Below are positions 1 through 64,000 of a stretch of 64,000 bases of DNA, piece by piece. A program made the translations under genes and the position numbers. The notes under the pieces were generated by a model. The model did not search any database. It had not been told where the DNA came from and saw nothing but the letters and a program-made list of their open reading frames with translations. The number at the start of each line of letters is the position of its first letter. Position 1 is the stretch's first letter. The stretch covers positions 992,001-1,056,000 of the forward strand of contig NC_018020.1 in assembly GCF_000266885.1 (NCBI RefSeq), read 5' to 3'. Source of the DNA: Turneriella parva DSM 21527 (GTDB lineage: Bacteria; Spirochaetota; Leptospiria; Turneriellales; Turneriellaceae).

Positions 1-778
1 GCCCTAACTTCTTCTGTGCCCTCAGCGCTAGCCCATGCTGTGCCCAATCGGTGAGGCGAAAGTCGGCGACGACCGCATCGAGCTTTGCAATGATCGCCGA
101 TGCCTTGAGCTTGTCAGCGTCGATCAATGAATCGAGATTTGTCTTGAGTTCGTTCGTGATGCCTGTCAGGCACATCGCGGCGGTTTGTAAGAACTTGCGG
201 TCGGCGTCGTCTCGGCCCGCCTCGCCCCATTTTTGCAACTGGGCAACATAGGCGGCAAGAAACGCGGTCATGCGCATCGGCGGTTTATAGATAAAACGTT
301 CTAAATCCGCCAGATAAAAACGGATTTCGCCCCACTCTTTTCGCCCCTGAAAAACGTAGCGCAGCTCAGACTCGATATCGGGAAAAAGATTCGAAACCGC
401 GCCCACGAGCCGACGGCATTCGAGCGTCGCCAGCGGATGAAAAAAGACGTCGGGGTAGTGCGCAATCAGCGCATCGTTGGCAGCCATAATCTCGCGCATG
501 CGCGCGTCGGCTTCTTCTTGCCGCTTGCGTTTGGCCGCTTCTTCTTCGCCCTTCTCTTGCATCTGCTTGAAAAAGTTCATCTCGTCGAGAATAAAGCGTT
601 GAAAATCTGACTGGTTCGCCCGCTGAAAGCTAATGCGGTTCTCGAGCAGCTGGCTGTCAAATAGCCTCGCACCATATTGCTGCTGCGCCTTGCGGTACTT
701 TTCGCGCAATTTGTCGAGAATCTGTACCTTGCTCTCGGCTGTGTAGACTTCTTTTTTTTGTTTTGCTTTGAAGAACAT
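1..778 (-). CDS. Hypothetical coiled-coil protein, C-terminus outside window
   Basis: The reading frame starts at an ATG read from 778 and stays open to the left edge, giving at least 259 residues. Residues about 5-110 are very rich in K, E, Q and R and look like long coiled coil, with a run of E/A/K/R near residue 90. The rest is a more ordinary helical domain. I recognise no family and no catalytic motif. The gene is divergent from the methyltransferase at 880, with a palindromic repeat between them. Only the N-terminal part is visible, so function is unknown. Confidence 0.6.
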   Translation of the reverse strand, partial: MFFKAKQKKEVYTAESKVQILDKLREKYRKAQQQYGARLFDSQLLENRISFQRANQSDFQRFILDEMNFFKQMQEKGEEEAAKRKRQEEADARMREIMAANDALIAHYPDVFFHPLATLECRRLVGAVSNLFPDIESELRYVFQGRKEWGEIRFYLADLERFIYKPPMRMTAFLAAYVAQLQKWGEAGRDDADRKFLQTAAMCLTGITNELKTNLDSLIDADKLKASAIIAKLDAVVADFRLTDWAQHGLALRAQKKLG

Positions 779-784
779 CGTGTG

Positions 785-837
785 TCCCCCTCCCAGCCTC
801 CCCCGCATGCGGGGGAGGTGCCAGAGGCGGAGGGGGA
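785..837. repeat. Nested GC-rich palindrome, REP-like element
   Basis: A perfect 22-bp palindrome (797-818) is nested inside outer arms TCCCCCTCC (785-793) and GGAGGGGGA (829-837). It lies in the 100-bp divergent gap between the genes starting at 778 and 880. Sequences of this type (CCTCCCCCGCA and complement) occur as dispersed intergenic repeats in many bacteria and are often mistranslated as Pro/Arg/Gly-rich ORFs. Here it probably forms a hairpin RNA or is a REP/MITE-type element. Confidence 0.7.
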
Positions 838-879
838 TAAATTACTTGTCCCCCTTCATTATCGGCAAGAAATCTACCC

Positions 880-1731
880 ATGTTAGAAAATACGCCGAGT
901 CGCACGGCAGAAGTGGTCGCCCTCATTCGGGCGCTCGAGAATACGTATTATGGCGAAACGAGCCTCTTGAAAGACAGGTATGCGGCGCGCTTTCTTTCTG
1001 ATTTCTACATGGCCATCTTCAACCGGCTCTCGATTCTGCCGGAGTTCACCTCGTTCTTCGTCAATGCCGCCAGCCTCGGCCTTTTCGACTTTATCACATT
1101 GCGGCACGCATTCATGGATAACTACGTACGCCGCTTCGCGCACAAAGTGCCGGTCGCGCTGCTCGGTGCGGGCTATGATTCACGCGCGCTGCGGCTCGCC
1201 GACGACATCAAACACGGCGTGTGGGAGTTCGATTTTCCCGCGACGCAACGCCGCAAGAAGTTCTATCTGCGCAACGAACGCATTACCGGTGAAGCTCCGC
1301 ATTATATCGAAGCAGACTTTATGAAAGAGTCACTGACCGAAATTTTTGAACGCTCGGGTATGCAGAAGACTGCGACGCTCGTGCTTTGGGAAGGCGTTTC
1401 GATGTATGTCAGCGAGGCAGTGGTGCGCGACACGCTAACCGCATGCCGCGACTATTTCGGCGCCGGCACGCTGGTCGTTTTCGACTACTGGCACAGCAAA
1501 ATGACCGACCCCGTAAAGAACCTGGCGGTACAGGTGATGCCGTTCATTATGGACATCGTCTACAATGAGCGTTTCACCTACGGGGCGACACCACAAGAGA
1601 TGCGCGCCGTCGCCATGGAATGCGGTGCTAAAAAATTTGAATCTTTGAACGGACAGCAGATCATGAAAAAGCTAACACTCACCTCGCGCCTGCCGCTGGC
1701 ATCAGCCTCGCTGGCCGTCGTGGAGTTTTGA
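880..1731 (+). CDS. Class I SAM-dependent methyltransferase, leucine carboxyl methyltransferase (LCMT/PPM1) family
   Basis: The 283-residue protein has the layout of the bacterial LCMT-like family (pfam LCMT, 'putative methyltransferase' group). The N-terminal TAEVVALIRALEN region is followed by the SAM-binding motif VALLGAGYDSRALRL (about 92-106), an acidic residue in WEFDFP (about 115-120) and the family motif VLWEGVSMYV (about 168-177). It is a cytoplasmic methyltransferase of unknown substrate; small molecules such as polyketides are the usual targets. The next gene follows six bases after the stop codon, so the two are probably cotranscribed. Confidence 0.85.
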   Translation: MLENTPSRTAEVVALIRALENTYYGETSLLKDRYAARFLSDFYMAIFNRLSILPEFTSFFVNAASLGLFDFITLRHAFMDNYVRRFAHKVPVALLGAGYDSRALRLADDIKHGVWEFDFPATQRRKKFYLRNERITGEAPHYIEADFMKESLTEIFERSGMQKTATLVLWEGVSMYVSEAVVRDTLTACRDYFGAGTLVVFDYWHSKMTDPVKNLAVQVMPFIMDIVYNERFTYGATPQEMRAVAMECGAKKFESLNGQQIMKKLTLTSRLPLASASLAVVEF

Positions 1732-1737
1732 GGTAAT

Positions 1738-2379
1738 ATGAACAAAGAATCACTCATTGAAGAGCTGAAAGAGACCCTCGTTACCAACAGCGACCTAAGT
1801 TTTCTCGCGTCACTCGACGAGAGCACGCTCGAGAAAGTGCACAAAGAGATTCACGACTATATTCATCGAACCGAAGAGCTGCAGAAGCCCGTTTTCAAGG
1901 TTATGGCCGTGGCGACGCAGTTTATACCGAATTTTATAATCGCCAAGCTCGCGCACGACTATCTGACGCCGTATATCATCGCACAGGTCGTGATCTACAT
2001 GGACCCAAAGGCCGCCGCGAAGATCGGCAAGTCGCTGCGCATCGATTATATGGGCCAGGTTGCGCTCTACGCGAGCCCAGAAATTACTGCCCGCATTGGC
2101 AACCTGATGGAATCACCGATTGTCGCGCAGGTGGTCAAAGACCTTTCGCTGAAGAACTTCAACGCGAAACTCGGCGAACTCGCCGACCTGCTCGACGACA
2201 AGATGATGGTCGAAATTATCAAGGTGCTGCGCGACGGGAAAATCGTCGGCAACATTGCACATGCGATGGTCAATCAAGACAAGATTGTGCGCATTATACC
2301 ACAGATGCCCGGCGACGTGCGCAGTGGTGCACGGGCACAATTGCAAGCTCTCGGTAACCCGCTGGCTGATAAGTTTTAA
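1738..2379 (+). CDS. Conserved helical protein of unknown function
   Basis: This 213-residue soluble protein follows the methyltransferase by six bases, probably in the same transcript. It is built of repeated short helices with recurring hydrophobic patterns: IIAQVVIYMDPKAAAKIGKSL, then YMGQVALYASPEITARIGNLM, then further units. This resembles the helical repeats of the MgtE N-domain, but I cannot assign it to that family. No signal peptide, metal-binding cluster or nucleotide motif is visible. Function unknown. Confidence 0.7.
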   Translation: MNKESLIEELKETLVTNSDLSFLASLDESTLEKVHKEIHDYIHRTEELQKPVFKVMAVATQFIPNFIIAKLAHDYLTPYIIAQVVIYMDPKAAAKIGKSLRIDYMGQVALYASPEITARIGNLMESPIVAQVVKDLSLKNFNAKLGELADLLDDKMMVEIIKVLRDGKIVGNIAHAMVNQDKIVRIIPQMPGDVRSGARAQLQALGNPLADKF

Positions 2380-2461
2380 GGGTTATCCGAAACAAAATCT
2401 TGAGCAGCTTCGTCAGGCCATTATTTCTTGACTACCTCTCTCTTTACAGGAGGCATTAACC

Positions 2462-2857
2462 ATGGGCAAGATCATGCAGGCAGCGCAGGTCATCAACTAT
2501 GCAGACACTCTTGCACAAAAGAAGCTCGCTGAATTGACTGTAGACTTTCTTGTTGATACCGGCGCGGCGATGCTCTGCATGCCGATTGACCTGATTGAGA
2601 AACTGGGGCTGACAGAACGCAGTCGGCGCGAAGTCATAACGGCCAATGGAAAAGTACAACGTCGGGTTTTTAGTCCCGTACGGATAATTGTCAATGATCG
2701 TGACGCGGACATGAACGTGATGGAGCTACCTATCGGCACGCCGCCGCAGATGGGTTACCTTGTTCTCGAAACTCTTGATCTGTACCCAGACCCCAAAAAC
2801 CAGCGACTCACCGGCAACCCGGCACACGATGGTAAAATGGTAGTCGATCTGCTTTAA
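2462..2857 (+). CDS. Small retropepsin-like (clan AA) aspartic protease
   Basis: The 131-residue protein contains the clan AA active-site motif FLVDTGAAML, with catalytic Asp about residue 32. A hydrophobic strand and a second conserved region (MGYLVLETLDL, about 99-109) follow at the spacing of single-domain retropepsin-like proteases, which act as dimers. The start at 2462 is supported by an AGGAGG ribosome site ten bases upstream. There is no signal peptide, so it should be cytoplasmic. Substrate is unknown; related small proteins in bacteria and cyanobacteria are often annotated only as 'aspartyl protease family'. It converges with the next gene, sharing four bases. Confidence 0.8.
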   Translation: MGKIMQAAQVINYADTLAQKKLAELTVDFLVDTGAAMLCMPIDLIEKLGLTERSRREVITANGKVQRRVFSPVRIIVNDRDADMNVMELPIGTPPQMGYLVLETLDLYPDPKNQRLTGNPAHDGKMVVDLL

Positions 2858-3222
2858 CCCACGGCCACCTTACGGGTGACTTCGCCCGAATTGATCGCTG
2901 TATATTCTGTTTCAAAAATGGCGTTTTCAACAACATAAGCGACGCCGGTGCCATCGGGTGAATAGCCTGCGTGGGGTTCTGTGAAGACCACCATCTGCTT
3001 CGGCTCAAGGCGCGTTTCGGTGAGAAATCCCTCTTTATTTTTGCTGACCATCACCAGATTGCCTTCCAATAGCAAGAACGCTTCGGGGCAAGTGTGCTGC
3101 TCCAGTTCAGTGATTTCGGCGGCGCTGCGAAGCTTCGGTCGGTAAATGCCGATACGCCAGTGCGCGCCTTCGTTAAAAATCACTTCCCATTCTTTTGTCG
3201 CGTTGATATTGACCGTCTGCAT
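2854..3222 (-). CDS. Cupin-like small protein
   Basis: The 122-residue protein has an all-beta pattern with a central [18 protein letters not shown] segment and later [21 protein letters not shown], which fits a single small cupin barrel. The usual metal-binding histidine cluster is incomplete, so enzymatic activity is doubtful. It is on the minus strand, convergent with the protease gene and divergent from the oxidoreductase at 3326. Function unknown; a small-molecule binding role is a guess. Confidence 0.6.
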
Positions 3223-3325
3223 GGCGAGCCCCGAATCTCAGGCGCACTTAGCCGGTATACCAGTCTTCGTGAACTGCGCACCAGAAAAATGGCCGGGCGC
3301 GAAGATTAGGCGGATATTTCACAAA

Positions 3326-4327
3326 ATGATTCCCTTCTCTGTCTTAGATCTGGCGCCGATTACTGAAGGCAGCGATGCCGCAGAATCGTTTCGGCGCACT
3401 CTCGATCTGGCGCAGCACGCTGAGGGTTGGGGCTTTAACCGTTTCTGGCTCGCGGAGCACCACGGCATGCCGGGCATTGCGAGCGCCGCAACCGCGGTGC
3501 TGATCGGGCATGTTGCGGCTGGCACGAAAAAAATTCGCGTCGGTGCCGGTGGCATTATGCTGCCGAACCATGCACCGCTCGTCATCGCCGAACAGTTCGG
3601 TACGCTTGCTGCGCTTTACGGCGACCGCATTGATCTGGGGCTTGGCCGCGCACCGGGTTCTGACCAGATGACTGCGCGCGCATTAAGGCGAAACCTTGCG
3701 GTTACGAGCGAAGAGTTTCCGCATGACGTCGCCGAGCTGATCGATTATTTCTCCCCCGAACCGAAATCACCGGTGCACGCTGTACCCGGCACAGGGGCAA
3801 AAGTACCCATCTGGATTCTGGGCTCATCGCTCTTCGGCGCACGGCTTGCGGCAGCTTATGGCCTGCCTTATGCGTTCGCGTCGCACTTTGCTCCGGGCCT
3901 GGTGATGCAGGCGATTGCCGATTACCGCGAGCACTTCAGGCCATCGGAATTTCTCGCGAAACCGTACGTAATGCTCGGCGTGAACGTGGTGGCTGCAGCG
4001 AGCGATGCTGAAGCCGAGCTGCTTTCGAGTTCAGGGCAGCAGGCATTCGTGAACTTGCGCACGGGTCGCCCGGGAAAATTGCCGCCACCCCGGCAGGGCT
4101 ATTTTGACAGCCTCGCACCTGAGCTCAAAGATATGCTCAAGGGTATATTTGCGTTTTCGGCGGTGGGTTCACCCGCTACGGTAAAAGGCCGCCTCGAATA
4201 TCTGATACGCGAGACGAAGGCCGACGAACTCATTTTGTCGGGGCATATTTATGACCACGACGCAAGGTTGTCATCTTATGAAATTGCGGCGCAGGTGCGC
4301 CAAGAACTGTCGACGCGCGCAGCCTGA
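3326..4327 (+). CDS. LLM-class flavin-dependent oxidoreductase (bacterial luciferase-like)
   Basis: From the ATG at 3326 the product is 333 residues and begins [15 protein letters not shown], the usual N-terminus of the 'group 1' luciferase-like monooxygenases. [15 protein letters not shown], the strand [16 protein letters not shown] and [11 protein letters not shown] follow, all hallmarks of this TIM-barrel FMN-dependent family. The frame is open 60 codons further upstream but that extension has no family similarity and overlaps the divergent cupin gene. It likely oxidises or reduces a small organic substrate in the cytoplasm; the substrate cannot be read from sequence. Confidence 0.88.
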
Positions 4328-4391
4328 GGCAAAACCGATATGCTTGACTGCCTGAGCTGGCGCGCGCAAGGCATGCGCTGCGATACAACTC

Positions 4392-6266
4392 ATGAGCAGC
4401 GAAACCCAAAATAACCCACCCGAAGTGCAGAGCGCGATCGACGCGTTTCTTGCCCGGCAAAGAAAAATCTACCGCATTAACCTCTTGGCTGCCGTGGCGA
4501 TGCGGGCGCTGATGCTGATTGCCGGTGCCATTCTGCTGCCGCTGGCGAATGCACCCTACATGAACGTTTTATTCGCCATTATTGGCATTCACTTCGCCTT
4601 TAACCTCGCGGGCACGTGGGCCTATTACCACATGCGCTTCGTCGAATTTTTCGTGATTGCCCTCGTCGCGCTGGACACTCTTGTGCTCGGCGTCGTCTCT
4701 ATGTGGACAGGTTTTCTCTCGAGCCCCTTTAATTTGATTTTTCCCATGGCGGCCGGCATAACGGGTCTTGTGGCAGGCTTTCGTGCGAGCCTCGTCACCG
4801 CAATTGTGTGCACTCTCTTCATGGGTACTGGCGCAGTTTTGAAGACGTTGGGTGTTCTGCCCGAAGTGATCGCGGGCCCGCAACTCTCGCCCACGATGAT
4901 CTGGGTTCACCTGTCGCTGCTGCTGATCGCCGAATGGGCCCTCGCAATGCTCATGGCGGTCATCGTCTCACGACTGCAGCAAGGTGAGCTCGAGCAGGTA
5001 CGCCAGGCCGGTGAAATTTCGGCGCACAGCGCAAGGCTCTCGGGTTCGCTCGAAGAAATTCGCGCGCTGAAACAGGCGCAAGACGGCGACTATTTTTTAA
5101 CCGCGCGGCTTGTGAACCCGTTCATGCAACACTCGGGCGAAGGGCTCGACCCTAAGGTGCGTGCTGACTTTCTCGTACGGCAGAAAAAACGTTTTGCCTT
5201 CAAAAAGTGGAAAGGCGAAATCGGCGGTGACTACTGCAAGCTCGATACAGTAACGTTGGGCGAACGCCGGTATGTTTTCTTTGTGAATGCCGACGCCATG
5301 GGCAAATCTCTTCAGGGCGCCGGCGGAGTTCTCGTGCTCGCTTCGGCCTTTAGCGCACTTCTCGAGAGAGCGCGCACCGAACCGGAAAACCTGCAGCCCG
5401 AAGAATGGCTCGGTCGAACCGTGGGCGAACTCAACAAACTGTTTCTGTCTTTTGACGGAGCAATGCTCGTTTCGATGGCGATGGGGCTATTCGATTCGGC
5501 GACAGGCACCATCTATTACATCAACCTGGAGCACCCGCGCGCAATTCTTGTGCGCGGCGGCGAGGCACGTTTCTTCGAACCCGACATGCACGGTCGAAAA
5601 CTCGGTACGTCTGAGATTCCTGTTGATTTTCATTTGACGGTTGCGCGGCTCTTACCGGGTGACACGCTGATCGTGGGCTCAGACGGTCGTGACGACGTCG
5701 TGCTTGAGGGGCAGCAGGTGCCGGCTGATGAGGTCGAGCGCGGCGAGCGCTACATCAACTACGACGAAAATCGGTTTCTCGATCTGGTCGCAAACCATGG
5801 CACCGATATTCGTGTGCTCGAGCGCGCGATTGAAGAACAGGCTGACCTCGTCGATGACCTTTCGCTGCTATCTTTTTCGTACCAGGGCCCTGCAGATTCA
5901 GCGCTCGACGATGCAGCGTGCGACATGAAGCTCGGCGATGCACGGCGCGTATTGAAAGAAAAGCGATATACTGAAGCGATTGCGGTACTTGCCGAATTAG
6001 TCGACTACCGGCCCGACCGAACCGATGGCCTTTTCGCGATGGTAACGGCACTCGCCCGCCACGGAGACTTTGCCAAAGCGCGTCGCCTGTCGCGCCGGGT
6101 CGCCTGGCGAGAACCCCGGCACGCGAAAAATCTTCTGCAGCTTGCAGCGCTCGAGGCCAAAGCCGGTGAGACCGGCAGGGCCCCGCTGCTGGCACAGCGC
6201 GCAGCCGATACCGACAGCAACCTCATTGAAAAGGCCAGTAAACTGACTGATCGCCTGCCCGGTTAA
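4392..6266 (+). CDS. Membrane SpoIIE/RsbU-type serine phosphatase with C-terminal TPRs
   Basis: The 624-residue protein has about six transmembrane helices (roughly residues 30-200), a short linker helix, a PP2C-like SpoIIE domain (about 250-500) and a TPR-like helical tail (about 510-624). The phosphatase domain shows GEIGGDYCKL, a metal-binding region ADAMGKSLQGAGG and VGSDGRDDV near its end. Family members dephosphorylate anti-anti-sigma factors in partner-switching pathways or related STAS proteins. It is followed by a convergent asparaginase gene. The membrane part suggests it senses an envelope signal; the target is not in the neighbourhood, although an anti-sigma ATPase is encoded at 57.4 kb. 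Confidence 0.85.
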   Translation: MSSETQNNPPEVQSAIDAFLARQRKIYRINLLAAVAMRALMLIAGAILLPLANAPYMNVLFAIIGIHFAFNLAGTWAYYHMRFVEFFVIALVALDTLVLGVVSMWTGFLSSPFNLIFPMAAGITGLVAGFRASLVTAIVCTLFMGTGAVLKTLGVLPEVIAGPQLSPTMIWVHLSLLLIAEWALAMLMAVIVSRLQQGELEQVRQAGEISAHSARLSGSLEEIRALKQAQDGDYFLTARLVNPFMQHSGEGLDPKVRADFLVRQKKRFAFKKWKGEIGGDYCKLDTVTLGERRYVFFVNADAMGKSLQGAGGVLVLASAFSALLERARTEPENLQPEEWLGRTVGELNKLFLSFDGAMLVSMAMGLFDSATGTIYYINLEHPRAILVRGGEARFFEPDMHGRKLGTSEIPVDFHLTVARLLPGDTLIVGSDGRDDVVLEGQQVPADEVERGERYINYDENRFLDLVANHGTDIRVLERAIEEQADLVDDLSLLSFSYQGPADSALDDAACDMKLGDARRVLKEKRYTEAIAVLAELVDYRPDRTDGLFAMVTALARHGDFAKARRLSRRVAWREPRHAKNLLQLAALEAKAGETGRAPLLAQRAADTDSNLIEKASKLTDRLPG

Positions 6267-6274
6267 AGGCGCGG

Positions 6275-6760
6275 CTAACGCAGCGGCTCGAATACCTTGA
6301 GCTGCTGGTTTTTGCGCACGTTGTTCCACGCGAAGATCTTGCCGTTCATCGCGATGTAGACTCCCGGTGCGAGGGTCTGCGCGCATGCGAGCGCGAAACC
6401 AAGGTTGAATGTCGCATCTGATTCGGGCGCCATGTAGGGCACGATTGCGCCGGTGAGCACAATGGTTTTCGCAATGTCCGCTGCCCCCAGCACTGTGGCT
6501 GTTTCGACCATGGTGTCGGTACCGTGGGTGACGACGATTTTCAGCTCATCGCATGTTTTGGCATGCTGAAGAATCTGTTGCCGATCGAGATCGGTGAGAT
6601 AGAGCGAATCTTTGAGAAAGAGAGTCTCGACAACGATATCAGCTTCGTTGCGGCACTGCGCCAGAATCTTGGGCACGTAAGACTCTTGAAAATAGTAGAC
6701 ATCCCCCTCATCGATGCTGTCGACATCGAGAGTGCCACCGGTAGCCAGTATTCTGATCAA
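6275..6760 (-). CDS. Single-domain asparaginase-like protein
   Basis: The 161-residue product matches only the N-terminal domain of type I/II L-asparaginases. It has ILATGGTLD (catalytic Thr about 10), VVTHGTDTMVETA (Thr-Asp about 81-82) and a VLTGAIVPYM segment. Classical enzymes are about 330 residues, so the C-terminal dimer domain is absent. The lysine of the second catalytic triad of E. coli asparaginase II is not obvious here. Similar one-domain proteins are found in other bacteria and this one looks intact, not truncated. The start is a TTG at 6760 with a G-rich stretch upstream. Activity on asparagine is plausible but unproven. Confidence 0.75.
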   Translation of the reverse strand: MIRILATGGTLDVDSIDEGDVYYFQESYVPKILAQCRNEADIVVETLFLKDSLYLTDLDRQQILQHAKTCDELKIVVTHGTDTMVETATVLGAADIAKTIVLTGAIVPYMAPESDATFNLGFALACAQTLAPGVYIAMNGKIFAWNNVRKNQQLKVFEPLR

Positions 6761-6843
6761 ATTGCCCCCGAGGGGGTAAATGCCGGTGCGCGAATGAACA
6801 TGGCAAGATGTTTACGGCGCATGGATCGGTGTCTTCTTAACCC

Positions 6844-7053
6844 ATGCCAAATCGGGCGAATAGGTCTACCTCTGCAGATGTAGCGGAGGCAGTACGCACG
6901 GCCCTCATTGCGGCTGCAATCGGGGCATTCGAAGAAGCGGGTATCGCCGGCCTGTGCGCAGAAGGCCGGTTCGAACATGCGGTGGGAGCTATGCGCAGCC
7001 TGCGACTGGAAGGTGTTTTCACCAACGCAGACGGGGGGGTCGATACAGAATGA
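6844..7053 (+). CDS. Small hypothetical protein upstream of rarA
   Basis: A 69-residue ORF, rich in alanine and predicted helical (DVAEAVRTALIAAAIGAFEEA), ends with a 4-base ATGA overlap with the rarA start at 7050. The overlap and shared strand suggest translational coupling and that the ORF is real. No domain was recognised. It has no signal peptide or transmembrane segment. Confidence 0.55.
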   Translation: MPNRANRSTSADVAEAVRTALIAAAIGAFEEAGIAGLCAEGRFEHAVGAMRSLRLEGVFTNADGGVDTE

Positions 7054-8324
7054 AGCCTGGTGCACCGCTGGCCGAGCGCATGCGCCCGAAGTCGCTCGCC
7101 GAATATGTCGGCCAAAAGCACCTCGTCGGTGAAGGTGCGGTGCTGCGCCGGGCCGTCGAGAGCAAGACGTTACCATCGATCATTCTCTGGGGGCCGCCGG
7201 GGGTCGGCAAGACGACGCTCGCGAATATTCTCGCAGTTGAACTCAAGCGGCCCTTCTATTCGCTGAGTGCAATCAACTCGGGCGTCAAAGATATTCGCGA
7301 AGTGATTGAAAAGGCTTCAGGGGGCGGTCTCTTCACGGAAAAGCCGGTGCTCTTCATCGACGAAATTCACCGCTTTTCAAAGTCGCAGCAAGATTCTTTG
7401 CTCGGCGCCGTCGAAACGGGAAAGATTACGCTGATCGGCGCGACGACGGAAAACCCCTCATTTGAAGTCATCTCGGCGCTGCTCTCGCGCTGCCAGGTTT
7501 ACATTCTGAAAAATCTCGATGAGGCCGATCTGCTGCGACTTCTGCATACGGCGATGGAGAAAGACAGCTTTCTCAAAACCAAACGAATTCAACTCGCTGA
7601 AACTGCAGCTCTCTTCAGGCTTTCGGGAGGAGATGCACGGCGGTTACTCAATGTTTTCGAACTCGTTATAGACAACCTTATCGGTGACCCACAGGTCACC
7701 GATAAGGTTGTTCTCGAAATCGTGCAGCAAAATCCCGTGCTGTACGACAAAGCGGGCGATAACCATTACGACATTATATCCGCATTTATCAAATCAATCC
7801 GCGGCAGCGACCCCAATGGCGCGGTGTATTGGCTCGCGCGCATGGTTGAAGGCGGTGAAGATGCGCTCTTCATCGCGCGGCGTATGCTGATTGCCGCTTC
7901 AGAAGATATAGGTAACGCCAACCCGACCGCTATGGTCGTCGCGCTTAATTGCTTTCAGGCCGTGAATGCGATTGGCTACCCCGAAGCGCGCATCGTGCTC
8001 GCGCAAGCAGCCACCTATCTCGCAACTTCACCCAAGAGCAACGCGGCGTATGCGGCGATCAATAAAGCGCAAGAGGTTGTACGCGAGACAGGCAATCTGC
8101 CAGTACCGTTGCACCTGCGCAATGCACCGACAAGTTTGATGAAAGATATCGGCTACGGCCAGGGTTATGAATATGCGCACGACAAGGCGGGCAATTTCTC
8201 GCCGCAAGAGTACCTGCCCGAGGCGCTGAGTGGTAAGAAGCTCTATGATCCGGGCAATAACGCGCGCGAACGCGAGATTCGCGAGGCGCTAAAAAAGATC
8301 TGGGGCGACAAATACGGATATTGA
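7050..8324 (+). CDS. rarA: Replication-associated recombination protein A (RarA/MgsA)
   Basis: The 424-residue AAA+ ATPase begins MKPGAPLAERMRPKSLAEYV and has Walker A GPPGVGKTTLA (about 48-58), Walker B VLFIDEIHRF (about 98-107), the sensor-1 stretch GATTENPS and the RarA-specific C-terminal region (YDKAGDNHYDIISAFIKSIR, SDPNGAVYWLARM). RarA acts at stalled replication forks with SSB. The reading frame is open upstream of 7050, but the chosen start matches the family N-terminus and overlaps the preceding small ORF. A perfect 17-bp inverted repeat lies inside the gene at 7673-7710, in a segment that is variable between RarA proteins. Confidence 0.93.
   Translation: MKPGAPLAERMRPKSLAEYVGQKHLVGEGAVLRRAVESKTLPSIILWGPPGVGKTTLANILAVELKRPFYSLSAINSGVKDIREVIEKASGGGLFTEKPVLFIDEIHRFSKSQQDSLLGAVETGKITLIGATTENPSFEVISALLSRCQVYILKNLDEADLLRLLHTAMEKDSFLKTKRIQLAETAALFRLSGGDARRLLNVFELVIDNLIGDPQVTDKVVLEIVQQNPVLYDKAGDNHYDIISAFIKSIRGSDPNGAVYWLARMVEGGEDALFIARRMLIAASEDIGNANPTAMVVALNCFQAVNAIGYPEARIVLAQAATYLATSPKSNAAYAAINKAQEVVRETGNLPVPLHLRNAPTSLMKDIGYGQGYEYAHDKAGNFSPQEYLPEALSGKKLYDPGNNAREREIREALKKIWGDKYGY
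7673..7710. repeat. Perfect 17-bp inverted repeat with CACA loop inside rarA
   Basis: Arms 7673-7689 and 7694-7710 are exact reverse complements around a four-base loop. They encode part of the segment NLIGDPQVTDKVV between the lid domain and the C-terminal domain of RarA. A stem this long and perfect is unusual inside a coding sequence and could come from a small palindromic insertion. An RNA regulatory role is possible but not shown. Confidence 0.75.
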
Positions 8325-8327
8325 CTT

Positions 8328-10061
8328 GTGAAGCAGTTAACGCTTATCATTCATCTTTTGCGCTGGTTCGGCGGCAACCCCGTCGCGCTCAGCATTGTCA
8401 TCAGCTGCATTCTGATCGAAATGGGGTTCAACTCGTTTATACCCATCGCATTCAGCAAGTTAATCGATGATGGTATTACGGCGCGCAGCAGCGTCGCCAT
8501 GGCGAATATTCTTCTTCTGCTCGGCGTCGCGACAGTCGTTGCAATGGCTGCAGGTATGCTCGCTGATTATACGCATGCAAGAATGTTCACCGATGTCGTC
8601 GCCAGAATTCGCCAGCGCCTGTATGAACGCCTGCAACATCTGTCGTCTTCATACTTTCTCAAAAAGCCTGCGGGCGATATTGCGGCGCGCTTTTCGACTG
8701 ACATGGCAGCAGTCGAGCACACGTTTCAAACCTGGCTCCCCTGGGGTTGGAAACCCGTTTTCGATATGATCGGTTACAATGGTGTCATGTTCTGGGTCGA
8801 CTGGCGCCTGGCGCTGTTTGCACAACTGGTATGGCCGATGAGCCTTTTGGGCCCGCGCATTTTCGCACCCAAGGCGCGCGGTGCTGCCGAGCTGCGTAAG
8901 CAGCGAGAGGGCGAAGTTCTGAACGCCGTCGATGAGGCAACTTCGGGCCGGTACGTTGTGCGCGCATTCGGTCTCGAAGACTTTATGCGCAAACGCTTCG
9001 CCGAAAAACTCAAGGCGCTCGCGGCCACTGCGCTCAGGGGTGCCTTTTTTACCGCAGCGCTCGAACGCTCGTCGAGCATCGGCATCTATCTTCTGCAGAT
9101 TGGTATTCTAGCCATAGGGGGATCTATGGCGTTCAGCGGCGCGATTTCGCTTGGCGGTCTCGTCGCCTTCTACACAGTTTTCACCGCGTTCTCAGCCTCT
9201 CTTTATTATCTCGCACAATATTCGGGCTCGATTATTAACTCGGCCGCCGGTCTCACCCGCATTGAGCAGATTCTGAATGAGCAGTCGACTCTGCCAGAAA
9301 TTCGTTTCGCGCCCGAACTGCCACCGTTCAACGAGCAGATCGACTTCAAGAATTTCAGCTATGGCATCGACGGGCAGCGCCGTATTCTTAGAAATATCTC
9401 ACTCACTATCAAAAACCATGAATTTGTCGCAATCGTCGGCCCGTCGGGCGCGGGCAAAAGCCTCTTGGTGCAGGCAATGATGCGCATGTTCGACCCGATC
9501 GAAGGTTCTGTAGAAATCGATGGCCACGACCTGCGCCAGGTCACCCGCGATTCGATCACACGGCACAGCGCCGTCGTCTTTCAAGAATCATTTCTTTTTA
9601 ATACGAGCGTGCGCGAGAACGTGAGGCTAGGCCGCCTCAATGCGACGCAGCTTGAAATTGAAACCGCCTGCCGCGAGGCGGGCATACACGAAGATATTCT
9701 GGCGATGCCGCAGGGTTACGACTCACCGGTAGGTGAGAAAGGCGCATTTTTGTCGGGCGGGCAGAAGCAGCGTTTGGCAATTGCGCGCGCGCTGGTGAGA
9801 AATCCCCGCATTCTTTTTCTCGATGAAGCAACTTCGTCACTCGACCCGGGCACCGAGCTCGAAATTTTTGAGACGCTCGAACGCGTGCGTAAGGGCAGAA
9901 CCGTGATTGCGGTGACGCACCGGCTCGCACTCGCGGCGCGCTGCGACCGCGTTTTGGTCATCAAGGCAGGTAAACTTGCCGAACAGGGTAAGCACGCTGA
10001 ACTTCTGCAGTTGAACGGCGTCTATGCGACGCTCTGGCGCAGGCAGCACCCGTCAACCTGA
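8328..10061 (+). CDS. ABC exporter, fused permease and ATPase (half transporter)
   Basis: The 577-residue protein starts with GTG three bases after the rarA stop. It has six transmembrane helices in the first 300 residues, then a nucleotide-binding domain with Walker A VGPSGAGKSLL, signature LSGGQKQRLAIARAL, Walker B ILFLDEATSSLD and the H-loop VTHRL. The layout is that of a homodimeric type IV exporter of the MsbA/multidrug type in the inner membrane. The substrate (lipid, drug or peptide) cannot be told from sequence. The short spacing suggests cotranscription with rarA. Confidence 0.9.
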   Translation: MKQLTLIIHLLRWFGGNPVALSIVISCILIEMGFNSFIPIAFSKLIDDGITARSSVAMANILLLLGVATVVAMAAGMLADYTHARMFTDVVARIRQRLYERLQHLSSSYFLKKPAGDIAARFSTDMAAVEHTFQTWLPWGWKPVFDMIGYNGVMFWVDWRLALFAQLVWPMSLLGPRIFAPKARGAAELRKQREGEVLNAVDEATSGRYVVRAFGLEDFMRKRFAEKLKALAATALRGAFFTAALERSSSIGIYLLQIGILAIGGSMAFSGAISLGGLVAFYTVFTAFSASLYYLAQYSGSIINSAAGLTRIEQILNEQSTLPEIRFAPELPPFNEQIDFKNFSYGIDGQRRILRNISLTIKNHEFVAIVGPSGAGKSLLVQAMMRMFDPIEGSVEIDGHDLRQVTRDSITRHSAVVFQESFLFNTSVRENVRLGRLNATQLEIETACREAGIHEDILAMPQGYDSPVGEKGAFLSGGQKQRLAIARALVRNPRILFLDEATSSLDPGTELEIFETLERVRKGRTVIAVTHRLALAARCDRVLVIKAGKLAEQGKHAELLQLNGVYATLWRRQHPST

Positions 10062-10136
10062 AGCGGGTCTGCGAAAATGCATGACACGCTGCAGTTGCTC
10101 AGTTTGCTGGGTTCAATACTTTAAGAGGATCTACCC

Positions 10137-11279
10137 TTGAAACCAAACATTGCCCACCCGATGAGCAAGCTGCTGATCTTGTTCTGCGTTTTCAGTGCAA
10201 CAAACCTGCAGGCGAAACCCGCAGCCGACGGCAGTCTCATCGTGATTGCGAAGGGCTCAGCAGAAATCTTGGGAGGCGATAAAACTGCTGCGCAAGAAGC
10301 GGCGCGCCATGCCGCGCTGAAAACAGCGGTCGAAGAGACGATTGGCTATTACGTCACCTCGCGGTCAGATACCGAAGACTTCACGCTCGCGTACAGCCGG
10401 GTGGTCACGCATGCCGGCGGGCTCGTGCAGGTGCTGCGTACGCTGAACGAAACGACGACTGCAGAGAGCGTCACTGTCACGCTTGAAGTCGCAGTCAGCC
10501 CCATGCCGCTGATGGAGATTATTAAACAGAATGGCATTATGCGCGAATGGCGCGTCATGGTTATCATACCCGAGACGCATATTCGCAGCACGGTACCTGA
10601 CCCTGCTGGCGAGACTGAATTTATACGCCAGTTTGGTGAAGCGGGTTTTAAGGTGATAGACCCTGCTACCTATGCAGCGATGCGCAAAGCCGATGCGGCA
10701 ATCTTCAAATCGGCCGGCGAACGCGTTAAGTTCATGCGCCGAACAGGCGCCGACATTCTCATCATGGGCGAGGCGTTCAGCGAAACCGCGCAAGATGCCT
10801 CTGGCGGGTTAATGCGCGGCATGGCAGCCTGCAATGCGCGCGTCGAGGCAAAAGCCGTGGCGTCAGACACGGGAGAAATATTCTACGCAGACGGCCTCAA
10901 TTCAAGGGTGCCGGCGCTGCACACCTCTGAATTCGTCGCAGGCAAGAAGGCAATTCAAGATACCGCCCGTGACCTCGCGCCGAAGTTTATTCAGAAACTG
11001 ATCTTTCGGCTGTCAGGTCTGCAAAGGCCGGTAACGCTTGCCATAGAAGGCATCGCTGACATTCAGCAGGCGAAACGGTTCGAAACTGTACTTTCGCGCC
11101 TGCGCGGTGTTCGCAAAATTCGTCGCGAACACTTTGCTCCAGGTGAATTGGTGGTCGAACTCGATGTGCCGTCATTATCGGCCGATGCGCTCGCCGGGCG
11201 ATTGCCGGCTTCGATCGATGGGCGAAGAATCGTGGTTGTCGGCGCCGCGAAGCATTTGATCAGAGCTGCAGTCAAATAA
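10137..11279 (+). CDS. Secreted FlgT-like envelope protein
   Basis: The 380-residue protein starts at TTG 10137, preceded by an AAGAGGAT ribosome site, and has a signal peptide ending near NLQAKPA. The segment VIAKGSAEILGGDKTAAQEAARHAALKTAVEE resembles the N-terminal domain of FlgT and LPP20-like proteins, and two further alpha/beta domains follow. FlgT in Vibrio belongs to the H-ring around the flagellar motor, but related domains occur in non-flagellar outer-membrane proteins. The next gene, a CsgG/FlgO-like lipoprotein, starts one base after the stop, so the two products probably act together in the periplasm or outer membrane. Confidence 0.65.
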   Translation: MKPNIAHPMSKLLILFCVFSATNLQAKPAADGSLIVIAKGSAEILGGDKTAAQEAARHAALKTAVEETIGYYVTSRSDTEDFTLAYSRVVTHAGGLVQVLRTLNETTTAESVTVTLEVAVSPMPLMEIIKQNGIMREWRVMVIIPETHIRSTVPDPAGETEFIRQFGEAGFKVIDPATYAAMRKADAAIFKSAGERVKFMRRTGADILIMGEAFSETAQDASGGLMRGMAACNARVEAKAVASDTGEIFYADGLNSRVPALHTSEFVAGKKAIQDTARDLAPKFIQKLIFRLSGLQRPVTLAIEGIADIQQAKRFETVLSRLRGVRKIRREHFAPGELVVELDVPSLSADALAGRLPASIDGRRIVVVGAAKHLIRAAVK

Positions 11280-11280
11280 C

Positions 11281-11802
11281 ATGCGTACTCCGTTACACTT
11301 ATTAATCCTCATTGTGGCGATTGCTGGCCTGCAGGCGTGCCGCAACAGCATGGAGGTTGTCATCTCAAAGCATGTCGACCCAACGACGATCAAACGCGTC
11401 GCCATCTTTAAGATGGATCGCCTCAGCTACCGCGAAAACGACAAGATCTCTGACCTGTTGATTCATGAATTTCTGCGGCTCGGTTATGACGTGGTCGAAC
11501 GCACTGAGCTTGAGCGCCTCGTCAAAGAACAGAAACTCGGCGCTTCGGGTTTCGTCGACCCGAACAAGGCCGTCGAAATCGGCAAGCTCGCGGGCGCCGA
11601 CTCGATCGTCATTGGTTCGGGCGCGCTTGCCGAGAAAGAAAAAGACGTGCTGAAATATTTCGTCATTAAGATCGTCGATTTGAAATCAGGTTCGGTGGTT
11701 GTCACCGCGAGCCTGCGCAACGAAGAAAGTATAAAGAACGCGATTGGCGATCTCTCGGCCGCACTCAAGCGCAGCCTCGAAGACCACCAAAAAAGCCGAT
11801 AG
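11281..11802 (+). CDS. CsgG/FlgO-like lipoprotein
   Basis: The 173-residue protein has a lipoprotein signal with lipobox LQAC at about residue 20. A domain of the CsgG N-terminal/FlgO type follows: VAIFKMDRLSYRENDKISDLL, VVERTELERLVKEQKLGASG, then IGKLAGADSIVIGSG. Such proteins sit at the outer membrane and help assemble secretion pores or flagellar outer structures. It is directly coupled to the FlgT-like gene. Confidence 0.75.
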   Translation: MRTPLHLLILIVAIAGLQACRNSMEVVISKHVDPTTIKRVAIFKMDRLSYRENDKISDLLIHEFLRLGYDVVERTELERLVKEQKLGASGFVDPNKAVEIGKLAGADSIVIGSGALAEKEKDVLKYFVIKIVDLKSGSVVVTASLRNEESIKNAIGDLSAALKRSLEDHQKSR

Positions 11803-11806
11803 CAGA

Positions 11807-12454
11807 TTATCTAATGAAGTCGGCGTAAGCGCTCAGAATTTTCGGTAGTTCTTTTTTCAGGCGCTCGGCCATGATCTTCTTGCCCTGGTCGTAAGGGTGT
11901 ATACCGTCGGGCAGAAGCCTCTTGAAATTCTTCGCATCGACGTAAAAGTCGTGCGCGAAGTCGATGGTGACAAAACCCGCTTCGGCAATTTCATTGCGAA
12001 GCTCTTGCAGGCGCATTTCAGAATTTTGCCAGCCAAGAGGTATCGGCAGCCCGATGACTGGCATAATGCCTTTGGCCTTCAGAATTCGCGCCATGCGCTT
12101 GAGATTCGCCATCATCTCTTCAGTCGGCACGCTGTGAAAGACGTCGTTCGTGCCCCCCATGATGATGCAGATTGCTGGTTTTGCGTCGAGCACGTCGCGC
12201 TCGAGCCGGTTCGACATTTCGCCGAGAGTCTGCCCGCTGATGCCACGGTTGATAATCTTCACACCGGTGTCGCGGCTGACAATCTCAGTCCACGAGCGCC
12301 CGTTGGGGTAACCCCAGGTGATCGAATCGCCGAGCGCCACAATTGTCAGCGTCTCAGGTGTCAGTTCGGGCGAGCTGTTCACGGGATACAAAAAGGGAAA
12401 TAGAATAAACACAAATGTTGAGGCCCTGAATAAATACTGGGTCGTTAAACGCAT
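11807..12454 (-). CDS. SGNH/GDSL hydrolase
   Basis: The product from the ATG at 12454 is 215 residues and begins with a hydrophobic segment (YLFRASTFVFILFPFLYP) that could be a signal anchor. Block I is VALGDSITWG with the nucleophile Ser, block III is MGGTNDV, and block V is DGIHPYDQG with the catalytic Asp-His. It is therefore an extracytoplasmic esterase or lipase of the SGNH fold, like TesA or arylesterases. The frame extends 26 codons upstream but that part lacks a signal-like start. It converges with the CsgG-like gene. Confidence 0.85.
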   Translation of the reverse strand: MRLTTQYLFRASTFVFILFPFLYPVNSSPELTPETLTIVALGDSITWGYPNGRSWTEIVSRDTGVKIINRGISGQTLGEMSNRLERDVLDAKPAICIIMGGTNDVFHSVPTEEMMANLKRMARILKAKGIMPVIGLPIPLGWQNSEMRLQELRNEIAEAGFVTIDFAHDFYVDAKNFKRLLPDGIHPYDQGKKIMAERLKKELPKILSAYADFIR

Positions 12455-12707
12455 TTCAACTTTATCTCCGCACGCTAAAAATGATCGGTTTTGCACGGTG
12501 CACCATTGACACAGGGCGTCAAGCAGAAGCAACCTTGCTGATCGGGCCCGAGGGCGGCCCGTTAGATTATCGGACTCTGGGGTAGAAGCCCGTGAACAGT
12601 TAATTCAGCGCCTGGCGAATGATGTATAGAGCAGGATTTATTAACGATACGAGGTTGCATGCCGGGGCACATTTTTTGCTGCCGCTGTGAGGCACAATAC
12701 AGACGTG

Positions 12708-13778
12708 ATGCGCCGCCCTATGCCGCGAATAAATACCATCTTGTTTATCTGCGCCACACCTCTCTGTCTTTTGGCGTGCTCGAGCTGGGGTAAATTCTGG
12801 GTGCCCGGCGAAGGCGCCAAAATCACTGCCTATTCGATTCCCGCAATCGGCGCGACGGGCATCATCACCGGCACGCAGATCAGCGTGATAGCGCCCACGC
12901 TGACAACACTTTCGCCGCAGGTGGCAACCTTCACGACGACTGGCCAAAGTGTCAGCGTCGCCGGCGTGCCCCAGACAAGCGGAGTGACGAGCAATGACTA
13001 TGCATCGCCTCTTTTCTACACAGTCACGGCAGCCGACGGCTCAAAAAAAACATACACCGTGACGCTGACCGCACCGCGCAGTTATGGCGGCAGCTCGCTG
13101 CGGCTGTGGTTGCGCGCCGACTCACTCGCGCTCGGCGATGGTGCCGACATCGCCAACTGGAACGACGAGAGCGGCACAGCCAACCACATGGGACAGGCTA
13201 CCCTCGGGCAGAGACCGATCTACAGAACTAATCGCGTGAACGGCATGCCAGTTGCGAGTTTCACAGACGCGGCCAATTCGACGATGTCTGGGCCAGACAC
13301 GAATATTAACGACCAGAGCAACGGTTCGCTTTTTATTGTTATCGCCGTAACGGCTGACACGAGTCTTCGCAATATTCTAACGTTGCATGGCCCACAGGGC
13401 AGGGCGTTCGACCTGACCAACGGCCCGCCGACTTCATTTATTCAGGGACGCAACGGCGCAGGCTACAATTTCACTTCGGCCCTTGATTTTGGACTGAATA
13501 ATTTTATCGCCATAGGCAGCGTGCAGGTGGCGGCAATAAGCGTTAACGAAATCTGGAATGGCGATGAAAAGACATCGTCAGGTCTAACATACGCAACTTA
13601 TGACACTAATGGAAGCGGGTCGAATGCGAATTATGTTTCAAACGGCAATCTCGAAGCAGACATTGCAGAAATTCTGTACTTCGATGCCGCGCTCTCGCAA
13701 ACAGAACAAGACAAGGTGTTCTGCTATCTGAATACAAAGTACAACCTCGCGTCAACGCGACGGGTTTGTGATAGCTAG
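12708..13778 (+). CDS. Lipoprotein with LamG/concanavalin-like C-terminal domain
   Basis: Beginning at ATG 12708 the protein is 356 residues with lipobox LLAC. The following ITAYSIPA segment and an Ig-like region ending DGSKKTYTVTLTAP resemble the DUF5018-like surface domain common in leptospiral lipoproteins. From about residue 135 the sequence is laminin-G/concanavalin-like (LRLWLRADSL, DIANWNDESGTANHM, ILYFDAALSQTEQDKVFCYL), a pattern found in surface carbohydrate-binding proteins. It is probably exposed on the outer membrane. GTG 12687 or ATG 12720 are alternative starts. Confidence 0.75.
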   Translation: MRRPMPRINTILFICATPLCLLACSSWGKFWVPGEGAKITAYSIPAIGATGIITGTQISVIAPTLTTLSPQVATFTTTGQSVSVAGVPQTSGVTSNDYASPLFYTVTAADGSKKTYTVTLTAPRSYGGSSLRLWLRADSLALGDGADIANWNDESGTANHMGQATLGQRPIYRTNRVNGMPVASFTDAANSTMSGPDTNINDQSNGSLFIVIAVTADTSLRNILTLHGPQGRAFDLTNGPPTSFIQGRNGAGYNFTSALDFGLNNFIAIGSVQVAAISVNEIWNGDEKTSSGLTYATYDTNGSGSNANYVSNGNLEADIAEILYFDAALSQTEQDKVFCYLNTKYNLASTRRVCDS

Positions 13779-13876
13779 CCGCGCTGCGAGCCTGACGTCG
13801 AATGAGGCTTTACGCTGACGTCGATGGTTTCGCAATGCGGTTGAAAGCTCAATCAGCCCCTCTGAAGCTAAAACGA

Positions 13877-14302
13877 ATGAATCTATTCAGCGGTATTCCC
13901 TTATTCATCATTTTTGTCGGCCTGTCGGTGCTGCACGTCTATTGGGCCTTTGGCGGCCGCTGGGGCAGCGAATCTGTCTTACCCACCAAAGATATGAATA
14001 CCGTTCGACCGATGCCTGGCGCGCTGCCCACGTTGATCGTCGCTGCCGGATTATTGTTGTTTGCCTGCATGGTGTTTGCTCGAATGGCTTCAATACGCTT
14101 GCCTGTATTGTCTGATGTTTTTCTCAGTTGTTCAATGTGGTTAATCTTCTCAATATTTCTATTGCGAGCCATCGGTGATTTCAGGTATTTTGGCCTCTTC
14201 AAAAGAGTCAGGCATACGAAATTTGGCATCAATGACACAAGATTCTTTACGCCTCTTTGCCTGTTAATTGCAGTTCTAGCTTTGCTGTTGGGGTTGCAAT
14301 GA
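13877..14302 (+). CDS. DUF3995 family integral membrane protein
   Basis: From ATG 13877 the 141-residue protein has four transmembrane helices. It begins MNLFSGIPLFIIFVGLSVLH, and the DUF3995-type motif VYWAFGGRWG follows with a conserved tryptophan and glycine. Its stop codon overlaps the phosphofructokinase start by four bases (ATGA). Function unknown. The frame continues 25 codons upstream without family features. Confidence 0.75.
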   Translation: MNLFSGIPLFIIFVGLSVLHVYWAFGGRWGSESVLPTKDMNTVRPMPGALPTLIVAAGLLLFACMVFARMASIRLPVLSDVFLSCSMWLIFSIFLLRAIGDFRYFGLFKRVRHTKFGINDTRFFTPLCLLIAVLALLLGLQ

Positions 14303-15282
14303 CAACAAAGGTAGCAAAGCGCATCGCGATCTTAACCTCAGGAGGCGACGTGCCAGGCCTCAATGCCTGCATTCGCGCCGTGGCTTTGGCTGCTGAACGG
14401 TCGGGTTTCAGCATTGTGGGTGTCGCGCACGGCTATGACGGGCTCATTGATGGCGAGTTTCTGCACCTTGAGACCGAGGTGCTTCGCGCCGCAGTGCCAC
14501 GCGGCGGTACAATACTGCGTTCGGCGCGCAGCAAGCGTTTCACAACAGCTGAAGGGCGAGCCGAAGCGGCTAAACAACTGCGCGCAGCGCACATTGACAG
14601 CCTCGTCGTCATCGGCGGCGACGGGTCGCTTACCGGCGCGGCTGCCTTTGCAGCGGAGCATGGGTTTGCCGTCATGGGTATACCCAAGACCATCGATAAC
14701 GACGTCGAAGGCACTGACGTTTGCATCGGTTTTGATACGGCAGTCAATACGGCGATGCAGGCAATCGATCGCATTCGCGACACAGCAGATTCGCACGCAC
14801 GCATTTTCGCCGTTGAGGTTATGGGCCGCGATTCGGGCTATCTCGCGTGGGCGGCGGGCATGGCCGGCGCTGCCGATGGCATTCTGATTCCCGAAACCGA
14901 CGCCGACTGGCGATCGCTTGAAGAGAAGCTCAAAGAACGCCACAAAACGCGTACCGGCTCGCTGCTCGTCGTCGTCGCCGAAGGCGACGAGACAGGGGGC
15001 GCAGCTCCCGTCGCCAAGCGACTGCAGGCTGCTTTTCCCGAAGAGAGTATTGGCCTCTGTGTTTTGGGCCACACGCAAAGAGGCGGCTCACCGACGGCGT
15101 CAGATCGTATTCTGGCGACACGCTTTGCGGTCGCCGCAGTCGATGCAATCGCGGCAGGCAAATCGGGCATGATGACTGCCCTGGTGGGCGACGACATTCG
15201 TTTAGTGCCGATAGCTTCGGTGCGCAGGCGCCCACTGGCATTGACACCTGAAAGACTGCGCCTGATGGAAATTCTGATCTGA
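14299..15282 (+). CDS. 6-phosphofructokinase with a hybrid ATP/PPi-type active site
   Basis: The 327-residue product is a PfkA-family enzyme phosphorylating fructose 6-phosphate in glycolysis. The N-terminal ILTSGGDVPGLNA, the phosphoryl-donor loop GGDGSLTGA and the catalytic motif PKTIDNDVEGTD are clear. ATP-dependent enzymes normally have Gly in GGDG together with PGTIDND; pyrophosphate-dependent ones have GGDD with PKTIDND. This protein combines Gly at the first site with Lys at the second, so donor choice cannot be assigned with certainty. The ATG at 14299 overlaps the stop of the upstream membrane protein. Confidence 0.9.
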   Translation: MTTKVAKRIAILTSGGDVPGLNACIRAVALAAERSGFSIVGVAHGYDGLIDGEFLHLETEVLRAAVPRGGTILRSARSKRFTTAEGRAEAAKQLRAAHIDSLVVIGGDGSLTGAAAFAAEHGFAVMGIPKTIDNDVEGTDVCIGFDTAVNTAMQAIDRIRDTADSHARIFAVEVMGRDSGYLAWAAGMAGAADGILIPETDADWRSLEEKLKERHKTRTGSLLVVVAEGDETGGAAPVAKRLQAAFPEESIGLCVLGHTQRGGSPTASDRILATRFAVAAVDAIAAGKSGMMTALVGDDIRLVPIASVRRRPLALTPERLRLMEILI

Positions 15283-15322
15283 ATGGCGGCTTTTTCAGTA
15301 GCCTGCCAACGGATGCCAAAGG

Positions 15323-16513
15323 TCACACGCGCAACGGCACTCTGCGCAACACGCGCGCGATTAGCGAGACGGCCACGAGCAGCAATAACGAATAAACCAG
15401 CGACTGCAATTTTCCCTCGAGCGAGAATATGTTGAGACCACCGTAGAGATATTGCTTCACGCTGAGCTGCGGCGATAACTTATAGAGCGCGAGCGCTTTG
15501 CCGACGATGCCGCTCAGCACATAGATCAGCAGCGGGTTCTTGCCCATGTCGGCAAATGGCTGAGCGAGGTGCCGCCAAAACCGCCGCTTTCCGAAATCGA
15601 ACTTCTCGAGGGCCAGCAGAAGTGCCGTCGCAGCCGCAGTTGTCAGCAGAACAAAAGGTATTGTCCAGAGATTTTTATTGATGGGTTCAAAATTGGCAAG
15701 CGCGAAACCCAATACCGCGCAAATGCTCGCAAGACCCCAGCGCGACTGCAGAAAATTTCTGAATTTGTGCTGGGTTGTGGCGATGCAGGGCAACGCCAGA
15801 CGAAACGCAAGGCCACCGAAGAGAAAAGTCATGATCGCGGTAAGAGAAGTTAAAAGACCTTCGGGATCAAAGGCAATTTTCCGCACTTTATAGAGCATTG
15901 CCTCGGGCAAGACGCTTATGTCTACCAGCCGCGCAAAATTATTTTGCAGCTCAAAACTGCGCCCGAAAAATACATCCGCAAATTTGACCAAAGGCACTCG
16001 CATACAGAATTCATAAAGCAGAAAAATAAGGATTAACACCGAAACTAAACCCCGCACCGTCTCGACGCGGCGCAGCAGCACACCACCGACCAGCACGCAG
16101 ATCGCGATGCGCTGCAGCACACCCAACACGCGCAGGTGACCGAAAGAAAACTCAGTGTCCGGCAAGAGACCCAACGGCCACGCATTCAGAAACAGGCCGA
16201 TCAAGAACAAAATCGCCGCGCGCCGCATGAGCGGCAGGTAATAGGCCGGCAGCTCGCGTTCTTCGAGGGTAAGCGCACTGGCGCAGTGCGGCCCGCCTGC
16301 GGTCGTCGGCCCATACAACCTGTCTATCTTGAGTGCAGCGGCATAACCTGCCACGAATAGAAATAGCGGAAACACAATATCGGCGCCGAGAAAGCCGTGC
16401 CACTCGGCATGGCGCAGCACGGCGAACATCGCCTTCCAGTCGCCGGGGTTGTTGACGATAATCATCAGCGCGATCGTGAGGCCGCGCAGAAGGTCGAGGG
16501 AAAAGTTGCGCAT
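15323..16513 (-). CDS. Multipass membrane acyltransferase-like protein (HGSNAT/DUF5009 type)
   Basis: The 396-residue protein begins with SLDLLRGLTIALMIIVNNPG, the signature of the heparan-alpha-glucosaminide N-acetyltransferase-like (HGSNAT_cat, DUF1624/DUF5009) family. GADIVFPLFLFVAGYAAAL and about ten transmembrane helices follow. Relatives transfer acetyl groups across the membrane onto sugars; in bacteria the substrate is mostly unknown. It lies two bases from the next upstream membrane gene on the same strand. Confidence 0.75.
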   Translation of the reverse strand: MRNFSLDLLRGLTIALMIIVNNPGDWKAMFAVLRHAEWHGFLGADIVFPLFLFVAGYAAALKIDRLYGPTTAGGPHCASALTLEERELPAYYLPLMRRAAILFLIGLFLNAWPLGLLPDTEFSFGHLRVLGVLQRIAICVLVGGVLLRRVETVRGLVSVLILIFLLYEFCMRVPLVKFADVFFGRSFELQNNFARLVDISVLPEAMLYKVRKIAFDPEGLLTSLTAIMTFLFGGLAFRLALPCIATTQHKFRNFLQSRWGLASICAVLGFALANFEPINKNLWTIPFVLLTTAAATALLLALEKFDFGKRRFWRHLAQPFADMGKNPLLIYVLSGIVGKALALYKLSPQLSVKQYLYGGLNIFSLEGKLQSLVYSLLLLVAVSLIARVLRRVPLRV

Positions 16514-16515
16514 GT

Positions 16516-16914
16516 TTATATCGTAACCCCTGTGAAGCTACCTGCCATCGTCAAAAGCGCACTCATCGCCAGAACAATCCAACCGGGATGCCTGCCTTTG
16601 GTCCCGTAGCCCACAAGAAATGAACAGGTCAGAAAGCCTACCGAAATTATGAGGCCGTAATGCTGTTGGTGTGGCGTTTTCGGGAGACCTAAAGCCATCA
16701 GCCAGAAGACACCGGCAAGGCTGAAGCCCAGAGCAGTCGTCAGGTGCCAGGTGGCCCAGATAATGCCAAGATGGCCGTTGCGCAGAACGGGCCTAATGCC
16801 ACCCGAGGGCTTCTGCGTTCTCAGCGGAATGAAGATCAACCGCTCACCGAGAATCGAATGAGCAACCCCCAGAATGACTGTCAGTACCGATGCTGCGAGA
16901 AAAAATGGATTCAT
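16516..16914 (-). CDS. Small integral membrane protein
   Basis: The 132-residue protein has four predicted transmembrane helices (FFLAASVLTVILGVAHSILG; a helix after IIWATWHLTTALG; two near the C-terminus). The motif ATWHL in helix two is polar. It is two bases upstream of the acyltransferase-like gene on the same strand, so the two are likely cotranscribed. No family was recognised. Confidence 0.7.
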   Translation of the reverse strand: MNPFFLAASVLTVILGVAHSILGERLIFIPLRTQKPSGGIRPVLRNGHLGIIWATWHLTTALGFSLAGVFWLMALGLPKTPHQQHYGLIISVGFLTCSFLVGYGTKGRHPGWIVLAMSALLTMAGSFTGVTI

Positions 16915-17010
16915 AAATGGTGCCTCAGAATATTATCATGCAGCAGATGTTTTCACTGCTCGTCTACAGAATCTTGACGCGATGCGGTCAACGCTTGTGA
17001 CAGATTATCG

Positions 17011-18765
17011 TCAATATTTGTTAAAATAAGCAGACTCGAGCACCGGTGTGCAGAGCGTGCCCACAGAAAGAGTGTCGATCACGAGTATTGTCGATGAACT
17101 CGATCTCGGTATGGCAAAGATTTTTCCATTTGATGCAAGAACACCGCCTACCCACTTGTTACTGTTGTTGCCGAGGTCAGGGCCAACGAAGCGCGTCGTG
17201 TTTGAACTCGGATCAAGCTCGATGACCTGCGTCGCCATGTGGGGAATAAAATAGATTTTTCCATTGGGAGCATAAACACCCCCGAGATAGTTAAACGCAG
17301 TCGCGCCAAAGCTGCCGAATTCTTGCGTGGCCTGCGTCGTGGGGTTAATCTCGAGAATGGTACCGAGGCTGCCCGGTGCTGCATAGATTCTGCCGTTGTT
17401 CGCGAGCACCCCGCCATGCCAGCGGTCAATCGCGCCACCGAACGTGCCAAACTGCTGCAGCGTGTCCGTCGCGGTATCGATCTCCAATATGTCGGTCGCC
17501 TGGCCTGGCACACCGTAGATTTTTCCATTGGGGGCAAGCACTGCACCTGCCCATTTATATCCCGTACCCGTCGGCGAACCAAAATACGAATGCGTATCGG
17601 TCGAGGCATTGATCTTTAACACGCTGGAGTAATTGTTGGGCATGCCATAAACAAAGCCATTCGGCGCCATCACTGTGCCAGTCAAATGCACCCCACCCGA
17701 GGCAGCCGCACCCGTCGTATTGCTGACGGTTGATGGAGGAGTAAAGGCGCGCGGTAGGGTCTGTGCGTACGGAGCATGGTAAATTTTTCCGTTCGACGCG
17801 AGCGTGCCGCTGGTGTACGCATAGCCGCCGGGTGCGGAGCCCAACGTGGCGTAGGTTTCGGTCGCCGGGTCGATTTCCAGATAATTGGTAGCCGTCAGCG
17901 GGTTGCCATAAATTTTTCCATTGGCTGCCAATACTCCACCATGCCAGCGATCGGTACCTGGCGGCCCGGCGATCGTGTAAACATTCGGGTCGCCGGTGAC
18001 ACCTTTCGCCGCTTCTGCCTGCAAGTAGCCCTGCACCAGAGACCAATTGCTCGTCTGAATAACGTCGAGGCGCGACATTGAACAAAGACTGACACAGGTA
18101 ACCGTGACAGTCGTAATGTTGGCGCCTGATACGGTGCCGCTGCCGTTTGTGATGGTACAATTCTGCCCCGGTTGCTGCGCGAGCACCGTGACACTGTAGG
18201 TTGAGCCATCGGCCACTCCAGCGGCGAAAGTAAAACTGCCGTTGGCGCTTACGCTCAGGTTGTTGCCGCCGTTATTCTGCAGGGTTATAGCGATGGTCAA
18301 CCCTGTCGTTGTGCCACCGACCGTGAAGTTGTTCACGCAGGTGACATTCACGTTCGTGACATTCGCTGCGCCGACCGTGCCGGTGGCATTTGAAACGGTG
18401 CAAGTTTGCCCGGCAGGTTGCGTGAAGACAGTGACGCTGTAGGCTGCACCCTGTGCGAGCTGTGTCGCGAAGGTAAAGAGCCCGTTTGCAGACAGGGTCA
18501 GATCATCGGTTGCATTGTTTCTGAGCACGACGGTACCTGTGAGGCCACTGACGCTGCCGCCGACCGAACGCGGCAGGCCGCAGCTCTGTGTCGCTGCGCA
18601 ATCCTTGGGGGTCTTGCTGTCTTCATATGTCTTGCGTATGCGCTCCGCTTCGCCCACTAATGAATTGCACGTGACAAGGGCTCCGGTCAGCGCAAGAACC
18701 ATAACCAGATTCAGGGCAAAGCCCACCGAACGGCGAAAAACAAATGAAGACGTACGAGATCCCAC
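17011..18765 (-). CDS. Lipoprotein with two Ig-like modules and a seven-bladed propeller
   Basis: The 584-residue protein has a long N-terminal hydrophobic segment ending at a lipobox-like LVTC. Two tandem copies of an about 75-residue beta module follow (SGLTGTVVLRNN ... LTLSANGLFTF ... NVTNVNVTCV, and a second copy). From about residue 255 there are seven repeats of the type NGKIYGNPL, NGKIYHAPY, NGFVYGMPN, NGKIYGVPG, NGRIYAAPG, NGKIYFIPH and NGKIFAIPR. Seven blades fit a closed beta-propeller. It is probably surface exposed. The same Ig-like module occurs in the FG-GAP lipoprotein at 39.8 kb. The gene is divergent from the outer-membrane protein at 19055. Confidence 0.8.
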   Translation of the reverse strand: MGSRTSSFVFRRSVGFALNLVMVLALTGALVTCNSLVGEAERIRKTYEDSKTPKDCAATQSCGLPRSVGGSVSGLTGTVVLRNNATDDLTLSANGLFTFATQLAQGAAYSVTVFTQPAGQTCTVSNATGTVGAANVTNVNVTCVNNFTVGGTTTGLTIAITLQNNGGNNLSVSANGSFTFAAGVADGSTYSVTVLAQQPGQNCTITNGSGTVSGANITTVTVTCVSLCSMSRLDVIQTSNWSLVQGYLQAEAAKGVTGDPNVYTIAGPPGTDRWHGGVLAANGKIYGNPLTATNYLEIDPATETYATLGSAPGGYAYTSGTLASNGKIYHAPYAQTLPRAFTPPSTVSNTTGAAASGGVHLTGTVMAPNGFVYGMPNNYSSVLKINASTDTHSYFGSPTGTGYKWAGAVLAPNGKIYGVPGQATDILEIDTATDTLQQFGTFGGAIDRWHGGVLANNGRIYAAPGSLGTILEINPTTQATQEFGSFGATAFNYLGGVYAPNGKIYFIPHMATQVIELDPSSNTTRFVGPDLGNNSNKWVGGVLASNGKIFAIPRSSSSTILVIDTLSVGTLCTPVLESAYFNKY

Positions 18766-19054
18766 TCAACCATAGCGAGACGAAACAACCGGGCTGTAAA
18801 GCTGCTTTCGACCGACGGTTTGGATTCGCCACACCTAAGCCATCGCAGCTCAGGATTCGATATCGCTGCTAAAGCGAATGCAAAACCGAGTCGTTTAGAA
18901 ATGCCTGATTTACCCACCGGGCCAGCATCGCTGATCTTGCCAGAGTCAAAGAAAAGGCTTTACGGGAGCTGGATTACCACGCGTATCGATTGACCGCTGT
19001 TCATAAACGAACGGGTAAAGTAAGGCTTAACCCAAACGCTTTCGGAGGGTACTC
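18766..19054. other. Divergent intergenic region between two envelope genes
   Basis: This 289-bp gap separates the starts of the minus-strand lipoprotein and the plus-strand outer-membrane protein, so it should hold promoters for both. A GGAGG ribosome site lies just before 19055. I see no convincing palindrome, repeat or small ORF. Confidence 0.4.
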
Positions 19055-19999
19055 ATGAAAAAATTTGCTGGCTTGCTCTTATGCACATTCGTTCTGCAGT
19101 CTGGTGCTGCGGCGCAGACGCAGCCGCCGGGCAACTTTCCCTGGCAGAACATGACCGCGCTCCGCTACAATCCTCTGGGCCTCTTTAATGAGACGCGCCT
19201 CAGCTACCGGCACTGGCTATACGATGCCTCTGAGAAGCCTATTCTCAAGGGCTCGCACTTAGGGGGGTCGGGCGTCTTGTTCACCTCGCCCGCGCTCGTG
19301 CAGGCCGGTGCCGACCTAGAGTTCGCGCCCCTCGCCATTTTGAATCTCACCGCAGGCTACCGGCTCGTGGGTTACTTTGGCGCCTTTGGTATGCAGCAGT
19401 CCTATGGCTCCCCAGCGGCAGACTGGAGCGACAAGCAGCGCAGTGACCAGACGGGCCTCGCACAGAGTTCGCTCGGCAACATGTTCACGTTCGGAGCGCA
19501 GAAGCAGTTGCGCTTCGGCAACATCGTGGTGCGCAACCTGTTCCGCGGCTTCTGGCAGGAGCAACGTCTGAATCTGCGCCCCGGAGAAAGCCAGGTCGCG
19601 GCGTTCTACGATCCGGTTCTCGATATTCTACAACCCAACCGCGGCCTCGCGATCGTGAACGACGCCGATATACTCTGGCTTGCGAGCGACCACTGGACGT
19701 TCGGTATTCGCTATAACTTCTCGCACGCCTTTTACAATACCGACGGCTTGAGCGGCGTCGAGCGGGCGCTCGCCGACGAGAGTGCTTTTCAACAGCGCAT
19801 CGGACCGCTCATCACCTACCGCCTCAAACCGGACCCCAACCGTACGGCGCAGGCGCCGATGCTGATACTCCTAGTACAGTTTCACCTCACGCACCGGTTT
19901 CGCACGGGCGGCGTCGGCGGCGATCCGTTCAGCGGGCAGGCGGTGAACCAGGCGGTTCCCTACATAGGGTTGGCCTACCGCGTAGCTGGCGATTTCTAG
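19055..19999 (+). CDS. Predicted outer-membrane beta-barrel protein
   Basis: The 314-residue protein has a signal peptide (FAGLLLCTFVLQSGAAAQTQ). Alternating hydrophobic and polar strands rich in Y, F and R follow (LGLFNETRLSYRHWLY, WTFGIRYNFSHAFY), ending YIGLAYRVAGDF with a C-terminal aromatic residue as in outer-membrane barrels. The ribosome site GGAGG precedes the ATG by six bases. No specific porin family was recognised. It is the only gene on its transcript as far as can be seen. Confidence 0.75.
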   Translation: MKKFAGLLLCTFVLQSGAAAQTQPPGNFPWQNMTALRYNPLGLFNETRLSYRHWLYDASEKPILKGSHLGGSGVLFTSPALVQAGADLEFAPLAILNLTAGYRLVGYFGAFGMQQSYGSPAADWSDKQRSDQTGLAQSSLGNMFTFGAQKQLRFGNIVVRNLFRGFWQEQRLNLRPGESQVAAFYDPVLDILQPNRGLAIVNDADILWLASDHWTFGIRYNFSHAFYNTDGLSGVERALADESAFQQRIGPLITYRLKPDPNRTAQAPMLILLVQFHLTHRFRTGGVGGDPFSGQAVNQAVPYIGLAYRVAGDF

Positions 20000-20154
20000 A
20001 ATAGCAGAGTCACACCTAACGGCGTGATAGTCGTTGGGCGGAGTGCAATTTGTGCTGCAAGGTGATTACCGGGCTGATCAAATTTCACTCCCACTCAGCC
20101 AGAAGGGCGGACGTGGACGAATATGTGAGTTGCCGCACCGAAGAGATTTCTGGC

Positions 20155-20367
20155 TTAACCGCCAGTACCCTTGGGGCGGGTAATGCCTTTTTGGCTTCCG
20201 TCATTGGGGGCAGGCTGATTTGGTTTTGCTGATTTGTTTTCTGGCGTGGCGGTTTTTGTCGGCCGCTGTGGCCCTTTCGGGCCAGCCGGCGCAGGTGCTG
20301 GTGTCTGTGCGCCGAGTGCAGCGCAGCCAATAGCGGTGAGTACCGCGTAGAGCAAGATTTTTTTCAT
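20155..20367 (-). CDS. Small secreted Pro/Lys-rich protein
   Basis: From the ATG read at 20367 the product is 70 residues. It has a signal peptide (ILLYAVLTAIGCAALGAQTP) and then a low-complexity tail rich in P, K, A and N (PAGPKGPQRPTKTATPENKS). No domain is visible. The mature protein is probably disordered and located in the periplasm or at the surface. Function unknown. Confidence 0.55.
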   Translation of the reverse strand: MKKILLYAVLTAIGCAALGAQTPAPAPAGPKGPQRPTKTATPENKSAKPNQPAPNDGSQKGITRPKGTGG

Positions 20368-20610
20368 GGGGTATACCCGAAAGGACACGCGTCTGCGTGA
20401 ACAGAAGTATTTTGCCGTCAAAGGAATGGCACCGCATTAAGTCCAAATATCCGCCGAAAGTCGTTTGCACATTATCCCATGGAAAATCACTTCAAACCCG
20501 CGTTCCTTCCTGGGGTTTCGTTGACGCATTCACGTCGGTTAGGGCAAATCTCATCACGCTTAACGGTGGTTAAAGATCAAATGCAAATATTTTTGCCACG
20601 GCCAGTCCAA

Positions 20611-20629
20611 TGTTATAACTTGTGTAACA
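20611..20629. promoter_or_regulatory. Possible operator upstream of the antitoxin gene
   Basis: TGTTA (20611-20615) and TAACA (20625-20629) form an inverted repeat ending two bases before the antitoxin start codon, and GTTATAAC within it is itself palindromic. Autoregulation through such a site is typical of antitoxins with an AbrB/MazE fold. The repeat is short, so this is only suggestive. Confidence 0.35.
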
Positions 20630-20631
20630 AC

Positions 20632-20859
20632 ATGGGTCACAAGACCAAAATACGCGCTATCGGCAATTCGCAGGGGGTGACCCTACCCAAAGCCCTGCTC
20701 GATAAATACCAGCTCAAAGAGGGTGATGAAGTCACCACCATCGAGACCGAAGAGGGCATATTGCTGAAATCGCATAACCCCGATTTTGAAGAAGGTATGC
20801 GTGCTTTCGCCAAGTTTTCGGGTCAGTACAAGAATGCTCTGCGCGAACTGGCAAAATGA
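20632..20859 (+). CDS. AbrB/MazE-family antitoxin of a Doc module
   Basis: Starting at ATG 20632 the 75-residue protein has the swapped-hairpin AbrB/MazE DNA-binding pattern TKIRAIGNSQGVTLPKALLD followed by YQLKEGDEVTTIETEEGILL. The acidic/aromatic C-terminal tail would be the part that neutralises the toxin. The stop overlaps the toxin start by four bases. AbrB-type antitoxins paired with Doc toxins are known, replacing the more familiar Phd. An upstream in-frame ATG at 20479 would add 51 residues without family features. Confidence 0.85.
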   Translation: MGHKTKIRAIGNSQGVTLPKALLDKYQLKEGDEVTTIETEEGILLKSHNPDFEEGMRAFAKFSGQYKNALRELAK

Positions 20860-21251
20860 AGCGCGAGCCCAAATGGCTATCAAAAGACCTCGTCATTGCC
20901 ATGCACCGCGAACTGATTCGGGAGTACGGCGGACTTTACGCAATTCGCGATGCGACCTTGCTTGAATCGGCTCTCGCGAAACCTCAGCAGAAATTTGCAT
21001 ACGAAGAATCTGCGACGCTTTTTGATCTGGCAGCCTCGCTGGGGTACGGACTGGCAAAGAACCATCCGTTTGGCGACGGCAATAAACGCATTGCCTTTGC
21101 GGCAATGGGTGTATTCCTGATCATCAATGGCCACGAAATCAACGCCACCGAAGTTGATGCCGTGATCACCATGCTCGGCGTGGCCGACGGCAGCATCGGT
21201 GAAAAGCAGCTCGCCGACTGGCTCAGGGAAAACCACCAAAAAGTGAAATGA
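20856..21251 (+). CDS. Death-on-curing (Doc/Fic family) toxin
   Basis: The 131-residue protein contains the Fic/Doc motif HPFGDGNKRIAF (about residues 69-80), a form of HxFx(D/N)(A/G)NK. The N-terminus is KDLVIAMHRELIREYGGLYAIRD, typical of Doc (pfam Fic). Phage P1 Doc phosphorylates EF-Tu and stops translation; the small size and motif suggest the same here. It overlaps the antitoxin upstream and AmgK downstream by four bases each, so the toxin is the second gene of a five-gene translationally coupled operon. Confidence 0.88.
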   Translation: MKREPKWLSKDLVIAMHRELIREYGGLYAIRDATLLESALAKPQQKFAYEESATLFDLAASLGYGLAKNHPFGDGNKRIAFAAMGVFLIINGHEINATEVDAVITMLGVADGSIGEKQLADWLRENHQKVK

Positions 21252-22279
21252 ACAGCGCTCTCTTCGATCTCTTCTCACGCGCGCTGGCCGCGGCAAAGCT
21301 CACGGGTAGACTGGACCAAATCACCCCGCTCGTGCCCGAGGCCTCGACGCGCCGTTATTACCGCTTGCACCTGTCTGATAAGACAACTCGCGTGGCCGTA
21401 AACGAAGACACTGCAACCGCATCCACCAACATGCCGAATGTTATCGCCGTGCAGCGCTTTCTGCATGAGCGCGGCGTCGCAGTACCTGAAATCTATTTTG
21501 CCGACCCCGCGGCTGGCATCATGCTGCAACAAGACCTCGGCGACCTGAGCCTTAACCAGGCACTCAAAGAGAATTCTGACAAGGCGGATTTGCTCTATCA
21601 AGAGGCCATTTTGCACATGCTGAGCTGGCAACGCCTTGCTGATGACGGGCATTGCCCGGCATTTCGACTGAGCTTCGATATCGAAAAGCTGATGTTCGAG
21701 TTCGAGTTCTTTCTTACGCACACCTTGCTGGGGTATTATCATGCAAAGGTCACTGACACGGAACTTTCTGAAATCCGCGCAGCGTTTACGAAAATAGCCG
21801 AACAGCTCGCCGCATACCCGAACAAGGTCTTTACGCACCGCGATTATCATTCGAGGAATATTATTGTCTATGACGGGTCTGCGCCTCATCATAAACAATA
21901 CATCATCGATTTTCAGGATGCGCGCATGGGCCTCATGCAATACGACCTCTGCTCGCTGCTCTGCGACGCCTATGCGCCGCTGTCTGTCGAGCGCCGCGCC
22001 ACGCTCATCGACTTTGCCTTTGAACAGGGTAAAGACATTCACCGCCAGACGCGCGCTGAATTCGACCACTACTGGCAGCTGAGTGCTTTTCAGCGGACGG
22101 TCAAGGCGATGGGCACGTTCGGCAGGCAGGCCGCACTCGGCCGCGATGATTTTGCCGGGTATCTGAAACCTGCGTGGCAGATGTTGAAAGAAATTACTGC
22201 TCAGTCTTCAGAATTGCGCTCATGCTCTGAACGGCTTGAAAATTTGGCCGCTAACGCATCGCAAAACGTTCTTTCATAA
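21248..22279 (+). CDS. amgK: Anomeric MurNAc/GlcNAc kinase AmgK (aminoglycoside phosphotransferase fold)
   Basis: The 343-residue protein has the phosphotransferase fold features of AmgK: STRRYYRL near the N-terminus, the Brenner motif [13 protein letters not shown] and the metal-binding [10 protein letters not shown]. AmgK phosphorylates N-acetylmuramate and N-acetylglucosamine at C1. MurU then converts MurNAc-1-P to UDP-MurNAc, bypassing fosfomycin-sensitive MurA. The MurU-like gene two positions downstream supports this assignment. The start overlaps the toxin gene by four bases and the stop abuts the next start (TAATG). Confidence 0.82.
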
Positions 22280-22689
22280 TGGATCTTCGCCTACCCGTCT
22301 CACCCGGCAAAGTCAACGCGCTGCTGGCGCGTATGGAAAAACACGGCATCCGCGAAGCCGATCTCGACGAATCGTTCATCCGCAGCGGTGGCAAGGGCGG
22401 GCAGAATGTGAACAAGGTCTCGACTGCTGTCAGGTTGTCGCATAAACCCAGCGGCATCGAAATCAAGTGCAGCACGCACCGCACGCAGGGTATGAACCGT
22501 TACGCCGCGCGTGTCATGCTCTGCGAAAAACTCGAGCAGAAAGAACGCGATGCCAACGCGATTGAAAATCCTGTACATAAAAAGAAGCGCCTCGCGAAAC
22601 TCGACCGCGCGCGCAAGGCTAAACGCAAAGCAAAAGCCAAAGCCGCCAAGAAACCCGGTACTCCCAACTGGAAAAGCGAAGAGTGGTAA
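22279..22689 (+). CDS. Peptide chain release factor-like protein with GGQ motif
   Basis: The 136-residue protein is a single RF-1 catalytic domain. [19 protein letters not shown] carries the GGQ that triggers peptidyl-tRNA hydrolysis, and [11 protein letters not shown] matches the region after it. The C-terminal 40 residues are very basic ([14 protein letters not shown]), as in ArfB and the mitochondrial C12orf65/mtRF-R group, where the tail binds the ribosomal mRNA channel. A rescue role on stalled ribosomes is therefore likely. Its place between amgK and murU, and downstream of a Doc toxin that blocks translation, is notable. Confidence 0.85.
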
Positions 22690-22694
22690 ATAGT

Positions 22695-23462
22695 ATGAAC
22701 GGTTTTCTACTCGCAGCCGGGCTCGGCACGCGGCTTCGGCCGCTGACCGATAAGACAGCAAAGCCGGCGCTACCCGTCGCCGGCCTGCCGATGCTCGCCT
22801 ATTCGCTGAATCTGTTTTATCAATTAAATAGCGAAACGCCACAAACAATCGACAATCTCGTCGTGAACACGCACCATGCGCCGCAGACGGTCACCGATAT
22901 TCTCGATCGCCTGGAGCAACCATGGGCGAAGCATATTTCTCATGAACCGCAACTCTTAGATACTGGCGGTGGAGTAAAAAAATGTGAAAGCCTCTTACGA
23001 AATGCGCCAACCCTGCTCGCTAACGCCGACATTGTCTGCGATGTCGACGTCGCAAAACTCTTGCGCTTTCATGCCGCACGCGGGGCCGATCTGACGATTG
23101 TCGTAGTGCCGCACCCGCGCGCGAATGAGATCGCTCCCATAACGATCGGCGAAGATGACCGCGTCGTTGACATCAACAGAACTTTCGAAATCCACAATTC
23201 GGGAAGTCATCTCTATGCAGGCATTGCCGTGTTTGAACCTGTGCTGCTCGATTATCTCAAGAGCGAACCTTCAAGCATTGTCTATACAGGTTACACAGGG
23301 CTCATTGCTGCGGGAAAAACTGTCTGTGCCTATGTTCACAAAGACAACTGGTTCGACTGTGGCACACCCGAAACTTACGCTGCAGCAGGCCGGGCCGTTG
23401 CGGTGAATGCGTGGCACTGGCAAAAGTGGTTCGCACCTGAGATTGAAAAGCTGCGCAGTTGA
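22695..23462 (+). CDS. murU: MurNAc-1-phosphate uridylyltransferase MurU (nucleotidyltransferase)
   Basis: Begins FLLAAGLGTRLRPLTDKTAK at ATG 22695. This is the nucleotide-binding motif of sugar-nucleotide transferases, with the MurU-like KPALPVAGLPML after it. The 255-residue length and lack of a C-terminal acyltransferase domain fit MurU rather than GlmU. It would make UDP-MurNAc from MurNAc-1-P and UTP. GTG 22683 is an alternative start overlapping the previous gene. It is the last gene of the operon that starts at 20632. Confidence 0.8.
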   Translation: MNGFLLAAGLGTRLRPLTDKTAKPALPVAGLPMLAYSLNLFYQLNSETPQTIDNLVVNTHHAPQTVTDILDRLEQPWAKHISHEPQLLDTGGGVKKCESLLRNAPTLLANADIVCDVDVAKLLRFHAARGADLTIVVVPHPRANEIAPITIGEDDRVVDINRTFEIHNSGSHLYAGIAVFEPVLLDYLKSEPSSIVYTGYTGLIAAGKTVCAYVHKDNWFDCGTPETYAAAGRAVAVNAWHWQKWFAPEIEKLRS

Positions 23463-23489
23463 GACGGTTTCGTTTTCAACAGCGGTGCG

Positions 23490-24173
23490 CTAGCGCGGCA
23501 AGAGCTTTTCAATGCCATCTAAAATCAACTCAAGCCCAAATTCAAAATCTGCATCATAGGGTTTCGCACCCGGTGCCACGTTGAGCCAACCTGCATGCTG
23601 AACCACGGTCATTAGATTCGGAAACCGGCCATCTTTCACAAATTCTTTAACACTCTCGACCGCCATCTTTCGGTCTGCTTCTTTCGTCGGCCAATTGACT
23701 TCTTGTAAAACGTAACCATAGACATAGCAGTCGAGAATGACAAACGCGCGATACTGCAGCTCAGTCGGAAAACCGGCCTTATTTAAGATCGAAAGCACCC
23801 TGTCGGCGTAACCGAGTCGCGCCTCACCGGGCGCCATGCGCGATTCGATCAGCACAGATGCCCATGGATGACGCAATAGAGTATGCCGCACCGACCAAGC
23901 GCGGCGCCGCATTGCCTCGCGCCACGGCGTACCGACCGGGGGAATCACCATCTCGCGCAGAATAAGCTCAACAAGGCCGTCGAGCACCGCGTCTTTGTTC
24001 GCGACGTGCTTGTAGAGCGACATTGCCTCGACGCTGAGCTTCGCGGCAAGCTTGCGCATCGACAACGCGTCAACGCCGTCTTTGTCGGCAATCGCCAACG
24101 CGGCCTTCAATACGCGCTCACGGCTTAAGGGACGGCGAATTGAGGATTCAGTCGTTTTCTTTTTTTGCGCCAC
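23490..24173 (-). CDS. TetR-family transcriptional regulator of the GGCTTACA regulon
   Basis: From GTG 24173 the product is 227 residues. An N-terminal helix-turn-helix (RERVLKAALAIADKDGVDAL, then MRKLAAKLSVEAMSLYKHVA) is followed by a TetR_C-type ligand domain. The open frame reaches 24545, but that extension overlaps the divergent gene at 24382 and looks non-coding, so the real start is uncertain; no clear ribosome site is seen. A palindrome (24307-24323) in the divergent gap, with two more copies downstream, is likely its operator. It would repress the outer-membrane, cyclase and dehydrogenase genes to its right. Confidence 0.8.
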   Translation of the reverse strand: MAQKKKTTESSIRRPLSRERVLKAALAIADKDGVDALSMRKLAAKLSVEAMSLYKHVANKDAVLDGLVELILREMVIPPVGTPWREAMRRRAWSVRHTLLRHPWASVLIESRMAPGEARLGYADRVLSILNKAGFPTELQYRAFVILDCYVYGYVLQEVNWPTKEADRKMAVESVKEFVKDGRFPNLMTVVQHAGWLNVAPGAKPYDADFEFGLELILDGIEKLLPR

Positions 24174-24306
24174 TGGTTGAACCGGCTTACGGTGTAGTCG
24201 AATGATTCCATTTTCGCTGCGATGCAGCGCGTCAACCCCTTGATCCGCCGATTCTAAACAGTCCCCTCGGCGGTTTAGTATCGGCGGACATGAATCTTGC
24301 TTTACA

Positions 24307-24323
24307 GGCTTACACTGTAAGCC
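24307..24323. promoter_or_regulatory. TetR operator 1, GGCTTACA-N-TGTAAGCC
   Basis: A perfect 8-bp-arm palindrome sits 58 bases upstream of the plus-strand gene at 24382 and about 134 bases from the proposed TetR start. TTTACA precedes it directly and could act as a -35 box. The same core recurs at 25067-25083 and 26386-26402. Confidence 0.8.
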
Positions 24324-24381
24324 GTAGCGACCACGCTGCCCGGGTCGGGACGATTTCGCATCCGCGCGGCGAGGAGAAAAA

Positions 24382-25038
24382 ATGAAAAAGACAATTTCGA
24401 TGGCAGCACTGCTCGCCCTGCTCGCACTCAGCGGCGCGGGCAGCATTTCTGCGCAAAAAGCGGCCGCGGCATCGGCGACCGTACAGAATGAACCGCCGGC
24501 GGCAGAACCCTTCAACCGGTACTTTATCGGCAGTTCGCTCTTCATGGTGATGAATGCCGTGGCGAGCCCTTCACCCGATTTCTACCAGCTCAACTTCGGT
24601 TATTGGCTGACAAAAAAAGATGTGCTTTCGGTTGAGGCGATTACGTGGACCTACCACCGCGCGCTGGGCACACCCTGGGGGCCCGATATGAGCGATGATG
24701 CCCAGCGTTACCCTGGCTACGTTCGCGCATACGGTGTGGGTATCGCCTACCAAAGATACCTGTGGCAGGGCCTCTACGCAGCCGTACACGCGTTGCCGCT
24801 TTTGCAGCAATTCAAGGCACCCGACGGTAAGACTCTGCAAGAGGGTTTTCAGCTGTTCATGACGCTGCGACTGGGCTATCACTTCAGCTTCTGCGACGAC
24901 CACGTCTTCATCGAACCTTCGATTGCCGTGACGCACTGGCCAATCAATACCAACGTGCCAGCAGACTTCGCACGCCTCGACAGCCGCTGGCCGAGTTACT
25001 TCATAGAACCAGGGCTGCACGTGGGGTTCAAGTTTTGA
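24382..25038 (+). CDS. Secreted, probably outer-membrane protein under TetR control
   Basis: The 218-residue protein has a signal peptide (SMAALLALLALSGAGSISAQ). Aromatic-rich alternating strands follow (FYQLNFGYWLTKKDVLSVEA, FMTLRLGYHFSF), and it ends EPGLHVGFKF, consistent with a small beta-barrel. It has a strong GAGGAG ribosome site. It lies directly after operator 1. A 3' fragment with an almost identical ending (EPGLYFGFNFNL) is found just downstream at 25089-25148, suggesting a former duplicate. Function unknown. Confidence 0.7.
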   Translation: MKKTISMAALLALLALSGAGSISAQKAAAASATVQNEPPAAEPFNRYFIGSSLFMVMNAVASPSPDFYQLNFGYWLTKKDVLSVEAITWTYHRALGTPWGPDMSDDAQRYPGYVRAYGVGIAYQRYLWQGLYAAVHALPLLQQFKAPDGKTLQEGFQLFMTLRLGYHFSFCDDHVFIEPSIAVTHWPINTNVPADFARLDSRWPSYFIEPGLHVGFKF

Positions 25039-25061
25039 AAGCGCGGATTTCTTTTTTAGAC

Positions 25062-25088
25062 CCAAAGGCTTACATTGTAAGCCTTTGG
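25062..25088. promoter_or_regulatory. TetR operator 2 within a perfect 27-bp palindrome
   Basis: The core GGCTTACA-T-TGTAAGCC (25067-25083) is extended to 13-bp arms, CCAAAGGCTTACA and its complement, around one central base. It lies 24 bases after the upstream stop and 65 bases before the cyclase ATG. No T-run follows, so a Rho-independent terminator is less likely than an operator, though both uses are possible. Confidence 0.75.
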
Positions 25089-25148
25089 TGCCTCAGGTGC
25101 TTTGGCTTTGAACCCGGGCTGTACTTCGGGTTTAACTTTAACCTCTAA
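25089..25148 (+). pseudogene. 3' remnant of a duplicated outer-membrane protein gene
   Basis: Translated from 25089, this stretch reads CLRCFGFEPGLYFGFNFNL followed by a stop. It is clearly similar to the C-terminus EPGLHVGFKF of the gene ending at 25038. It has no start codon and lies between operator 2 and the cyclase. The simplest reading is that a paralogous gene with its own operator once stood here and was deleted down to its last codons. Confidence 0.6.
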
Positions 25149-25152
25149 CAAG

Positions 25153-26364
25153 ATGTCTGCGCCATTTGACTCGATTGTACTCGATCGCGAACGCAAGAAT
25201 GAGCGCACGGTCGCCAAACTACGCTTGGCCCTGAATCTTTTCAGTCTGGTCGCTGATTTTGCGGGCTACACCCATATCATTGACTTCACGAATGTGACAC
25301 CGACCTGGCAGACTCTCGCGCTGGACGCAACTCTTACCTGCATCTCGTGCCTTGTTCTTGTCTGGGTAACGCAGCACAGCTATTGGCGCGGCACCAAATT
25401 CGCCACTATCAGCCTCGACTACGTGCTTCTGACCACGCTTATTCTTTTTGACCCGACAGTGTCCCAAAGTCCACAGATTTTGCCCTGGATGGCTCTCGTC
25501 GCGGGGTTGTTTGTCTATTCGTATAATCTGCTGCGGTTTTCAGTCGCGGGAACTCTCTATGCTGGCGCACACGCAATCGCGATGTTCTGCTATTTTGCTA
25601 TCAGGTGCAATGTCGCTGATTTCGTACCGATGCTTTTCTCACTCTTGATGCTGCTTGCGATCGGCCTCATCGTCACCATTTCTAACCTGAAAATGATGCG
25701 TGAGGCAAACGCAAAGGTCATGATGGAACGCTTTCTGGCCCCCGAGCTTGTCAGCGAACTGCTCACGGCGAAAACCCTGCCCGTCAGCGGGGGAAAAGCC
25801 CAAAGGATCACAATTCTTTTCGCCGACATACGGTCGTTCACCGCGATGGCCGAGAAGCACAGTCCAGAGCAAGTGGTGCATTTTCTAAACGATTACCTGT
25901 CGAAGATGACCGAAATCATTTTTGCGCAAAACGGCACGGTCGATAAGTTTATCGGCGACGCAGTCATGGCCTTTTTCGGAGCCCCCCGGCCAACCGAAAG
26001 AGACGAAGAGAATGCATTGCTGGCAGCTGCCGCGATGACCAGGGCATTACCCGAGATAGCCGCGCGGCACCCCGGCATGGCGCCACTCGCGATCGGCATC
26101 GGCATTCACACGGGCGAGGCGATTGTCGGCAATATCGGCTCTGAACGCCGACTCGACTACACCGCGATTGGCGACGCCGTGAATCTGGCCTCGCGCATCG
26201 AGGGCTTAACGAAACAGTATGGCTGCGGAATTCTTCTATCAGAGGCAACTCGGATCGGGCTGCCGGCCGATGGATTGCCGGGAATGGCGTTGCGGGAGAT
26301 TGATGTGGTGGCAGTCAGGGGAAAGGCTCAGCCAACTCTCATTTACGAGGCAGTCACGACATGA
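25153..26364 (+). CDS. Membrane-bound class III adenylate cyclase
   Basis: From ATG 25153 the product is 403 residues. About six transmembrane helices (residues 25-190) precede a catalytic domain with ITILFADIRSFTAMAEKHSP (first metal Asp), GTVDKFIGDAVMAFFGAP (adenine-selecting Lys, second metal Asp) and GSERRLDYTAIGDAVNLASR. The Lys and Asp at the specificity positions favour ATP over GTP. It sits downstream of operator 2, which suggests the TetR regulator links its ligand to cAMP signalling. Confidence 0.85.
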   Translation: MSAPFDSIVLDRERKNERTVAKLRLALNLFSLVADFAGYTHIIDFTNVTPTWQTLALDATLTCISCLVLVWVTQHSYWRGTKFATISLDYVLLTTLILFDPTVSQSPQILPWMALVAGLFVYSYNLLRFSVAGTLYAGAHAIAMFCYFAIRCNVADFVPMLFSLLMLLAIGLIVTISNLKMMREANAKVMMERFLAPELVSELLTAKTLPVSGGKAQRITILFADIRSFTAMAEKHSPEQVVHFLNDYLSKMTEIIFAQNGTVDKFIGDAVMAFFGAPRPTERDEENALLAAAAMTRALPEIAARHPGMAPLAIGIGIHTGEAIVGNIGSERRLDYTAIGDAVNLASRIEGLTKQYGCGILLSEATRIGLPADGLPGMALREIDVVAVRGKAQPTLIYEAVTT

Positions 26365-26379
26365 CCATCGCGATTTTGC

Positions 26380-26407
26380 TTGACAGGCTTACACTGTAAG
26401 CTATCAA
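26380..26407 (+). promoter_or_regulatory. Promoter with TetR operator 3 in its spacer
   Basis: TTGACA (26380-26385) and TATCAA (26402-26407) are 16 bp apart, and the spacer is the operator GGCTTACACTGTAAGC (26386-26401), lacking only the final C of the full palindrome. A regulator bound here would block RNA polymerase, as in classic TetR-type repression. It drives the operon starting at 26435. Confidence 0.78.
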
Positions 26408-26434
26408 CACGCTCAGCTGCAAAGGAGCAAGACC

Positions 26435-26866
26435 ATGAACACACAAACTTACCGGCAACCCCAACTCGCAGAATTCACAGTTAACATAAGGCTGAAGCTG
26501 GCAGGGCTGTGGACGAGCCTCATGTTTCTCTACATCTACGTGGATTATTTCCACTTATACATGCCTGGGTCACTGACTGATATTTCGGCAGGCAAGGTAT
26601 TTACCTTTCAAATTTCGCAGACGTTTCTGCTGGTGACACTGGTCTCCATGACGGTCCCGGCGCTGATGATTTGTCTGTCTATCGCCTTGCCAGCAAAGGC
26701 AAATCGAATCACCAATATGCTCATCGCGACGCTTTTTATTCCTTACACATTGTTTAATCTGGCAGGCGAAGCCTGGATTCACATGTATCTCGCTGCCGGG
26801 GTCGAAGTTCTCCTGCTGCTGCTGATTATCCGTTACGCGTCAAAATGGCCGCGAGCAGAGATATGA
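26435..26866 (+). CDS. DUF6326-like four-helix membrane protein
   Basis: The 143-residue protein has four transmembrane helices and the motif LWTSLMFLYIYVDYFHLYMP, which resembles the DUF6326 family. A GGAGCAAG ribosome site precedes the ATG. It is the first gene of the TetR-controlled operon and overlaps the dehydrogenase start by four bases. Function unknown. Confidence 0.7.
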   Translation: MNTQTYRQPQLAEFTVNIRLKLAGLWTSLMFLYIYVDYFHLYMPGSLTDISAGKVFTFQISQTFLLVTLVSMTVPALMICLSIALPAKANRITNMLIATLFIPYTLFNLAGEAWIHMYLAAGVEVLLLLLIIRYASKWPRAEI

Positions 26867-27858
26867 AAACGCACAACCTGATGCGCGCAGCCGTTTGTAC
26901 TGCGTACGGCGAACCCGAAGTGCTGCAAATTCAAGAACTGCCAGTACCAGTACCCGGCCCGCGCGACGTGCTCATTCGCGTGCACGCCAGTGCAGTCAAC
27001 TCTGCCGACTGGCGGCTGCGTCGCCCCGACCCATGGGGCGTGCGGCTCTTTTTGGGACTCAGAAAACCCCGCATCAAAGTTTTAGGGGGAATTTTCGCGG
27101 GTGAGGTGGTCGCAACCGGGGCAAAGGTGACCCGCTTTCGTTCTGGTGACAGGCTCTTCGGTTCGACGCTGATGCGCTTCGGCGGCTACGGCGAGTACGT
27201 TTCACTGCCCGAGAAGGCAACGATGACTACCATGCCGCGCGGCTTCAGCTTCAACGCTGCAGCAGCGCTGACGTTTGGCTACCTCACAGCGCTGAACTTT
27301 CTGCGCAGAGTATACCTGAAAGCAGGGCAAAATGTCATGATCGTCGGGGCTTCGGGTTCTGTCGGCACTGCAACTGTGCAGCTGGCCGTGCATTTCGGTG
27401 CAAATGTGACCGGCGTCTCGAGCGCAGCCAACCTCGAGCTGGTGCGCCAGCAGGGCGCCGGCCGCGCGCTCGACTACAACAGTGCCGAGTATGCAAACGA
27501 TAGAACCCAATACGATGTTGTCATCGATACGGTCGGCAAAACACACTGGAAAAACCATCTGACCCGGGTGAAGCCAGACGGTAAGCTGGTACTCGTTGCA
27601 GCCGGCGCGCTCAAAACGCTCTACCTGCCGCTGTTGCAGCCTTTCTATAAACCCCGCCTCATGCCGGTTCTTGCCGCTGAGAAAAGGGTCGATCTTGAAA
27701 TTGTGAGCGATCTCGCAGAACAGGGTAAGCTCCACCCCGTGATTGACCGCACCTACCCGCTCGATGAGATAGCCGAAGCACACCGCTACGTCGAAGCTGG
27801 TCACAAGAAGGGCAATGTTGTCGTCACAGTAGCAAGGGGAACTCATGAGCATATCTGA
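26863..27858 (+). CDS. MDR-family NAD(P)-dependent alcohol dehydrogenase / quinone oxidoreductase
   Basis: From ATG 26863 the product is 331 residues with the medium-chain dehydrogenase layout. The N-terminal GroES-like domain has VLIRVHASAVNSADWRLRRP and GIFAGEVVATGAKVTRFRSG. The Rossmann domain has VMIVGASGSVGTATVQLAV, and the C-terminus is VIDRTYPLDEIAEAHRYVE. The zinc ligands of classic alcohol dehydrogenases are missing, so it belongs to the zeta-crystallin/quinone-oxidoreductase-like group. It probably reduces a reactive carbonyl or enone. A similar enzyme is encoded at 47.5 kb under another TetR. Confidence 0.88.
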   Translation: MKTHNLMRAAVCTAYGEPEVLQIQELPVPVPGPRDVLIRVHASAVNSADWRLRRPDPWGVRLFLGLRKPRIKVLGGIFAGEVVATGAKVTRFRSGDRLFGSTLMRFGGYGEYVSLPEKATMTTMPRGFSFNAAAALTFGYLTALNFLRRVYLKAGQNVMIVGASGSVGTATVQLAVHFGANVTGVSSAANLELVRQQGAGRALDYNSAEYANDRTQYDVVIDTVGKTHWKNHLTRVKPDGKLVLVAAGALKTLYLPLLQPFYKPRLMPVLAAEKRVDLEIVSDLAEQGKLHPVIDRTYPLDEIAEAHRYVEAGHKKGNVVVTVARGTHEHI

Positions 27859-28471
27859 AAGGTCACGGCAACGCATCGCGGGCACACTTTTTCTGTGCGC
27901 GTTTTTGGCGTACGGAATTGGTACGTCGCTCGTCGCGCCGCTCATCGATGCAGGCAATGCGACCGCAGTCTTGCTCGGTGCGCGCGGCCAGCTGATTGTT
28001 GGCTGTGCAATGATGCTGAGCAATTCTGTGGTTGTGATCGCGATCGGCCTGCTGCTAAGGCCCGCGCTCGCGAGCGCAAACGCAAGAACTGCCAACACCT
28101 ACGTGACTGCGCGCGTCTTCGAAGGTCTTGCACTCGCAGTGGGAGCGTTCGCGCTCATGTCGCTCGCGTTCCCGGGCGATGCACTTTCGCTTTCTCACGT
28201 AGCATCGGCAAAAAGAATAAACTTCATCGGCTACCAGTCAGGCATGCTCGCGCTGGGGTTAGGCAGCCTGCCGTTTTGTCTTTTGCTCTTTCAGCAGAGA
28301 TTCGTGCCGCGCTGGCTCGCTCTCTGGGGTCTTTTGGGTTACGCCATTTTTGCAACCGGCGCGCTGCTCGAATTATTCGGCCTGCCATACGGCATCGCGC
28401 TTTCTGTACCCGGTGGACTGTTTGAACTGGTATTCGGTGTCTGGCTGATTATTAGAGGAGTAAAATTATGA
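27845..28471 (+). CDS. DUF4386 family membrane protein
   Basis: The 208-residue protein has six transmembrane helices and the DUF4386 pattern (RSRQRIAGTLFLCAFLAYGI near the N-terminus, ASAKRINFIGYQSGMLALG mid-protein). It overlaps the dehydrogenase end by 14 bases and the next gene by four. It is the third gene of the TetR-controlled operon. Function unknown in all relatives I know. Confidence 0.75.
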   Translation: MSISERSRQRIAGTLFLCAFLAYGIGTSLVAPLIDAGNATAVLLGARGQLIVGCAMMLSNSVVVIAIGLLLRPALASANARTANTYVTARVFEGLALAVGAFALMSLAFPGDALSLSHVASAKRINFIGYQSGMLALGLGSLPFCLLLFQQRFVPRWLALWGLLGYAIFATGALLELFGLPYGIALSVPGGLFELVFGVWLIIRGVKL

Positions 28472-28860
28472 AAAGTCTCACCAAGATTATTTTCTCGCCC
28501 AAACACATCTTTCTTGTCGACGGGTTGGGCGCCGCCTATTCGGCGACGATGCTGGGAGTCGTACTCGCAGCTTTCGTGCCGTTCTTCGGAATGCCAACTG
28601 CAGTGCTGTACCCCCTCGCGGGTACAGCCGTCTGCCTTGCCGTGTATTCGCTGAGCTGCCACTTTCTCAAACCACGGCGCTGGCAGACATTCTTGCGCGG
28701 CATCGCGACTCTGAATCTCGCCTACTGCGCTGCTTCTGTGGTGCTCATGTCTCTCTATTGGGATTCACTGACCATATGGGGGGCAGCGTATTTTGTTTCG
28801 GAAAAGTTTGTAGTGATGGGTCTGGCTTTGCAGGAGTTTTCACTCTCCCGGAAGTCATGA
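28468..28860 (+). CDS. Four-helix membrane protein
   Basis: The 130-residue protein has four predicted transmembrane helices (VDGLGAAYSATMLGVVLAAF, TAVLYPLAGTAVCLAVYSLS and two more). AGAGGAG precedes the ATG. It overlaps the DUF4386 gene by four bases. No family was recognised. It is part of the TetR-controlled operon and is followed after 16 bases by the hydrolase. Confidence 0.7.
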   Translation: MKSLTKIIFSPKHIFLVDGLGAAYSATMLGVVLAAFVPFFGMPTAVLYPLAGTAVCLAVYSLSCHFLKPRRWQTFLRGIATLNLAYCAASVVLMSLYWDSLTIWGAAYFVSEKFVVMGLALQEFSLSRKS

Positions 28861-28876
28861 CCAAAGAGGAGTGAAC

Positions 28877-29752
28877 ATGACTCAACGCATACAGAAGTGG
28901 CTCAACGGCGGCAAGTACCTCGAAGTCGACGGCCTGCAGATCTTCTACCAGGTCCATGGCCATGGGCCTGATCTATTGCTACTACACGGATACCCGTATA
29001 ACAGCTACGACTTTCACCTGGTCGTGCCCGAGCTGGCGAGAAGCCACCGCGTTGTGCTGTTCGATTTTCCCGGCATGGGTTTCTCTGATAAGCCGCGGCA
29101 GCACGAGTACACCTTCGCAGGCTATGCAAAGGTCGTGAACGCACTCGCGCGCCACCTCGAAATTCGCGAGGCCGACATTCTCGCGCATGACCTCGGCGTC
29201 AGTGTCGCGCAAGAGCTGTTGGCACAGCAGAGTGAGAGCTCCTTCAAGTTTCGCTCGGTCGCGTTCATGAACGGAGGCCTATTCACCGATGTCTATCGCC
29301 CGCGGCTGATACAGCGTGTGCTCTCGCAGTCACCCGACTGGCTGGGCGCGTTTCTGAGTCAGCGCATTGGGCGCAAGGCTGTCGAACGACCCGTCGTTTC
29401 ACTCTTTGGCAGGGACACGAAACCGTCAGCAGAGCTGCTCGACGACTTCTGGAGTATTCTAAACTTCAAAGAAGGTAAGGCAATTGCTTATCGCATCGGC
29501 CGGCTGGTCTTTGAAAAAGAAAAACACCAGCAGCGCTGGCATCAAGCCATGCGCGAAACAAAAACTCCGCTCTGCTACATCTGCGGGCCTGCAGACCCCA
29601 ACTCGGGCCGTCACATGGCCGAGCGCTACCGGCAGCATCTGCCGCAATCACCGGTCTATTTTCTAAGCGACACGATTGGCCACTGGCCTCAGCTCGAGGC
29701 GCCCGAAGAAGTGCTGCAACAGCTGGGCGAGTTCTGGCGGCGCTTTCGCTAG
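28877..29752 (+). CDS. Alpha/beta hydrolase, haloalkane dehalogenase/epoxide hydrolase-like
   Basis: From ATG 28877 (ribosome site AAAGAGGAG) the product is 291 residues. It has the oxyanion HGYPYNSYDF, the nucleophile elbow LAHDLGVSV (Asp as nucleophile in place of Ser) and a C-terminal IGHWPQLEAPEEV carrying the catalytic His. An Asp nucleophile fits dehalogenases or epoxide hydrolases rather than esterases. With the dehydrogenase it suggests the operon detoxifies a lipophilic compound, perhaps the ligand of the TetR. It is the last gene of the operon. Confidence 0.85.
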   Translation: MTQRIQKWLNGGKYLEVDGLQIFYQVHGHGPDLLLLHGYPYNSYDFHLVVPELARSHRVVLFDFPGMGFSDKPRQHEYTFAGYAKVVNALARHLEIREADILAHDLGVSVAQELLAQQSESSFKFRSVAFMNGGLFTDVYRPRLIQRVLSQSPDWLGAFLSQRIGRKAVERPVVSLFGRDTKPSAELLDDFWSILNFKEGKAIAYRIGRLVFEKEKHQQRWHQAMRETKTPLCYICGPADPNSGRHMAERYRQHLPQSPVYFLSDTIGHWPQLEAPEEVLQQLGEFWRRFR

Positions 29753-29791
29753 ACGTTTGGTAGACTGGCCGCACGCTGGCGTCAGAGTCCC

Positions 29792-30097
29792 ATGATTGCG
29801 TGCTGGCATAACCTGCGGGGCGACAGCCCGATCACCTGGCTGTTTGTTTTGCTCTTTGCAATTTGGTGCCTCATGCTGCAAAGCGACCTGCGAAAATTGT
29901 GGCGCGGCATTCGCAGCGGCAAGATGCCCCTTCTGGGTGCGCGGCCATGGGCAGAGGGGTACCATGCGGTTGATTGGCAGACATCGCGCGCTCGCTATAT
30001 CTACATGGTCGCACGCAACCTGGTTTGGCTGGCATTACTCTGCGCGGCGGTGCTATTTACGCCGTGGGCCTTGTGCCATCTCACGCCGCGCATTTGA
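29792..30097 (+). CDS. Small membrane protein
   Basis: The 101-residue protein has two transmembrane helices (SPITWLFVLLFAIWCLMLQ, and NLVWLALLCAAVLFTPWALC) joined by a basic loop. It follows the hydrolase by 40 bases and may still belong to that transcript. No family was recognised. Confidence 0.5.
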   Translation: MIACWHNLRGDSPITWLFVLLFAIWCLMLQSDLRKLWRGIRSGKMPLLGARPWAEGYHAVDWQTSRARYIYMVARNLVWLALLCAAVLFTPWALCHLTPRI

Positions 30098-30138
30098 GTG
30101 GTGTGCCCCTGAAAAAAAGAGACTTTACCGGCACCGAG

Positions 30139-31056
30139 ATGCATTTTCGTAACCGCATGCGAGTCAGAAACCATTTCAAGTTTTCTAGTGCGCATTCCAT
30201 TGCCGCGGCAGTGGCTGCGGCTATGCTGCTCGGTCTCACCTGTGTGACGACATTGGACGTTCGCCGTACACGCCACGCATTTACGGCTCTCTGCCCCAGT
30301 CACGTTTTTTCAGCCGACTATTTTGATCGTGATGAGGGCATAGCACTTTGCCCGCAAACGATAAGACGCGAATCGGAATGGTTCGGTTTGTCAGGCCCCG
30401 TGCTCACCCTCGAAGACAGCAGTGACCTTCTGGCGTTCGACAAGGCCGGAAACCTTGTTCAAATCTCAGGCTATAGCAGCTATTTCGGCAATTATTCTGC
30501 ACCGATCGTGCGTGACGGAAACAATCTGCGCTACCGCATCGGTGATACCGAATTTCAGATCAGACTCGATGCCCAGCACCGCGTCGTCGAAAAAGTAGTT
30601 CGGTGCATGGCCAATTGCGCTGTGGGGCAACTGAAAGCTGAAGGGAATGGAAAGCTCAGGGATTATAAATATCCCGATGGTACAGCCAAACTCAAGGCGA
30701 CTTATGAATACTTTGCACATGGCCTCCGCATCCGGCATGAGCAATTTGATTACCGCGATGGCAATGCTGTCAAGCCGGGGACAGTACAGCGGGTTATTGA
30801 ATCGACCTACCGCATTCTGACACCCACGAATCTTACTCTCGAAGAGACTAACCGGTTTGGGCCACCGGGTAGCCAGGTCTTTCGGCGCAAGAAAGAATGG
30901 CGCCTCTCCCCAGAAGGGCATATCATCACGTGGCATGAGAACCGCAGCCCTCCGGGAACCGGCTCTGATGCTGTCGATTGGCCGCTCTCGATCGACAGCT
31001 ATGGAAATTGGATTAAGTGGGGCAGCTGGCGCAAGCGGCGTATCGAATACGATTGA
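30139..31056 (+). CDS. Hypothetical secreted or membrane-anchored protein
   Basis: From ATG 30139 the product is 305 residues with a hydrophobic segment SIAAAVAAAMLLGLTCVTTL near the N-terminus, possibly a lipoprotein signal (LGLTC). The rest is beta-rich with repeated short units (LRDYKYPDGTAKLKATYEYF, GSQVFRRKKEWRLSPEGHII) reminiscent of wall-associated YD-type repeats, but too divergent to assign. The open frame reaches 29974 and overlaps the previous gene, so the start is uncertain. Confidence 0.6.
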   Translation: MHFRNRMRVRNHFKFSSAHSIAAAVAAAMLLGLTCVTTLDVRRTRHAFTALCPSHVFSADYFDRDEGIALCPQTIRRESEWFGLSGPVLTLEDSSDLLAFDKAGNLVQISGYSSYFGNYSAPIVRDGNNLRYRIGDTEFQIRLDAQHRVVEKVVRCMANCAVGQLKAEGNGKLRDYKYPDGTAKLKATYEYFAHGLRIRHEQFDYRDGNAVKPGTVQRVIESTYRILTPTNLTLEETNRFGPPGSQVFRRKKEWRLSPEGHIITWHENRSPPGTGSDAVDWPLSIDSYGNWIKWGSWRKRRIEYD

Positions 31057-31163
31057 ACTGTCTCATCTAAACTGCCCCTGCAGCTCGCAGCTGCACTTTG
31101 CGATTGGGCGGTGAATCATCTAATCTCGCTTGCACTCTTCGTCGCTGTAGCTGAACAGGGCAC

Positions 31164-31682
31164 ATGATAAAGAGAATCGCCGTAGTATTTCTGACCTGCG
31201 TGCCGCTCGCGGCCGAAAATGCACCCACAGAGAAAAAGAGCATTGAATACGATGGCGAAACCTATTTTCTCGCGCATACCGATGCAACGGCTGACCAGGC
31301 TCTCGAAGAATACCTGCGCGAAGGTGAGACTCTGGAAAACTGGACGAAAATGGTTTCGGTGCGCGCTTTCAAAAATTTCAACGATCCTAAAGAGATCGTG
31401 CGGCTGTTCGTGGCAGCGCTCAAGAAGCAGCACCCGGACGCACCCTACGAAGCAGCACGAATACCTGAAACGCGCGAGATCATGCTCGATTTTGTCACCT
31501 GGCCCGCCGACGGCAGTTACGCAGAAATTAACATCTGGAAATTCAGAAAGGTCAGCGTAGGGGTCGTCGCTTTTCAGTTTGCCCTGAGAAAACCCGACAC
31601 ACGCGCCGTTCTGGCGGATTTCAAAAAGACACGGCCGCAGATGCTGAAGGTGATGGCCGGCGCGCAGTTTGCTGCAGATTGA
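31164..31682 (+). CDS. Hypothetical secreted protein
   Basis: The 172-residue protein has a short signal peptide (RIAVVFLTCVPLAAENAP) and a compact alpha/beta domain (VSVRAFKNFNDPKEIVRLFV, IMLDFVTWPADGSYAEINIW). It has no known catalytic motif. It may be periplasmic. Single gene between two unrelated neighbours. Confidence 0.65.
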   Translation: MIKRIAVVFLTCVPLAAENAPTEKKSIEYDGETYFLAHTDATADQALEEYLREGETLENWTKMVSVRAFKNFNDPKEIVRLFVAALKKQHPDAPYEAARIPETREIMLDFVTWPADGSYAEINIWKFRKVSVGVVAFQFALRKPDTRAVLADFKKTRPQMLKVMAGAQFAAD

Positions 31683-31714
31683 TCTTAAGGCGCACGGGCG
31701 TTGCAGCTGCGTTC

Positions 31715-32140
31715 TTAAACTCGCTGCATATAAAGGGTACCCTGCGCCTCTACGCAGAGCTTGCCCGTTTCGTCAAAGAAAGTGACACTTGAATAGACCA
31801 GGTTACGCGCCTGGCGTTTGATGCGCGCAACTGCCGTACAAAAACTGCCGGCAATAGGCTTACGCATTCTTATATCGAGTCGACCCACGGCCGAGCCTTG
31901 CGTCAGTGAGTGCTTGCTTAGCCCCATTGTGGCACCGACTGCGATGTCGCAGACGGCGGCAACGACCGCACCGTTTACCGAGTCACCCGTTGAACCACCG
32001 CGGTGTCGCTCTTCAATCGGGTCGAGCCGCAGCACAATCTGGTCGGCTTCGAATTTGAGCGTGAGATTTAGAAATTTCAGCAGAGCCGATTCGTTCAATG
32101 ATTGAGAAAACTGTTCGAGTCTGAGATCCCCCTGAGGCAC
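31715..32140 (-). CDS. PaaI-type hotdog thioesterase
   Basis: The 141-residue protein has the hotdog pattern of PaaI/YbgC-like thioesterases: RHRGGSTGDSVNGAVVAAVC, with the conserved GxxxN/D-like turn, followed by GSAVGRLDIRMRKPI and ARNLVYSSVTFFDETGKL. It likely hydrolyses an acyl-CoA in the cytoplasm. It is divergent from the AraC regulator at 32295, with a 154-bp gap holding both promoters. Confidence 0.75.
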   Translation of the reverse strand: MPQGDLRLEQFSQSLNESALLKFLNLTLKFEADQIVLRLDPIEERHRGGSTGDSVNGAVVAAVCDIAVGATMGLSKHSLTQGSAVGRLDIRMRKPIAGSFCTAVARIKRQARNLVYSSVTFFDETGKLCVEAQGTLYMQRV

Positions 32141-32294
32141 TGACTTTGTATTGTGTGCGGAACTCGTATCGTCAAGCAGTCTGTACCTTCGCGGCTTGAA
32201 ATTACCTGAAAACGAAGAACCGACTTTACAACCCTGGATTTCAGAAAACTATCGGCCATTGCAGGCGAGTCATAGTCAGCATTCGCCGTAAATA

Positions 32295-33053
32295 ATGCAA
32301 CCGACCTTAACCATTTGGCCCGACATGGGCATCTACAACGGACCTTCTTATGCGACCGAACGGCACAGCCATTTCTATTCGCAACTCGTCATCGGGGCAC
32401 GCGAGCCGGTAAGACTAATCGGTCGCGACGGTGTGGAGCGAAAGTTTGAAGTCGCTTATATCCCCTCGGGGGTCAGCCACCAGACCGTGCGATCTGACGA
32501 CGAATTTGCACTGGTGTTGCTCGACCCCATTCAATGTTCCCATGGCCTGTGGAATGAGGTTGTCTTGGCCAAAATGCACCCAGCAAAAGAGGTCGCCCAC
32601 CGGCTCACGAAAGAAGACCTCAGGCAACTGCGAAGCAGGGTGACCGGCAGTGATCAGCGGGTACGCGATGATGTACTCACGATAATGCACCGGTACAGGC
32701 AGCACGCGAATACCGCGGCATTGGACACGCGCATTAGCAGGGCGGTAGAGTCGCTGCAACAAACTTCGGAAAATCTGCCGCTCAGCCTGGCAGCGGCCGA
32801 AGCAGGCCTTTCGACCGATCGATTTCGGCATCTGTTTAGCGAACAGACGGGTATCAGCTTTTCTGGCTACAGGCTTTGGCAGAAAACCCGACAGGCAATC
32901 TTAGCCCTGGAAGAGCACACGCAGTTTGGCGATGCAGCACACCGGGCGGGCTTTTCAGACCAGGCACACTTCAACCGGGTCTTTCGACGCGCGTTTGGCC
33001 TCAGGCCAGCCGAGCTTTTTAAGAACGGGTTTCGGGTGAATTTTTTTCTTTGA
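32295..33053 (+). CDS. AraC-family transcriptional regulator
   Basis: The 252-residue protein has an N-terminal cupin-like sensing domain (RHSHFYSQLVIGAREPVRLI). The C-terminal double helix-turn-helix shows LSLAAAEAGLSTDRFRHLFS, then FGDAAHRAGFSDQAHFNRVF and FGLRPAEL, the AraC signature. It probably activates an adjacent gene, either the thioesterase or the DUF3703 gene 67 bases downstream. No operator was evident. Confidence 0.9.
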   Translation: MQPTLTIWPDMGIYNGPSYATERHSHFYSQLVIGAREPVRLIGRDGVERKFEVAYIPSGVSHQTVRSDDEFALVLLDPIQCSHGLWNEVVLAKMHPAKEVAHRLTKEDLRQLRSRVTGSDQRVRDDVLTIMHRYRQHANTAALDTRISRAVESLQQTSENLPLSLAAAEAGLSTDRFRHLFSEQTGISFSGYRLWQKTRQAILALEEHTQFGDAAHRAGFSDQAHFNRVFRRAFGLRPAELFKNGFRVNFFL

Positions 33054-33120
33054 AGCAGCCGCTTCGTTCAAGTCGATCGCTCCCACAAAGCTTATTCTTC
33101 AGCCAGCAATAGGAGGAATC

Positions 33121-33522
33121 ATGAACTTTAAGATGCCCAAAGCCTGGAAAGAAGCTTATAAAGAAGAACTACGCCAATACCGCACGAGCCTGAACGGCCT
33201 AAACTTGCCGCAGGCATGGCGGCACCTCGAGCGCGCCCATATTATTGGACAGTACCACCCCGTGCCGCACACCGCGATCCATTGCCGCATGCTCTGGTTC
33301 GGCTTGCGATCAGCAAACCTGACTGAAGTGTTCGGCCAGATACTGCGCATTGCAGGTGGTTGGCTGGGTTCATTGCTGAACCGCATACCCGTCGGCAATA
33401 CAGGTGGTGCCAACGTGTACATTTTCGCGCGCATGCCGATTCCTGAGGACCTGCGTGAACTGTTGGCAGACGCTGATGTCGAAGCGAAAGGACTCGCGGG
33501 TATCAAGCGAAAGCCGCGCTAA
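33121..33522 (+). CDS. DUF3703 family protein
   Basis: The 133-residue protein starts after an ideal AGGAGG site and matches the DUF3703 pattern: LPQAWRHLERAHIIGQYHP, then HCRMLWFGLRSANLTEVFGQ with conserved His and Cys. Family function is unknown; members are often beside metal resistance or stress genes. It follows the AraC regulator on the same strand. Confidence 0.75.
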   Translation: MNFKMPKAWKEAYKEELRQYRTSLNGLNLPQAWRHLERAHIIGQYHPVPHTAIHCRMLWFGLRSANLTEVFGQILRIAGGWLGSLLNRIPVGNTGGANVYIFARMPIPEDLRELLADADVEAKGLAGIKRKPR

Positions 33523-33613
33523 GGCTGGTCAGGCCTCGATCATCTACGCCGGTGCTTGCACGTAAACAGTCGACACCTACGGAAGAATTCAGCGATCTGC
33601 CAGACAACAACCC

Positions 33614-34906
33614 ATGATAACAATCAAGCTGCTCATAGCCGCGTCACTGGTAACGTCGCTGCACGCTGTCAATCCGTTCGTGCAAACCCGCGGCATGGAT
33701 CTCGTGCGGGGTGGCAAGAAGTACACCTTCATGGGAGCGAACCTTTGGTACGGCATGAACCTCGGCGCGTTCGACCGGCCACGCCTCAAACGCGAGCTCG
33801 ACCGCTTGCAGAGACTCGGTATCAAGAACCTGCGCATTTTGGCAGCGAGCGAAGGGCCTGACAACGAACGCTGGCGCATTGTGCCGGCGCTGCAGACTGC
33901 GCCCGGTGCCTACAACCAGAGGCTGCTCGAGGGGCTCGACTACCTGCTCGCTGAAATGGCGAAGCGCGACATGACCGCGGTGCTGGTGCTCGGCAACTAC
34001 TGGCACTGGTCGGGTGGTTTTGGGCAGTACCAGGCGTGGGCCGGCAAGGGAGCGATTCCTTACCCCGAGTTTGACCCCCAGGCGCGTGGCGGGTCTGACT
34101 ACAAACTCTCTTCGTGGTGGCGCTGGTTTCGTTACAACTACTACGTGACCCGTTTCTACAAGAACCCCGTGGCAGTCGGCTTCTACCACAACACCGTGCG
34201 CATGCTCGTGACACGCGTGAACCATGTCACGCGCAGGGCGTATAAAGACGACCCGACGATCATGGCCTGGCAGCTCGCAAACGAGCCAGCCGGATTTCTG
34301 AGCGGCGACAGCTATGACAAGTGGATCGCCGAGTCTGCGGCGCTCATCAAGTCGCTCGACCGCAACCACCTGGTGAGCACCGGTGCCATGGGAGAGGTCT
34401 TCCAGTTTTCGGGCAATGACCAGGTCAAGAATCACTCCCACAAAGATATCGATTATACCACCGTGCACATCTGGGTGCAGAACTCGGGGCTCTATAACCC
34501 TTGGAAGGCGAGTGAGACATACACTAAATCTGTCGAAGTGCTGCACAAACAGCTGGCACAACACCGCGAAATGGCGAAGAAACTCGGCAAGCCGCTCGTC
34601 TTCGAGGAGTTCGGTTTTTCACGCGACATGAACCGCTTTGCGGCGGGCACTCCCGTGACCCTGCGCGACGATTTCTACGCGCAGGCATTCTACCACGTGC
34701 TCGAATCACAGAAGACGGATTCGCCGATCGCCGGCGTCAACATCTGGGCCTGGGGTGGCGAGGGCCGGCCCGCGCACAACGAGTGGAAACCTGGCGACAA
34801 TTTCATCGGCGACCCACCGCACGAAGCGCAGGGTTGGTACAGTGTTTACGACACCGACGCGACGACGCTGAAGTTGATTCGTGAGGTGGCGGGAAGGCTT
34901 AAATAG
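33614..34906 (+). CDS. Secreted GH5 endo-beta-1,4-mannanase
   Basis: The 430-residue protein has a signal peptide (TIKLLIAASLVTSLHAVNPF) and a GH5_7-type catalytic domain. FMGANLWYGMNLG opens the barrel. IMAWQLANEPAG has the acid/base Glu, and LVFEEFGFSRDMN the nucleophile Glu. Family members cut mannan or glucomannan. Exported by the Sec pathway, it suggests use of plant or algal polysaccharide. The length is normal for a single-domain enzyme. Confidence 0.88.
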   Translation: MITIKLLIAASLVTSLHAVNPFVQTRGMDLVRGGKKYTFMGANLWYGMNLGAFDRPRLKRELDRLQRLGIKNLRILAASEGPDNERWRIVPALQTAPGAYNQRLLEGLDYLLAEMAKRDMTAVLVLGNYWHWSGGFGQYQAWAGKGAIPYPEFDPQARGGSDYKLSSWWRWFRYNYYVTRFYKNPVAVGFYHNTVRMLVTRVNHVTRRAYKDDPTIMAWQLANEPAGFLSGDSYDKWIAESAALIKSLDRNHLVSTGAMGEVFQFSGNDQVKNHSHKDIDYTTVHIWVQNSGLYNPWKASETYTKSVEVLHKQLAQHREMAKKLGKPLVFEEFGFSRDMNRFAAGTPVTLRDDFYAQAFYHVLESQKTDSPIAGVNIWAWGGEGRPAHNEWKPGDNFIGDPPHEAQGWYSVYDTDATTLKLIREVAGRLK

Positions 34907-34942
34907 GCTTTACGCGCCTTTCCCTCTTGCGCATAGAGTGGC

Positions 34943-35332
34943 ATGGCTTCACGTGCCGCTGACTGGCTGAGGCAGGCCGAAGATGACGCGGCATGGCTCG
35001 CCGATTCGATCGAAGACGGTCATTTTTCTCAAGCTTGCTACATCGCTCAACAGGTTGCTGAGAAGGCACTGAAGAGCCTGGCGTTTTCACGGGGCGCCTC
35101 AGAAATCAAGGGCCACTCCGTAACGAAAATCGCGCAGGCACTTGCGATCAATGCTGAGATCGAACGCGCGGGCAAGATTCTAGATCGTTACTATATCTCC
35201 GGGCGTTATCCGGACGCTTTTCCCGAGGGTATTCCCAGCGACTTTCTCGATCGCGAAGCGGCATTATCGGCGCAGAGCGAGGCTTTGTTAGTTCTGAACA
35301 AAGTTAAGCTGCTGCTGGGGCAGTCTCAATGA
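34943..35332 (+). CDS. HEPN-domain protein, first of two HEPN-MNT pairs
   Basis: The 129-residue all-helical protein matches the HEPN family: SQACYIAQQVAEKALKSLAF, then SRGASEIKGHSVTKIAQAL with Arg and His seven residues apart (the usual form is Rx4-6H). It overlaps the nucleotidyltransferase gene by four bases. HEPN-MNT pairs act as toxin-antitoxin modules in which the HEPN part is usually an RNase and the MNT partner modifies it. A clear paralogue pair is at 43335-44074. Confidence 0.82.
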   Translation: MASRAADWLRQAEDDAAWLADSIEDGHFSQACYIAQQVAEKALKSLAFSRGASEIKGHSVTKIAQALAINAEIERAGKILDRYYISGRYPDAFPEGIPSDFLDREAALSAQSEALLVLNKVKLLLGQSQ

Positions 35333-35676
35333 GTACGATTGTTTTTCCCACATTCAAAGACCCGCTCAATGGTCTTTCGCTCGAAGATTTCACGTCCAAG
35401 CTAAGGGAAATGCTCACCGACCGTGTGCATAGCGCCTGGCTGTACGGCTCGGTCGCAAGGGGCGAAGCACGACCCGATAGTGATGTAGATCTGTTTATCG
35501 TTACCGATACCGATCTGCCGTTTCACGAACGCGGCGCACTGTTTGACGATCTACGCGATTTTAACGCCAACATCGAGCCACTGGTCTACACGCCTGCAGA
35601 ATGGCTGCACCTGACATCCGACCCTACTGTTGGTTTTTGGCAGAGTGCGGTGCGTGAAATGGTGAAGCTGCTTTGA
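35329..35676 (+). CDS. MNT-type minimal nucleotidyltransferase, partner of HEPN
   Basis: The 115-residue protein has the motif LYGSVARGEARPDSDVDLF, i.e. GS-x10-DxD as in MntA. MntA antitoxins adenylylate the HEPN toxin HepT (type VII systems). The C-terminus ends FWQSAVREMVKLL, near-identical in plan to the second copy at 43727. The four-base overlap fixes the pair as one unit. Confidence 0.85.
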   Translation: MSTIVFPTFKDPLNGLSLEDFTSKLREMLTDRVHSAWLYGSVARGEARPDSDVDLFIVTDTDLPFHERGALFDDLRDFNANIEPLVYTPAEWLHLTSDPTVGFWQSAVREMVKLL

Positions 35677-35689
35677 TTACTCCGCGCGC

Positions 35690-36499
35690 TCAGTAGAAAT
35701 CCGCCTCAGAAATTAGCGTATCTTTATACTTATCGCCGGGATAAACCGAAACGATTTCAATACCGATCACCAGAGCCTCTTTGATCTCGATGCCCATTTC
35801 TCTGTCTTCTTTTGATATCTGGACATTCCAATTGCAACCTTCGAGCGGAACGGTAATCTTCTGATAACCAAACTGGTCCTTTAGTTGCAACGGAACTTTG
35901 CAGTGCGATTTAATCTGGGAATAGGACGTCCAGGTTTCAATGCCTCCCGCCTGCGCACTCGCGATATGCAGCACCAGGTCTTTCACGCGATTATTGTTCT
36001 TCCAAATGCGCTGCGACTTGCCGTAACCGTTAAAGATCTTCAGCGTCGCCGTCTTACGCTTGCCGCGCGGAATATATTTTATTGGAAAAAGCACTGCCTG
36101 CCCGACGCCATCACCCTCGACGGCTTCAGACCACCCGGTATCTGTCCTCTTATCAATCAAAGAACCGGCAGAGAACATACAGCTCCAGGTGTAGTTTTTA
36201 CCTTGCGACTCAAGGGCATCGGGGCCATCGGCGACAATTTTCGGCGGCTTGCCTTCGGCAGTGAGCGTCGAGGTTGCCCACGATTCCCACGCGCCTTCTT
36301 TGGCGCCGGTTTTACCCCAGACGTCTTCACTATTGTACCGCAACAAGCTGAAATCAGCACTCCTGATATTTTGCAGCAAGTAAGGATTTGCCTGCCCTGA
36401 ACATGGGGCGGGCGGCTCCGATGGATACATGGTCAGAACCAGTATCACTGGTATCATTGCGTAGCGCAGTTTGAGAGAGAAGTTTCGGTAAAGCGTCAT
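35690..36499 (-). CDS. Secreted protein with NADase-type glycan-binding (discoidin-like) domain
   Basis: The 269-residue protein has a signal peptide (RYAMIPVILVLTMYPSEPPA). The domain RTDTGWSEAVEGDGVGQAVL, then TLKIFNGYGKSQRIWKNNNR and KDLVLHIASAQ, matches the discoidin-like 'NADase-type glycan-binding' module that is common in Leptospira. It probably binds glycans outside the cell. It converges with the HEPN-MNT pair. Confidence 0.75.
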   Translation of the reverse strand: MTLYRNFSLKLRYAMIPVILVLTMYPSEPPAPCSGQANPYLLQNIRSADFSLLRYNSEDVWGKTGAKEGAWESWATSTLTAEGKPPKIVADGPDALESQGKNYTWSCMFSAGSLIDKRTDTGWSEAVEGDGVGQAVLFPIKYIPRGKRKTATLKIFNGYGKSQRIWKNNNRVKDLVLHIASAQAGGIETWTSYSQIKSHCKVPLQLKDQFGYQKITVPLEGCNWNVQISKEDREMGIEIKEALVIGIEIVSVYPGDKYKDTLISEADFY

Positions 36500-36585
36500 G
36501 ACCTGTGCTATTAACCCACATCAAAACGACGAGTATTTATTTGAGAGTCTTTCGCTCAAGAGTCAGCCGTCACGACGGGCCGAAT

Positions 36586-37134
36586 CTACTTCAACACCAT
36601 CTTCACCAGACTCAATACCACCAGCAACACTGCCGCGCCGCCCGCTGCATTGTAGAGACCGAGCAATTTCTGCTCCCGCGCATCATTCCACGGCATGATA
36701 CCTGCATCTGCCTGCTTCATGAAGCGAAATTGCAGGGGTATCAGCACGCCCATCCAAAGAGCGCCCGTCGCCGCGAAATAGATCAGTGCCCATTTGAGCC
36801 ACTCAACCGCAAGCGGATGACCGTAAGCACCCACGAGCACGGTGGCGTTCCAGAGTAGAAGAATCAGACCAGGCCCCGTAAAGGCGAGGTCGGTGATATT
36901 CATGAGTCTTGCAGCGAAAGCGAACCAATCGTTCTTGCGCGAGGCCACTGCGACAGAGAACCAGAGCGCACTCACGACAATATTCCCGAGAAAGATGATC
37001 GCTCCCAGAATGTGCAGAAACCGGTGCACCGCACGTGGAAAGACCTCTGGCAGCGACACACCCACAAAAAGCAAGGTCGTGAGCGCGCCGATGATCGCGA
37101 GCTCAACCGCGAATGCGATTTTGAACTTTTTCAT
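36586..37134 (-). CDS. DUF2269-like integral membrane protein
   Basis: The 182-residue protein has four to five transmembrane helices and the motif RAVHRFLHILGAIIFLGNIV with histidines typical of the DUF2269 family of predicted cytochrome-like membrane proteins. It overlaps the upstream oxidoreductase by four bases and is the third gene of the PadR operon. Confidence 0.72.
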   Translation of the reverse strand: MKKFKIAFAVELAIIGALTTLLFVGVSLPEVFPRAVHRFLHILGAIIFLGNIVVSALWFSVAVASRKNDWFAFAARLMNITDLAFTGPGLILLLWNATVLVGAYGHPLAVEWLKWALIYFAATGALWMGVLIPLQFRFMKQADAGIMPWNDAREQKLLGLYNAAGGAAVLLVVLSLVKMVLK

Positions 37135-37712
37135 TTTGCCTCCTGCGCACCAGTGCGGCGCGCTTCATTCAGAAATTTTTGCAGCCGCTTCTCAGGTGCA
37201 CCACGCACCGGCCCAAAGATATGGTATTTCACCGGCTTCACTCCGCAGAATTCGAGCGTCGCAAACTTCAACAGCCGCAACCCGGGCGCGCGGTTGAACC
37301 AGCGGTAATACCACGCAGGGGCATCCATCGTGATGAAGATGCGCGCGGTTTTGCCCTTGAGTAACTTCTCGGGTAAGGGGGAGTTTTTGCGGTACTTGAA
37401 AGCAAACCCCGGCAGAAAAACTCTGTCGAGAAAACCTTTAAGCAATGCCGGCATCGAAGCCCACCAGCTCGGGAACACAAAGACGAGATGGTCAGCCGCA
37501 CGAATCAGCTGCTGCGCCTTTGCCAGATCAGGTTCGAGCGCCTGCTCTGCTTTATAGCCCTCGCGCAGAATGGGGTCAAACTGCAGCCGGGGCAGATCGA
37601 GCAGGTCAACCTGAGCTCCCCCTTGCTGCGCTGCCGTTGCATATTCGCGCGCAATGCTGCCGCACAATGATTCTGACCGCGGGTGGCCCTGGATGACGAG
37701 TATCTTTTTCAT
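37131..37712 (-). CDS. NAD(P)H-dependent oxidoreductase, flavodoxin-like
   Basis: From the ATG at 37712 the product is 193 residues and begins ILVIQGHPRSESLCGSIARE, the FMN-binding start of the NQO1/KefF-like flavodoxin-2 family. Also present are FVFPSWWASMPALLKGFLDR, which matches the family's FPxWWxxxPAxLK motif, and a final FCGVKPVKYHIFGP. It likely reduces quinones or similar compounds with two electrons. It is the second gene of a PadR-controlled operon (ATGA overlaps on both sides). Confidence 0.88.
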   Translation of the reverse strand: MKKILVIQGHPRSESLCGSIAREYATAAQQGGAQVDLLDLPRLQFDPILREGYKAEQALEPDLAKAQQLIRAADHLVFVFPSWWASMPALLKGFLDRVFLPGFAFKYRKNSPLPEKLLKGKTARIFITMDAPAWYYRWFNRAPGLRLLKFATLEFCGVKPVKYHIFGPVRGAPEKRLQKFLNEARRTGAQEAK

Positions 37713-38284
37713 GGCTTTTTGCTCCCGGTTTTCTTTTTGGCGATGGAGTCGAGAATTTCGTGGGCCGACTTCACCCATCTGAGCTCCATCTTCGTGCGCT
37801 CGATACCATAGTCGAGCGTCATGCGCCAGAAAGGGTAATCGGGCGACTTGTCTTTGTAATCGGCGATGTCTTTTTCGACGCCGGCATAAACCTTGAGCGT
37901 TGCCTCGCCCATTTCCTGGTGGCGCTGCAGGTGCCGGCGAATGCCGTTATGATCAAGCTGGCTGCCAAAGAAAAGCTTCAGCAAGAGCTCGTTACGCTCA
38001 GCGAGCGGCTCGGCTGGTTTGGCGAGCCATTGCTGCAGCTTCTTGCGGCCGGTGGCGGTAATTGCGTAGACGATACGGTCGGTGCCTTTTGCATCGAGGG
38101 TTTTTGCCTTGCGGATTAACCCTTGCTGCTCGAGTTTTTTCAGATTGGGATAGATCTGGCCGAAACTTTCATTCCAGAAATAGCCGATGCTCGTCTCGAT
38201 AAACTTTTTCATATCGTAGCCGCTGCATTCGTATTGCGTCAGAATGCCAAGCAGGGCGTACTGGGTTTTGTTCTCGCGCTTCAT
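37709..38284 (-). CDS. PadR-family transcriptional regulator
   Basis: The 191-residue protein has the PadR winged helix (YALLGILTQYECSGYDMKKF; then FGQIYPNLKKLEQQGLIRKA) and the C-terminal dimerisation helices (vir_act_alpha_C). It heads the operon with the oxidoreductase and DUF2269 genes and overlaps the former by four bases. A perfect 10-bp-arm palindrome lies directly upstream, so it is likely an autorepressor released by a phenolic or quinone-like ligand. Confidence 0.9.
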   Translation of the reverse strand: MKRENKTQYALLGILTQYECSGYDMKKFIETSIGYFWNESFGQIYPNLKKLEQQGLIRKAKTLDAKGTDRIVYAITATGRKKLQQWLAKPAEPLAERNELLLKLFFGSQLDHNGIRRHLQRHQEMGEATLKVYAGVEKDIADYKDKSPDYPFWRMTLDYGIERTKMELRWVKSAHEILDSIAKKKTGSKKP

Positions 38285-38288
38285 TCAA

Positions 38289-38309
38289 CTAATAGATACT
38301 ATCTATTAG
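38289..38309. promoter_or_regulatory. Operator palindrome for PadR
   Basis: CTAATAGATA-C-TATCTATTAG, a perfect 10-bp-arm inverted repeat, starts five bases upstream of the padR-like start codon. Its position and symmetry fit autoregulation of the three-gene operon. Confidence 0.75.
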
Positions 38310-38345
38310 ATATAACGGCAAGTATTTTCGCAGATTTCTTTCTTC

Positions 38346-38383
38346 TTTTCATTAGGCGGGCAATTTATTGCCTGCCTAATGAA
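38346..38383. repeat. Inverted repeat of the CATTAGGC family
   Basis: Arms TTTCATTAGGC (38346-38356) and GCCTAATGAAA (38373-38383) are exact complements, with a further GGCAAT/ATTGCC pair inside. The right arm contains the ATG of the S4-like gene (38379). The outer arm matches the 32-bp palindrome at 39708-39739, so these may belong to one dispersed repeat family. Confidence 0.65.
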
Positions 38384-38633
38384 AGATAACCTGCCCCCAC
38401 AACCGCCGGGCTCAACGCGCATCACGCTGGTGCTCGAACGCCGCAGCGACCGGCTCGACGGCATTTTACTCGAGGCGATGCGCCAGCAGACTGATAACAA
38501 GAAGGTGTGCGACATCAGCCGCTCAGCGCTCAAGGCGCTCTTTACTCAGCACAAGGTATTGATCAAAGGCCAGCCCGCTAAGCCCTCGTCGAGCATAGCG
38601 ACCGGTACAACTTATGTGGATGTTCTTATTTGA
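38379..38633 (+). CDS. Small S4-like RNA-binding domain protein
   Basis: The 84-residue protein ends with the pattern ISRSALKALFTQHKVLIKGQ, then AKPSSSIATGTTYVDVLI, which resembles the S4 domain at the N-terminus of RluA-type pseudouridine synthases. The catalytic domain is absent. It could be a stand-alone RNA-binding protein or a fragment; the closing hairpin after it suggests a finished gene. The start codon lies within a palindrome arm. Confidence 0.55.
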   Translation: MKDNLPPQPPGSTRITLVLERRSDRLDGILLEAMRQQTDNKKVCDISRSALKALFTQHKVLIKGQPAKPSSSIATGTTYVDVLI

Positions 38634-38663
38634 TGCGTGCGCTTCGCACACGCATCAAATAAG
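38625..38663. terminator. Bidirectional terminator between convergent genes
   Basis: Exact 15-bp arms, CTTATTTGATGCGTG (38625-38639) and its complement (38649-38663), close a short loop between the plus-strand gene ending at 38633 and the minus-strand gene ending at 38667. The AT-rich ends and GC-rich top fit a two-way Rho-independent terminator. Confidence 0.75.
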
Positions 38664-38666
38664 ATA

Positions 38667-39155
38667 TCAGAAATGCGAGTGATCGTCAACAACCGGGTCT
38701 TTTTCACCCGTGTGAAACAGCGAAGCATAGTTAGCGCACAGCACGACTGAATAGTTCGACTTGGCATCGAGTTCAAATTTCAGCGTCTTTTGTCCCGTGA
38801 CCAGAGGGTGCAGCTTCAACTCAGAACCAAAGATCGTGTTCTGCACCTCAATCCTAATATTCATTCTTTCTTCATTCACCAGCGTCGCGGTTTTCACGTG
38901 AGCCGTTCTTTCACCACGCCCGGTGACAACCGCGATATAATACAGAATATTTTTATCCATCGGCATCTTCACTTCGAACGCCTTGCCCGCCGTCTGGTGA
39001 ACCTCAGTGCGGCACTGGTAACCCTTCGCAATCGCGCGCTCGCCGAATTGCCGCGCCTCGCTTTGAATCACGGTCTCTTGCGTCGCAAGCAGAACGAACG
39101 TGCTGCAGAGCGTGAGGGTAATGCCAAGAATCAAAGCGCGGTTGAGGATTTTCAT
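38667..39155 (-). CDS. Hypothetical secreted protein
   Basis: The 162-residue protein has an N-terminal signal (RALILGITLTLCSTFVLLAT) and a beta-rich mature part (FEVKMPMDKNILYYIAVVTG, TAHVKTATLVNEERMNIRIE). It is probably periplasmic. Function unknown. Confidence 0.65.
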   Translation of the reverse strand: MKILNRALILGITLTLCSTFVLLATQETVIQSEARQFGERAIAKGYQCRTEVHQTAGKAFEVKMPMDKNILYYIAVVTGRGERTAHVKTATLVNEERMNIRIEVQNTIFGSELKLHPLVTGQKTLKFELDAKSNYSVVLCANYASLFHTGEKDPVVDDHSHF

Positions 39156-39246
39156 CGGTTACGGGTCGGGCACGCATTTCAGGGCTGCAATCGTATTTTG
39201 AACAAATCGGCTTGACCCGCGCGACGATACCGGCCAAGGTAACCCC

Positions 39247-39699
39247 ATGAACGGATTCAGAAACGCCTCATATGTGGGCTTTGTGCTTTTTCTCATCGGT
39301 CTCGTCGTGACGGGCTATGGACTCTACAATCTCACCATCGAAAAGAAGCTCGATGCAGTCGGCATCAAGACCAAGGGCAAGGTCTATGACCTCGCCGTGA
39401 TCGAACCCTACCGCAAGGCATTGGTCGAGTTCAAAGATAGTAAGGGCAAAAAAGTGCAATTTGAAGACAAACTCTTCTGGAACCACAGCTTTCAAAAGTA
39501 CACCAAGGGACAAGAGGTCGAAGTGCTCTATGACCCGGCCGACCCAATTCGTACGGCAGTTATCAACGACTTTTTTCAGCGCGCCACTGCTCCCTGGTTT
39601 CCCGTGATCATCGGCGGCATTCTGTTTATCGTGGGCTTCATTCTGCGCAAGATCATGCTCAAGAAAGCCAAAGAGCTTGATGCGCGAATGGGTAGATAA
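39247..39699 (+). CDS. DUF3592 family membrane protein
   Basis: The 150-residue protein has an N-terminal and a C-terminal transmembrane helix flanking a beta domain (KTKGKVYDLAVIEPYRKALV, then GQEVEVLYDPADPIRTAVIN). This is the DUF3592 layout, with the typical YDPxDP motif. Function unknown. Confidence 0.8.
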   Translation: MNGFRNASYVGFVLFLIGLVVTGYGLYNLTIEKKLDAVGIKTKGKVYDLAVIEPYRKALVEFKDSKGKKVQFEDKLFWNHSFQKYTKGQEVEVLYDPADPIRTAVINDFFQRATAPWFPVIIGGILFIVGFILRKIMLKKAKELDARMGR

Positions 39700-39707
39700 C
39701 TAGCTTT

Positions 39708-39739
39708 CATTAGGCAGGGGTTTAAACCCCTGCCTAATG
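39708..39739. repeat. Perfect 32-bp palindrome, possible terminator
   Basis: The left arm CATTAGGCAGGGGTTT and its complement meet with no spacer (39708-39739), nine bases after the DUF3592 stop. As RNA it would form a stem of up to 16 bp. The outer eight bases are shared with the inverted repeat at 38346-38383. It may end transcription before the lipoprotein gene at 39798. Confidence 0.7.
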
Positions 39740-39797
39740 ATGGCATAGGGCACGCTGCCCTATGGACAAGCGCTTCTCTTTGTGGTAGAGAAGCGCT

Positions 39798-41633
39798 ATG
39801 AACACCAGAAGTTTAGCCGTTATATTGCTTACGGGCATTGCCACGTTGCAATGCGCCAAGAACGAGAACGCGAATACAGATAAGGGCAACGGCAATGCCG
39901 CCAGCTCAGGCTTTTCAGTCAGCGCCACCGTTTCGGGCCTCACCGGCACGGGCCTTGTGCTAACGCTCAATTCGGCCACAGACATCGCTGTCTCGGCAAA
40001 TGGCACGGTATCGGTCGCGGGCAGCCTCGCAGGCGGTGCCACCTATGCGGTGGCTGTCAAAACCCAGCCCGTGAACCCCGACCAAATCTGCGCCGTGGCA
40101 AACGCCAGCGGCACCATTACTGGGGGGAATGTGACCAATATTGCGATTACCTGCGAAGTAACTGGCTGGCAACAAGAAGCTTACGTAAAGGCGTCGAATG
40201 CGAATGGATCCGATAGTTTTGGCTCTGCGGTCGCAATTGAAGGCGACCTGATGGTTGTCGGTGCTTACGCTGAAGACAGTGACTCAAATACCATTCTTCA
40301 AGGTTCAACCGCAAGTTCAAGCAACGCAGGTAACACCAACGGTGCTGCATATGTATTCCGTCGAACGGGAAATATATGGATTCAAGAGGCCTATCTGAAA
40401 CCATCTAATATGGATGAGCGAGACAAGTTCGGTTGGGCGGTTGCCATATCAAATGGTCGGATCGCCGTAGCGGCGCCAGATGAAGATGCTAATCAAACAA
40501 CCATTACGCACGGAAGCACTGCCAGTAGTAACAACACACAAGCGAATGCCGGAGCGGTATATATATTCGAAAAGAATGGAACAAACTGGGAACAGAAGGC
40601 TTATATAAAAGCGCCCAATGCTGCGGCCGGCCACGAATTCGGTTACGCACTAGCAATGTCTGGTGATACTCTGGTGGTAGGTGCCAAGGGTGAATCGAGC
40701 GCACAAACAACGATTACCAACGGCCCAACAGCGAGCACCGATACGTCAACCGCAAATTCAGGCGCAGTTTACGTCTACCGCCGGACAAGTGGCACTTGGG
40801 CGCAAGAAGCGTACATCAAGGCAGGCAACTCAGAATATTTGGACCTTTTCGGCTATAGCGCGAGCATATCTGGCGACGCGATTGTCGTGGGTGCTTACAA
40901 CGAAGATAGTGGGCAATCTACCATTACGAATGGGTCAGGGACAAGTTCGGATAACTCGATCACGAATTCAGGGGCCGTCTACGTATACCGCAGATCGGGT
41001 GTCAACTGGAGCCAAGAAGCATATATTAAAGCACCGAACCCTGATGCTGAAGACTTGTTTGGATATATGGTCGCGATTTCAGGAGACACGATATTGGTTG
41101 GCGCAGGTGGTGATGACAGCGGACAAACGACCATCACCAATGGCACAACAGCCAGCACTGACAATTCGGTAATTGAAGCGGGCGCAGCCTATATATACCG
41201 GCGCACCGCAGGCATTTGGAGTCAAGAAGCTTATCTTAAAGCATCGAATGCCGAAAGCAATGATGGCTTTGGCTACACCATTGCGCTTCAGGGTAATGTC
41301 GCTGTAGTTAGTTGCGCGTACGATGACAGCAGCCAAACCACCGTCACTAATGGGAGTACCGCCAGCTCAGATAACTCTGTCAATGACACCGGAGCAGCTT
41401 TCATCTTCAGACGAAATGGCACAACCTGGTCACAGGAAGCGTATCTTAAACCACCCGTCGCCCAGGCAAACAAATGGTTCGGTGAAGCAGGTCTTTCGAT
41501 ATCTGGCGACACCGTCGCGGTCTACGCCTACGGCGACAGCAGCAACCAAAACACCATCACCAACGGCCCAACGGCCAGCAGCGACACGTCGATGTCAGGT
41601 GCCGGCGCGGTGCATGTGTTTCGGTTAAAGTAA
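39798..41633 (+). CDS. Lipoprotein with seven FG-GAP repeats (integrin-like propeller)
   Basis: The 611-residue protein has a lipoprotein-like signal (SLAVILLTGIATLQCAKNEN; lipobox LQC). One Ig-like module follows (SGLTGTGLVLTLNSATDI ... VTNIAITCEV), the same type as in the gene at 17011. Seven repeats of about 70 residues come next, each with WxQEAYxKxxN, FGYxxAISGDTxVVGA and TITNGxTASxDxS. Seven repeats fit a closed beta-propeller of the FG-GAP kind. The protein should be anchored to the outer membrane and exposed. Confidence 0.85.
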   Translation: MNTRSLAVILLTGIATLQCAKNENANTDKGNGNAASSGFSVSATVSGLTGTGLVLTLNSATDIAVSANGTVSVAGSLAGGATYAVAVKTQPVNPDQICAVANASGTITGGNVTNIAITCEVTGWQQEAYVKASNANGSDSFGSAVAIEGDLMVVGAYAEDSDSNTILQGSTASSSNAGNTNGAAYVFRRTGNIWIQEAYLKPSNMDERDKFGWAVAISNGRIAVAAPDEDANQTTITHGSTASSNNTQANAGAVYIFEKNGTNWEQKAYIKAPNAAAGHEFGYALAMSGDTLVVGAKGESSAQTTITNGPTASTDTSTANSGAVYVYRRTSGTWAQEAYIKAGNSEYLDLFGYSASISGDAIVVGAYNEDSGQSTITNGSGTSSDNSITNSGAVYVYRRSGVNWSQEAYIKAPNPDAEDLFGYMVAISGDTILVGAGGDDSGQTTITNGTTASTDNSVIEAGAAYIYRRTAGIWSQEAYLKASNAESNDGFGYTIALQGNVAVVSCAYDDSSQTTVTNGSTASSDNSVNDTGAAFIFRRNGTTWSQEAYLKPPVAQANKWFGEAGLSISGDTVAVYAYGDSSNQNTITNGPTASSDTSMSGAGAVHVFRLK

Positions 41634-41683
41634 GGTAGCATCCAGCTTATCTCGAAAATCTTAAGAATATCAATAGGTGATTT

Positions 41684-42793
41684 ATGAAACTAAAAACAAC
41701 GACAATAACATTGCTTATGGCACTCATGGTGACGGCTATTGTATCGAATTGCCGCAAGCCCGACACGAACACCGCACCCGATACACTGACATTCTATGTC
41801 ACCCCCCAATCGGGCCTCAAGGCTCGCGCGCTACCCGACGCCAAATCTGACGTCAAGAAGGTCTATAAGTTTCAAGAGGCCATCACGGTCGCGAAAGCAC
41901 CTGTGAAAGAAGAAGAGATCGGTGGCGTCAAGGGCAACTGGCGGCTGGTGCAAGATGCTCAGGGCCAGAAGAGTTATGTATTCGACGGTTTTCTGTCTAA
42001 CTCGATGCCCGAGGGGCCCGTATTCGTGGGTAACAAATATGATCTGAGTGAGAATGTGCCTTACAACCTGAGCAGCAACAACTGTTGCAAGTCAACTTTT
42101 ACACTCTACAAGAACCGAACCTTTGCCGGTAAAGTGCTGTTGCCCTCAGAAGAGTGCCAGTGCGAGAAGGTTAGAGGCAACTGGCACTACGCCGGCGAAA
42201 AGATCTGCTTCGATGCGACGAGTATGATATTCGAGTGCTATGAACCGGGCAATGAACTGCTAGAGAGAATGAAGAAAGAGGTTGCTGAAACCACAGAATG
42301 CCTGCTTGACGGCGAAAAGTTTCCTGAGGATTTCAAAGGCGGCGAATTCGGTGCCGCTAAGTCGCAATTCTACGCATTTCTTGGGGGTAACAAATTGATG
42401 ATGGCAGACCTTGCGATCACCAGCGAAGCCGGTTCTGTGCGGGGCATGGGCAGCTGGCAAATCACAGCGGGTGCAGTCTCAGCGAATCTGCACGCCAATT
42501 TTAACCTCGAATCAACACTCAAATTCGTGTGCGCAGACGGTGACCAGATTGACAACAATTGCGTGCAGCAGGCGACTGCCGCCTTGCAAGAAAAAGCTGA
42601 AGCAGCGAAGAAAACCAAAAACTCGTTGGATCTCTCGTTTAACATGAACATGCAACGCCATGACAAATCGGCGTACACATTCACCTTTAATAACTTTGTC
42701 GTAAAAGAAACACCGAAATCTGGTACCGTATTGTGGTCAAAGATTAAGCAGATCAAAATGGCGTCGGGCTGCGCGTTTACCGTAACGCAGTAG
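41684..42793 (+). CDS. Lipoprotein with SH3-like domain
   Basis: The 369-residue protein has a lipobox-like SNC after a hydrophobic helix (LLMALMVTAIVSNC). A bacterial SH3-like segment (FYVTPQSGLKARALPDAKSD through SYVFDGFL) opens the mature part. A cysteine-rich middle (SSNNCCKSTFTLYKN, SEECQCEKVRGNW, EKICF) and a beta-rich C-terminal half complete it. Probably surface or periplasmic. Function unknown. Confidence 0.7.
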   Translation: MKLKTTTITLLMALMVTAIVSNCRKPDTNTAPDTLTFYVTPQSGLKARALPDAKSDVKKVYKFQEAITVAKAPVKEEEIGGVKGNWRLVQDAQGQKSYVFDGFLSNSMPEGPVFVGNKYDLSENVPYNLSSNNCCKSTFTLYKNRTFAGKVLLPSEECQCEKVRGNWHYAGEKICFDATSMIFECYEPGNELLERMKKEVAETTECLLDGEKFPEDFKGGEFGAAKSQFYAFLGGNKLMMADLAITSEAGSVRGMGSWQITAGAVSANLHANFNLESTLKFVCADGDQIDNNCVQQATAALQEKAEAAKKTKNSLDLSFNMNMQRHDKSAYTFTFNNFVVKETPKSGTVLWSKIKQIKMASGCAFTVTQ

Positions 42794-42832
42794 CTCAACC
42801 ATGCACGCTCTACCTACTCAGGAACATGTAAA

Positions 42833-43291
42833 ATGACTGAACACAAATGGCTGACAAAATCTTCGTTGTCTGTCGCACTTGCGAGTCTGGCGCTTGCCAG
42901 CACCGTAATGGCAGGCTATCTCATGTTTGAGCTTAGAGCCATGAGCGGAGCTCTTGCCGCCCAGACGGGCAGGCATGAACGGGGCGGCAGGGGCAACGAC
43001 GCATATCTCGCTGGCCCAGTGAAAAACCGCATTCAAAAGGGTTATGGTGAGCTGCACACCTGCTACCTCGAATACCTAAAGACAAACCCGCAGCTCAAAG
43101 ACGGCAGCGTCACTCTCGACTGGCAGATCGACACGAATGGCGACACGCTAAAGCCCGAGGTTGTACGCTCAGACATAAAGAATGCCCCTTTCGAAAACTG
43201 CCTTGCCGCAAAAATCGCGCGCTGGCAGTTTGCCCCGACGCCGGTGGTGAAATATGTCGAGCATAGGTTTAACTTCAAGAACGAGCTATGA
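42833..43291 (+). CDS. AgmX/PglI C-terminal (TonB-like) domain protein
   Basis: The 152-residue protein has one N-terminal transmembrane helix (SVALASLALASTVMAGYLMF). A periplasmic domain follows: GYGELHTCYLEYLKTNPQLK, then GSVTLDWQIDTNGDTLKPEV and CLAAKIARWQFAPTP, the AgmX/PglI-type TonB-like pattern seen in myxobacteria and leptospires. Possibly involved in force transfer or envelope complexes. It follows the SH3-like lipoprotein by 39 bases. Confidence 0.75.
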   Translation: MTEHKWLTKSSLSVALASLALASTVMAGYLMFELRAMSGALAAQTGRHERGGRGNDAYLAGPVKNRIQKGYGELHTCYLEYLKTNPQLKDGSVTLDWQIDTNGDTLKPEVVRSDIKNAPFENCLAAKIARWQFAPTPVVKYVEHRFNFKNEL

Positions 43292-43334
43292 ATCTACTTG
43301 CCGGGCTGATCGGCCAAAACGCTGATGAGCATCT

Positions 43335-43727
43335 ATGAAGCTGTTTCAGGCATGGCTGAAAGAGGCTGAACAGGATATCCTCTGGGCAAGGGATAGCCTC
43401 GGGCACGGCCATTTCTCCCGCAGCTGCTTCATCGCGCAGCAGATCGGTGAAAAGTCTCTGAAGGCATTGGCATATTCAAGAGGAGCTGAAAGCGCACGCG
43501 GGCATTCGATCACGGCGCTGGCGAAACAACTTGGCATCAACGGTGAAATAGAGACCATCGGCCGTGAACTGGATCTTTTCTATATATCGGCCCGTTATCC
43601 CGATAGCCTGCCCGACAATATGCCCCCTTCAGATTTTTTTTCCCGCGAGCAGGCAGAACGTGCTCTCGCCAGCGCTGAGCGGCTATTTTCGTTGATTGCA
43701 GAAATGATTCACGCGGCTGGCAACTGA
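43335..43727 (+). CDS. HEPN-domain protein, second copy
   Basis: The 130-residue protein is a paralogue of the HEPN protein at 34943: SRSCFIAQQIGEKSLKALAY, then SRGAESARGHSITALAKQL and LDLFYISARYPDSLPDNMPP, with the same Arg-x7-His spacing. The stop overlaps the MNT start by one base. Likely toxin of a HEPN-MNT pair. The two copies differ in many positions, so the duplication is old or the modules were acquired separately. Confidence 0.82.
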   Translation: MKLFQAWLKEAEQDILWARDSLGHGHFSRSCFIAQQIGEKSLKALAYSRGAESARGHSITALAKQLGINGEIETIGRELDLFYISARYPDSLPDNMPPSDFFSREQAERALASAERLFSLIAEMIHAAGN

Positions 43728-44074
43728 TGAGCATTGTTTTTACTCCAGACCAACAGAATCTGGTAAAACAAGATCGCGAGCAATTGGTCGAAATGTTGCG
43801 TAGCATGCTGGCTGATCAGGTGCAAGCAGCGTATATTTTCGGCTCATTCGCCTCGGGCAATCATGAACCCCTCAGTGATATCGATTTGATTGTCGTTGCT
43901 CAAACAGCTTTACCCTTTCACGAACGGCCGCACCAGTTTGAACGGGTTTATGAAGTGTGGCCACGCATCGACCTGCTCGTCTACACCCCTGAAGAATTTG
44001 CGCGCCAATTGCAAAACGCCGACCAGGGCGGTTTCTGGAAGAGCGTCAAAGATTCGCTGGTGAAAATTCTCTGA
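43727..44074 (+). CDS. MNT-type nucleotidyltransferase, second copy
   Basis: The 115-residue protein has IFGSFASGNHEPLSDIDLIV (GS-x10-DxD), then LPFHERPHQFERVYE and a C-terminus FWKSVKDSLVKIL. It pairs with the HEPN gene just upstream and ends two bases before the NamZ-like gene, with which it may be cotranscribed. Confidence 0.85.
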   Translation: MSIVFTPDQQNLVKQDREQLVEMLRSMLADQVQAAYIFGSFASGNHEPLSDIDLIVVAQTALPFHERPHQFERVYEVWPRIDLLVYTPEEFARQLQNADQGGFWKSVKDSLVKIL

Positions 44075-44075
44075 C

Positions 44076-45251
44076 ATGCGCACCACCTTCGGCATCGACC
44101 GGCTGCTCGCCGACCCCGGCAAGTACCTGAAGGGCAAACGCTTTGCGCTGCTTGTCAACCAGAGCTCGGTCGCGGCCGATGGCCGTTACCTGTTCGAAGC
44201 GCTCATCGCACAGGGCTACAAACCCGAAAAAATTTTTGCTCCCGAACACGGGCTCTTCGGCACCGAGCAAGACCAGATCACTGTAGCCGATGAGGTCGAC
44301 GGCTTCACGGGTCTTAAGGCTGTCAGCCTCTACGGACAGACCAAAGAAGAGCTCAAACCCCGCGCGAGCGACCTCGGGGGCCTCGAAACACTCGTCGTTG
44401 ATATACAGGACATCGGCTGCCGCTACTACACTTATGCATACACGATGGCATTCTGCATCGAAGCCTGCGCCGCACTGGGCATCGAGGTAATCATCTGCGA
44501 CCGGCCAAACCCGCTCGGTGGCGTGGTGGTCGAAGGCGGCATCGTGCACAAGGGCTTTGAGTCTTTTGTGGGAGCTTACCCCCTTGCCGTGCGGCACGCT
44601 CTCACCATCGGAGAAGTCGCCCGCCTGCTGAACGCAACAGAGAAATGGAATGCGAAGCTCACAGTAATCGAACTTAAAAACTGGAACCGCAACTGGTTGT
44701 ACCCACAGACCGAAGGCCTGTGGGTACAGCCTTCTCCCAACATGCCGACAGTGGATACCGCGATTGTCTACCCCGGCACATGTCTCTTTGAAGCGACCAA
44801 TGTTTCAGAAGGCAGGGGCACAACCCGCCCGTTCGAAATTATCGGCGCACCGTTTATCCATCCCAAAGAATATGCCGCAGCCCTGAACGCACTGCATCTC
44901 CCCGGTGTCTATTTTCGCCCGCTCTACTTCAAGCCGACGTTTCACAAGTACAAAGACGAAGCATGTGGGGGAGTGTTCGTGCACGTGACCGATGTTGCCG
45001 AGTTTGAGTCATTCTACACTGGCCTGACGATGGTGAAAACCGCGCACGACCTTTACCCGAAACACTTCGACTGGCGGCGCGAGCCGTATGAATACGTCGC
45101 CGATAAACTCGCCATTGACCTCTTGAGCGGTTCAGAAAAGTTCAGGCTCAACGTCGAGGCCGGCGGGCAGCTCGAAGAATTTCGCCAGGCATATTTCGCC
45201 GAAGAGAAAGAATTTCGCCACCACTGTGCGGATTTTTTTCTCTACTCGTGA
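44076..45251 (+). CDS. namZ: NamZ-like exo-beta-N-acetylmuramidase (DUF1343)
   Basis: The 391-residue protein matches DUF1343/NamZ: FALLVNQSSVAADGRYLFE, FAPEHGLFGTEQDQITV, LVVDIQDIGCRYYTY, ICDRPNPLGG and YPGTCLFEATNVSEGRGTTR. NamZ of Bacillus subtilis removes terminal MurNAc from peptidoglycan fragments. With AmgK and MurU encoded at 21-23 kb, the released MurNAc could be salvaged. No signal peptide is visible, so its cell location is unclear. A strong hairpin lies inside the gene at 44698-44728. Confidence 0.87.
   Translation: MRTTFGIDRLLADPGKYLKGKRFALLVNQSSVAADGRYLFEALIAQGYKPEKIFAPEHGLFGTEQDQITVADEVDGFTGLKAVSLYGQTKEELKPRASDLGGLETLVVDIQDIGCRYYTYAYTMAFCIEACAALGIEVIICDRPNPLGGVVVEGGIVHKGFESFVGAYPLAVRHALTIGEVARLLNATEKWNAKLTVIELKNWNRNWLYPQTEGLWVQPSPNMPTVDTAIVYPGTCLFEATNVSEGRGTTRPFEIIGAPFIHPKEYAAALNALHLPGVYFRPLYFKPTFHKYKDEACGGVFVHVTDVAEFESFYTGLTMVKTAHDLYPKHFDWRREPYEYVADKLAIDLLSGSEKFRLNVEAGGQLEEFRQAYFAEEKEFRHHCADFFLYS
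44698..44728. repeat. Inverted repeat inside the NamZ-like gene
   Basis: Arms TGTACCCACAG (44698-44708) and its exact complement (44718-44728) flank a nine-base loop. It lies in the codons for YPQTEGLWVQ. Possibly chance, possibly an RNA structure affecting expression. Confidence 0.6.
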
Positions 45252-45268
45252 GCCTTTGAGGCCCTTGT

Positions 45269-46363
45269 TCATTGCGCGCCTTTTGATGTCAGGTACCGCA
45301 CTATGGCCTCGTAGTTGTTCATTTTCGCGATCTGCAGCGGTGTCGCATTGTATTGGTTTTTTACATTCATGTCTGCACCGTGCTCAACAAGAAGCTTCAC
45401 CACATCGAGTTGATTGAGCATCGCAGCCGTCATGAGCAGAGAATTACCCTTTGAATCTGGTGCGTTGATATTTTTAGAAGCGGGCAGCAGGTGTGGCAGA
45501 GTTTTGGCGCGGTGTTCTTTCACTGCGATAGCAAATTCTAGCAATGACTTCCCGTTGGCAAGGCGCACATCAACATCGGCACCCTTGGCAACGAGCATCT
45601 TTACACCCTCAGCTTTTCCGTAAAGCACCAGCGCAAATAGCGGCGTTTCGCCGTCTTTGTACTTAAGATTGGCGTCGGGATCGAATTCGAGCAGTTTCTG
45701 GAAAATCGACTGTTCGTACGATTTGGCGGCGAGATGCAATACCGTCTGCCCAAAGTTGTCTTGCGCATTCACATTCGCGCCAGAGCGAACCAGAATCTCT
45801 ATTGCTTTTTGCTGGCCGTAATCTGAAGAGAGTGCTGCCATCAGTGGTGTTTCTCCACGATTATTTCGGTGGTTCACGTCGGCACCGATTTCGATCAGCA
45901 TCGGAGTTATATCTGCTTTTTTGCCCCAGCCGCTTCTGAAAAGGTCACTCAGTATTGTACTACCCGCAGAGTTTGGGCTTGCACCGCGAACGTAGTTGAT
46001 TTTAGCACCCGATTCGATCAAGGCCTTCATGATTTCAAAGCCTTGAGGGTTAGCCGCCGCCGAAAGCGCACTGCTGCCATTTTCACTCGTGATATTCGGG
46101 TCGACGCCTTTGCTGAGCAGAAATCTGACCATTTTCAGATCAGAATTGTACGCAGCGTACGAGAGCAGTGTGGCGCCGTCGCCCGAGATTTTGTTGATTC
46201 CGTATTTTGCGATAAACGCCTCGGCCTGTTTCTGCGTCTTGACTTTACGCAGCTCTTGAAAACTGTCTGCCTGAATCGACGAAACCAAGAGAATCAGCAG
46301 AGTCAAAAGGCTGAAGAGTCTTGGGAGAATGTCGTTCGGCAAACCAGGGATTAAACTTCGCAT
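45269..46363 (-). CDS. Secreted ankyrin-repeat protein
   Basis: From ATG 46363 the product is 364 residues. A signal peptide (LFSLLTLLILLVSSIQADSF) is followed by about nine ankyrin repeats, e.g. DGATLLSYAAYNSDLKMVRF, NRGETPLMAALSSDYGQQKA and KGNSLLMTAAMLNQLDVVKL. It is probably a periplasmic protein-binding scaffold. It converges with NamZ and is divergent from the SRPBCC operon. Confidence 0.85.
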   Translation of the reverse strand: MRSLIPGLPNDILPRLFSLLTLLILLVSSIQADSFQELRKVKTQKQAEAFIAKYGINKISGDGATLLSYAAYNSDLKMVRFLLSKGVDPNITSENGSSALSAAANPQGFEIMKALIESGAKINYVRGASPNSAGSTILSDLFRSGWGKKADITPMLIEIGADVNHRNNRGETPLMAALSSDYGQQKAIEILVRSGANVNAQDNFGQTVLHLAAKSYEQSIFQKLLEFDPDANLKYKDGETPLFALVLYGKAEGVKMLVAKGADVDVRLANGKSLLEFAIAVKEHRAKTLPHLLPASKNINAPDSKGNSLLMTAAMLNQLDVVKLLVEHGADMNVKNQYNATPLQIAKMNNYEAIVRYLTSKGAQ

Positions 46364-46451
46364 GGCACTCCGTGACGGGCCCTGATCGAGCCGGCAAGCA
46401 AAGTTGCCGAGGCGAATTTTGGGCTTTGTCGCGGAAAAAGTTGCCGCCATT

Positions 46452-46487
46452 AGCTAATATCATTAGCTTTTGGCTAATTAGATTAGC
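46452..46487. promoter_or_regulatory. Tandem operators for the SRPBCC-TetR-dehydrogenase operon
   Basis: Two copies of GCTAAT-N3-ATTAGC (46453-46467 and 46473-46487) have centres 20 bp apart, i.e. on the same face of the helix. They lie just upstream of the GGGAGG ribosome site of the gene at 46503. The TetR encoded in the same operon is the likely binder, giving autoregulation. Confidence 0.78.
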
Positions 46488-46502
46488 TTTAAGGGAGGAT
46501 TT

Positions 46503-46976
46503 ATGAAATATTGTATGGCGGCTCTCGTGATGTTAATGCATTGCAAGAGCATCGAAACCAAAATTGAAATTGAGGCACCGCCCGAAGTGGTATGGGCTGA
46601 ATTCAGCGACTTTGACAAATACGGTGAATGGAACCCGTTTCTCAGGGTTAGCGGCGAAATGAAGCCCGGTTCAAAACTTGCCGTTGCATTTCACCGCAGC
46701 GGCGACGATTGGTTCAAGATGAACCCGACGGTTCTTGAAGCCTCGAATCGCCACCTGATCTGGCGCGGCCGACTGCTGATGCCGGGTATTTTCACCGGCG
46801 AGCATGAATTTCGCTTCGAGCAGACAGAGAAGGGACAGACAGTCTTTTATCACAATGAGAAATTCAATGGCCTTATTGTGCCTTTTTTTCCGCTGGGCGA
46901 CACAGAAAGAAAATTCGAAGCGATGAATGCCGCGCTGAAAAAGCGCGCAGAGCATGCCACGCGCAAACCTAAATAG
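46503..46976 (+). CDS. SRPBCC (START-like) domain protein
   Basis: The 157-residue protein has the polyketide-cyclase/START-like pattern KIEIEAPPEVVWAEFSDFDK, then WNPFLRVSGEMKPGSKLAV and HEFRFEQTEKGQTVFYHNEK. A short hydrophobic N-terminus with a Cys (LVMLMHCKSI) could be a lipoprotein signal. It binds a hydrophobic small molecule in related proteins. It is the first gene of the operon with tandem operators and overlaps the TetR gene by 23 bases. Confidence 0.82.
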   Translation: MKYCMAALVMLMHCKSIETKIEIEAPPEVVWAEFSDFDKYGEWNPFLRVSGEMKPGSKLAVAFHRSGDDWFKMNPTVLEASNRHLIWRGRLLMPGIFTGEHEFRFEQTEKGQTVFYHNEKFNGLIVPFFPLGDTERKFEAMNAALKKRAEHATRKPK

Positions 46977-47505
46977 AGAAAAAGTCTACGCTGCAGCCGC
47001 GTGGTTGGCAAACAAGCGCGGTTTTGCGGCACTGAGTCTCAAAGACATAGCGGCGCATCTGAACGTGAAACCGCCTTCGCTTTTCAAGCACGTTCGCGAC
47101 CTTGGCGAAATCAAAGACGCGCTCGCCGTATCGGGTATGTCAAAGCTGAGTGCGGCTATCGCCTCGGCGGCGGAAGAAAGCGCCAGCAACCGTCTCGAAC
47201 ATATTCTTTTTGCTTACCGTGACTTTGCCAAAGAATTTCCCGGCGAATACGATGCGTTTCAAGAGACTCATGTAAAGCGCTCAGCCAAGGTCTATAAAGC
47301 CGCTGAGCAAATGCTGGCGGTTTTCGCTTCAGCTTTGTCTGAGAGATTGACCGCCGATGAAAAAGTCCATGCGCTCAGGTTCATGCGCAGCGCCGTTCAT
47401 GGTTTTGTCATGCTCGAAAAACACGGCGGCTTTGGCCTTGCGCAGAACGTCGATGAATCATTCAGAATTATTGTTCAACAGCTTGTGGCCTTATACGCCG
47501 TGTAG
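46954..47505 (+). CDS. TetR-family regulator with WHG-type C-terminal domain
   Basis: The 183-residue protein has the TetR helix-turn-helix (YAAAAWLANKRGFAALSLKD, then IAAHLNVKPPSLFKHV). The C-terminal segment (LRFMRSAVHGFVMLEKHGGF) matches the TetR C-terminal WHG domain. It overlaps the SRPBCC gene and is followed by a dehydrogenase after 13 bases. The two operators before the operon are probably its sites. Confidence 0.87.
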   Translation: MPRANLNREKVYAAAAWLANKRGFAALSLKDIAAHLNVKPPSLFKHVRDLGEIKDALAVSGMSKLSAAIASAAEESASNRLEHILFAYRDFAKEFPGEYDAFQETHVKRSAKVYKAAEQMLAVFASALSERLTADEKVHALRFMRSAVHGFVMLEKHGGFGLAQNVDESFRIIVQQLVALYAV

Positions 47506-47518
47506 CGAAAGGTCATAG

Positions 47519-48472
47519 ATGAAAGCAGCCTACCGCGAACATTACCGCGACGCACTCACCGTGCGCGAAGTCGCGCAGCCGGTCGCGCACCCCGATGAAA
47601 TTCTCGTCAGAGTGCACGCCACAACCGTGAACCGTACAGACTGCGCGGTAATGACCGGCAAACCCTTCATCATGCGTTTCTTCACCGGTCTCATGAAACC
47701 GAGATCACCGATACCGGGCACCGATTTTGCCGGCGAGGTTGTTGCCGTCGGCGATAAAGTTTCTCTCTTTAAGAAGGGCCAGCGCGTTTTTGGCTTCAAC
47801 GACCAGGGCCTTGGCTCTCAGGCCGAATATGTCGCGGTGAGCGAGCAGCAGGCAGTTGCCGAGATACCACAGAACGTGAGCTATCCTCAGGCAGCTGCAA
47901 GTCTCGAAGCTGCGCACTATGCGTATAACTTTTTGAGTAAGGTGAAGCACACTGCGGGCGCACAGGTTTTGGTCAACGGCGCGACCGGTGGCATCGGTTC
48001 GGCGATGGTGCAATTTTTGCGGCACGCGGGTGTGCGTGTCACGGCGACGGCCAACACAAAGAACCTCGCGCTCGTAAAGCAACTTGGCGCCGAGCGGGTG
48101 ATCAATTTTGAAATTGAGGATTTCACCCGAATCGAAGACCGGTTCGAATTTGTCTTTGATGCCGTGGGTAAAAGCACCTTCTGCAAATGCCGACACTTGC
48201 TGAAACCAAAGGGAGTCTATATCTCTTCAGAGCCGGGGCCGTGGTTGCAGAACCCGCTGCTCGCGCTCTTCACGCCGCTTCTGCCGGGCAAGACTGTCAA
48301 ATTTCCCCTGCCGCTCGATATCAAACGCAGCATAAAATTCATCTCAGAGCTGCTCGCCTCGGGCGCGTTCAAGCCCGTGATCGATCGCACTTACGCGCTC
48401 GATCAGATTGCCGAGGCATATACGTACGTCGCGTCGGGTGCGAAGACGGGGAATGTGGTGATTGAAATTTAA
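47519..48472 (+). CDS. MDR-family NAD(P)-dependent alcohol dehydrogenase
   Basis: The 317-residue protein has VRVHATTVNRTDCAVMTGKP, PGTDFAGEVVAVGDKVSLFK, the Rossmann motif VLVNGATGGIGSAMVQFLRH and the closing VIDRTYALDQIAEAYTYVAS. It resembles the enzyme at 26863, again under a TetR. It is the third gene of the SRPBCC-TetR operon and probably processes a carbonyl compound related to the TetR ligand. Its stop overlaps the convergent PPOX gene by four bases. Confidence 0.88.
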   Translation: MKAAYREHYRDALTVREVAQPVAHPDEILVRVHATTVNRTDCAVMTGKPFIMRFFTGLMKPRSPIPGTDFAGEVVAVGDKVSLFKKGQRVFGFNDQGLGSQAEYVAVSEQQAVAEIPQNVSYPQAAASLEAAHYAYNFLSKVKHTAGAQVLVNGATGGIGSAMVQFLRHAGVRVTATANTKNLALVKQLGAERVINFEIEDFTRIEDRFEFVFDAVGKSTFCKCRHLLKPKGVYISSEPGPWLQNPLLALFTPLLPGKTVKFPLPLDIKRSIKFISELLASGAFKPVIDRTYALDQIAEAYTYVASGAKTGNVVIEI

Positions 48473-49482
48473 TACAAATTATTCTTGTAATCCCAATCCA
48501 GCCCGGTCTGCAAAACACCTGGCATCGACACCGCCGCTTTGGCCAGCGTCGCGTCGACTCCACTCACTTTGCTGAGCTTCATATGGCCTTTCCAGATTTC
48601 TGTTGGGTTGAATTTGAGCTTCGGTTCGTGCGGCGGCCAGAGTTTCGCGCGCGCCAATGCTGCGCTCTGTTCGAACGACACGTGTTCGGGGTGAATCCTC
48701 ACGACGAGCAAGGGCTCTTTTTCGGCGACAATGAATCGGTCTTTTTGCTGATGTTCTGCGTACATTACCGCCTCGCCGCTGATGCGCAGAATCTGCGGGC
48801 TGCCCGCGAGCAAAGCAAGAATTTCAATCTGCGGTTGGTTCAGTATATTTCTAAATCCGTCGACCCGGCGATTTCCCGGTCGGTCTGAATACCAAAACTG
48901 CCCATCATGCAGCTGCAATAGCATGCCCGCAGGGTCACCCTTCGGACTCATGTCTGCCCTGCGGTCGCGATCGCTCGTCGCCACCAGCATAAACCGCGTT
49001 TTTTCGCAAAACTCGCTTTCGGTTTTCACCTCAGAGCCCGGCTCGTATTCTTGCCAGAGCTTTGAGCGCATAAAGGCTTTGGCACAATGCAGATAACATT
49101 GCGCAACTTCAACGGTGACTTCGGTATCTGAAATGCCGGTCACGGTTCCGTTCACACGCAGACTTTCTTTTTGAGTGGGGATTACGAAAAGAGAACCAAA
49201 GCCATCACCGATGCCAAAACTATCTGCGCCGTCGATCGAAGCCCGCGCAATCGTGAGATGGCTGGCCTGTGCTTTCACGAAGCCGGGTTCCCCACCGGCT
49301 ATCGTTGCCTGTGCACGGTTATCGTGTTTGCCTGCGCGGGAGACAAAAAGGCAGGGCGATGCGGAGATCCAGCGTAAAGCCTCAGCGTCGAGAAAGTCGA
49401 TGACCTTCAGATCTCTCGGCCCGGGAGTCTTGCCGACGCAGGCCTCTAAAGCGCTCACCGATTGTATTATTCTTTCTGGCAT
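48469..49482 (-). CDS. Pyridoxamine 5'-phosphate oxidase-family protein
   Basis: From ATG 49482 the product is 337 residues. The first 200 form a PPOX-class FMN-binding split barrel (LRWISASPCLFVSRAGKHDN, then SFGIGDGFGSLFVIPTQKES and ILNQPQIEILALLAGSPQIL in the second half). Two-domain proteins of this kind are annotated as PPOX family with unknown substrate. It may use FMN or F420. Confidence 0.75.
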   Translation of the reverse strand: MPERIIQSVSALEACVGKTPGPRDLKVIDFLDAEALRWISASPCLFVSRAGKHDNRAQATIAGGEPGFVKAQASHLTIARASIDGADSFGIGDGFGSLFVIPTQKESLRVNGTVTGISDTEVTVEVAQCYLHCAKAFMRSKLWQEYEPGSEVKTESEFCEKTRFMLVATSDRDRRADMSPKGDPAGMLLQLHDGQFWYSDRPGNRRVDGFRNILNQPQIEILALLAGSPQILRISGEAVMYAEHQQKDRFIVAEKEPLLVVRIHPEHVSFEQSAALARAKLWPPHEPKLKFNPTEIWKGHMKLSKVSGVDATLAKAAVSMPGVLQTGLDWDYKNNLY

Positions 49483-49657
49483 CGTGCTCAAAACCCTGCC
49501 TGATCTGCGCCCGCAAGACCGTAAACTTATATTTTGTAGTTATTGTCTATCGACCCCAGATGCTCGAAACAGACTTTACACCTTAAAGATTCGTAAGTTT
49601 GTCGGGTCAGCGAGTCTTATCTTTCTGCCTGCTCAATAAGCCTTCTTTGCTGATTCA

Positions 49658-51106
49658 ATGCAACCCCTCGACTACACCGTACTCGCCGCCTACTTTTTGC
49701 TGCTGCAGCTCGTGGGCTTTGCGGTCAGCCGACGCAAGAGCAGCGCAAGTGATTTCTTGTCGGGCAGCCACTCATTGCCGTGGTGGGTCGTTTCTGCTTC
49801 GATCGTGGCCGCAGAAACGTCGAGCCTCACTTTTATTTCGATACCGGGGCTCGCGTACACGGGCAACCTCACTTTCATGCAGCTGGCGTTCGGGTTTGTC
49901 GTCGGCCGCATCGTTGTCGCTTTTGTCTTGTTGCCTGCATACTTCAAGGGCAACATTGAAACAGTCTACGCATTTCTCGAACAGCGCTTTAGCGTCAGCA
50001 TGCGCCGCCTGGCCGCCGTGCTCTTTCAAATCACGCGCCTCTTGAGCACCGGCGTGCGCCTCTATGCGACTGCACTGCCGCTCAGCCTCATTAGTGGCTG
50101 GTCAATCACGACGTCGATTCTCGTGTTTACAGTCATCACCCTGCCCTATACTTTTTTCGGTGGACTCAGGGCTGCAATGTGGGTCGAATTCATTCAAACC
50201 GGCGTCTATCTGCTCGGCGCATTTGCCGCGGTCATGGTGCTGCATTTCAGCGGCGTGCCTCTTCTGTCAGTGCCCACAGAAAAATTCCAATTCATCGCGA
50301 CCGGTTTTGAGAACGGCTGGCAATCCTTCTTTACGCAGCCTTTTCACCTTGCGGCCGGCATAGTCGGGGGTGCGCTGCTCGCGATCTCGTCGCACGGCAC
50401 CGACCAGCTGATCGTGCAGAAATCTCTCGCCTGCCGTAACCTCAAAGACTCTCAGAAGGCGATGATCACGAGCGGCATTCTCGTCGACTTGCAGTTCTTG
50501 CTCTTCTTGATCATCGGCGTGTGGCTGTTCGCATTTTTTCAGGGGGCGGCGTTCGCGACGCCTGACGCGGTGTTTCCATCGTTTATCGTAAAGCATCTGC
50601 CAGCAGGCCTCACAGGTCTGGTGCTCGCGGCGATTTTCGCAACGGGCCAGTCGACGCTTTCGGCCACGCTGAGTTCGCTCGCCTCGTCGACGATGCTCGA
50701 CCTGCTGCCCCATTTTGGTAAAGCCGAGCCCAACACCGCCGTTATCGAAAAGAAGCGCCTGCGGCTCTCGCGCGCGCTCACGCTGCTTTGGGCTGCGGCA
50801 ATTGTTCTGATCGCACTGCTCTTTACCGACCAGAAGAGCCCCGTTGTGGTGATTGCGCTGAAGCTCGCGTCCATTCTCGCGGGTGGCATAGTTGGCCTCT
50901 ACGTACTCGCGTTCTCGCGTGTAGACCAGGTTTCGGCTTTAGTAGGATTTCTCACCTCGGCGATCAGCATGGCGCTCATCGCAGCCTTCACGCCACTGGC
51001 ATGGACATGGTTCGTACCTGCGGGATTCTGCATTTGCCTCACCGCGGTGGGCATGGCGATGCTTGTGCTCATGGTTGTGAAACGCGAAAAGAACGTAGCT
51101 GGATAA
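49658..51106 (+). CDS. Sodium:solute symporter family transporter
   Basis: The 482-residue protein has about 13 transmembrane helices. SDFLSGSHSLPWWVVSASIV, AAETSSLTFISIPG and FTVITLPYTFFGGLRAAMWV are typical of the SSS family, as is LVLAAIFATGQSTLSATLSS in helix eight. It is an inner-membrane importer driven by sodium. Substrate (sugar, sialic acid, amino acid or nucleoside) cannot be told from sequence. No operon partner. Confidence 0.87.
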   Translation: MQPLDYTVLAAYFLLLQLVGFAVSRRKSSASDFLSGSHSLPWWVVSASIVAAETSSLTFISIPGLAYTGNLTFMQLAFGFVVGRIVVAFVLLPAYFKGNIETVYAFLEQRFSVSMRRLAAVLFQITRLLSTGVRLYATALPLSLISGWSITTSILVFTVITLPYTFFGGLRAAMWVEFIQTGVYLLGAFAAVMVLHFSGVPLLSVPTEKFQFIATGFENGWQSFFTQPFHLAAGIVGGALLAISSHGTDQLIVQKSLACRNLKDSQKAMITSGILVDLQFLLFLIIGVWLFAFFQGAAFATPDAVFPSFIVKHLPAGLTGLVLAAIFATGQSTLSATLSSLASSTMLDLLPHFGKAEPNTAVIEKKRLRLSRALTLLWAAAIVLIALLFTDQKSPVVVIALKLASILAGGIVGLYVLAFSRVDQVSALVGFLTSAISMALIAAFTPLAWTWFVPAGFCICLTAVGMAMLVLMVVKREKNVAG

Positions 51107-51254
51107 CGTTGGGCTCGAAGTACGTCTTGACTTTGGGCGTCTGCGCAGCTGCCGCCAGGTAGGCCGGGACGTCCAGGATTGAAGCCTCAAAAGAGAATGC
51201 CTCTGGAAAACGAGGCGCGATTGTGAGAAAAATCAGCCATTTTCTGGTATTTAA

Positions 51255-52538
51255 TATGTAGAGGAGCGATCATGCTCTCCGGAGCAGATTATCTACATTT
51301 CTTCAAAATCGGGTCAACGACCCTACAGACCAGCGCTTAGCAGACATAGTCACTATAAAGAATTATGGCAGAGGTATTGGTCAGATTTTTTGACCGGATA
51401 TGCCAAGAATTTTGAAACGAAATTCGGCAAGATTGATCAATGGAAAATTCATGAAGCGAAGAAACTTTTGACCTGCGGCCAGTTCGGGCGAGGTTTTCAA
51501 TGGCATGAATGCGAATCGTGCAAAGTCGTATTGGCGGTGCCTTTCTCGTGTAAAAGCCGGCTTTGCCTTTCGTGCTACCGAAAACGTCTCTTCGGCTGGT
51601 CAATTCACCTATCGAAGGTTTTAAACCCGGCGCTTTTGCACTTTCACGTAGTTTTCACCATGCCGGGTCAGCTCGCAGATTTGCTTTTCAAACGAAAAAT
51701 CAACCCACGTTTTTTGAATCTTCTCAGCGCTAGGGTTTACGCGAAACGGCAACGTGCCACGGCACAGGTCAATGAAAATTTCAAGCCAGGTGTCTTGAGC
51801 ACTGTTCATCTCGCTGGCAATAGTCTGAACTTCAACCCCCATGTTCACACCATCGCTACGCGCGATCTTGTAGACCCAAAGACGGGGGAGATCAAAGAAG
51901 TAAACTTCATGCCCTACCAGACCATACGGTATGACTGGCAGCGGGCAGTTTGTCGCTACCTGCGGCGACGACAGATCATCTCAAAGGATGAATATGATTT
52001 TTTCTTGAAAAAGTACGCAAAGGGATTTCACGTCTATTTTCAGAAAATCTCCGGCGAATCGGACGACGTGATATTTAAAACGGCGCAATACATTGCGTTT
52101 GGCCTCTTTCACAACAGTCAAATCGAAAACGTCGACGATGAAAGAAACACGCTCACTTTCAGGTTCAAGAGCCATGTAGACACTCAGAGCCGGGAGAAGA
52201 CATTCAGTAAAATGACAATGCCTATTCATGAATTTATGGCCCGAATGCTTTTTTTTCTACCCGACCGGCATGAGAAATCGATACGCTATTACGGCATCTA
52301 CGTGCGGCCGGCGAAAACCGCCGCTATCGAACAAGCGGAAAAATCGTCGCTGTGGGCAGAAGGGATAAAGTCATCATTCGATGCACCGAATCCGACGGCA
52401 TGCCCACTTTGCCAGAGAAATATGCGCACATTCGCTATATTTGCGCGGGACGCGCTCCGTTTTGAAAAGCGCCTGAGAACGAAGTATTTTCTCGCCGACG
52501 GATATTTTTTCCTGAAGTCGACTAGAGCACCGCCTTAA
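51255..52538 (+). mobile_element. IS91-like insertion sequence remnant
   Basis: The transposase frame is open from 51255 to 52538. Family-like N-terminal sequence (PYRPALSRHSHYKELWQRYW) is readable upstream of the first usable in-frame start (TTG 51390). A GAGGAG site with an ATG at 51272 lies in a different frame, so a +1 shift is needed to join them. Downstream ends (oriIS) were not identified with certainty. The first 121-bp repeat begins 113 bases after the stop. Confidence 0.65.
51390..52538 (+). CDS. IS91-family HUH transposase, probably frameshifted near the start
   Basis: The 382-residue frame has the N-terminal zinc-ribbon (CESCKVVLAVPFSCKSRLCL, CYRKR), HFHVVFTMP, the HUH motif NFNPHVHTIATRDL and the tyrosine region MPYQTIRYDWQRAVCRYL. 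It is a rolling-circle transposase. No ATG is in frame before the conserved region, and the strong ribosome site belongs to another frame. It is either inactive or expressed by frameshifting. It marks the left side of the repeat island. Confidence 0.85.
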   Translation: MTGYAKNFETKFGKIDQWKIHEAKKLLTCGQFGRGFQWHECESCKVVLAVPFSCKSRLCLSCYRKRLFGWSIHLSKVLNPALLHFHVVFTMPGQLADLLFKRKINPRFLNLLSARVYAKRQRATAQVNENFKPGVLSTVHLAGNSLNFNPHVHTIATRDLVDPKTGEIKEVNFMPYQTIRYDWQRAVCRYLRRRQIISKDEYDFFLKKYAKGFHVYFQKISGESDDVIFKTAQYIAFGLFHNSQIENVDDERNTLTFRFKSHVDTQSREKTFSKMTMPIHEFMARMLFFLPDRHEKSIRYYGIYVRPAKTAAIEQAEKSSLWAEGIKSSFDAPNPTACPLCQRNMRTFAIFARDALRFEKRLRTKYFLADGYFFLKSTRAPP

Positions 52539-52650
52539 AGACCAGAATATTCCCTTGGCATTTCAAATAAGCACTTATTACGCATTAACACTGCGGCGGG
52601 GATGTTACACGCCATTCGCAAAAACGAACGAAAAATCGCGTTTTAGGCCA

Positions 52651-52775
52651 AAAATATAGCTCTTTAATGCAGTAACTACCCATAACTTGTCATTTTGTCC
52701 CCTCTAAAAACGAGCTTTACGCCCGAGAGACTCGGGGTACCTCAGGCCTTAGTGGGCAGCAATTTCTTATATACT
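52651..52775 (+). repeat. 121-bp island repeat, copy 1
   Basis: First of six copies. Each is TATAGCTCTTTAATGCAG ... TTTCTTATATACT, 121 bp, after three to five A residues, apparently identical by eye. The unit holds a hairpin CCCGAG-AGA-CTCGGG and ends with TATACT, which could serve as a -10 box. It starts 113 bases after the transposase stop; the 52539-52650 gap before it holds no gene. Confidence 0.95.
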
Positions 52776-52901
52776 AAAAATATAGCTCTTTAATGCAGTA
52801 ACTACCCATAACTTGTCATTTTGTCCCCTCTAAAAACGAGCTTTACGCCCGAGAGACTCGGGGTACCTCAGGCCTTAGTGGGCAGCAATTTCTTATATAC
52901 T
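52776..52901 (+). repeat. 121-bp island repeat, copy 2
   Basis: Directly abuts copy 1 and copy 3; five A residues precede the common core. Same orientation and sequence as copy 1. Confidence 0.95.
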
Positions 52902-53025
52902 AAATATAGCTCTTTAATGCAGTAACTACCCATAACTTGTCATTTTGTCCCCTCTAAAAACGAGCTTTACGCCCGAGAGACTCGGGGTACCTCAGGCCTT
53001 AGTGGGCAGCAATTTCTTATATACT
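52902..53025 (+). repeat. 121-bp island repeat, copy 3
   Basis: Third tandem copy, with three leading A residues. Its right end joins a truncated coding sequence (53026-53309). Confidence 0.95.
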
Positions 53026-53309
53026 TAAATAATACCGGGGCTAACGCGACGATCGGTATGAATACGTGCACTGCGACCGCCGGTACGACTTGCGAAACAC
53101 AGGCCACCTTATACGCGGTTTCGGGTCATGCGCGGGTTCTGTATGCTACCGAAATTTACCATGTCTCCCCTGGCGCCGTAGTCGGTATGCAGATAATTGG
53201 GAATTCATGGAACAACACTGCAGCAAATATCACTTCGCTGAACATCATGTCACCTACAGCGAATGCAATTGGTGTAGGTTCGCACATCGAGATATCGGCG
53301 CGGCGTTAA
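53026..53309 (+). pseudogene. C-terminal fragment of a beta-rich protein
   Basis: The open frame runs through the end of repeat copy 3 (NNTGANATIG, then MNTCTATAGTTCETQATLYA and GVGSHIEISARR to the stop). There is no ribosome site at the first ATG (53058), and the sequence looks like the end of a longer beta-structured surface or phage-tail-like protein. The 5' part seems to have been lost at the repeat junction. It converges with the next gene. Confidence 0.6.
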
Positions 53310-53578
53310 TCATTTTGGCTTCTGCGCCAGCTCCAGAAACTGCTGTAGACGTCGTCTTTTTCATAGCCGCAGTGGGAACATTGGTAATGGTAGATTTCAT
53401 CCCAGTGCACATCGCGTGAAAAGAGACCGGGGTCGTAATCTTTTGGGTTGTCAAATGATTTGCCGGTAACCTTCAGCTTACGAGTTTTGCACTTCGGGCA
53501 CTTGCTCGTCATCAGCCATCCGAATATGAGATAACCGACAAACAGCCCGACGATCGCCAGAATAAGCCACGGCGTCAT
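53306..53578 (-). CDS. Small membrane protein with zinc ribbon
   Basis: The 90-residue protein has an N-terminal transmembrane helix (WLILAIVGLFVGYLIFGWLM) and two CxxC pairs (CPKCKTRKL, CSHCGYEKDD) forming a zinc ribbon. Its ATG is 10 bases from repeat copy 4, so its native ribosome site and promoter are missing or supplied by the repeat. Function unknown. Confidence 0.65.
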   Translation of the reverse strand: MTPWLILAIVGLFVGYLIFGWLMTSKCPKCKTRKLKVTGKSFDNPKDYDPGLFSRDVHWDEIYHYQCSHCGYEKDDVYSSFWSWRRSQND

Positions 53579-53588
53579 GCCACGAAAA

Positions 53589-53713
53589 AAAATATAGCTC
53601 TTTAATGCAGTAACTACCCATAACTTGTCATTTTGTCCCCTCTAAAAACGAGCTTTACGCCCGAGAGACTCGGGGTACCTCAGGCCTTAGTGGGCAGCAA
53701 TTTCTTATATACT
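53589..53713 (+). repeat. 121-bp island repeat, copy 4
   Basis: Same core as copies 1-3. Left flank is the start of the zinc-ribbon gene; right flank is the end of a truncated reading frame. A frame starting at TTG 53633 within the repeat is just a read-through into that fragment. Confidence 0.95.
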
Positions 53714-53836
53714 GAACGAAATGTAATTCTATTCGACGGTGCTAAAATGGCCCGCGCGATTATTGAAAATATCGATCAAATCGATGAACGACACTTGGCG
53801 AAACTAAACATCATCAAGACTTTAAAGCTCCTATGA
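53714..53836 (+). pseudogene. C-terminal gene fragment ending before an attC-like site
   Basis: In frame after the repeat: ERNVILFDGAKMARAIIENI, then DQIDERHLAKLNIIKTLKLL and a stop. The phrase VILFDGAKMA resembles the end of Mrr-like restriction endonucleases, but this is uncertain. It is the remaining end of the first cassette of the presumed integron array, its stop being 15 bases before the first attC-like site. Confidence 0.55.
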
Positions 53837-53850
53837 AACTATCAGCCAAC

Positions 53851-54070
53851 TGCACACAACAAAATTTACCTGCTGCGCTCCCTGCGGTGCCGTGGCTCCT
53901 CGGGTGCTCGGCCCTACGCGCCAAAGATGCCTTCGTCGCACAAACGGGACGTTTGTTTGGTGCTCCTCAGGCAGGCGCTTCGGGCACATTTGGTGACGCA
54001 AATTGGCTTTACAGATTGAAATAATGACACAAGCGTCACCAAACGTCAGGTAAATTCTACGTTGTGTGCA
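53851..54070 (+). other. attC-like integron recombination site 1
   Basis: A 220-bp imperfect hairpin. Outer boxes TGCACACAAC (53851-53860) and GTTGTGTGCA (54061-54070) are exact complements. Inner boxes AATTTACCTG (53863-53872) and CAGGTAAATT (54047-54056) are also exact. Further imperfect pairing runs to a central CAAACG-GGA-CGTTTG. The R'/L' and R''/L'' layout with AAC/GTT cores is that of attC. The core ACACAAC/GTTGTGT departs from the RYYYAAC/GTTRRRY consensus and the site is longer than usual. Confidence 0.6.
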
Positions 54071-54107
54071 ATAGCAAGGAAAGCAAACTTACCTTAAGGA
54101 GGAAGAT

Positions 54108-54683
54108 TTGAAAACATTAAGCAAGACTTCTTTAGTGATTATTTGGCTGTGTGCGGCAACACAGCTGCAAGCGAACTTTCTGCACAAGGATACTAAGGAG
54201 ATCGGCGGCGGGTTTAGCGGCACGACCCAGAACCAATACAATTACACATCATTTGGTCTCGAGGTGGCACCTACTTTTTCATATTATTTTTCAACGCATT
54301 GGTTCGTGGCGAGTGGCTTGAGTCTCGGCTATTTCTATCAGACAACCCGCCACCAGACCTTTAACTACACTAGTTCATATGCGCAATTGAATCCTAAGCT
54401 CGGTATTGGCTACTATACTATGATAACGGACAATCTGGCCTTTGCGATACCGGTATTTATCTATTACGAATTTAATTTTGGCACCTTCGGTAATCTCAGT
54501 GAGCGCAATGCAAGTTATTATGATGGTGGCGCGTACAGCATCGATCCGGCATTGAAAATACGGGTAAGCGAAAACGTATTGTTGAGCCCGTTTATTTCTG
54601 TCAGGAGCCTATTTTATTCTCAACTGACCCAGGGGTTAGTTTTCAAAACTTATTACGGCATGAATTGGACATATATCTGGTGA
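54108..54683 (+). CDS. Cassette-borne outer-membrane-like protein
   Basis: The 191-residue protein starts at TTG 54108 after an ideal AAGGAGG site and has a signal peptide (LVIIWLCAATQLQANFLHKD). Aromatic-rich strands follow (YYFSTHWFVASGLSLGYFYQ, AFAIPVFIYYEFNFGTFGNL). It begins 47 bases after the attC1 crossover point and ends 12 bases before attC2, the typical layout of an integron gene cassette. Base composition is more AT-rich than the surrounding chromosome. Confidence 0.72.
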   Translation: MKTLSKTSLVIIWLCAATQLQANFLHKDTKEIGGGFSGTTQNQYNYTSFGLEVAPTFSYYFSTHWFVASGLSLGYFYQTTRHQTFNYTSSYAQLNPKLGIGYYTMITDNLAFAIPVFIYYEFNFGTFGNLSERNASYYDGGAYSIDPALKIRVSENVLLSPFISVRSLFYSQLTQGLVFKTYYGMNWTYIW

Positions 54684-54695
54684 CGAACTTGCTAC

Positions 54696-54920
54696 TGCAC
54701 ACAACAAGATTTACCTGCTGCGCTCGCTGCGGTGCCGTGGCTCCTCGCGTGCTCGGCCTCCGGTGGCCTGAAATGCGTTGACGCCCGCGCTCTATCGAGC
54801 TTTATTGGCGGGCGCAACGCAGCCACCTGCGGCACATCGATGGCGCGCCAAGAGCGGCTTCACTAAGAAGACTGCATTTATTGTGCGGCGCACCATCGAC
54901 GTCAGGTAAATCCACCGTTC
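54696..54920 (+). other. attC-like integron recombination site 2
   Basis: The left boxes TGCACACAAC (54696-54705) and ATTTACCTG (54709-54717) match site 1. The right part has CAGGTAAAT (54903-54911) and a GTT (54917-54919) followed by TCTCTG instead of GTGTGCA. That is expected if the bases after G|TT belong to the next cassette. Internal arms GCGTTG/CAACGC and GCTC-TATC-GAGC support a hairpin fold. The interval to the next gene (54921-55075) holds its leader and promoter. Confidence 0.58.
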
Positions 54921-55075
54921 TCTGACATAGTTGCGCCTTTGTTATCCGCCCGCCTCCATGCGGGCGCCATGCCCGTAATGGGGATATTCGTTATGCAGAT
55001 TTTTATCCTACGTATGTAAAAAATTGGCACTACGCGCTGTTCCGAGCGTATAACACATTGATGGAGTAGGATTAT

Positions 55076-55474
55076 ATGCACATTCTAAAGCCGATCAGAA
55101 TAGCCATTATATGGGCATGCGCTCTGTGGAGTTGTGCCGAAACTACAGAAGAGGCTAAGAAGCCCAATGCCTGCGAAGCACTAAATTCCAAGAAACAAGA
55201 GCTTTTGGATATTACCAAAGACAAGTCTTGTTCAAGCGTGCAGGATTGTAAATATATAGGCTATGGGCGCAGGTCTTGCGGCGGTGTGGCTGACTACTTA
55301 ATATATTCAACCAAGACCGTGACTACGAGTTTGATTTCCGCAAAGGTTGATGAGTATAATGCTCAGCAGGCTGAATGCGCAAAAATCGCTAATGGTACTG
55401 CCGGGCCATGCGTTATCGCCATCGAACCTGTGCTGGCATGCTTGATTGGCTTATGCACTGATACAAATCCATAA
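55076..55474 (+). CDS. Cysteine-rich lipoprotein-like protein
   Basis: The 132-residue protein has a signal ending IWACALWSCAETTEEAKKPN (lipobox-like LWSC) and six more cysteines (DKSCSSVQDCKYIGYGRRSC, then QQAECAKI and ACLIGLC). A GGAGTAGG ribosome site precedes the ATG. It would be the third cassette of the integron-like array; its own attC is absent because repeat copy 5 begins 34 bases after the stop. Confidence 0.7.
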   Translation: MHILKPIRIAIIWACALWSCAETTEEAKKPNACEALNSKKQELLDITKDKSCSSVQDCKYIGYGRRSCGGVADYLIYSTKTVTTSLISAKVDEYNAQQAECAKIANGTAGPCVIAIEPVLACLIGLCTDTNP

Positions 55475-55507
55475 TTTTAAGATTCCGAACGGAGGCACCG
55501 ATCATGG

Positions 55508-55632
55508 AAAATATAGCTCTTTAATGCAGTAACTACCCATAACTTGTCATTTTGTCCCCTCTAAAAACGAGCTTTACGCCCGAGAGACTCGGGGTACCTC
55601 AGGCCTTAGTGGGCAGCAATTTCTTATATACT
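55508..55632 (+). repeat. 121-bp island repeat, copy 5
   Basis: Same core. It cuts the cassette array on its left and the purH-like gene on its right, whose frame runs into the repeat and stops there. Confidence 0.95.
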
Positions 55633-56147
55633 CGAGCTAATTGCTTTCGGATAGTATAATCAAACTGGCCTCCGTCAATCAGAATGCTTTGCAGAATGCT
55701 AAATTGCCGACGCGATGGAATTACAACCACATTGCGGTAATGTTTGGCTGCTGCTCTTATGAGCGCAACGCCGCCAATATCGATTTTTTTTAAGAGCTCT
55801 TCCTCATTCTGAGTACGCTTGAGGGTTGCCTCAAAAGGGTATAAATCGACAACGACACAGTCCATGAGGGGGATATCGTGTGTTTCCAGGTCAGCGAGGT
55901 GTTCTGCCGACCTGTCCGCGACAATACCACCGAAGACTTTTGGATGTAGAGATTTGACCCGTCCTGAGATAATATTTCCATATCCTGTGTTCGTCTCGAT
56001 ATTTGTACAGGGGAAGCCGTTTGAAATGAGATATTCTGCGGTACCACCCGTTGCGAATAACTTGATCTGCATTCCCCGCAATGGCGACAGGATACTTTCC
56101 AACCCATCTTTATGATATACGGATAGCAACATCGACGTAATTTTCAT
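55599..56147 (-). pseudogene. 5' part of a purH-like gene, truncated by repeat copy 5
   Basis: The 182-residue frame matches the N-terminal IMP cyclohydrolase (MGS-like) domain of PurH: IKLFATGGTAEYLI, ISGRVKSLHPKVFGGIVADR, CVVVDLYPFEATL and IDIGGVALIRAAAKHYRNVV. The AICAR formyltransferase domain is missing. The last ten codons (VYKKLLPTKA) and the stop come from the repeat. Strong AT-bias points to foreign origin. Whether the remaining domain is active is unknown. Confidence 0.75.
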
Positions 56148-56154
56148 TTGTGAT

Positions 56155-56874
56155 TTATGTTTGCTCTGCCGCGATCGGAAAAAGCTCTTTGAGATTATTT
56201 ATCTCATAAGTTGGTTTGAAATCCGTCGTGTTCGATTCTTGCCTTGCGTTAAACCAGCAGGTATGAATGCCGTATCGTATTCCACCCGCGACATCGCTGG
56301 TAAGGCTATCTCCAATCATCAATATCTGTTCTTTTGGCGTACCGGCATCTATTAACTGATGTGCGTATTCAAAGATCACCGGATTCGGTTTCTGAAAATC
56401 TTTCTTTTCCGGAAAATCCCCTGAAACGATGATTGCAGCAATATACGGATTGATGCTCGAATTGTTCAGGCGCTTCTTGTGAACTGACGACACCCCATTC
56501 GTGACGATCGCCAAGGTACATGACTCCGATAATCTGGCACAAACCTGCTCAGCGTCTGGCATTAGGAAATTTTGATCGCCCAAGAGCGAAAGATAATACT
56601 CACCAAATTCTGCGCTATTCCCCGACAGATTAAATTCATGGAACAGGATGCTAAATCGATCGGTTAATAGCTTTTCCTTGGTGATTTCACCATTGTGGTA
56701 AGACTTCCATAAGCTTTCATTAATTCTGACATATGCTTGATAAAGCGCTGCAAACTTACTCGGATCCAATTCTGTTTTATCTCGTAAAGCCAGTGTAAAT
56801 GCCGTAGCTTCATTTTTTTTATAATCATACAAGGTCTCATCCGCATCGAACAGGATTATTTTGTATTTTTCCAT
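56155..56874 (-). CDS. HAD-family hydrolase, YjjG-like nucleotidase
   Basis: The 239-residue protein has HAD motif I FDADETLYDYKKNE, motif II VTNGVSS, motif III lysine near KKDFQKPNPVIFEY and motif IV MIGDSLTSDVAGG. This layout and length match YjjG-type pyrimidine nucleotidases. It is seven bases upstream of the purH-like fragment on the same strand, so the two once formed one operon. AT-rich, presumably foreign. Confidence 0.82.
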   Translation of the reverse strand: MEKYKIILFDADETLYDYKKNEATAFTLALRDKTELDPSKFAALYQAYVRINESLWKSYHNGEITKEKLLTDRFSILFHEFNLSGNSAEFGEYYLSLLGDQNFLMPDAEQVCARLSESCTLAIVTNGVSSVHKKRLNNSSINPYIAAIIVSGDFPEKKDFQKPNPVIFEYAHQLIDAGTPKEQILMIGDSLTSDVAGGIRYGIHTCWFNARQESNTTDFKPTYEINNLKELFPIAAEQT

Positions 56875-56911
56875 TATTTTTTCCTCGCAGAATTTTTATA
56901 TGCCATGATCG

Positions 56912-57184
56912 TTACAAATTTGATGGGTTGTAGTGGTCTTCACGGTCGTAGGATAGGGGATATGGCATATTATTCGCGTAGGCGTTGATAGATTCCTTCA
57001 ACATCTCGATTACGTCCGAAGGTTCCGTGTTAGTGACCGACGCGATTTTGACTGTAGTTTCAACAAAATCTGAGTGTCCTTCATGGAAGATGCCATTTCC
57101 TGATATCGAAAAAAGACGGTTATTTTCTGGCGTGCCTTTTCGGATATTTGCCATTGTCGTTCTTAATTCAGCAACGATATGCAA
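56912..57184 (-). CDS. Small hypothetical protein
   Basis: The 90-residue protein (e.g. MANIRKGTPENNRLFSISGN, then ETTVKIASVTNTEPSDVIEM) has no recognised domain. It is 37 bases upstream of the HAD gene on the same strand and is AT-rich. Its upstream region ends after 56 bases at repeat copy 6. Confidence 0.5.
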   Translation of the reverse strand: MHIVAELRTTMANIRKGTPENNRLFSISGNGIFHEGHSDFVETTVKIASVTNTEPSDVIEMLKESINAYANNMPYPLSYDREDHYNPSNL

Positions 57185-57240
57185 CGTATGTTCAAGGGAC
57201 GGGTCGATGATCCTTATTGATAAATTATCCTGCTCATTAT

Positions 57241-57365
57241 AAAATATAGCTCTTTAATGCAGTAACTACCCATAACTTGTCATTTTGTCCCCTCTAAAAA
57301 CGAGCTTTACGCCCGAGAGACTCGGGGTACCTCAGGCCTTAGTGGGCAGCAATTTCTTATATACT
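57241..57365 (+). repeat. 121-bp island repeat, copy 6
   Basis: Last copy, same core and orientation. Its final T forms part of the TAA stop of the minus-strand gene to the right, so the junction lies exactly at that gene's end. Confidence 0.95.
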
Positions 57366-59044
57366 TAAGTGAGCTTTTTCGGGCCACGCAGTGTCTTAGT
57401 TAAGGTGACCTGGTTGCCCTTTTCATTGAACACGACAGAATCAAAAGCATTTCTCGCCATAGTAATACCACGACCGTGTTCGAGATAGAGCAGGCTGTCG
57501 TCGCTTTGCGCGCGCGCGAGAAACGATTTGTGGTCAAACCCATCGCCCTCGTCAGAAACCCGCAGAACCAGGTTTGTTTTGCTGACCGAATAGAATACCC
57601 GAACCCGGCGCGACGCGAAGCGTGCATCGCGCTGCCTCTCATACAAGAACTCCATGAAGTCGCCGTTCTCGATAACATGGGTTTTTTCTTCAAAAGTGAC
57701 ACCGAGGTTGCCGTGCTCGATTGCGTTGATGACGATCTCACGAAAGCAAGTTCTGACGGCGTTCAACTCTTGCAGCGTAAAGTGGATTGAGATGCGGTCG
57801 GCAATACGCTGTGCGAGAATATCGGCGTGCAAGATGTTATTCGTTAACGTGTAGCGACCGCGCTCCTGGTCGAGAAATTGAAGTGTCACCTCAGGCTCAA
57901 CCTCGGTCGCGTGCCCCATGATCTCGGTGGCGCCCTGAAACTTTGCAAGCTGCAAAATCACGTGCAGCTCGACGCCGTCGCTGCGGTGCTTATGCCTGAA
58001 GCGCGCGCGAAACCTATTTGATCGATGCCCTTTGAGCACCTCGTTGACGTTCTTCGCGAACAGCTGCACGTTGAGATCAGGCTCATCACCTTCTTCGCTC
58101 GCGAGATAGCTGAGCATGCTCTTGCCAACCATGTCATCAGGAAGAAAGCTCAAGACCCTCTGCGACGTCTTGTTCATGCTGAGAATATTGATATCGGCAT
58201 CGAGCTGAAAGATGAGGTCTGAAGAATCGTCGACGAGGTGGCGGTATTTGGCTTCGGTCTTTTCGAGTATCGGAATCGTTTCGTTGAGCAGTTCTTTGGT
58301 CTGGTCGCGCTCGTCTTCGAGCAGCTTCTCAGTCATGTGCACTTCACGCCAGTTGTATACAGAATACCAAACCAGCATCGAGAATGTTGCTATCCAGCAG
58401 AGGTAACCCGGCAGATCGGCGAGATCATCGGGCAGGGGATACAGCGGGGCTGCAACACGGTACGAGATTAATGTCGCTGTAACTCCTAATACTGCGAGTG
58501 CAATATGGCTGCTGATCGACCACCAGCTGCCATAACGGTAGAAAAGAAAGATGATCAGAAACTGTGATAGAATAATGAGGTGCATATTCGCCTTCTCGCC
58601 GAGAAAGCGGGCAAGTGTGAAACAGAACAGGTTCACAAAAATATTATTCAGAAAGGTGACCTGAAACGAACCCGTGAGATTCTTAATGAGTACAGTCACC
58701 GCAACCATCAGGGGATAAATCAGCGTGGCAATGGCGAAGGGCGGCAGGTAGACAATATAGCGATCGTAGTCGCGCGGCAGCAAAACGGCAGCAAATGCGA
58801 GTTCGATGAGGGCAATATAAATGCCGCCCATGAAGCTCATTGAGAAGAGCATATTGAGGATACGGTTGCGCTTCAGATCTGTCGCACTCGTGAAGTGGCG
58901 ACTGCCTGAGTTTTGATACGCGTACCAGAGGCGTGCGAATGCGCGCATGGGCGGTGGTTTCTTAGGTTGTACGCCGCTGTAAAGAGTATATGTGCGGGTG
59001 TATGGTTGTTTACGCCACAAATGCAGCTCTGAAATTCTTCCCAT
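57365..59044 (-). CDS. Membrane PAS-domain protein with anti-sigma-type ATPase domain
   Basis: From ATG 59044 the product is 559 residues. Six transmembrane helices (about 60-240) are followed by a PAS domain (EKTEAKYRHLVDDSSDLIFQ, LDADINILSMNKTSQRVL) and a C-terminal HATPase like RsbW/SpoIIAB (CFREIVINAIEHGNLGVTFE, VSDEGDGFDHKSFL, HGRGITMARNAFDSV). No histidine-kinase phosphoacceptor is seen. It probably regulates a partner-switching pathway. The start is uncertain; ATG 58948 is another choice. Its stop lies at the edge of repeat copy 6. Confidence 0.8.
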   Translation of the reverse strand: MGRISELHLWRKQPYTRTYTLYSGVQPKKPPPMRAFARLWYAYQNSGSRHFTSATDLKRNRILNMLFSMSFMGGIYIALIELAFAAVLLPRDYDRYIVYLPPFAIATLIYPLMVAVTVLIKNLTGSFQVTFLNNIFVNLFCFTLARFLGEKANMHLIILSQFLIIFLFYRYGSWWSISSHIALAVLGVTATLISYRVAAPLYPLPDDLADLPGYLCWIATFSMLVWYSVYNWREVHMTEKLLEDERDQTKELLNETIPILEKTEAKYRHLVDDSSDLIFQLDADINILSMNKTSQRVLSFLPDDMVGKSMLSYLASEEGDEPDLNVQLFAKNVNEVLKGHRSNRFRARFRHKHRSDGVELHVILQLAKFQGATEIMGHATEVEPEVTLQFLDQERGRYTLTNNILHADILAQRIADRISIHFTLQELNAVRTCFREIVINAIEHGNLGVTFEEKTHVIENGDFMEFLYERQRDARFASRRVRVFYSVSKTNLVLRVSDEGDGFDHKSFLARAQSDDSLLYLEHGRGITMARNAFDSVVFNEKGNQVTLTKTLRGPKKLT

Positions 59045-59067
59045 GAAATCTGAAGGGATGGCCGAGT

Positions 59068-60210
59068 ATGCCTGAAGCACGCATGCCTGCCAATGAAGCG
59101 GCGCGGCTTGAAGCGCTGAAAAAGCTGCGCATTCTCGACACGACCCGGGCAGTGCGCTACGACATGCTGACAGAAGTGGCAGCGTCGATCGGCGGTATGG
59201 ATATCGCCATGATAAATCTGATCGACAGCCACCGCCAGTGGACCAAATCGAGCAAGGGTCTGCAGGTCACCGAGGTGCCGCGTTCGATTTCATTCTGTAC
59301 GCATACCATCAACGAAGAGGCGCCCGTGGTCGTTGACGACCTGACGACCGACCCCCGCTTTCAAGACAGCCAGTTTGTCATAGGCGACCCAAATCTCAGA
59401 AGCTACACGGGCATTCAGCTGAAAACACAAGAAGGCTTTGCCATCGGTACATTATGTCTCTTGGATAGCAACAACAAGAAGCCCGACGCAGAACAGCTCA
59501 AACAGCTCTCGCGACTCGCAGCTTGTGCCATGGACATGATCGAGCGCGACGCGGTTGCCGCAGAACTCGCTAACTCCGCCAAAAAATCGATACTCTTTGA
59601 GAGCGTGCTAAAAACTTACATGCCGCTTTCAACCTGGGCGAACGTCGAAGAATCTGTCGCTAAAGGCGAATGGGTGGTGCAAGATGAAGAGCTGCCGTTG
59701 GCAGTGCTGATGACAGACGCACGCGGCTTCACGCGCTTCAGCGAAGCGCATACACCAGAACAGGTCGTGGCAGGCATCAACCGCTATTACGACATCATCG
59801 TCACTGCGATTTTTGAGAACGACGGCGAGATCAACAAATTTGTCGGCGACGCAGTGCTCGCGCTCTTCACCGACCCCGATGCTGCCGTTCGCGCGGCCCT
59901 GCGCATACAAAAAGAGGTCTCTGCGCTTTCACAAGAGTTACCCGATGACGAAAGGCTGACCTTTCGTTTTGGCATACACTATGGCGATGTCATAAGATGC
60001 ACTGTTGGCAACTATCTGCGCAAAGAGCAGACGGTAATCGGCGACGTCGTGAATACCGCTTCAAGGCTTGAAAAGGCCTGCCCACCGGGCAAAGTATTCG
60101 TTTCTTCAGATGCCTATGATCGGCTGATGCACAAGCTGCCATTCAGCCAGCGCTATCGTCTTAACCCGAAGGGCAAAACACAAACCGTACGGGCCTATAT
60201 GCTACCCTGA
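59068..60210 (+). CDS. GAF-domain class III nucleotide cyclase
   Basis: The 380-residue soluble protein has a GAF domain (LTEVAASIGGMDIAMINLID; SISFCTHTINEEAPVVVDDL; IGTLCLLDSN) and a catalytic domain with LMTDARGFTRFSEAHTPEQV, GEINKFVGDAVLALFTDPDA and EQTVIGDVVNTASRLE. The Lys and Thr at the specificity positions suggest adenylate cyclase activity. It is divergent from the PAS/anti-sigma gene 24 bases away. Confidence 0.85.
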   Translation: MPEARMPANEAARLEALKKLRILDTTRAVRYDMLTEVAASIGGMDIAMINLIDSHRQWTKSSKGLQVTEVPRSISFCTHTINEEAPVVVDDLTTDPRFQDSQFVIGDPNLRSYTGIQLKTQEGFAIGTLCLLDSNNKKPDAEQLKQLSRLAACAMDMIERDAVAAELANSAKKSILFESVLKTYMPLSTWANVEESVAKGEWVVQDEELPLAVLMTDARGFTRFSEAHTPEQVVAGINRYYDIIVTAIFENDGEINKFVGDAVLALFTDPDAAVRAALRIQKEVSALSQELPDDERLTFRFGIHYGDVIRCTVGNYLRKEQTVIGDVVNTASRLEKACPPGKVFVSSDAYDRLMHKLPFSQRYRLNPKGKTQTVRAYMLP

Positions 60211-60264
60211 AAAATCTGATACAAAACAACTTTACGCGGCGGCAGATTTTCTGCCAGCTCGCGC

Positions 60265-61863
60265 ATGAAGAAACCGACCGCAAAGGCAAAACCCGGCAAG
60301 ACGACCGTTACGTACAACCCCGCGACCGGCGAAAAGGTCGCCGAGTATGCAAACACCGATCTCAAGAAATTTCCCGCAATTGTCGCGAAAGCGCGCAAGG
60401 CGCAGGCCGAATGGGCAAAACTGCCGATGCGCCAGCGCGCCAAACATGTCTTGCGCATGCGCGCCTACATAACCGAACACGCCGACGAACTCGCTCGCAT
60501 CGTCTCGCTCGAAAACGGCAAGTCGCGCACCGACGCCCTTGCAACCGAAGTTATACCGTGCTCGCTTTCGGTGCGCTGGTATGCCCAGAACGCGTCTGCC
60601 GTCTTGAAAGAGAAAACCCTCAGCCGCTCGAGCTGGCTCTTCTTCAACAAACAATCCAAAGTTATTCGCGTACCCTGGGGCGTCGTCGGCATCATCAGCC
60701 CGTGGAACTACCCGCTCTCGATTCCGTTCGGCGAAGTCATCATGGCGCTGATGGCGGGCAATGCCGTTATTCTGAAAGTCGCCGCCGTGACGCTGTCTTG
60801 CGGCAAAGCCATTGAGGATATAGTACGTTCTGCAGATTTACCCGAAGGACTTTTCACGCACGTCATCGGTTCTGGGGGCGAGGTTTCGACTGCCATGATC
60901 GATCAGGGTATCAACAAGATCTTTTTCACGGGCTCTGTGCCCACGGGTAAGAAGCTGATGGCGCAGGCGGCGGCGAAACTTGTACCGCTATCTCTCGAAC
61001 TCGGCGGCAAAGACCCGATGATTGTGCTGAGCGATGCGAACCTCGAACGCGCGACGAATGGCGCAGCGTGGGCGGGTTACCAAAACGCAGGGCAATCATG
61101 CGGTGGCGTCGAGCGCATCTATGTGCAAAGCGGTGTTTACAAAGAATTCGTCGAGCTGCTCGCGCGAAAGACCAGCGCGATTCGCCATGGAGCGGATGTC
61201 GACTTTAATGTCGACATGGGCGCCGTTACAACCAAAGACCAGTATAACACGATCAAATCGCATCTGGTGAGCGCGGTTAAAAAAGGTGCGAAGGTCGTCG
61301 CCGAGTCGCAGGCTGCGGCGAGTGCGAATAAGGCCGGCAATTTTTTTCCCGCGACGCTTGTCACGAACGTGAACCACAGCATGCCTCTGATGCGCGAAGA
61401 AACTTTCGGCCCCATTCTGCCTGTGATGAAATTCGAAGAAATCGACGAAGCCATAGCCCTCGCCAACGATTGTTCCATGGGCCTCACCGCCTCAATCTGG
61501 ACAAAGAACACGAAACTGGCGAAGAAGATTGCGCCGCAAATTCAAGCGGGAGCGATAACCATCAACGACCACCTCTACACGCACGGCCTTTCAGAAACGC
61601 CATGGGGTGGCTTCAAAGAAAGCGGCCTCGGCCGCACACATTCGGCGCTCGGCCTCGAAGAGATGACACAGCCGCAGGTCGTCAACTGGGACATCATGAA
61701 CCCGCCGCGCAACCTGTGGTGGTTTCCCTTTTCACCCGAGACCTATAACGCCCTGAAATCCGCACTGATATTCTCGGCCCCGCGCGGCCCACTGTCTTGG
61801 ATCAAGGCATCACTGCACCTTGCAGTCTTTTCGGTGAAGAAGATGTTTAGCAAGTGGGATTAA
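60265..61863 (+). CDS. Aldehyde dehydrogenase family protein
   Basis: The 532-residue protein has IISPWNYPLSIPFGEVIMAL, ELGGKDPMIVLSDANL with the general-base Glu, QNAGQSCGGVERIYV with the catalytic Cys, and REETFGPILPVMKFEE. It oxidises an aldehyde with NAD(P)+. A C-terminal tail of about 45 residues beyond the usual end (LKSALIFSAPRGPLSWIKAS) may bind a membrane, as in fatty aldehyde dehydrogenases. Confidence 0.92.
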   Translation: MKKPTAKAKPGKTTVTYNPATGEKVAEYANTDLKKFPAIVAKARKAQAEWAKLPMRQRAKHVLRMRAYITEHADELARIVSLENGKSRTDALATEVIPCSLSVRWYAQNASAVLKEKTLSRSSWLFFNKQSKVIRVPWGVVGIISPWNYPLSIPFGEVIMALMAGNAVILKVAAVTLSCGKAIEDIVRSADLPEGLFTHVIGSGGEVSTAMIDQGINKIFFTGSVPTGKKLMAQAAAKLVPLSLELGGKDPMIVLSDANLERATNGAAWAGYQNAGQSCGGVERIYVQSGVYKEFVELLARKTSAIRHGADVDFNVDMGAVTTKDQYNTIKSHLVSAVKKGAKVVAESQAAASANKAGNFFPATLVTNVNHSMPLMREETFGPILPVMKFEEIDEAIALANDCSMGLTASIWTKNTKLAKKIAPQIQAGAITINDHLYTHGLSETPWGGFKESGLGRTHSALGLEEMTQPQVVNWDIMNPPRNLWWFPFSPETYNALKSALIFSAPRGPLSWIKASLHLAVFSVKKMFSKWD

Positions 61864-61875
61864 CCACGTTGCCAA

Positions 61876-62130
61876 TCATTCGCGGCGGCGTTTTTCTTTT
61901 ATAACCTTATCAATCTTTCGCATGCGTTTAAGATAGACGCCGACGGCGAGGCGGACTATCGCCGCTGTTTTCACTTTGCCGCGGGCGGCAAGTGCATCGA
62001 CCTCTCGCCACCAAGAAGGCGGCAACCCCACTGAACGTCTCTCTAAAACTGCTGCCGGGTCAATGCGAGGCTGGCCGGCAGATCGCTTTGCAGTCTGCTT
62101 TGTGGTTTCTTTTCGCCGGTGTAGAGCCAT
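61876..62130 (-). CDS. Ribbon-helix-helix DNA-binding protein
   Basis: The 84-residue basic protein has the RHH pattern RRSVGLPPSWWREVDALAAR (strand and first helix) followed by VKTAAIVRLAVGVYLKRM (second helix). CopG-like regulators and antitoxins have this fold. A palindrome (62133-62152) sits directly before its start, suggesting autoregulation. No toxin partner is evident: the neighbour is an aldehyde dehydrogenase. Confidence 0.72.
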   Translation of the reverse strand: MALHRRKETTKQTAKRSAGQPRIDPAAVLERRSVGLPPSWWREVDALAARGKVKTAAIVRLAVGVYLKRMRKIDKVIKEKRRRE

Positions 62131-62132
62131 AA

Positions 62133-62152
62133 TATAATACCCGGTTATTATA
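62133..62152. promoter_or_regulatory. Operator palindrome for the RHH protein
   Basis: TATAATA and TATTATA flank CCCGGT just upstream of the RHH start. The AT-rich repeat could also contain the -10 box of the RHH gene and would be covered by the bound protein. Confidence 0.6.
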
Positions 62153-62210
62153 TATGCCGTGACAATATTTTTTTATTTGACGCGGGATTATCAGGCATGC
62201 TGCCTTGGCC

Positions 62211-62615
62211 ATGATACCAAAAATCATCTGGTCAATTTTCTTTGTGATTTCAGCCGTGACAGTTTCGGCCAATTGGTCGCCGAATTTGTGGCAATATAAC
62301 GGAGCACGTTCGGTCGGCAAGTATGTGCTGTGGCTCACCTATTTTGCCTTTGTTGCTTATGGCCTCTACGCAACGAAGCACGAAGACTTCTTCAGGGCGC
62401 TGCGAAAAATCGGTGGGTATTACTGGGGAAAACAAATCGGCATCGATCTCTATATTGGCTTCGCTTTCTTTCTGGTTTTTATTGGCTGGCACCAGGGGTT
62501 TTACTCAGCACTCGTCTGGGCTCTGCCCGTGCTCGTCTATGGCAACCAGCTCACGCTGCTATACCTGGCCGTGCATTACGAAGCGATCTTCATCAGGTTG
62601 GCTGCTTCGGCCTAA
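62211..62615 (+). CDS. Integral membrane protein
   Basis: The 134-residue protein from ATG 62211 has four transmembrane helices (IIWSIFFVISAVTVSANWSP, YVLWLTYFAFVAYGLYATK, DLYIGFAFFLVFIGWHQGFY and a final one). TTG 62205 is another possible start. No family was recognised. Confidence 0.6.
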   Translation: MIPKIIWSIFFVISAVTVSANWSPNLWQYNGARSVGKYVLWLTYFAFVAYGLYATKHEDFFRALRKIGGYYWGKQIGIDLYIGFAFFLVFIGWHQGFYSALVWALPVLVYGNQLTLLYLAVHYEAIFIRLAASA

Positions 62616-62643
62616 GCCATGCGCTGAAGCCGGCAGAAAACCG

Positions 62644-63705
62644 TCAGAATAACCCATCGAAAAGACGGGCGTAGAAAAACTGAAGGCGCGACGTTCTCGA
62701 GTTGAGCGCGAACTCATCGATGACAATACGGTTCGCATCGATCATCGCGACGACACCGAGAAATTCGTCGCGAAATTCAAACCAAAGTGAAGCGCGCAGG
62801 CGCGCGCTGTAACTGACCTGCCAGTCTGAACTTGAACCGCTGTCGGTAAAATTTTTCTGTCGTTGCAGATTCGGGCCCAGAGCGAAGAGCGCACCCAAAG
62901 TCATGCGCCGGTAGATAAAATTGTAGCCATAGCCCAAACGGGCGACCCATAGCCAGTATTCACCACCGCGATAACGATCAAGGTCAGGATACAGCGATGC
63001 CTGTGAAGGCGGTACGAGACTCGCCCCGGTGTCAATCTGCGTGTAGGTAACCGATGTGTCGGCAACAAACGAGCCGGCCGATGTCAGCTGGCGCTCCCCC
63101 TGAGAAAAGGCGGCGTTGGCAGAGTATCTGTCATTAAAATTATAGAATGCCCCAACCCCGGTATTGAGAATGCTTAAACCGCCGAACTGCGGGTTGGGCG
63201 CACCGGGTGCATAGTCATTCGCAAATTTTTCGGGGTCTTTGAGGTAGAAGCCGCGGTAGTTCTGATAAAAGAAGTCGGCCCCCCAGCGGCGCGATGCATA
63301 GTTGAATTGAAAATCGAAGTAACTCGTTTTGCCATATTTGTTCGTGTCGTTGTTCGCATTCGATAACGGCAACGAGCCCGAAATGCCGTAACCCAGGTAC
63401 GCGATGCCGAGCCCGAAGTTTGTACTGATATTCGGCTCAAACTCGATTAACTTGCCATCGATGGCATCAGAACGCTTCTGCGAAGAAATATCCTGAAATC
63501 CAAAACTATACACTGGCACTTCGAGAAAAGTCCGTATGGTGACATCGTCGTCGAACGATCGAAAATTGCCATCTTCGCAGCGGCCGCGGTATTCAAACTG
63601 TATGTCTTCGGGGTCGCCGGTGGGGCATTGGGGGGTTGGCACGGGGTCGGCGGCGACCAATGCACTGCTGGCAAGGCAACAAGCCAGCACGATTGACTTT
63701 TGCAC
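62644..63705 (-). CDS. DUF4421-type outer-membrane protein
   Basis: The 353-residue protein starts with GTG 63705 and a signal peptide (QKSIVLACCLASSALVAADP). Repeated beta-hairpin strands follow (EFEPNISTNFGLGIAYLGYG, YFDFQFNYASRRWGADFFYQ), and the ending QFFYARLFDGLF has a C-terminal Phe. The pattern matches DUF4421 outer-membrane proteins of Bacteroidota and leptospires. Probably a beta-barrel. Confidence 0.78.
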   Translation of the reverse strand: MQKSIVLACCLASSALVAADPVPTPQCPTGDPEDIQFEYRGRCEDGNFRSFDDDVTIRTFLEVPVYSFGFQDISSQKRSDAIDGKLIEFEPNISTNFGLGIAYLGYGISGSLPLSNANNDTNKYGKTSYFDFQFNYASRRWGADFFYQNYRGFYLKDPEKFANDYAPGAPNPQFGGLSILNTGVGAFYNFNDRYSANAAFSQGERQLTSAGSFVADTSVTYTQIDTGASLVPPSQASLYPDLDRYRGGEYWLWVARLGYGYNFIYRRMTLGALFALGPNLQRQKNFTDSGSSSDWQVSYSARLRASLWFEFRDEFLGVVAMIDANRIVIDEFALNSRTSRLQFFYARLFDGLF

Positions 63706-63752
63706 GCCGTAGATTTAATGCTGAGCGACAACCAGTCAACGACGATCGGCTC

Positions 63753-64000
63753 TCAGCCTTTGCGGCGCTTATTCTTATAGAACTTCTTTCCCGACCTGGG
63801 TGGATAGTTTCCAGGGCGGTGGTTGTCGCTTTTCGCTTTTTTCATCTCGTCTTGTGCAGAGATAAACTGCGTCTTGGTGTCATAGTTCTTATTGTCTTTT
63901 TCGAGCAACATCTTGATCGCTGCTGCCGCGACCTCTTCTGCCGAAACCTCATCGTTCGTCAGGTCTTGCACGTATTCAAGGTACTGCGCGAGTTTTGCGC
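63753..64000 (-). CDS. DEAD-box RNA helicase, C-terminal end only
   Basis: The frame is open to the right edge. The readable part, AKLAQYLEYVQDLTNDEVSA, then AAAAIKMLLEKDN and a basic tail NYPPRSGKKFYKNKRRKG, resembles the C-terminal extension of DeaD/CshA-type RNA helicases. The helicase core lies outside the window, so the assignment depends on the tail alone. Confidence 0.55.
   Translation of the reverse strand, partial: AKLAQYLEYVQDLTNDEVSAEEVAAAAIKMLLEKDNKNYDTKTQFISAQDEMKKAKSDNHRPGNYPPRSGKKFYKNKRRKG

Follow-up and report, generated by a model that had tools for sequence, protein, structure and literature searches.

The closest described systems are TetR/tetO of tetracycline resistance and CifR-cif-morB of Pseudomonas, in which an oxidoreductase and an alpha/beta hydrolase are under the control of a TetR-type repressor. 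The repressor at the present locus shares both of its Pfam domains (TetR_N and TetR_C_1) with TetR, and its predicted operator follows the tetO geometry, with 6-bp arms on either side of a single central base; set against tetO, the half-sites would differ at positions 3 and 4 alone. A further tetO-like trait, divergent genes with paired operators, is found in distant orthologues. The likeness to CifR-cif-morB lies in the predicted TetR regulon, which also combines an oxidoreductase with an alpha/beta hydrolase, the latter having Cif as its best PDB match. Literature searches on CifR and on DUF4386 with TetR gave nothing usable, and a search on the core sequence CTTACANTGTAAG found no report of such an operator.

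The window, by which we mean the whole 64,000-nt stretch that was analysed, covers positions 992001-1056000 of contig 1 of the Turneriella parva genome (G000; 4,409,302 bases, two contigs). An earlier note on this DNA had proposed three operators with the palindrome GGCTTACA-N-TGTAAGCC, and all three are where it placed them, two with 0 mismatches (24307-24323 and 25067-25083) and one with 1 mismatch (26386-26402). Its count was incomplete, as it missed a weak site at 24184-24200 and a fourth operator at C1:939064-939080, which lies outside the window, 77 kb off, between two AHSA1 genes and ~50 bp 5′ of the second. We use GGCTTACANTGTAAGCC as the preferred 17-mer and CTTACANTGTAAG as the 13-mer core. 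The features of the locus are as follows, G001 and G002 being two of the related genomes.

23490..24173, minus strand: tetR-type repressor gene; GTG start proposed at 24173, frame open further upstream
24184..24200, no strand: weak operator-like site GGCTTACGGTGTAGTCG before tetR; half-degenerate, 3 mismatches in the 13-mer core
24307..24323, no strand: operator 1, exact 17-mer; abuts a TTTACA -35-like box, 5′ of OMP1; conserved in G002
24382..25038, plus strand: OMP1, 218 aa, putative beta-barrel protein of the outer membrane; signal-like N-terminus, terminal Phe
25067..25083, no strand: operator 2, exact 17-mer; flanks alignable with the spacer between OMP1 and OMP2 in G002, -35 eroded
25098..25148, plus strand: OMP2 remnant (CFGFEPGLYFGFNFNL and stop), the last 16 codons plus stop, recognised by comparison with the 3′ end of OMP2 in G002
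25153..26364, plus strand: class III cyclase of the adenylate type, a membrane protein of 403 aa, preceded by operator 2
26386..26402, no strand: operator 3, 17-mer with 1 mismatch; abuts TTGACA, 5′ of the five-gene operon
26435..26866, plus strand: DUF6326 membrane protein (Pfam PF19851, 2.8e-10); DUF6326-MDR with an operator also in G001
26863..27858, plus strand: MDR (quinone oxidoreductase-like) dehydrogenase (Pfam ADH_N/ADH_zinc_N_2), conserved partner of TetR
27845..28471, plus strand: DUF4386 membrane protein (Pfam PF14329, 2.9e-31)
28468..28860, plus strand: putative membrane protein, 130 aa; start overlaps within the operon, no Pfam match over cut-off
28877..29752, plus strand: alpha/beta hydrolase with an Asp nucleophile elbow (HDLG), MEST/epoxide-hydrolase-like (Abhydrolase_1, 6.9e-21)

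The palindrome is rare. Shuffled versions of the window held 0.12 matches at ≤3 mismatches, and none of 100 shuffles reached three. A scan of all 4.41 Mb found only four places at ≤1 mismatch to the 17-mer, each of them upstream of a gene start, and the next matches need 3 mismatches; the palindrome is thus not common at unrelated genes. Sites with 3 mismatches in the same genome were set aside as no commoner than the control. The 13-mer core occurs genome-wide four times exactly and once more with one mismatch, the reversed control pattern nine times. Among ~85,000 species, the exact 17-mer was found in 36 stretches, with regulon genes only in those of two known Turneriella relatives. None of the remaining stretches has the TetR and many are terminator-like, so that the exact 17-mer is uninformative beyond the Turneriella group.

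At sites 1, 3 and 4, a -35-like hexamer (TTGACA, TTTACA or similar) ends 2 nt before the core, a spacing repeated at most sites of G002, G001 and a further related genome, G029; the operator would therefore occupy the start of the promoter spacer. The MDR gene of G002 is preceded by the same TTGACAGG-operator as operator 3. Around the latter, the TTGACA and TATCAA hexamers between which the earlier note had placed the third copy are literally present, 16 nt apart, but the promoter scanner reported no sigma-70-like promoter anywhere from 24100 to 26500, the -10 elements being poor. The weak site directly 5′ of tetR recurs at the same place in G002 (2 mismatches) and in stronger form in G001 (as GGCTTACGTCGTAAGCC), which suggests autoregulation of tetR.

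The protein encoded beside these sites combines a helix-turn-helix domain (TetR_N, PF00440; 2.4e-6, 27.7 bits vs a cut-off of 24) with a ligand-binding domain of the TetR type (TetR_C_1, PF02909; 4.8e-25). It matches TetR class D in the PDB (2.8e-17) yet scores only 93.1 bits against the tetracycline repressor equivalog NF010319, whose cut-off is 265. As for a member of the TetR family, palindromic operators lie near its own gene and are conserved along with the protein.

We compared 61 related genomes, 48 of which form the class subset. At ≤1 mismatch, the 17-mer occurs in G000, G001, G002 and G029, and once in the distant G053, a match set aside because no regulon genes lie nearby. TetR orthologues are present in 11 of the 48 class genomes, the source genome included, and the four class genomes with 17-mer sites are precisely those with the four closest orthologues (100, 78, 51 and 48% identical). 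If genomes were independent, the chance of that overlap would be 1 in C(48,4) = 194,580, although related genomes are not independent and sampling is thin. Four genomes of the same genus that lack the repressor have no 17-mer site. The sites of G002 lie 5′ of OMP1, OMP2 (an OMP1 paralogue) and MDR, those of G001 5′ of OMP2, DUF6326-MDR, AHSA1 and tetR, and the single site of G029 between tetR and MDR.

The seven further orthologues (G020, G043, G038, G009, G028, G032 and G033; 35-41% identical) are accompanied by CTTACANTGTAAG-like sites in pairs, the two starts being separated by 23-37 bp. Most of these pairs lie where tetR and the MDR-dehydrogenase gene diverge; in G043 the pair stands before tetR and the contig stops short of MDR. 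Overall, sites adjoin tetR in 11 of 11 TetR-bearing genomes, and an MDR gene follows the operator in 10. Exact core sites in G038 (C34) and G020 (C29) lie within genes and were discounted as chance occurrences. In 10 of the 11 repressors the recognition helix has the sequence VEAMSLY, and in that of G009 VKAMSLY, whereas a TetR relative in G031 (27% identical, helix TGAMTIY) is accompanied by a different palindrome pair, close to TACGTACANCGTACGTA, 30 bp apart (L043 5324-5370). From these comparisons, operator sequence and recognition helix appear to change together. With its TACGTACANCGTACGTA-like pair, the G031 relative amounts to a natural switch of specificity in which helix and operator can be compared.

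Could the palindromes instead be RNA hairpins, acting as terminators or attenuators? The 17-mer can fold into a stem of 7 pairs, the perfect palindrome at site 2 is longer, at 27 bp (-18.8 kcal/mol), and many of the chance 17-mers in unrelated genomes are terminator-like with T-runs. However, no T-run follows any site here, on which ground the terminator reading was rejected, and the sites lie at or after -35 boxes, are often paired in divergent intergenic DNA and track one TetR family, so that we hold a hairpin role to be highly improbable. Nor do we give much credence to the sites being operators of a different regulator of the genome: further TetR-type genes exist in it (four matches listed), but across the class the sites co-occur with this family alone, and they are beside its gene wherever it is found. 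The comparative support for the adjacent TetR as the predicted binder is strong, and the proposal that the palindromes are its operators and define a small regulon very probably holds, given that the sites track the TetR orthologues among the 48 genomes.

Computation gave the sites, their rarity and conservation, the positions of the genes and the joint occurrence of sites and repressor; from these we infer the following scheme of binding, repression and type of inducer. The TetR_C_1-type repressor would bind the CTTACANTGTAAG palindromes as a dimer. Each site being in or beside a promoter, mostly right after the -35 box, the bound repressor would block RNA polymerase sterically and so repress OMP1, the DUF6326-MDR-DUF4386-membrane protein-hydrolase operon, the AHSA1 gene 77 kb away and, probably, tetR as well, until a small molecule at the C-terminal domain releases it. 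We put the probability of this reading, in which TetR represses a small regulon through CTTACANTGTAAG operators beside promoters and is released by a small molecule, at roughly 0.87. With high probability the regulon is real, comprising four operators and probable autoregulation, and of a known kind, its TetR-MDR core being class-wide. The gene families would fit an electrophilic or hydrophobic inducer, detoxified by the MDR dehydrogenase and the hydrolase; the lipophilic inducer suggested earlier for the predicted regulon is plausible.

OMP1 has no Pfam match and no PDB match with E below 0.001. Its structure model is beta-rich at low confidence (mean pLDDT 54.8), a weak barrel hint, and its orthologue in G002 is 80% identical. 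The label of outer-membrane protein stands on the signal-peptide-like N-terminus, the terminal Phe and that low-confidence model, and has no further basis. In the DNA downstream of OMP1, the G002 spacer is recognisable up to and including the operator (an alignment of 42 columns, score 59 vs a shuffle maximum of 24); beyond it, 48 nt align with the tail of the G002 OMP2 (score 61 vs 23). OMP2 is intact in G002 and G001 and in G002 fills the interval between sites 2 and 3; from both alignments, it was deleted in the source genome except for its tail.

The cyclase that now stands behind operator 2 starts 4 nt after the old OMP2 stop codon. It exceeds the Pfam Guanylate_cyc cut-off (1.1e-25, 90.7 bits), matches PDB adenylate cyclases (5e-34), and has the metal Asp pair and the Lys/Asp for adenine of class III adenylate cyclases; the motifs FADIRSFT, TVDKFIGD and RRLDYTAIGDAVNLASR were read in the sequence and aligned to PDB cyclases. 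It has no close orthologue in the genus, and none at this place in G002. On this comparison the cyclase is a newcomer, with operator 2 captured from the deleted OMP2 gene; that deletion brought the cyclase behind it. Compared with G002, site 2 is without the -35 box (ACCCAAAGG vs GCTTACAGG). With OMP2 lost, its operator captured and the -35 decayed, the link to cAMP is lineage-specific and weak.

Whether the repressor also controls the cyclase, so that a single chemical signal would reach detoxification genes and, in parallel, a global cAMP signal, is a separate matter, and we regard it as rather unlikely. To a cyclase that is unregulated behind a relic of the deleted OMP2 promoter, which is compatible with the regulon being right, we would give somewhat less than an even chance: the OMP2 tail lies directly 5′ of the cyclase, the -35 box is eroded, the corresponding place in G002 is without a cyclase, and proximity is cheap where class III cyclase domains number 27-51 in each of the related genomes (about 45 in the 4.4 Mb of G000). 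Against it, the 17-mer of site 2 is still perfect, and cyclases recur by tetR, a different one in the G001 tetR operon and another beside tetR in G028. That makes 3 of 11 loci, vs ~0.06 expected per locus by our estimate; the recurrence is suggestive and could be chance (~2%, likewise our estimate). Of the earlier inclusion of cAMP synthesis in the regulon, the perfect operator before the cyclase stands, but its place in that of the deleted OMP2 and the ~45 cyclase domains leave membership lineage-specific and uncertain.

The five-gene operon was described correctly, its frames overlapping or closely spaced, and the earlier gene labels hold at the family level (TetR_N + TetR_C_1, class III cyclase, DUF6326, MDR, DUF4386, alpha/beta hydrolase). 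The MDR protein is PIG3-like (3.9e-47) yet below the family cut-off. DUF4386 is rare, at 0-3 copies per genome; it adjoins MDR in G009 and lies within the tetR operon in G001. Far from tetR, DUF4386 genes of G028 and G033 have an operator 82-92 bp 5′ of the domain start (two exact, one with 1 mismatch). The operator-preceded distant DUF4386 genes, in other class genomes, are:

L110, 4995
L113, 5248
L115

The hydrolase, labelled dehalogenase-like by the earlier note, is so only at the superfamily level: it has no Trp next to the Asp nucleophile (HDLG, not HDWG), scores 70.5 bits vs a cut-off of 241 for haloalkane dehalogenase (NCBIfam), and has its best PDB matches among Cif-type epoxide hydrolases, over the N-terminal ~100 residues. 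In addition, this last operon gene (28877-29752) resembles MEST/PEG1, an imprinted gene of animals, and may be a bacterial relative of it, with 37% identity over its full length (287 columns) to a sequence taken to be human MEST. The AHSA1 gene has an operator only in G000 and G001; its orthologues in G003 and G002 lack the site and continue straight on from the preceding gene. What is conserved as a core is the pair of TetR and MDR dehydrogenase, to which a DUF4386 membrane protein is often added; OMP, DUF6326 and AHSA1 genes are additions made within the genus.

Elsewhere in the window (20479-21251), an AbrB/MazE-like frame is followed by a Fic/Doc-like frame that has a HPFGDGNKRIAF motif; the two probably form a toxin-antitoxin pair. 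L032 has a comparable Doc-like gene at 13264-13656.

For a repressor family found in free-living spirochetes, the locus yields a specific operator code and a list of targets, both open to testing. It links DUF4386 and DUF6326, families of unknown function, with an MDR dehydrogenase and with a shared signal, and it may also be a base-resolution case of a gene gaining new control by falling behind a deleted neighbour's operator. If the repressor does control the cyclase, the unrelated cyclases that have come to lie by this TetR at 3 of 11 loci would make it a recurrent link from a one-component regulator to a second messenger.

Compared with TetR/tetO, the repressor remains far below the equivalog cut-off, and the regulon has several scattered operators and controls no efflux pump. 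In contrast with CifR-cif-morB, the oxidoreductase is an MDR protein and there is no MFS transporter, and the hydrolase matches Cif only in its N-terminal 100 residues. With the TetR-MDR dehydrogenase pairs of the same class, the source locus shares the arrangement with CTTACANTGTAAG operators; unlike in those pairs, the Turneriella operator has spread to OMP, DUF6326 and AHSA1 genes.
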